From: a virus
IMG/VR virus record: IMGVR_UViG_3300032182_000276
Coordinates: 1 to 21,188 of that record
Direction: 5' to 3' (one strand)
DNA: 21,188 bases
The notes beneath the pieces were generated by a model. That model ran no database searches, was not told where the DNA came from, and saw only the letters and a list, made by a program, of their open reading frames with translations. Shown piece by piece: positions 1 through 21,188 of this stretch. Positions within the stretch are counted from its first letter, which is position 1, and the number at the start of each line of letters is the position of its first letter. The position numbers and the translations under genes were made by a program.

Positions 1-108
1 GGAGACCAGGGAACACAAGGTATTCAAGGAGATCAAGGAACACAAGGTCTCCAGGGAGACCAAGGAACACAGGGTCTTCAAGGGGATCAAGGAACACAGG
101 GTAATCAA
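1..108 (+). repeat. Four tandem 27-bp repeats encoding GDQGTQGxQ
   Basis: Units lie at 1-27, 28-54, 55-81 and 82-108. Each reads approximately GG(A/G)GA(C/T)CA(A/G)GGAACACA, followed by a variable 9-base tail that ends in CA(A/G). The differences are mostly third-position changes plus one variable codon (Ile, Leu, Leu, Asn). The array continues upstream of the window and decays downstream into less regular Gly-X-Y codons. It is coding DNA within the collagen-like fibre gene; such arrays are prone to copy-number change by slippage or recombination. Confidence 0.9.
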
Positions 109-624
109 GGAACTACTGGAACTATTGGTGGACAAGGTGTTCAAGGTACTCAAGGTTTATTAGGAACAACCGGAAACACTGGTGCTCAGGGACTTACTGG
201 ACCGGAAGCATCTACACCTGACGAAATTACAAACATTACTCTCGTTGCTTCCGGTGATGACCCCGACGTAGATCCTATCAATGCTAGTGCTTTTGATGGA
301 GTTGAAAATATATTTGATGTCTATTTTGGTACTCCAGGTAGTTACACTAGAGTTGTAAATGATGATCTGTTAGGAGAAGTAGCACGTTTGATGATTTCTC
401 TTGGTGGCATTATTCAAGATCCAGATTCTAGTGGATTTGGAGCAGGAGGTACAGTAGGATTTAGACTAAATAGTAACACAGGAAATACTAGTATTCACTT
501 CAGTGAAGTACCTGAAAGTGGTCAATCATTCTTTGGTGTTATGTTCATGAAAACGAGCAACCCTACAACAATCTTTGCCACTGTTGAACAATCCATCACT
601 AACGCTATTATCTTCGGAGTATAA
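1..624 (+). CDS. Collagen-like tail/appendage fibre protein A1, C-terminal part (5' end outside window)
   Basis: The reading frame is open from the first base, so the gene starts upstream of the window. The first 69 visible residues are 23 uninterrupted Gly-X-Y triplets (GDQ, GTQ, GLQ and similar), a collagen-like segment of the kind that trimerises in phage fibres. A globular C-terminal domain of about 130 residues follows. It contains LMISLGGIIQDP and a later GQSFFGVMF, a pattern of a beta-structured domain common at the ends of marine phage fibre proteins. This domain aligns by eye with the C-terminal two thirds of the 166-aa protein at 10812-11312 (LLISVGGILQEP and GQAFFGIAY), so the two genes are paralogues. 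The next gene starts 9 bases after the stop. A virion-fibre role is inferred from the collagen repeat and context; the receptor is unknown. Confidence 0.85.
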   Translation, partial: GDQGTQGIQGDQGTQGLQGDQGTQGLQGDQGTQGNQGTTGTIGGQGVQGTQGLLGTTGNTGAQGLTGPEASTPDEITNITLVASGDDPDVDPINASAFDGVENIFDVYFGTPGSYTRVVNDDLLGEVARLMISLGGIIQDPDSSGFGAGGTVGFRLNSNTGNTSIHFSEVPESGQSFFGVMFMKTSNPTTIFATVEQSITNAIIFGV

Positions 625-633
625 CATAATACC

Positions 634-3609
634 ATGGCAAGAAGAAAAGAAGAACAATACGTATTTAATGCTACTACCGGAACGGTAAAAGTTCCTGGTC
701 ATTTGAACATTAACGATGTACTTTCTATCATTAATGTAACCACTGGCGAAACTATCTATACTCTAGGGGATCCAGCAAAAACTTTTGTTAGTAAAGTTCA
801 CTCACATCCTTTACTAGGAGATGATCCAGACTTCCCGTGGTCTATTGATGGTGTTTGTACATTTGATTTACTTTACGATACTAGTATCAATGGTCAGGAC
901 ACAGACGAATTAATTATCTTTGTTGAAGATGAAAGAAAAGGTCTTGTAGTTAGACCTTTCGATGCAGCGGTTGATGCTGTAGAAAGGATCAAAGTATCCA
1001 ATCCAGAGACTCTTATTGATGCTGATTTTGAGTATGGATTACAAAGTTCAAAATGGCACAATGTAGGATTCAATACAGGGTATCCATCTTTCTCGGAAGG
1101 AATTGGTGTTCCTCTGGAAGTTACAAGTGTATCAGCAGTAGGAAACACAGTTACTGTTACAGTCGCTAATAGTGCTGCTCTAGCAGCAAATACTGCTTTT
1201 ACTATCACTGGATTATCTGAAGGATTTTCAGATGCTGAAGGATCTTTCGTTGTAAGTGAGCAAGTTGACGCTAGTAACTTTAGATATAAAGCAAAAGATA
1301 GTGTTGCTGGTGTATCAGTCACTCCCGTTACTACTTTAAGACCTGCTTCTATTTTTGATCAAGCAGCATTAAATCTAGAGAGATATGATTCTAACTCGGC
1401 TACCAATGACGCCGTATTAACTTTTAGAGAAGCCCATGGATTGTTCCCAGGATCTCCGTTTTTACTAGTAGATACTACAGCAGGTTCACAGGAAGAAGAA
1501 GGTCCTTTCTTTGTAACTGAGGTAATTAATGAACTTTCATTTAGATACGAAATCCCTGATGGAGTAGCAGCTAGTTCCACTGTAATCAACCCAGCTCCAC
1601 CAGCAGCACAAACTGTAATTGTATACGCTATTTCTAATTCTACATTTACCCACAGACCTTTTGATGGTGGTATTTTAATCAATACATTCTATCCAATAGC
1701 AGGTCTTGAAGCAAAGAGACAGACCAAGAAATATTTCAGATATCAGTCCGGTAAAGGTGTAAATTTCTCAACAGGAGCTTTATTCACACCAGCATATGAT
1801 ATTACCGGAGCAGAATACACAGCATCAAACCAATTACGTGTCACTACTGATATTGCTCATGGATTTCAAGTAGGTGTAAAAGTTGCTTTATCTGATATAA
1901 CAACTACGGGATACAACTCACCCATCAACAACTACATCTATACTCCATATACAATTACAGCTATTATCGATAGCAATACTTTTGAAATTACAGACTTTGG
2001 TCCTGGTGGGTTAAATGATGGATTGAATATTGGACTAGTAGCAGGAACAACTGCTTCTTTAGGTATATCTCCGAAAGTGGTAGTTACTGAATGGAGTGGA
2101 GCAGCAGTCCGTACAGGTATGTTTGATGATGCTAATGGTCCATATTGGGAATATGATGGTGTATCTTTATACGCCTGTGTTAGATCCAGTACAACACAAG
2201 TTACAGGGACTGTAGCGTTAACAAATGGAAGTAATATCATTACAGGAACCAATACAAGGTTTGGAGATCAATTTACTGCCGGAAATAAAGTTCAAATTAA
2301 AGGACAAGTTTACGAAGTAACTAATGTAGCTAGTTCCACAGAGATGTATGTCAATCCGGCATACAGAGGTGTAGACAGCAGCAATTCCAAGATATCTTTA
2401 ATTACAGAATTAAGAATTCCACAATCTGAATTCAATTCAGATACTCTTGATGGAGAAGGACCATCTGGTTATTTCTTACATCCCGATAGGATGCAAATGG
2501 TCGGTATTCAATGGTCGTGGTACGGTGCTGGATATATTGATTATATGGTAAGAGGTCCTCTAGGAGATTGGATTGTTGCTCATCGTATCGGAAACTCTAA
2601 CTTCAATACAGAAGCATATATGAGATCTGGCAACCTACCAGCAAGGTATGAAGTTGTAACATCATGTCGCCATAGTAAAGTTATTGGTAGTTCTACTGGC
2701 ACAGGAAATGTCACCATTGAAGTAGCCAATGCCGACAAGTTGTTCCCTACTGATGGAGGACTTTTAACTATTAAGAGTGTTCAGGGACCAGACATACTTA
2801 CTGAAGTAGTAGAGTATGATGGTATTACCGGTAATCAAATTAGCCTATCCCAAAGAGGAGCATCTTATACAAGATTCTTATCTGGATCAAATAGAACTTT
2901 TAGTGGAGATACTACGGTTGGCGGTTTAGATCATCCAGTGAACTCTTCCGTTCAATTCATTGGATGTAATATTGCCCCTCAGATTTCACACTGGGGTTCT
3001 TCTGTTATCTTAGACGGAGGGTTTAAATCTGATCCTGGATTTAAATTTACAACAGCTAAAGATACGATTAGTATTCCCAGCGGAACATCACAAACTGTTC
3101 TTCTATTCAGACCAGCTCCGGCTGTAAGTAATGGATTACCTGGAGAAGTTGGCGAGAGAGAACTTCTTAATAGATCTAGAATTACATTAACATCTATCGA
3201 AGTAGCAACTCAGGATTCCACTAATAGTTTTGCCCCTCGTAGATATGAATTAGCAGGAGTTTTAAATCCATCAAGTATAGATCCAGAAACAGTTATTTGG
3301 GAGAGTGCTCAATCTCAAGAGTATGCTGACAACGGAGTTCCATCTTTAGGTTATCAACCATCATTTGCTCAGTACGAAACTACTACTATTGCAAAACCAG
3401 AAGGGGGAGAACTTTTATTTAAATTTACTACTGCTAACCGTTCTGAAATTTTTGATCTAACTAATGTTAAAAATTTAGAGAACTCTATCTTAGGTGGAAA
3501 TGGATTATATCCAAACGGACCAGAAGTTCTTGCCCTCTCGATTACAAATAAATCGACCGATCTCGTATCTTTCGATATCGTATTATCCTGGAAGGAGGCA
3601 CACTCATAA
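634..3609 (+). CDS. Large virion structural protein B1 (paralogue of 11314-14268)
   Basis: This 991-aa protein is mostly predicted beta structure, with about four cysteines and no visible signal peptide or membrane segment. It matches the 984-aa protein at 11314-14268 along its whole length. Shared blocks include the N-terminus (RKEE, VPGH versus IPGH), DFPWSIDG, DAVERIKVSNP, an AHGxxPGSP segment near residues 270-280, a GTNTRFG beta-domain near 525-580, a SWYG(A/S)G block with RGPLG near 625, RSGNLP(A/S)RYE, and a C-terminus with NLENS, YP(N/D)GPEVL and DIVL. The family is recognisable as a cyanophage virion structural protein of unresolved position, plausibly a baseplate or tail-fibre component. 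The ATG lies 9 bases after the previous stop. The end carries an AAGGAGG that serves the next gene, whose ATG overlaps the stop (TAATG). Confidence 0.85.
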   Translation: MARRKEEQYVFNATTGTVKVPGHLNINDVLSIINVTTGETIYTLGDPAKTFVSKVHSHPLLGDDPDFPWSIDGVCTFDLLYDTSINGQDTDELIIFVEDERKGLVVRPFDAAVDAVERIKVSNPETLIDADFEYGLQSSKWHNVGFNTGYPSFSEGIGVPLEVTSVSAVGNTVTVTVANSAALAANTAFTITGLSEGFSDAEGSFVVSEQVDASNFRYKAKDSVAGVSVTPVTTLRPASIFDQAALNLERYDSNSATNDAVLTFREAHGLFPGSPFLLVDTTAGSQEEEGPFFVTEVINELSFRYEIPDGVAASSTVINPAPPAAQTVIVYAISNSTFTHRPFDGGILINTFYPIAGLEAKRQTKKYFRYQSGKGVNFSTGALFTPAYDITGAEYTASNQLRVTTDIAHGFQVGVKVALSDITTTGYNSPINNYIYTPYTITAIIDSNTFEITDFGPGGLNDGLNIGLVAGTTASLGISPKVVVTEWSGAAVRTGMFDDANGPYWEYDGVSLYACVRSSTTQVTGTVALTNGSNIITGTNTRFGDQFTAGNKVQIKGQVYEVTNVASSTEMYVNPAYRGVDSSNSKISLITELRIPQSEFNSDTLDGEGPSGYFLHPDRMQMVGIQWSWYGAGYIDYMVRGPLGDWIVAHRIGNSNFNTEAYMRSGNLPARYEVVTSCRHSKVIGSSTGTGNVTIEVANADKLFPTDGGLLTIKSVQGPDILTEVVEYDGITGNQISLSQRGASYTRFLSGSNRTFSGDTTVGGLDHPVNSSVQFIGCNIAPQISHWGSSVILDGGFKSDPGFKFTTAKDTISIPSGTSQTVLLFRPAPAVSNGLPGEVGERELLNRSRITLTSIEVATQDSTNSFAPRRYELAGVLNPSSIDPETVIWESAQSQEYADNGVPSLGYQPSFAQYETTTIAKPEGGELLFKFTTANRSEIFDLTNVKNLENSILGGNGLYPNGPEVLALSITNKSTDLVSFDIVLSWKEAHS

Positions 3610-5174
3610 TGGCATTAACTAGAGGACAAATTCTATCACAACCAGTAGTACAAGATAACGATGGTGTTACTGGTGGATCTATCACTCTTAGAGATTTAAA
3701 TCTAAGTAATGAGATTACTTTTAAAGCACCGGATGATGTAACTAGTAATTACGATATCATATTGCCTGCTGCTCCACCAGCAGTGTCTGGTTATATCTTA
3801 TCTTTCCAAACAGATGGAACTGCTTCTTTTATTGAAAACACTCCTACTCCGGGTGGAGCAGCGATCGGTGCTATTCAGTATAGAAATAATTTAGGTGCTC
3901 AGGCAGGCGCAGATTATGCCCTATACAATGACTCAAATCAATCTATTGATCTTGTATATAACGGAGCAACTCCAACTCCAATTAGATGGTTGGATGCTGA
4001 TACTCCTACTGCAAACTTCGCTGCTTTCCAAGCACCATCCGATATTACTAGAAATTATACAGTAGATTTACCAGCACTGATTCCAGGAACAACAGACACC
4101 ACTGATTCTGTAGGATATGTACTTAAAATTGCCTCTCATAGTGATCAATCTGTTCCTGGTGACACCACTGCTGTATTAGAGTGGGGTCCTCCTATTACTG
4201 GAGACAACCAATCACAAGGAGCTCAGTTTACTGTACAAATAGCAGGTGATGCTGCTGGTGAGTTTGCTTCTGCTACTGATCTGATTGCTTACAATTCCAC
4301 TAATGCATTAGTTTATACTTTTACAGATGGTGATGTAGCTAGTCCAGATGGAACTTTAACAATTACGCCACCCATCGGATCCATTGAGATTGGGACAGAT
4401 GAGGTTCTTACTAGAACTGGTTTAGGATCTACTGTTTTATCCTCTAGTCTCACTAGTGTAGGAGTACAAGCAAAAGTTTTACCTAGCGGCGGTAATGGGA
4501 TAGAAGTCAACAACACTGTTGAATCTGCTGGCGATTTAATACTAAACGCCGGGGGTACTGGAGCAGCTGCTGTTGTTATTCAGGGTACTAATGGAGCTGG
4601 CGTAGGAAGAATAGAGATTGAAGATCAAGAGCCGACACCAAACTCTGTTGCTATAGATGTACCCGCTAACGCAGGTACATCGTATACCCTGACTTTGCCA
4701 GCGAGCATCACCACTCCTAGAAATGGAATGGCATTGAGTTTTAATAGTGGTTACAATGCTACATTTATTGATGATAGAAAAACTCTAAACTTTACTATGG
4801 ATGGTGGCGGGACCACAACTCTACAGCAAGGATTAAAAGGATTTTATAGAGTTTTCTTAGAAGAAGGTTATGTAATAGAAAGTGTAAGTCTTGTACTAGA
4901 AGATCCTACAGATGGTCCATCTGTTACTATCAACAGAGCATCTGCTGGAGCTTTTAACGGATCTAACGCTACACTACTATATTCTTTTAACGCTGGTTCG
5001 GCAGTGTCTGGATCTGCTACAAATAATGCTGGTGGTGCTATCACCACAGATAATGGAATCAGCGGGACTTCTCTAGCAAATGGCGATGTATTAGAGTTTA
5101 ACTTGGGAAATGGTCCATTCAATTCAACATTTGCCACAATCAGTATGATCTTGAGACCTGCTTCACTGACCTAA
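3609..5174 (+). CDS. Beta-repeat fibre-like virion protein C1 (paralogue of 14265-15575)
   Basis: This 521-aa protein is rich in Thr, Ser, Gly and Ala with no cysteine, as is usual for phage fibres. It begins MALTRGQIL, matching MTQSRGQIL of the 436-aa protein at 14265-15575. Three copies of a motif resembling AP-x3-T-x2-YT-x2-LP occur near residues 36-53 (ITFKAPDDVTSNYDIILP), 137 and 347. A C-terminal domain starting at KTLNFTMDGGG and ending near ISMILRP matches KTLNFVMDSG and MALIMRP in the paralogue. This type of terminal beta-domain is found at the end of many phage fibre proteins. The ATG overlaps the upstream stop by one base, suggesting translational coupling to B1. A fibre role is inferred; whether it binds the host is not shown by the sequence. 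Confidence 0.78.
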   Translation: MALTRGQILSQPVVQDNDGVTGGSITLRDLNLSNEITFKAPDDVTSNYDIILPAAPPAVSGYILSFQTDGTASFIENTPTPGGAAIGAIQYRNNLGAQAGADYALYNDSNQSIDLVYNGATPTPIRWLDADTPTANFAAFQAPSDITRNYTVDLPALIPGTTDTTDSVGYVLKIASHSDQSVPGDTTAVLEWGPPITGDNQSQGAQFTVQIAGDAAGEFASATDLIAYNSTNALVYTFTDGDVASPDGTLTITPPIGSIEIGTDEVLTRTGLGSTVLSSSLTSVGVQAKVLPSGGNGIEVNNTVESAGDLILNAGGTGAAAVVIQGTNGAGVGRIEIEDQEPTPNSVAIDVPANAGTSYTLTLPASITTPRNGMALSFNSGYNATFIDDRKTLNFTMDGGGTTTLQQGLKGFYRVFLEEGYVIESVSLVLEDPTDGPSVTINRASAGAFNGSNATLLYSFNAGSAVSGSATNNAGGAITTDNGISGTSLANGDVLEFNLGNGPFNSTFATISMILRPASLT

Positions 5175-5180
5175 TAAATT

Positions 5181-6068
5181 ATGACTTATTATATTGATCT
5201 TACCAATGTATCTCCAAATAATTATAGAGTTTTACGACCCAATGCTTTTCTTGGCGTAGGACTTTTAAATGGAACTCTTGACTATAATTTAACACCCGGA
5301 GTTGGTGTATTGGCAAATGATTGGGATAACACTAACTTAAATAGATTATTTGAAGACTCTGTAGATCCAACTGCCAACACTCCTTTGTCCGGATTTGGAG
5401 GTGGATCATCTCAAAATCCTCCCAATGCTGTAGCAAATCAAAGAACGTCTCAACCAAACTTAGACGCTCCAACCGGTTTTAATACATTGGGATATGGACC
5501 TATTGTTTATAATGGAAATGGACAAAACCTTGCCTCTATGCTATTAGGATTTCCTTCGTTATCAGAAATTCCTGATGCTGGTATTGTATCCACCGCTCCT
5601 GCCGGTAGTGCCTTACCATCTACACATATTGTTAGATTACTTGTCGATCCAGTCAACAGTACGTTTGGTGATCAACTAGGAGGGGCAACGGGTGGAGGGT
5701 CTGCTACTGTTGCTACACTAGAAGTATCATTACGATATGGCGCTACAGCGACCACAATAGGAACTCCTATTGCTACTTTACCATTACCAAATGGAAACCC
5801 TTTGGATATAGTTAGAAACACTACCCCACTAGGAAGTGGAAGACTAGGAACTGAATTTACATATGAGTTTACTGTTCCATCAGCATTGGATTATTCCAAC
5901 CTAGGGTCTAGAAGATTTCAGAATGTCAATATTTTTATCAACCAAATTGCCGGAAATGCCGGTGGTAACAACAGAAGATCTTTTCCTAGAATTTGGGGTG
6001 TAGAGCTCTACGTAAATACTTTGTTGATCAACCCATACGAACCACAAAATAGGGGTTATTTGATCTAG
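5181..6068 (+). CDS. Probable virion protein D1, last gene of cassette 1
   Basis: This 295-aa protein is Gly/Asn/Thr-rich, lacks cysteine and has no signal or membrane segment. I do not recognise the family. The second half (from about residue 170) alternates hydrophobic strands with loops (ATLEVSLRYG, FTYEFTVPSA, NVNIFINQIAG, RIWGVELYVN), which suggests a jelly-roll or other beta-sandwich domain. It starts 6 bases after the C1 stop and ends where a late-promoter octamer begins, so it closes the first structural unit. In cassette 2 the equivalent slot holds the 179-aa protein at 15577-16116, which has a similar strand-rich layout ending in a hydrophobic strand (FLLIDYVEWV versus RIWGVELYV). 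Homology between the two is a guess from position and layout. Confidence 0.7.
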   Translation: MTYYIDLTNVSPNNYRVLRPNAFLGVGLLNGTLDYNLTPGVGVLANDWDNTNLNRLFEDSVDPTANTPLSGFGGGSSQNPPNAVANQRTSQPNLDAPTGFNTLGYGPIVYNGNGQNLASMLLGFPSLSEIPDAGIVSTAPAGSALPSTHIVRLLVDPVNSTFGDQLGGATGGGSATVATLEVSLRYGATATTIGTPIATLPLPNGNPLDIVRNTTPLGSGRLGTEFTYEFTVPSALDYSNLGSRRFQNVNIFINQIAGNAGGNNRRSFPRIWGVELYVNTLLINPYEPQNRGYLI

Positions 6069-6076
6069 CATAAATA
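6069..6076 (+). promoter_or_regulatory. T4-type late promoter (CATAAATA)
   Basis: CATAAATA starts directly after the D1 stop codon and lies 25 bases before the ATG at 6102. It matches the T4 late -10 element TATAAATA, recognised by gp55-type late sigma, except at the first base. It would make the propeller and methyltransferase genes a separate late unit. Confidence 0.65.
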
Positions 6077-6101
6077 CTAGAAACTGATTGAACTTTATTT
6101 C

Positions 6102-7172
6102 ATGGCATTAGATTCATCATGGGGACGAGGGTTTGCTCCCGTTCGTCCTATCAAGCGCCCTTATTTTGTAAAATCGGTGCTGGAAAACGGAGGAGATATC
6201 ACACCGCTGTATGTAGATTCAAGTGAAACTAGAGGAACTGGTCTGACCAATGGATCTATTGCTGTTGTTGACGACAAAATTCTTGTTAATCTAAGGCACG
6301 TAGAGTATACTTTGTATCATGCTGAAAAAGTAAAGTATGCTCACCCATGGGGTCCGGTAGTATATCTACACCCCGAAAATGACTGGAGACTAAAGACAAA
6401 TAATTTTATAGGAACTGTCAATGAAAACTTTGATGGATTTTCTTCCTATTCTAAAGTAGATACTAGTACATGGGATGTCGATCCTCTGTGGGATTTTGTT
6501 GGATTAGAAGATGCTAGATTAGTTCAGTGGGATGGATCTTTATATCTTACCGGAGTAAGACGAGACACTACCAAGAATGGTGTTGGTAGGATGGAGTTGT
6601 CTCGTATTCTACAAAATCAAAACGGCAAGTGGAAAGAAGTAAGTAGAGAAAGAATTCCTATTCCAGGAGAACATATAGACGCTATTGATACAGGACCTTC
6701 CTATTGTGAAAAAAATTGGATGCCTATCGTAGATAAACCATTTCATTATGTAAAGTGGTGTAATCCTGTACAGGTTGTCAAATACTGCCCAGAGAAAAAA
6801 GAAACAACTAATGTACATCTAGATGAATCTACATACAAAAAACTAGATTTTGATTTTAGAGGAGGATCTCACGTTATACCTTACAAAAAAGATTATTATA
6901 TCTGTCTAACTCACATAACTAATTTATTTAAAAGTGAGACTGGTAGAAAAAATTGTGTATACAGACATAGGTTTGTTATATTTGATAAAAACTGGAACTT
7001 AGTAAAGTATACAGATGAATTAAATTTCATGGGATGCCACGTAGAGTTTTCTTGTGGTATGGCATTCCACAAAGGAAATTACTTAATACCATTCGGAACT
7101 CAAGACAATAGTTCATATCTTCTAAAGATTCCCGAAGATTATTTTGATAAGTATATTGGAGATTTGAAATGA
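6102..7172 (+). CDS. GH130-like five-bladed beta-propeller protein (putative glycan-active enzyme)
   Basis: This 356-aa protein carries motifs that resemble the GH130 mannoside phosphorylase/hydrolase superfamily and its uncharacterised relatives: GLEDARL (134-140, compare the usual G-x-EDPR), EKNWMPI (203-209), RGGSHVIPY (253-261), YRHRFVIFD (287-295) and VEFSCGMAFH with FGTQD (314-335). In that fold the blades surround a sugar-binding pocket. The ED of the EDAR motif is kept, but the usual Pro is Ala. There are eight cysteines, against almost none in the flanking structural proteins, which fits a cytoplasmic enzyme better than a virion fibre. The next gene overlaps its stop codon (ATGA), so the pair is probably translated together. 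Substrate and reaction are unknown. It could modify a glycan or only bind one; family membership is by motif recognition only. Confidence 0.68.
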   Translation: MALDSSWGRGFAPVRPIKRPYFVKSVLENGGDITPLYVDSSETRGTGLTNGSIAVVDDKILVNLRHVEYTLYHAEKVKYAHPWGPVVYLHPENDWRLKTNNFIGTVNENFDGFSSYSKVDTSTWDVDPLWDFVGLEDARLVQWDGSLYLTGVRRDTTKNGVGRMELSRILQNQNGKWKEVSRERIPIPGEHIDAIDTGPSYCEKNWMPIVDKPFHYVKWCNPVQVVKYCPEKKETTNVHLDESTYKKLDFDFRGGSHVIPYKKDYYICLTHITNLFKSETGRKNCVYRHRFVIFDKNWNLVKYTDELNFMGCHVEFSCGMAFHKGNYLIPFGTQDNSSYLLKIPEDYFDKYIGDLK

Positions 7173-8407
7173 AAGAACTAGTTATTAAATTTGCTCAGGA
7201 TAGTGAAAATGCAGAACTAAATTTTGATCTAGCATATGCTTACCATGAAAGAGGTCAGACTGCTTCTGCTATGTCTTACTATCTCAGGGCAGCAGAAAGA
7301 GGATCTGATTTGTTAGCATACGAATCTTTGATTCGAGCACATTATTGTACACAAAAGCAAAGGGAAAGAGATTTTACAGCAAAAGGTTTTCTCAAACAAG
7401 CACAACTTGTATGCCCAAGAAGACCAGAGGCATATTATCTACTAGCAAAATATCATGTTAGCAAAAATGAACACTCAGAAGCATATGTTCAACTTAAGTT
7501 GGCAAAAGAGTTTTGTAGTTTTAACGAAGCACCATTAAAGACAAAGGTAGGTTATAAAAATAAGATTCAATTTGAAAAAGAACTTATTCATGCCGCCTGG
7601 GAATGGGATAAGAATTCGGAGTCTAGAAGTATCTTAAAAGAGTTATTGTCTTCTTATGAGTTTTCTGTTGCTGATGAGGAGGATAAAAAAGATGTCCACG
7701 ATATTATTGATCAGATAGGTATTTACTCCAGAGACGAAGCATATTGTCAATACACCAAACATTTACACTCTAGATTATGTTATCCTTTTAATGGATCATC
7801 GGATATTGAAAGAAACTTCTCACAAGTATATCAAGACTTGTTTGTACTATACATGAACAAAGGTAAAAGAGATGGAACTTACTTAGAGGTTGGATGTGGT
7901 CCTGCTTTCCAAGGAAGTAATACAGCACTACTCGAAGAGTTTGGTTGGAAAGGTATTTCTATCGATAAAGATCCACAATATGCTATGGAGCATAACAAAT
8001 TTAGATCTAATACAACAATCTTTGATGATGCATTAACAATAGATTATTCGTCTTTATTGAAAAAACATTTTCCTGACAAGAAAGAGATTGATTATTTACA
8101 ACTAGATTTAGAACCAGCAAGGAATACTTTTGAGTGTCTTCTGAGTATTCCTTTTGATGAATATAAATTTGGTGTCGTTACATATGAGCACGATTATTAC
8201 ATCGACCCGACTAAATCTTATAGAAAAAAATCAAGAAGATATTTAGAGATGATGGGATATAAGTTAGTTGTGGCAGATGTATCTCCTGACGGATTTGGAT
8301 CTTTTGAAGATTGGTGGGTACACCCAGACATGATTGATGAGTATCAAATTGCTCTTATTCAATCCTTGGATAAAACCTGTAATATTAACAAACATATGTT
8401 AAAATGA
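7169..8407 (+). CDS. TPR-repeat protein fused to FkbM-like SAM-dependent methyltransferase
   Basis: This 412-aa protein appears to have two domains. Residues about 15-115 contain TPR-like helical repeats (NFDLAYAYHERGQTASAMSYY, then AYYLLAKYHVSKNEHSEAYV). From about residue 215 there is a Rossmann-type methyltransferase core of FkbM (Methyltransf_21) character: FSQVYQDLFV (217-226), the SAM-binding motif YLEVGCG (238-244), LLEEFGWKGISIDKDP ending at 269 with the acidic residue that typically holds the ribose, and DYLQLDLEP (308-316) followed by YEHDYY (339-344). FkbM-family enzymes mostly O-methylate sugars or small molecules. The start overlaps the stop of the GH130-like gene and the end overlaps the next start (ATGA at both junctions). 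Together with its neighbour this suggests glycan modification, but the acceptor is unknown. Confidence 0.75.
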   Translation: MKELVIKFAQDSENAELNFDLAYAYHERGQTASAMSYYLRAAERGSDLLAYESLIRAHYCTQKQRERDFTAKGFLKQAQLVCPRRPEAYYLLAKYHVSKNEHSEAYVQLKLAKEFCSFNEAPLKTKVGYKNKIQFEKELIHAAWEWDKNSESRSILKELLSSYEFSVADEEDKKDVHDIIDQIGIYSRDEAYCQYTKHLHSRLCYPFNGSSDIERNFSQVYQDLFVLYMNKGKRDGTYLEVGCGPAFQGSNTALLEEFGWKGISIDKDPQYAMEHNKFRSNTTIFDDALTIDYSSLLKKHFPDKKEIDYLQLDLEPARNTFECLLSIPFDEYKFGVVTYEHDYYIDPTKSYRKKSRRYLEMMGYKLVVADVSPDGFGSFEDWWVHPDMIDEYQIALIQSLDKTCNINKHMLK

Positions 8408-8589
8408 ATAACAAAGAAGCTAGAGCAAAATTAGAAGATCAAATGAAACAGATCTTAGAGAAAGAAAAAGAACTTGAAGATAGTATGAAAAATCTTCAAG
8501 ATTTTAAACTAAAGGTTAGGGGTGGTCTAGAAACTTTAGATATGCTGGAGGCAGCAGAACCTGAGGAGATAAATAATACTGAGACGTAA
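8404..8589 (+). CDS. Small coiled-coil protein
   Basis: This 61-aa highly charged protein has a Lys/Glu-rich N-terminal half (KLEDQMKQILEKEKELEDSM) with heptad-like hydrophobic spacing, then a short acidic tail. I do not recognise a family. Its ATG overlaps the TGA of the methyltransferase gene, so it probably belongs to the same late transcript. It could be a small scaffold, adaptor or chaperone for a neighbouring fibre protein, but nothing in the sequence decides this. Confidence 0.65.
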   Translation: MNNKEARAKLEDQMKQILEKEKELEDSMKNLQDFKLKVRGGLETLDMLEAAEPEEINNTET

Positions 8590-8601
8590 TCCCGGTACAT
8601 A

Positions 8602-8946
8602 ATGGCAACGGCAGTACCAGTTAATCTAACTGTAGAGCAAGGAGCAGACTTCCTTGTAGAGTTCAATCTAAGGAACGAGAGCAATAGTTTTCTCAACTTA
8701 GCAGGTTACTCGGTGTCTGCTCAATTTGCTAGGAACTACTATTCTACAACAACAAAGTATAGTTTAAATGCTGCTATACCTATTGACACTGTAGATCTAG
8801 GATTAGTTCAGTTGTCGTTGTCTGCTGCCGATACTGCTGCCCTGAAAGCAGGGAGGTATGTTTATAGTCTGAATGTAACTGATACCTTTGGCAGCACAGA
8901 CAGATATATCGAGGGAGTTTTAACCGTAACGCCAGGAGTTCTATGA
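8602..8946 (+). CDS. Small beta-sandwich virion protein (BppU-N-like)
   Basis: This 114-aa protein has the pattern of small phage structural proteins with an Ig-like or BppU-N-like beta-sandwich: VNLTVEQGADFLVEFNL at the N-terminus, LAGYSVSAQFA (a form of the usual L-x-G-Y-x-hydrophobic motif), a strand rich in Ser/Leu, then LKAGRYVYSLNVTD and a C-terminal EGVLTVTPGV. Such proteins occur beside fibre or baseplate genes in many tailed phages, including marine T4-like phages, with the role usually unassigned. It starts 12 bases after the coiled-coil gene and overlaps the next gene by 4 bases (ATGA). The assignment is by recognised pattern, not search. Confidence 0.72.
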   Translation: MATAVPVNLTVEQGADFLVEFNLRNESNSFLNLAGYSVSAQFARNYYSTTTKYSLNAAIPIDTVDLGLVQLSLSAADTAALKAGRYVYSLNVTDTFGSTDRYIEGVLTVTPGVL

Positions 8947-9182
8947 GCAAGTTTCAAATTACAGTCGATGTATTTGGACGTGAGCAAAAGAGAATCGTTG
9001 ATGTCAATGAGACACCAAATACTATCTCGGGTTTAACAGACGTAGATACAGCATCTCAGCAAGATAGATATCTATTGGTGTGGAACGATTCATTGAAAAG
9101 ACATGAGTATGTTCCTGCTTCACAAGTTACTGACCTAGCAGATGAAGTTCAAGATGATGCATTAGATTACGGAACATACTAA
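8943..9182 (+). CDS. Small fibre-associated protein with L-x-DVDT motif
   Basis: This 79-aa protein contains ISGLTDVDTASQQDRYLLVWN followed by RHEYVPASQV. It is a version of the short motif L-x-DVDT-x(5)-G/Q-x-LLVW/Y-x-W/F-PA that recurs in phage fibre proteins as a small beta-unit. The rest is short and acidic, ending DDALDYGTY. It overlaps the preceding beta-sandwich gene by 4 bases. Its stop codon TAA lies inside the late-promoter octamer of the next unit. It may be a short adaptor translated with the 114-aa protein; function is otherwise unknown. Confidence 0.65.
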   Translation: MSKFQITVDVFGREQKRIVDVNETPNTISGLTDVDTASQQDRYLLVWNDSLKRHEYVPASQVTDLADEVQDDALDYGTY

Positions 9183-9185
9183 ATA
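9178..9185 (+). promoter_or_regulatory. T4-type late promoter variant (ACTAAATA)
   Basis: ACTAAATA overlaps the stop codon of the 79-aa gene and precedes the ATG at 9217 by 31 bases. It differs from TATAAATA at the first two positions but keeps the TAAATA core. A clear AAGGAA Shine-Dalgarno lies just before the ATG. Confidence 0.5.
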
Positions 9186-9216
9186 GATATAGAGATATTG
9201 TCTATAAGGAAAGTAA

Positions 9217-10563
9217 ATGGCTGCACCTCCACTAAAGTTAAAAAGGGGAACTACTTCTGTAGCATCTCCAGTTACTGTACCTAATACAGTAGCAGGTGAA
9301 CCGGTTGTTCGTTATAATACAGACCAAGGAAAGTATGCTGGTATCACCGAATTTTATGTTGGTGATGACGGAGCAACATCATCTAAGTTGGTTGCTGACT
9401 CAGGAGCAACTTCTGCTGCTAACGCAATGTTGACTGAGGCAGGAGCTTCTACTTCTGCTGTACTAACACTTAACGAAGATACTAACACTGGTACTGATTT
9501 TATCGCTATTGATGTTCCTGCTGCTGGAACTATTACATCTTACACTCTTACATTACCTTCTGCCGTTGGTGGCGCTGGAGATGTATTAGCCCTAGCAGAT
9601 GTTAATGGTAACTTACAGTGGTCTACTACTGGAACTACTAACGACTCCACTGTTACTTTAACTGCTGGTGCTGGTCTTGCTGATGGCGGAAGTTTCACCA
9701 CCAACCAAGGATCTCCTTCCGCAATTACATTTAATGTGGGTGCTGGTAATGGTATCACTGTTAATCCTGATACTATCGAAATTGATACATCTGTAACTGC
9801 TGATCTATCAAGTGCTCAGACACTAACAAACAAAACTCTACAAGACTCTACTACTAGTATTGTAGACAATGGGGATGCTACTAAAGTTCTTCAGTTTGAC
9901 GCTGCTGGTATTGCTACCGCTACAACAAGAACTTTAACTGCCCCTAATGCTGATGGTACGATTGCTTTAACATCGTCCAGCACTGGTGTTGTTGTGGAGT
10001 CTGTTGCTGCTACAGCAAGTGCTGGTATTGCTATCGGAGGTACTGCCACCGCTCCTACCGTAGGGCTCGCCAATGCTGGTAGCTTGACGACAAACGATGT
10101 TTTGAAGTGGGATGGATCTCAGTTAGTTGATAGTTCTATTACTGATGATGGAACTACCGTAACCATCGCTGCCAACCTAACTGTTACCGGAACAACTACT
10201 ACTGTTTCTACAGCAAATACAGTAGTTGCAGATAGAATCCTTGAGTTAGCAAACGGTGCTACAGGAACTCCCGCTGCTACTTCTGATGCTGGTATTGTCG
10301 TCGAGCGTGGAGATTCCACTAACGTATTCTTTGGTTTCGACGAAGGAGTTGATGTATTTGTTGCTGGTACTACAGCGATTACTGGATCGGGTGGTGATGC
10401 TGCTCCTACTCCTATTGCTTTCTTAGCACTCCAGTACAATGTAACTGATACTGCCGGAACCAATGAAGCAGTTATTAGCTACCTTGCTGGCAACGTTGAT
10501 TACACAGGACAACCTGCTGGTAGATATCTTCAAAACGTCACAATCGACTGTGGTGAGTATTGA
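9217..10563 (+). CDS. Fibre-like virion protein (448 aa)
   Basis: This is a low-complexity protein rich in Thr, Ala, Gly and Asp with a single cysteine near the end. Residues 7-50 (LKLKRGTTS, then AGEPVVRYNT and FYVGDDG) resemble the short N-terminal attachment peptide of many phage fibres. Residues 96-114 (AIDVPAAGTITSYTLTLP) match the repeat found three times each in C1 and C2. Further on there are AQTLTNKTL and NADGTIALTS motifs, typical of fibre shafts, and a segment near residues 320-390 containing RILELANG and DAGIVVERGDS, which is widespread in cyanophage structural proteins. It is preceded by a late promoter and a good Shine-Dalgarno, and followed by another late promoter, so it may be transcribed largely by itself. 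Location on the particle is unknown. Confidence 0.75.
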   Translation: MAAPPLKLKRGTTSVASPVTVPNTVAGEPVVRYNTDQGKYAGITEFYVGDDGATSSKLVADSGATSAANAMLTEAGASTSAVLTLNEDTNTGTDFIAIDVPAAGTITSYTLTLPSAVGGAGDVLALADVNGNLQWSTTGTTNDSTVTLTAGAGLADGGSFTTNQGSPSAITFNVGAGNGITVNPDTIEIDTSVTADLSSAQTLTNKTLQDSTTSIVDNGDATKVLQFDAAGIATATTRTLTAPNADGTIALTSSSTGVVVESVAATASAGIAIGGTATAPTVGLANAGSLTTNDVLKWDGSQLVDSSITDDGTTVTIAANLTVTGTTTTVSTANTVVADRILELANGATGTPAATSDAGIVVERGDSTNVFFGFDEGVDVFVAGTTAITGSGGDAAPTPIAFLALQYNVTDTAGTNEAVISYLAGNVDYTGQPAGRYLQNVTIDCGEY

Positions 10564-10569
10564 TAAATA
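10562..10569 (+). promoter_or_regulatory. T4-type late promoter (GATAAATA)
   Basis: GATAAATA overlaps the TGA stop of the 448-aa fibre gene and lies 20 bases before the ATG at 10590. It matches the late consensus at seven of eight positions and would start the unit carrying cassette 2. Confidence 0.65.
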
Positions 10570-10589
10570 GATCTATATGAGATTTTGGT

Positions 10590-10793
10590 ATGAATGAAGT
10601 TCAAGTAGATTATGGCACCCTCGTAGAGGTAATGACTGAAGAACTTCATTCATGCCAGAGTCAGATCATTGCGCTAAAAGCAAAGATCAAAGTATTAGAT
10701 AGGGCGCTTACAGAGGCGTTAGATAATGCTTCGCCCAAGACCACATCCCGTAAAAAGTCTGTCTCTACAGATAAGGATGGTGGGTCATATTAA
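10590..10793 (+). CDS. Small coiled-coil protein
   Basis: This 67-aa protein has a helical N-terminal region with heptad-like leucines and isoleucines (LVEVMTEELHSCQSQIIALK, then IKVLDRALTEAL) and a basic/polar tail (TTSRKKS). No family is recognised. It lies between a late promoter and the A2 gene, 18 bases upstream of the latter. By position it resembles the 61-aa coiled-coil protein at 8404, which also sits in front of a set of virion genes, but the two sequences do not align convincingly. Confidence 0.6.
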   Translation: MNEVQVDYGTLVEVMTEELHSCQSQIIALKAKIKVLDRALTEALDNASPKTTSRKKSVSTDKDGGSY

Positions 10794-10811
10794 CCTAGAT
10801 AGGACCTAATA

Positions 10812-11312
10812 ATGGCAGTACCAAGAGTTAAACACATACGATCTTCTCAGTCTGGGAAGGTCCCAACAACAGGGCAGCTTCCCATCGGGCAGATTGCCAT
10901 CAATACCGCTGACGGCGATCTGTATGTACAGAAAGATGATACTTCGGTTGTCAAGATTGGCGGAGACACAGTAGAAGCAACAGTTGTAGATGATATCTCC
11001 AGTGGATTTAATGGAGTAACAACTACATTCAATATTGATGTGTCTGCTGTAAATCTAACAAATGATGATATCAACAGTCAGATTGGAAACTTATTGATCT
11101 CGGTTGGTGGTATCTTACAGGAACCAGATACCGGCGGAAGCACTGGATTTAATATCGGTGCTGGTCCTGGTCTAGCAATCACGTTTGCCAAAGCACCTAA
11201 AGCAGGGCAGGCATTCTTTGGTATTGCGTACAAAAGAGCAAATACTCCTGCTAACTATGGAGTGACAGACGAACGAGCGATCGCTTACGCCATAGCATTA
11301 GGAGGAAACTGA
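10812..11312 (+). CDS. Short fibre protein A2 (paralogue of the A1 C-terminus, no collagen repeat)
   Basis: This 166-aa protein has two parts. Residues 1-55 hold a fibre-type N-terminal peptide (VPTTGQLPIGQIAINTADGD, then LYVQKDD), a common virion-attachment segment. Residues about 60-166 form the same beta-domain as the end of A1: DDISSGFNGVTTTFNIDV, LLISVGGILQEP and GQAFFGIAYKR. A2 is therefore a compact fibre that lacks the collagen-like shaft of A1. It is followed after one base by the B2 start. Its C-terminal codons ALGGN contain an AGGAGG that serves as the Shine-Dalgarno for B2. Confidence 0.75.
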   Translation: MAVPRVKHIRSSQSGKVPTTGQLPIGQIAINTADGDLYVQKDDTSVVKIGGDTVEATVVDDISSGFNGVTTTFNIDVSAVNLTNDDINSQIGNLLISVGGILQEPDTGGSTGFNIGAGPGLAITFAKAPKAGQAFFGIAYKRANTPANYGVTDERAIAYAIALGGN

Positions 11313-11313
11313 A

Positions 11314-14268
11314 GTGGCACAAAGAAAAGAAGAAGTCTACAAGTTTGACGTATCAGCAAAAACAGTAAAGATTCCTGGTCACGTTGAACAGAAAAACCTT
11401 GTACTGATTACCAATGTAGATAGAGGACAGATTATCTACAGTCAATTTGATCCATCAAAAGGATCTGCTAGATCACACGAACATATCTGGCCAGGAGATC
11501 CTACTTTCCCTGATGCGGATTTCCCATGGTCGATTGATGGCACCTGTGTATTTACACTAGATGCTGATCTTTCGGGAATGGCAGATACAGATCAGTTGTC
11601 TATTCTCATTGATGACTATAGAACTGGAACTAAGTTTAGACCATGGGATCATGGTCTAGATGCTGTCGAAAGAATGAGAGTGTCTAACCCACAGTCACTC
11701 ATTAATACAGACTTTGAGTTAGGTCTACAAGATAGTAAGTGGGAGAACATTGGATATAATAGAAACCATCCAACATTCTATGCTTACGGTGGAGATGTTA
11801 TCACTCTAACTGGATTGTCATCTGACGGAGCAACACCATCTACGATTACAGGAACGATTGCGTCTGGTGGTCCCTTGGCAGGAGAAGTTATCTCTATTAA
11901 AGGAACCAAATATGCTTTGGCAAATGGTAACTACTTATGTGAAACTGGCAACGGAACTTCGTTTACATATAAAGCAGTAGGAACAGTTCCATCTGGTGAC
12001 ATTACAACCGATTTCCAGGAAATAAGACTTGGTGATATTTTTAGCGGGGCGACACTTCCTGTCCTTTCTACTTTAGTTGGAGATGGTAATGGAGGTAGCA
12101 CGACCCCAGGATTGATGACTGCCACCTTTGCTGATGCTCATGGTATGCTTCCAGGATCTCCGATTTTAGTATTTGATGGTACAACTCCTGCAGCTGTTGA
12201 TTCTTATGAGGGTAGTTTCTTTGTTAAGCAGGTAATCAATGCTACTCAGTTTACATACGAAACGCCGCCCAATACTACTGCCGTACCAAATGGTGCTATT
12301 ACTAATCCTATTGGCAATGTTAAAGTTTATGGAAGAAATTCTAGTTTTGCTACTAGTCGTCCGTTTGATGGTGGATCCGAAATCGGAACTGGTTTAGGTA
12401 TTCATGGACTTAAAGTTGTAAGACAAACAAAAGATTACTTCAGATATCAATCTGGTAAAGGTATTTTCTGGAGCACCGCGTTCTCATTCAAACCTACATT
12501 ACAATGTATCGGTGCTAGTTCTGATGGATCAACTGTTACTATTACTTCTGAAGAAATTCATGGACTACAAAAAGGATGTAAGATTTTCTTAGAGGGTATT
12601 ACTACTTCTGGATATTATGGACAGTATGTTGTTACTAGCATCACAGGATCAGAAACTTTTGAAGCTCAACCTATTGGATTTTCTGCTCCTGGTGCTGGCA
12701 CTGCTGTTATCAGTGCCGATGCTAGATTTGTTGTTGATGAATGGTCTGGTTCTTCTATTCGTGCTGGACTATTTGATGACCAGAATGGTATGTTCTGGGA
12801 GTATGATGGAAGAAAGATTAACCTTTGTAGAAAATCTACTACTAGAAAGCTAGCGGGAACATGTTCTATTAGTGGACATACCGTAACAGGAACTGGAACT
12901 AAGTTTACCGAACAACTAATGGTAAACAATATCATTGTTATTAGAGGAGCATCATTTATTGTTACTAGTATTGCTAGTGATACTTCTTTAACTATTGCTA
13001 CAGGAACAAATAGATTCCCTGTTGCTGTAAATGATGCTGTTATTACCAAGATGGAAGTTCTAAGAATTCCACAGGAAGATTGGAACTATGATACTTGTGA
13101 TGGATCAGGTCCGTCTGGTTTCCTTCTTAGAAATAGATATACCTCTATGGTAGGTATTAACTATTCTTGGTATGGATCTGGTTTTATTGATTTTATGATT
13201 CGTGGTCCTTTGGGAGAGTGGATTAAAGTTCACCGTATGCCAAACCATAACATTTATGATAAAGCATATTTGAGATCTGGTAATTTACCATCTAGATATG
13301 AAATTACAAACTGTGGTGGATTTGGTAGTTTAGATGGACAAGTTGTATCTACCGATACCACTATTCAACTAAATGACGTTACTTACTTCCCTGATCCTGT
13401 AGCAGGATATCCAGAAATTATTGGTATTACTTCTTTAAATGGAGCAAATACAGAGACTGAAGTTATCAGTTACACGGGTGTAAATAGAACAACAAATGAA
13501 TTGACTGGATGCGTTAGAAGAACATCATACGAAAAAACTTTAAATGGTGTTACATACGGATCTGGAGGTACATTTAGTGCCTTTGAAGGAAGCAACAACT
13601 CATGGACTCACCCAGATAAATCTGCTGTTTTATTGTTAGGAACTACATTTGCCGGAAGACTTCAGTCATGGGGTGCTTCGGTTAGTATGGATGGTGGATT
13701 TGATAAGGTTCCTGGATTTGTTTTCTCGTACAAAGTATCATCTCAGATTGCTACTGATGATAGTGAATCTGTATTGGCATTTAGATTATGTCCTGCCGTA
13801 TCTAACTCTTTCCCACAAAGATTTGGTGTTAGAGAAATCATCAACAGACAAGAACTTAGATTAAGTTCTATTGAGGTTACTAATGTTGATGGTAACGAGA
13901 TTGAAGTTACTGGTCTATTGAATCCATCTAACTTAGGATCTCCTTCTTATGTTAGATCCGGTGGACAAACTATTGGTGGTGCTAAAACATTCCAACAAAC
14001 ATTTACTGAGATTGCTACTGCCGGGGGAATATTAACGACAAATACAGCACCAACAAATGCCGACCTGTTGTTTACTTTCTTCAATAAAGGTACTGGAACT
14101 ACAGAATATGATCTAAGTAATTTAAAGAACTTAGAAAACTCTGTTCAGGGTGGTGATAATGTATATCCAGATGGACCAGAAGTTTTGATTATCTACGTCA
14201 CTAATCTAGATACCGGTGCTGCGGCTAATGTTGATATTGTTCTACGTTGGGAGGAGGCAGGAGCATGA
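11314..14268 (+). CDS. Large virion structural protein B2 (paralogue of 634-3609)
   Basis: This 984-aa protein starts with GTG, preceded by a strong AGGAGG about 10 bases upstream and located one base after the A2 stop. It is a full-length paralogue of B1: RKEEVYKF, DFPWSIDG, DAVERMRVSNP, ADAHGMLPGSP, the GTGTKF beta-domain near residues 510-570, SWYGSG with RGPLGEW near 617, RSGNLPSRYE, and a C-terminus with NLENS, YPDGPEVL and DIVLRWEEAGA. Conservation is highest in the N-terminal 150 residues, the SWYG block and the C-terminal 60 residues; the regions between are divergent, as expected for an old duplication with diversification. The stop overlaps the C2 start (ATGA). Role inferred as baseplate- or fibre-associated virion protein. 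Confidence 0.85.
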   Translation: MAQRKEEVYKFDVSAKTVKIPGHVEQKNLVLITNVDRGQIIYSQFDPSKGSARSHEHIWPGDPTFPDADFPWSIDGTCVFTLDADLSGMADTDQLSILIDDYRTGTKFRPWDHGLDAVERMRVSNPQSLINTDFELGLQDSKWENIGYNRNHPTFYAYGGDVITLTGLSSDGATPSTITGTIASGGPLAGEVISIKGTKYALANGNYLCETGNGTSFTYKAVGTVPSGDITTDFQEIRLGDIFSGATLPVLSTLVGDGNGGSTTPGLMTATFADAHGMLPGSPILVFDGTTPAAVDSYEGSFFVKQVINATQFTYETPPNTTAVPNGAITNPIGNVKVYGRNSSFATSRPFDGGSEIGTGLGIHGLKVVRQTKDYFRYQSGKGIFWSTAFSFKPTLQCIGASSDGSTVTITSEEIHGLQKGCKIFLEGITTSGYYGQYVVTSITGSETFEAQPIGFSAPGAGTAVISADARFVVDEWSGSSIRAGLFDDQNGMFWEYDGRKINLCRKSTTRKLAGTCSISGHTVTGTGTKFTEQLMVNNIIVIRGASFIVTSIASDTSLTIATGTNRFPVAVNDAVITKMEVLRIPQEDWNYDTCDGSGPSGFLLRNRYTSMVGINYSWYGSGFIDFMIRGPLGEWIKVHRMPNHNIYDKAYLRSGNLPSRYEITNCGGFGSLDGQVVSTDTTIQLNDVTYFPDPVAGYPEIIGITSLNGANTETEVISYTGVNRTTNELTGCVRRTSYEKTLNGVTYGSGGTFSAFEGSNNSWTHPDKSAVLLLGTTFAGRLQSWGASVSMDGGFDKVPGFVFSYKVSSQIATDDSESVLAFRLCPAVSNSFPQRFGVREIINRQELRLSSIEVTNVDGNEIEVTGLLNPSNLGSPSYVRSGGQTIGGAKTFQQTFTEIATAGGILTTNTAPTNADLLFTFFNKGTGTTEYDLSNLKNLENSVQGGDNVYPDGPEVLIIYVTNLDTGAAANVDIVLRWEEAGA

Positions 14269-15575
14269 CACAATCAAGAGGTCAGATATTACTTAACCCA
14301 GAAGTTATCAGTAGTGTTGCTGCTGACGGTGGTGCTGTTATCTTATTTGAGGGTTCAACTAATGGCGAGAATGCCATCACATTTAAGGCACCAGATGCAG
14401 TAACAGCAGACTATACATTCACCCTACCAGACGGCACAGGAACCCCAGGACAGGCGCTAACAACCGATGGTAATGGTGTGACATCATGGACCACTGTTAC
14501 TGCTGCTTCCGGAGGCACCAGCGGAACTTTCCAGTATAATGATGGTGCTAGTGGATTTGCTGGTCTATCTACGATGACCACAGATGGCACTAATATCAGT
14601 ATTGGTGCTGGTACGCTTACAACAGAAAGCGACATTATTTTTTCTGATGGGACAGGAACTCTAACACTAACAAGTCCTACATATACAGCAAACACTACAT
14701 ACACTTTACCTGTTCAGGGTACAGCGTCTGCTGGAGCTGCTCTAATCGTATCAGCATCTCCTACACCATCTACAACAGCATTGTCTTTGGAGTGGGGTAC
14801 ACCATCAGGAACTAACCAAGATCCGGGTGGGGCTGGTGCTTCTGGTGTTAGAGAAGTTCAATATAATGTAGGTGGATTATTTACAGGATCTACTGAGTTT
14901 GCTTACGATGAAACTACAGATATCCTAAGTGTTCCTTCTTTATCAACTACAAACATTGATATCTCTACTAATAGCATCACTTCTACAAATACTAATGGTA
15001 ACATCAACTTAGATGCTAATGGTACTGGTGATGTTATCTTGTCTGGCGGTACAGATTTAGCATTGACTGGATCAACAAGCGGAACAGTACGTTTTAATGC
15101 TCCTGCTACTGTATCCACACCATATACCATTACATTACCAACTGCTCCACCGAGTGTAATCAGTAGACTACAATATTCTGTAGCTAACCCTACGGTTGCT
15201 AAGTTTGTAGCTGATACAAAGACACTAAACTTTGTAATGGACAGTGGGGATCCATCAACACCCGCGTATGTTGCTTTGGGTGTTAGAGGAACTGTTTATG
15301 TAGATGCTGCTTATACTATTATTGGGTGGAAGTTAATCGGAGAAGCAGCTGCTGCCTTTAGTATTAATGTGGATCAAGGAACGTTTCCTACTCCCCCAGC
15401 AGCTCCGACATACAGCACAGTTATCACAGGTGCTTCATTAGGAGCAACTGATTTTACTGCTGAATCTGGTGTGTTAAATATCTCTGTAGCAGCTGGTGAT
15501 GTTTTACAGTTTGATGTTCAAAGTAATACTACCCAGACCAATGTTACAATGGCACTTATTATGAGACCTGATTGA
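14265..15575 (+). CDS. Beta-repeat fibre-like virion protein C2 (paralogue of C1)
   Basis: I place the start at the ATG at 14265, overlapping the B2 stop. It gives an N-terminus (MTQSRGQIL) that matches C1 and has a GGAGG 7 bases upstream; a TTG at 14247 in the same frame would add six residues without support. The 436-aa protein has the repeat ITFKAPDAVTADYTFTLP near residue 38, further copies near 132 and 275, and a SGTFQYNDGASGF segment of a type common in phage fibres. The C-terminal domain begins KTLNFVMDSG and ends MALIMRPD, as in C1, and resembles terminal domains of many phage fibre proteins. A fibre role is inferred from this and from context. Confidence 0.78.
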   Translation: MTQSRGQILLNPEVISSVAADGGAVILFEGSTNGENAITFKAPDAVTADYTFTLPDGTGTPGQALTTDGNGVTSWTTVTAASGGTSGTFQYNDGASGFAGLSTMTTDGTNISIGAGTLTTESDIIFSDGTGTLTLTSPTYTANTTYTLPVQGTASAGAALIVSASPTPSTTALSLEWGTPSGTNQDPGGAGASGVREVQYNVGGLFTGSTEFAYDETTDILSVPSLSTTNIDISTNSITSTNTNGNINLDANGTGDVILSGGTDLALTGSTSGTVRFNAPATVSTPYTITLPTAPPSVISRLQYSVANPTVAKFVADTKTLNFVMDSGDPSTPAYVALGVRGTVYVDAAYTIIGWKLIGEAAAAFSINVDQGTFPTPPAAPTYSTVITGASLGATDFTAESGVLNISVAAGDVLQFDVQSNTTQTNVTMALIMRPD

Positions 15576-15576
15576 T

Positions 15577-16116
15577 ATGGCAACAACAACAGTAGTAGCA
15601 AATAGTTTTACCGCTATCAACAATGTTAGCGTTGTTAATGATTTCGATCCACTCAACCCAAACGACCCATACGATTACAAGACTGATGATACCACTTACA
15701 CAGTTGCTGGCAACAATGGAAACGTAGAAGCTAGATTCGGATTTCCTGCTGCCACTGGAGGTAATGGAACCTTAACAACAGGAGCAGGAGTTCAAAGATT
15801 TAATGTAGTCGTAGTAGGGGATGGCGGAAATAACGCTATCGAGTATGGTCTACAGTTAAGTGAAAACGGGAATGCTATTGGTAATGTTATTACCCAAACA
15901 ACTATACCCGCTAATAATACAACTGAAAGAACTGCTACGATGACTTGGGATGCTAGCGGAAGAACTAATGGTCAGATTGAAGTTTTAGTTATACAATCTA
16001 ACGGTGGAACAGGAAGGGCATCTAACAGAGCTTTCTTGTTAATTGACTATGTAGAATGGGTAGCAGAACTAGATGATGCTGTATCGCCCGGTAAGTCCCG
16101 AGCTATATGGATCTGA
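15577..16116 (+). CDS. Probable virion protein D2, last gene of cassette 2
   Basis: This 179-aa cysteine-free protein starts one base after the C2 stop. From about residue 65 it shows a run of alternating hydrophobic strands (QRFNVVVVGDG, EYGLQLSENG, ERTATMTWDA, QIEVLVIQSNGG, FLLIDYVEWV), consistent with a beta-sandwich like those of carbohydrate-binding or lectin-type domains. I do not recognise the family. It ends inside the late promoter that drives the neck genes. It occupies the slot that D1 fills in cassette 1. Functional assignment beyond virion association by context is not supported. Confidence 0.68.
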   Translation: MATTTVVANSFTAINNVSVVNDFDPLNPNDPYDYKTDDTTYTVAGNNGNVEARFGFPAATGGNGTLTTGAGVQRFNVVVVGDGGNNAIEYGLQLSENGNAIGNVITQTTIPANNTTERTATMTWDASGRTNGQIEVLVIQSNGGTGRASNRAFLLIDYVEWVAELDDAVSPGKSRAIWI

Positions 16117-16122
16117 TAAATA
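16115..16122 (+). promoter_or_regulatory. T4-type late promoter (GATAAATA) before gp13
   Basis: GATAAATA overlaps the TGA stop of D2 and is 20 bases before the gp13 ATG at 16143. It is the only candidate promoter before the closely packed gp13-gp16 genes and fits late expression of neck and packaging proteins. Confidence 0.7.
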
Positions 16123-16142
16123 CTTAAAAATAGGTTGCAAGG

Positions 16143-17222
16143 ATGGCACAACCAACAACTCGTGTCGAGTTCACAGAATACTGTTTAAGGAAACTGGGAG
16201 CACCAGTGTTAGAAATCAACGTTGATGATGATCAAGTTGATGATCTAATTGATGATGCTATTCAACTCTACCAGGAGTATCATTTTGATGGTGTTGAAAG
16301 AATGCTCCTTAAGCACCTTGTTACTGCTGATGATGTAGAGAGATTTAACAGAGCAGAATTTATTAATACAAAAGATGGAAATGATGGTGGAGTAACTTAC
16401 ACTGTAACAAGTACAGGATTTGGATATCTTGACGGAGAGCAAACAAATGTAGCTACTGATTATCCTGCTGGTGTTACTGGTACTGGATCAGGTTTAACAG
16501 TTGACATTAAAGTTACTGGTGGAGTGGTAACTGAAGTTCTAATAAATGAACCCGGTCAGGGATATGTAGTAGGGGATGAATTAACTATTGGTACTAATAC
16601 TTCTGCTAGGATTAGAATTGATTCTATTCAAAGTGATTCTAGATGGCAGAATAGAGGTAACTTTTTTCCTATCCCGGATCATGTGATTGGGGTATCTAAA
16701 GTATACGGAATCTCATCCGGATTGTCGGATAACGAGATGTGGGGATTTGCCAACCAGTATTTTCTAATGGATGTATTCTCAGTTAACTCTGGATATACAT
16801 TCTCTAACTTTGACATGTCTTACTACTACATGATTAAGCAATGGTTTGAAACTTTAGACATGGTTATCAATACAGGTAATCTAGTTAACTATAGATTTAA
16901 TAAAAAGCAAGACAGATTATACTTAGATATATCTGTTAATCGTATTAAAGAAGGACAATACATTTTAATTGATTGTCATAGAGCACTAGATCCATCTGAT
17001 TGGAGTCAAGTTTGGAATGACAGTTGGTTGAAGAGATATGCTCCTGCTCTTATTAAAAGACAATGGGGACAGAACATGATTAAATTTAACAATGTTCAAC
17101 TTCCCGGTGGCATTACAATGAACGGTCGTCAGTTATATGAGGATGCCGAAAAAGAAATTCTTATGCTGGAATCAAAACTACGTGATGAATATCAACTTCC
17201 ACCTATGGACATGATCGGATAA
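16143..17222 (+). CDS. 13: Neck protein gp13 (head completion) with inserted beta-domain
   Basis: This is the T4 gp13-type neck protein, which with gp14 closes the portal of the filled head and prepares it for tail joining. The N-terminus (TRVEFTEYCLRKLGAPVLEI, then a DDDQVDDLIDDAIQLYQEYH helix, residues 7-47) and the region after residue 168 (RGNFFPIPDHVIGVSKVYGI, later WFETLDMVINT and ALDPSDWSQVWNDSWLKRY) follow the family. Between about residues 76 and 163 lies a Gly/Thr-rich stretch with GTGSGLTVDIKV and INEPGQGYVVGDELTI, a motif typical of cyanophage fibre-type beta-repeats. This makes the protein 359 aa against about 309 in T4, with the two family halves lying either side of the insert. 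Synteny with gp14, gp15 and gp16 makes the call firm. Confidence 0.9.
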   Translation: MAQPTTRVEFTEYCLRKLGAPVLEINVDDDQVDDLIDDAIQLYQEYHFDGVERMLLKHLVTADDVERFNRAEFINTKDGNDGGVTYTVTSTGFGYLDGEQTNVATDYPAGVTGTGSGLTVDIKVTGGVVTEVLINEPGQGYVVGDELTIGTNTSARIRIDSIQSDSRWQNRGNFFPIPDHVIGVSKVYGISSGLSDNEMWGFANQYFLMDVFSVNSGYTFSNFDMSYYYMIKQWFETLDMVINTGNLVNYRFNKKQDRLYLDISVNRIKEGQYILIDCHRALDPSDWSQVWNDSWLKRYAPALIKRQWGQNMIKFNNVQLPGGITMNGRQLYEDAEKEILMLESKLRDEYQLPPMDMIG

Positions 17223-17223
17223 A

Positions 17224-18168
17224 ATGCCTACCAGTCACTACTTCCCACAGAATTACAAAAATAACAACAGCGAAACTAACCTGTATCAGGATTTAGTTGA
17301 TGAGCAGATCAAGTTGTTCGGAACAGATATCTATTATATCAACAGAACAACTTACACTGAGAATTTTACTAATGATGTAATCTATTCTGAGTATAAGGAT
17401 AAGATTGTTATCGAAGCTATGCTACAGAACGTAGAAGGTTTTGGTGCTCAGTCTGAGTTTATCTCTAAGTTTGGATTAAGAGTTACTGACGAAATAACCT
17501 TCACTATATCTGCTAGAAGGTGGGATGAAGAGTATACCAGACTTCCTAATATCAAGGTAGACAATAGACCTAATGAGGGAGATCTTGTATTTTTTCCATT
17601 GACAGGTGATCTATACGAGATCAAGTTTGTCGAAAGAGAAGCACCATTCTATCAGTTAGGAAAATTATATTTCTACACAATGACATGTGAGATTGCCGAG
17701 ATTGGTAATGATGACATCGAGACTGGTATTCCAGACATCGATAAGATTGAAGCGGAGAGAGACTCTGCTATAACATTATTCTTACAGGATGGTGGCACCG
17801 GCAATTACTACGACGGAGATACTGTAGAATTCCACACGGTAGGAGCAGGACCAGTATACATCCCAACCGGAATCTTTGCTGAGGTTGCTGAGTGGGATGC
17901 ACCAGAACAAGCACTCAAACTTATCAACATGACAGGTGACTTTGATCCTGAGTATGCTGTACTGAAAGATAGCACTAACTTGTTCTCTGGCACGGTCAGA
18001 ACTGATGGTGTATGGATCATCGGACCACAGGATAATACTGTGTACATTGATGATACAAACTCAGAATATGATGATAATAAATACATAGAAGACGCTGCCG
18101 ATGAAATTCTTGATTTTACTGAATTGAATCCGTTTGGCGAAGTAGGAAACCTTGATGATATAATCTAA
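17224..18168 (+). CDS. 14: Neck protein gp14 (head completion)
   Basis: This 314-aa protein (T4 gp14 is about 256 aa) is the second neck protein, acting with gp13 at the head-tail connector. Family features include the N-terminal SHYFPQNYKNN, LVDEQIKLFGTDIYYINR (residues 24-41), NEGDLVFFPLTGDLYEIKFV (117-136), YQLGKLYFYTMTCEI (143-157), DDIETGIPDID (163-173) and the acidic C-terminal AADEILDFTELNPFG (291-305). Residues about 180-280 (LFLQDGGTGNYYDGDTVEF and onward) appear to be an extra domain placed before that tail, which accounts for the length difference. It starts one base after gp13 ends and its stop overlaps the gp15 start (TAATG). Assignment rests on motif recognition and synteny. Confidence 0.9.
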   Translation: MPTSHYFPQNYKNNNSETNLYQDLVDEQIKLFGTDIYYINRTTYTENFTNDVIYSEYKDKIVIEAMLQNVEGFGAQSEFISKFGLRVTDEITFTISARRWDEEYTRLPNIKVDNRPNEGDLVFFPLTGDLYEIKFVEREAPFYQLGKLYFYTMTCEIAEIGNDDIETGIPDIDKIEAERDSAITLFLQDGGTGNYYDGDTVEFHTVGAGPVYIPTGIFAEVAEWDAPEQALKLINMTGDFDPEYAVLKDSTNLFSGTVRTDGVWIIGPQDNTVYIDDTNSEYDDNKYIEDAADEILDFTELNPFGEVGNLDDII

Positions 18169-18992
18169 TGTTAGGCGCTCATTTTTATAACCAGGCAATT
18201 AAAAAAACAGTTGTTGGGTTTGGAACATTATTCAACAACTTAGCTGTAAAGGACATTGATCCCCAAGATCCTACTAAAGTTCTAGGACAACAGAAAGTTG
18301 GATTGGCATACGCACCAAAAGAAAAGTTCTTAACAAGATTAGAAGAGAATCCAGATCTCAGTAAAACTTCTATTACTTTGCCCAGAATGTATTTTGAGAT
18401 GACTGGCATCTCTTATGATGGCGGTAGAAAAACTAGTCCCATTCAAAAATACCAGACTATCATTACAGATAATGGTGACGAGGTAAGAGCACAGTTTGTT
18501 CCAGTACCATACAATATTGATTTTGAGTTAGGTATTTTAGCAAGAAATCAAGATGATGGATTACAATTAATAGAGCAAATTTTACCGTATTTTCAACCAC
18601 AATTTAATCTCACAATTAACTTTATCCCTGATATGGGAGAGAAAAGAGATGTTGCTATTTTCCTCAACAGTGTTGACTATTCGGATGAATGGGATGGCAA
18701 CTTTAACCAAAGAAGATATTTAAATTGGACATTGAGATTTACAGTTAAATCTTATATCTACGGTCCCTTCAACACTGCTGATATCATTAGAAAGGCTATC
18801 ATTTATGAGCGTCAAGGTGAGGTTGGTGTTGCTGATCGATCTACTAGATTAACATACACACCTGTCGCCCAAACAGACTTAAATAATGATGGTGTAGTCG
18901 AAGGTATCGGTGATCCACCCGGAGCTGATGATTTACTACTAGGACCTTCTGATGACTTTGGATTCAGCGGTGATATTGAAAACTTCTTTTAA
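18168..18992 (+). CDS. 15: Tail completion / sheath-stabilising protein gp15
   Basis: This is a 274-aa protein, almost the same length as T4 gp15 (272 aa). In T4, gp15 forms the hexameric ring that caps the tail tube and sheath and joins the tail to the neck. Recognisable parts are the start GAHFYNQAIKKTVVGFGTLF, PRMYFEMTGISYDGGRK, VPVPYNIDFELGILARNQDD, EQILPYFQPQFNLTINFIPD and the YLNWTLRFTVKSYIYGP segment. The ATG overlaps the gp14 stop by one base, so the two are probably translationally coupled. The C-terminal 40 residues are acidic and Gly/Asp-rich, as is usual in marine members. Nothing is truncated. Confidence 0.92.
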   Translation: MLGAHFYNQAIKKTVVGFGTLFNNLAVKDIDPQDPTKVLGQQKVGLAYAPKEKFLTRLEENPDLSKTSITLPRMYFEMTGISYDGGRKTSPIQKYQTIITDNGDEVRAQFVPVPYNIDFELGILARNQDDGLQLIEQILPYFQPQFNLTINFIPDMGEKRDVAIFLNSVDYSDEWDGNFNQRRYLNWTLRFTVKSYIYGPFNTADIIRKAIIYERQGEVGVADRSTRLTYTPVAQTDLNNDGVVEGIGDPPGADDLLLGPSDDFGFSGDIENFF

Positions 18993-18998
18993 AGAACC

Positions 18999-19451
18999 AT
19001 GGACGATAAATTTGAAAAAAATATGGAAGAGATCTTTGATATCGAGATGGATGCCGGAGAGATCACCAAGGCGGAGACCGAGCAAGTCACCGAGCATGTT
19101 ACCGAGCAAGTACCGGACAAGTCTGAAGATGATCAAAGAGAAGACTACAAATATAGTAGAGGTCAACTATACAACCTCATCAGCAAAGGACAAGAGGCGC
19201 TAGACGGCGCTCTAGAGGTGGCACAGGAGTCTGGGCACCCTAGGGCATATGAAGTCGCTGTAAACGCTATGAAGCAGGTAGCAGACACCACTGACAAACT
19301 GATTGATTTACAGAAAAAGATGAAAGACTTGGATGCTCCTACTAAAAAGGCAGGACCTACAACTGTAAACAATACCATGTTCGTTGGAACAAATGCAGAC
19401 CTACAGAAAATGCTGAAAGATGCACATAAGAAGATGTTTGACGAAGAATAA
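18999..19451 (+). CDS. 16: Small terminase subunit gp16
   Basis: This 150-aa protein (T4 gp16 is 164 aa) is the DNA-recognition subunit of the packaging motor, which works with the large terminase gp17. The central helical region is typical: QLYNLISKGQEALDGALEVA, then ESGHPRAYEVAVNAMKQVAD and LIDLQKKMKDLD, which in the family forms the oligomerising coiled-coil core. The N-terminal 45 residues are acidic and contain a TEQV-type tandem repeat. The C-terminal part (NADLQKMLKDAHKKMF) is basic-amphipathic. It starts 6 bases after gp15 and its TAA stop lies inside a late-promoter octamer. A competing ORF at 18952-19203 in another frame is a shadow. Confidence 0.88.
   Translation: MDDKFEKNMEEIFDIEMDAGEITKAETEQVTEHVTEQVPDKSEDDQREDYKYSRGQLYNLISKGQEALDGALEVAQESGHPRAYEVAVNAMKQVADTTDKLIDLQKKMKDLDAPTKKAGPTTVNNTMFVGTNADLQKMLKDAHKKMFDEE
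19077..19112 (+). repeat. Three tandem 12-bp repeats inside gp16
   Basis: Three units, ACCGAGCAAGTC, ACCGAGCATGTT and ACCGAGCAAGTA, follow one another and encode Thr-Glu-(Gln/His)-Val three times at gp16 residues 27-38. They lie in the acidic N-terminal arm before the helical core, which suggests recent slippage expansion of a flexible linker. Confidence 0.85.
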
Positions 19452-19454
19452 ATA
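19447..19454 (+). promoter_or_regulatory. T4-type late promoter (AATAAATA)
   Basis: AATAAATA overlaps the gp16 stop codon and ends 17 bases before the ATG at 19472. It matches the late consensus at seven of eight positions. Confidence 0.6.
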
Positions 19455-19471
19455 GTAAAAAACCTAATCCT

Positions 19472-19765
19472 ATGATGATTCTAAATCCCCTATCCCTCCC
19501 AGTAAGTTTACATGTTCCAGAAGATGTAGACAATGCCCCACTGGTTTCTGTTATTAACCTAAAAACTACTCCTATCTTCATTAGAGTTAATAAAGCTGCT
19601 GGACCAACTGCCGTTGGTGTTGCTGCTGGAGAAAGAGTGTTGGTCGAAAAAGATAACTTCCCCGGAGGAGTTCCTGTAACCATGGAAGCATTTGATGATG
19701 CTGGTTTTACATCTGCTGTTGGTGCCGGAGAAGTATTAGCGACTAAGGTAGCATACGCTGGATAA
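19472..19765 (+). CDS. Small probable virion protein (97 aa)
   Basis: I do not recognise this protein. It has alternating hydrophobic strands (LPVSLHVPEDV, SVINLKTTPIFIRVN, GERVLVEKDN, VPVTMEAFDDA) consistent with a small single beta-domain, and no cysteine or membrane segment. The start could be the ATG at 19472 or the adjacent one at 19475; no strong Shine-Dalgarno decides between them. Its stop overlaps the next start (TAATG), coupling it to the 238-aa protein, and both sit behind a late promoter between the two terminase subunits' expected positions. A particle-decoration or fibre role is a guess from context. Confidence 0.65.
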   Translation: MMILNPLSLPVSLHVPEDVDNAPLVSVINLKTTPIFIRVNKAAGPTAVGVAAGERVLVEKDNFPGGVPVTMEAFDDAGFTSAVGAGEVLATKVAYAG

Positions 19766-20481
19766 TGGCAAATTTTAATTGGGATCAAAACTTCGAGCTT
19801 AATGTAGCTCGGGGGAAAATGAGGGGTGCTTCTAGTATCCACAAGTTTGGTGCTGTAGCAACTCTATCTAACGGCGCTACCGGAAGTGTTTGGGATGTTG
19901 ACGATACATCGTATCCATGGGGAGAGTTTGATAGTGGTGCTATTCAACTAACTATCCAATCAGATCCAGCAGATGCCGGAAAGAATATTTGTATTATTGG
20001 ATTAGATGCTGATTACAATGAGCAAGTAGAAGATATTATATTAGATGGAACAACAACACAAACAACTACTCTACAGTTTATAAGAGTATACAGAGGATTC
20101 TGTAAGCAGCAGTTGACAGCAAATGTCGATATCCTGTCTCCTACTGCCACAATCGTAATGAGGATTAGAGCAGAAGCAAACCAAACATTGATGGCGGTGT
20201 ACACTATCCCAGCAGGATACACTGGTTATCTTAGACAAGGAACTGCTACTGCTCAGGGTGGTTCTGAAGCAACCGGATTTATGAAAGTAAGATTTGGTGA
20301 TCAGACAGCATTCAATGTAGGACATACATTTGAAGTTGTCGGTAATGGTGGTCAGTATTTTTATGAGTTTCCTTACTATGTAAAGATTCCAGAAAAATCC
20401 GATATTGATGTTATTGTAACAGCAAGATCCAATAACGGTCGTTTCACAGCAGCATTTGATGTACTACTTCTAGTTGAGTAA
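19765..20481 (+). CDS. Marine-phage virion structural protein (238 aa)
   Basis: The sequence fits a protein type seen repeatedly in marine phages, podoviruses as well as T4-like phages: SSIHKFGAVATLSNGA near the N-terminus, YPWGEFDSGAIQLTI, NICIIGLDADYNEQVEDI (about residues 74-91), LQFIRVYRGF, TLMAVYTIPAGYTGYLRQG (about 140-158), then VGNGGQYFYEFPYYVKIPEK, SDIDVIVTARSNNGRFTAAF and a short hydrophobic end. It looks like a single beta-rich domain. Particle association is generally assumed for such proteins; the precise location is not known to me. It overlaps the upstream 97-aa gene by one base and the downstream 40-aa ORF by one base. Confidence 0.8.
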   Translation: MANFNWDQNFELNVARGKMRGASSIHKFGAVATLSNGATGSVWDVDDTSYPWGEFDSGAIQLTIQSDPADAGKNICIIGLDADYNEQVEDIILDGTTTQTTTLQFIRVYRGFCKQQLTANVDILSPTATIVMRIRAEANQTLMAVYTIPAGYTGYLRQGTATAQGGSEATGFMKVRFGDQTAFNVGHTFEVVGNGGQYFYEFPYYVKIPEKSDIDVIVTARSNNGRFTAAFDVLLLVE

Positions 20482-20603
20482 TGGATGAGTCCAAAGAAGA
20501 CTTGAAAAGAAAACTAGAGCATGAAACTAGACTACACCAGGAGAAACGCCTAGAGGTTCCAAGGTCAAGGGATCCTGACAAGGACCTTAAGAAAAAGTTA
20601 TAA
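20481..20603 (+). CDS. Tiny charged ORF (40 aa)
   Basis: An ATG overlaps the stop of the 238-aa protein (TAATG) and opens a 40-codon frame ending TAA at 20601-20603. The product is almost entirely charged: MDESKEDLKRKLEHETRLHQ, then EKRLEV, a PRSRDPDKD stretch and a KKKL end. It could form a short helix. Support is the one-base stop/start overlap, a junction style used repeatedly in this window, and the lack of any other gene here. No family is recognised and it may not be translated. Confidence 0.5.
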   Translation: MDESKEDLKRKLEHETRLHQEKRLEVPRSRDPDKDLKKKL

Positions 20604-20641
20604 GTATGCTATTTTGAGACCACCACGCATAAGATACTAGT

Positions 20642-20821
20642 ATGTTCCCAGAATGGTACTCAATGAACTTAAAAGATCTTTATGAACGGGTCAACCGTAT
20701 GAAGGTTGAGACTCTCATGGAAGAACCCTGTTCTCTGTACGAACCTGGATGGGAAGATGTATCTAACAGCACAGATGACTGGGAAGATTTCTGGCACAAT
20801 GAAGATACAGAACTTAAGTAA
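20642..20821 (+). CDS. Small acidic ORF (59 aa)
   Basis: An ATG at 20642 opens a 59-codon frame ending TAA at 20819-20821. The product is acidic and tryptophan-rich (MFPEWYSMNLKDLYERVNRM, later EPGWEDVSNSTDDWEDFW), resembling the many small unassigned acidic proteins of T4-like phages. There is no clear Shine-Dalgarno and the 38 bases before it hold only a degenerate promoter-like CATAAGATA. The frame fills otherwise empty space on the coding strand, and a 93-codon antisense frame across it has no support. Confidence 0.5.
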   Translation: MFPEWYSMNLKDLYERVNRMKVETLMEEPCSLYEPGWEDVSNSTDDWEDFWHNEDTELK

Positions 20822-20822
20822 G

Positions 20823-20845
20823 GATTGTAACATATTGATACAATC
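20823..20845 (+). terminator. Possible weak intrinsic terminator hairpin
   Basis: GATTGTA (20823-20829) pairs with TACAATC (20839-20845), extended by a C-G pair after one A-A mismatch, around a 5-base loop, and is followed by TTTCT. The stem is AT-rich and the T-run short, so termination would be weak. It lies just after the 59-aa ORF and directly before a late-promoter octamer. Confidence 0.4.
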
Positions 20846-20847
20846 TT

Positions 20848-20855
20848 TCTAAATA
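20848..20855 (+). promoter_or_regulatory. T4-type late promoter variant (TCTAAATA)
   Basis: TCTAAATA follows the hairpin and precedes the ATG at 20878 by 22 bases. It keeps the TAAATA core and differs from TATAAATA only at position two. An AAAGGAGA Shine-Dalgarno (20865-20872) lies between it and the ATG. Confidence 0.55.
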
Positions 20856-20877
20856 CATTATTACAAAGGAGAACCAA

Positions 20878-21147
20878 ATGTCCGATCGAGAAATGTCTGA
20901 CTTGTCTATATCGAGGGCAGAGTGTCCGAAGTGTGGAGCAGTTTGGATAAACGGTCAACATTATTGGTCTGGCACAGGAACTAAAGGAAGTGACTTAGAT
21001 CTTGCTGGACTTGTGTGTAACAAACTAGGAAACTATCAATGTATCAACCCAAGAAGAGGAGATGATGGCGGAGATACATGGGAAAAGAGGATGGAAGATC
21101 TAGATAACTTTTCAGAAGATCATCAAGGTGACTGGTGGAATAAATAG
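20878..21147 (+). CDS. Small putative zinc-binding protein (89 aa)
   Basis: This small protein has four cysteines placed as a possible zinc site: CPKC at residues 16-19, then C47 and C55. Surrounding residues include AVWINGQHYWSGTG and DLAGLVCNKLGNYQC, followed by an acidic tail (GDDGGDTWEKRMEDLDNF) ending WWNK. The arrangement looks like a zinc ribbon or small zinc knuckle. I recognise it only as a small conserved hypothetical of cyanophage type located between structural genes. Start choice is secure: AAAGGAGA lies 6 bases before the ATG and a late promoter precedes it. Its TAG stop overlaps the next late-promoter octamer. The function could be nucleic-acid or protein binding; the sequence does not say which. 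Confidence 0.72.
   Translation: MSDREMSDLSISRAECPKCGAVWINGQHYWSGTGTKGSDLDLAGLVCNKLGNYQCINPRRGDDGGDTWEKRMEDLDNFSEDHQGDWWNK
21139..21146 (+). promoter_or_regulatory. T4-type late promoter (AATAAATA)
   Basis: AATAAATA overlaps the stop codon of the zinc-binding protein gene and ends 18 bases before the ATG at 21165. It would drive the gene that runs off the window. Confidence 0.6.
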
Positions 21148-21164
21148 TTAAGAAACTATTTGTC

Positions 21165-21188
21165 ATGGCACAAAAGAAGAAAGGTGGT
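21165..21188 (+). CDS. Start of next late gene, first 8 codons only (possibly large terminase gp17)
   Basis: An ATG 18 bases after a late-promoter octamer opens a frame reading MAQKKKGG to the end of the window. In T4-like phages the large terminase gene 17 follows gene 16, here with a few small genes between, so this could be its basic N-terminus. Eight residues cannot confirm that; another small gene is equally possible. No strong Shine-Dalgarno is visible before it. Confidence 0.35.

Follow-up and report, generated by a model that had tools for sequence, protein, structure and literature searches.

The head-tail adaptor is among the most conserved parts of the myovirus virion. Shuffling of domains between structural proteins of phages is a well-documented process, reported for the most part in fibers, spikes, and lysins. 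We examined a DNA of 21,188 nucleotides from a marine virus of the cyanophage type (IMG/VR record IMGVR_UViG_3300032182_000276, positions 1 to 21,188; here called the window), in which an initial annotation made from the sequence alone had proposed an extra domain within a gp13-type neck protein. The locus raises three questions: whether the segment is a domain in its own right, where such a domain could have come from, and what it might do on the neck of the virion.

A gp13-type adaptor in the gene order 13-14-15-16

The ORF at 16143..17222 (plus strand) encodes a protein of 359 amino acids, which belongs to the gp13-type neck proteins: residues 2-352 match phrog_211, "head-tail adaptor Ad2," with an E value of 3.2e-43, and phmmer aligns it with T4 gp13 from the PDB (9mkb/9lu4) at an E value of 1.4e-22. 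A Pfam scan of the protein gave no match. An AlphaFold2 model of full-length gp13 has a mean pLDDT of 68 and a pTM of 0.49; at this modest global confidence, it is predicted to adopt the adaptor fold, a helix bundle with a beta-domain. The model matches T4 gp13 (9lu7) with a Z score of 15.9 and an rmsd of 2.4 over 114 residues, and it also resembles other adaptors, such as the P1 connector (Z score, 9.3).

Directly 3' of gp13 are genes for a gp14-type neck protein (17224..18168, plus strand; phrog_460, E value 4e-91; Pfam T4_neck-protein, 1e-21), a gp15-type tail sheath stabilizer (18168..18992, plus strand; Pfam T4-gp15_tss, 4e-79), and the small terminase, giving the order 13-14-15-16. T4 gp13 (9mkb, 9lu4-9lu7), a member of the same adaptor family, likewise precedes gp14 and gp15, and it aligns with the window protein over the N-terminal helices and the C-terminal region. 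A helical core with an outer-ring beta-domain is also found in the neck-1 proteins (Milano gp14, T7 gp11; classes 3-4), as described in the available portion of PMC10491603. The window protein differs from them in adding a further domain on the beta-domain, for which that portion of the source describes no counterpart.

A separately folding beta-domain interrupts gp13

Alignments of gp13 proteins with and without the additional segment placed it at approximately residues 82-165 (16386..16637, plus strand), with edges that are uncertain by several codons, since the loop resists alignment. Between two conserved positions, H58 and P178, there are 119 residues in the window protein and 36 in its nearest relatives without an insert (276 amino acids), a net insertion of 83 residues. 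The coordinates proposed at the outset, 16368-16631, were correct to within a few codons, and both motifs cited with them lie inside the insert. These are GTGSGLTVDIKV (residues 113-124; 16479..16514, plus strand), with a G-x-G-x-GLT core that is nearly invariant in an alignment of 54 domain sequences, and PGQGYVVGDELTI (residues 137-149; 16551..16589, plus strand), the second of two GxGY motifs, conserved in the same alignment. The first GxGY motif, GFGY (residues 92-95; 16416..16427, plus strand), is conserved in an alignment of seven inserts, so that the two alignments together establish a pair of GxGY hairpins and the G-x-G-x-GLT segment in the insert.

In the whole-protein model the insert forms six strands at residues 84-162, and the flanking linkers, residues 73-83 and 165-169, have pLDDT values below 50. 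Modeled alone from the 54-sequence alignment, the insert again gave six strands, with a pLDDT of 80.2 and a pTM of 0.67. Structure prediction, which had been named as a check, is therefore in favor of a unit separate from the gp13 core fold, able to fold alone and joined by linkers of low confidence.

The insert is a member of a family of cyanophage structural domains

Compared with the PHROG profiles in isolation, the insert matched phrog_6005 (E value, 3.3e-7), phrog_697 (4.1e-7), and phrog_32294 (2.6e-5), families of structural and baseplate-wedge proteins. Because the insert alone gives these matches, it is not a chance segment; it belongs to the GxGY-type cyanophage structural domain that they define. 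Together with the separate predicted fold, the matches bear out the proposal of an extra beta-domain of the fiber or baseplate kind. A homing element or an intein was also considered, and on sequence the segment appears instead to match structural domains.

A profile of the seven inserts also matched other genes (E values down to approximately 1e-14), including those for large structural proteins of other loci that carry the domain in tandem, in up to six copies. Within the window, gp13 is the only carrier (E value of the next best match, 1.1). A Foldseek search of the BFVD with the domain model returned cyanophage fiber, structural, and baseplate-wedge proteins, with TMq values mostly around 0.7; 14 matches had E values of 0.001 or better, at 25-40% identity. 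The GxGY-type repeat domains (phrog_697, 6005, 32294, and 438; in BFVD, for example, the S-SM2 fiber E3SIS4) thus share sequence family and predicted fold with the insert. In fiber and wedge proteins they usually occur in tandem within large proteins, whereas the window has a single copy within a connector protein.

Among the best 80 loci found with the insert profile, 31 have a domain-carrying ORF that ends 4-10 nt before the gp13 frame, and in 11 the match is gp13 itself. In other contigs the ORF that immediately follows gp13, at the gp14 position, gave weak matches to the domain in its C-terminal half, with E values of 1e-4 to 1e-3 (L047:1631-3052, L106:1592-2770, and 5136-6314 in both L110 and L115).

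Resemblance to domains of known structure was weaker. Pfam gave only subthreshold matches to the insert: Gp18_dom_I (PF22639), for which the best score was 17.4 bits (contig L006) against a cutoff of 27, and the phage Ig-like families Big_12 (E value, 0.092) and Big_11 (1.2). The second GxGY stretch resembles the T4 sheath protein gp18, again below threshold (E value, 0.18), and in a VIA comparison the domain model matched gp18 domain I with a Z score of 3.5 and an rmsd of 4.2-4.4 over 84 residues, level with EF-Tu-type barrels. The best VIA score for the model, 4.4, was to EF-Tu-type barrels, a similarity that we read as an arrangement common among small barrels. When the domain profile was compared with PDB sequences, no E value was better than 0.17, and Foldseek with the domain model found no PDB entry at 0.001. 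Domain I of T4 gp18 (3fo8/3foa), a protruding, exposed domain, is accordingly a lead only, weakly similar in motif and fold at a level where every match is below threshold.

The insertion site corresponds to a tight turn in the swing domain of T4 gp13

T4 gp13 offers a structural map. According to the available portion of a 2025 preprint (PMC12270204), its helix bundle comprises residues 3-51 and 239-300; its swing domain spans 52-192, with an anchor region (90-157) making contact with portal and capsid; and domain III (190-239) binds fibritin. Twelve subunits form a ring under the portal, with the swing domains as its peripheral ring. In Agrobacterium phage Milano, the beta-sandwich of neck-1 similarly forms the outer ring of a dodecamer and touches portal, capsid, and collar, as far as the accessible text of PMC10491603 describes it.

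With gp13 proteins of Menderavirus, Ackermannviridae, and Straboviridae added as intermediates, three MAFFT modes agreed in aligning T4 residue 70 with window residue 66 and T4 residue 72 with window residue 173; the insert therefore occupies what in T4 is a tight turn within the swing domain. No T4 residues fall at the insertion site, which confirms by alignment that T4 gp13 lacks the domain, and the Menderavirus and Ackermannviridae proteins have none there either. The early T4 alignments were misleading, in that the first alignment and the phmmer pair spread T4 residues across the insert, and an hhalign comparison of the insert-bearing alignment with T4 was of low confidence in its middle part. 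An identity of the insert with the T4 anchor was considered and dropped, as the intermediates and all three MAFFT modes place the anchor after the insertion site.

T4 has an extra segment of its own, domain III, which is a gap in the cyanophage proteins: T4 190-230 falls opposite a gap between window residues 272 and 288 in the MAFFT alignment with intermediates, and phmmer sets T4 190-239 against window residues of approximately 237-286. Both positions are outside residues 82-165; thus, the whisker-binding segment of T4 is at another site, and the window insert does not occupy the position of domain III.

One loop of gp13 receives unrelated domains

From 390 sources (389 loci and the window) we obtained 351 near-complete gp13 sequences, of which 240 were distinct; the remainder, partial or without a match, were dropped. 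Among 239 distinct proteins, T4 being excluded, the length of the insertion loop varies over a range of 130 residues, compared with at most 8 at any other site of gp13, and it is the only strongly length-variable site. The loop states were assigned from the alignment by length and by eye. Because the viral-contig scans took the best 80 loci each, and three of them were seeded with insert-bearing proteins, the counts of insert types are biased: among the 240 distinct proteins, 13 have the window's type of insert (type A), 42 have type B, found in Kanaloavirus and relatives, 15 have type C (the "GETITGGTSGA" type), one each has type D (L376) and type E (L265), and 168, T4 included, have no insert.

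The fillings differ in their affinities. Type B matches the baseplate wedge family phrog_2885 (E value, 5e-14), and type C matches the tail fiber families phrog_693 (4e-7) and phrog_9851 (4e-6); type D has a weak tail fiber match (0.014), and type E has no match among the PHROGs. Profile comparison by hhalign gave probabilities of at most 1% among types A, B, and C, so no kinship was detected; the values for B with D (14%) and D with E (24%) are higher but still weak. On these sequence comparisons, the loop holds at least three unrelated inserts and probably five, types D and E resting on one sequence each.

In 52 of the 60 phage records listed by tblastn, out of 1589 matching, the gp13 match is short (801-855 nt), in keeping with an optional insert. 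The other eight have a match of 1059-1119 nt; they are the single-cell contig AG-345-P14 and seven of Kanaloavirus type (S-CAM9, S-8S53, S-8S55, and S-8S56). In Kanaloavirus (S-CAM9, S-8S53), the type B insert lies in the same loop of gp13 as the window insert, but no kinship between the two domains was detected (hhalign, 1%); type B resembles instead the wedge family named above.

The neighboring neck proteins of Kanaloavirus are also long: gp14 has 644 and 657 amino acids and gp15 approximately 360 (L083:5121-8158, L084:5122-8191), compared with 292 and 266 amino acids in S-PM2. The extra parts of gp14 and gp15 in S-8S53 match fiber, wedge, and structural families, and the whole neck therefore seems to have acquired such domains.

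The domain probably moves by recombination within the gene

A tree was built from gp13 cores with the loop removed, using 64 rows at least 60% identical to a type A protein, which thinning at 97% reduced to 53. Type A sits in three separate gp13 lineages of this tree, three changes being needed, and a tree with type A as a single clade was rejected (p-AU, 0.00034). A quick tree of all 240 proteins called for four changes for type A and twelve for all states; from the tree we cannot tell gain from loss.

The clearest case of exchange is a mosaic gene in contig L095. Outside the loop, this insert-bearing gene resembles the insert-free gp13 of L178, with nucleotide identities of 91% over residues 1-60 and 93% in the C-terminal part. 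Its insert matches that of L093 at 90% nucleotide identity, although the flanks of those two genes are only 68-69% identical. An L178-like gp13 with an L093-like insert is what intragenic domain exchange would leave; as this is a single metagenome contig, an assembly chimera is conceivable, although it would need two joins. The similarity between L095 and L178 begins 39 nt before gp13, and the genes further upstream differ.

Over residues 76-163, the L095 and L093 inserts differ at 15 of 88 amino acids and at only approximately 10% of bases; many of the base changes therefore alter the protein. In L132 (3767-5683), a gp13 with a type A insert lacks a stop codon, and its frame stays open as an ORF of 639 amino acids, presumably through gp14; the genes may truly be fused, or the gp13 stop may have been lost to a sequencing error.

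The insert is independent of the adjacent fiber-type genes

The initial annotation had also suggested that the insert could anchor collar or whisker-like fibers. An attachment site for such structures, or for other neck fibers, would suit the surroundings of the gene. Upstream of gp13 in the window, all on the plus strand, are a large structural gene of 984 amino acids (11314..14268; phrog_5838, "virion structural protein," E value 2e-187), a fiber-type structural gene of 436 amino acids (14265..15575; phrog_10330, 1.6e-4), and, immediately 5' of gp13, a gene of 179 amino acids (15577..16116); as described above, the gene just before gp13 carries the same type of domain in 31 of the best 80 loci. 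T4 gp13, moreover, binds fibritin through a segment that cyanophage gp13 proteins lack (PMC12270204, available portion). By analogy, this shows that gp13 can acquire an appendage-binding segment, which is not proof that the window insert is one.

Several observations argue against such a role. The insert site differs from the fibritin-binding segment of T4, and no wac-like gene was found in the window with Pfam or among the nine proteins scanned against the PHROGs. Relatives of the 436-amino-acid gene occur both in contigs with the insert (L002-L004) and in contigs without it (L036-L038), and the 179-amino-acid gene likewise has relatives in contigs of both kinds. More to the point, L004, with the insert, and L037, without it, share 3.2 kb of the upstream module at 95% nucleotide identity, the encoded proteins being 97, 94, and 88% identical. 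This match extends into gp13 but has disappeared by approximately codon 80, beyond which identity is approximately 66-68%; the similarity of relatives breaks in or near the conserved 5' part of gp13, codons 1-68 before the loop (16143..16346, plus strand). Conversely, L095 and L093 have a common insert and unrelated upstream genes. Because L004 and L037 share the module and not the insert, and L095 and L093 the reverse, the insert is not tied to the adjacent fiber genes. That it travels with the upstream fiber genes, a possibility suggested by L095 and L178, was rejected on the evidence of L004 and L037.

We therefore do not follow the initial annotation in assigning an anchoring function, and regard a fiber-docking site as unlikely, although fibers encoded elsewhere could possibly bind the insert. 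In a freshwater cyanophage, neck fibers have been described on a different, fifteen-fold neck ring (PMC10966104, available portion). The accompanying suggestion that the insert decorates the neck is compatible with all of the results, if unproven.

Other features of the region were observed. Within the module shared by L004 and L037, short stretches are only 70-87% identical (approximately -1200..-1101, -1600..-1501, and -300..-201 relative to gp13), possibly from further small exchanges. The window has two paralogous pairs of fiber-type structural genes, at 634-5174 and 11314-15575; the proteins of 991 and 984 amino acids are 38.7% identical over 1031 columns, and those of 521 and 436 amino acids are 27% identical (E value, 1.6e-18). 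Between the pairs, amid structural genes, a gene at 7169-8407 gave only subthreshold matches, to TPR-like repeats and, weakly, to an FkbM-type methyltransferase.

A proposed exchangeable accessory domain on the neck

We favor an explanation in which the insert is a beta-domain, optional and exchangeable, that occupies the first loop in the outer (swing or beta-sandwich) domain of gp13. Cyanophage-type viruses would acquire, shed, and exchange domains at this single loop through intragenic recombination, drawing on a pool of small beta-modules that are also used in fibers, baseplate wedges, and gp14. If gp13 assembles into a dodecameric ring like that of T4, with the swing domain outermost, twelve inserts would be arrayed around the neck, in the zone from capsid vertex to collar; it is the outer-ring domain of T4 and Milano, combined with an insert in its first loop, that would put twelve copies at the rim. 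The position on the ring is suggested by analogy and by a gp13 model of only pLDDT 68 and pTM 0.49, and the insert is probably exposed. Because it is dispensable and can be replaced by unrelated domains, we read it as an accessory surface module, which would make extra, nonessential contacts; it may cement the zone between neck and capsid or collar, or adhere weakly to neighboring fibers or the host surface. It would serve neither the core adaptor function nor as an obligatory dock for the fiber genes just upstream. As the best overall explanation, an accessory exchangeable neck domain has in our estimate a probability of roughly 0.56.

The swing or beta-sandwich domain contacts portal and capsid in T4 and Milano (PMC12270204 and PMC10491603, available portions), and an insert located there could reach the major capsid protein or the portal wing and ease the 12-to-5 mismatch at the capsid vertex, comparable to the head-joining loop of Milano or the anchor of T4. 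We consider such a bridge improbable: a necessary bridge should not be missing in relatives that are 90% identical, nor be replaceable by unrelated domains, and the T4 anchor aligns after the insertion site.

A tolerated passenger, dropped into a permissive loop by recombination among repeat-rich structural genes and of little effect, would fit the unrelated domains at one site, their presence and absence among close relatives, and the repeats of the same domain that adjoin gp13 in other contigs. The domains are, however, in frame, and their motifs are kept over deep divergence (between the window and L131, the inserts are 49% identical in amino acids and the cores 62-65%); type B, in addition, is retained in 42 of the 240 distinct proteins of our query-biased sample. 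We give a passenger without function little credence. That the insert belongs to the core fold of gp13 and went unnoticed as most relatives diverged is already contradicted and scarcely conceivable, since no supporting evidence was found, the segment is missing from 90%-identical proteins, its linkers are of low confidence around a domain that folds alone, and T4 residues 70 and 72 flank it in all three alignment modes.

A bolder reading is offered tentatively. Here gp13 would be a display bay, a constant adaptor ring at whose first swing-domain loop unrelated fiber-type domains are traded by intragenic recombination, so that each event would fit twelve copies and change what the neck binds, be it fibers, the edge of the capsid, or the host surface.

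Domain exchange in neck proteins is already known. The lactococcal neck passage structure proteins show recent domain shuffling in a neck-located protein, as here, although in that case the exchange affects a C-terminal receptor-type domain rather than a loop within the adaptor ring (PMC10684548, available portion); tail sheath proteins, too, carry added domains (PMC9230969, available portion). In the open-access literature searched, we found no report of gp13, or an adaptor of its type, as an insertion hot spot. The gp13 loop is a natural site at which the ring tolerates some 50-130 extra residues, and the insert-bearing and insert-free alleles that are approximately 90% identical in nature are matched pairs with which the function of the neck periphery can be approached; the Kanaloavirus isolates S-CAM9 and S-8S53, which are recorded from Synechococcus hosts and whose gp13 has a type B insert, are available for the question. 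The necks of these viruses thus seem to serve as a site for trading interchangeable surface parts.
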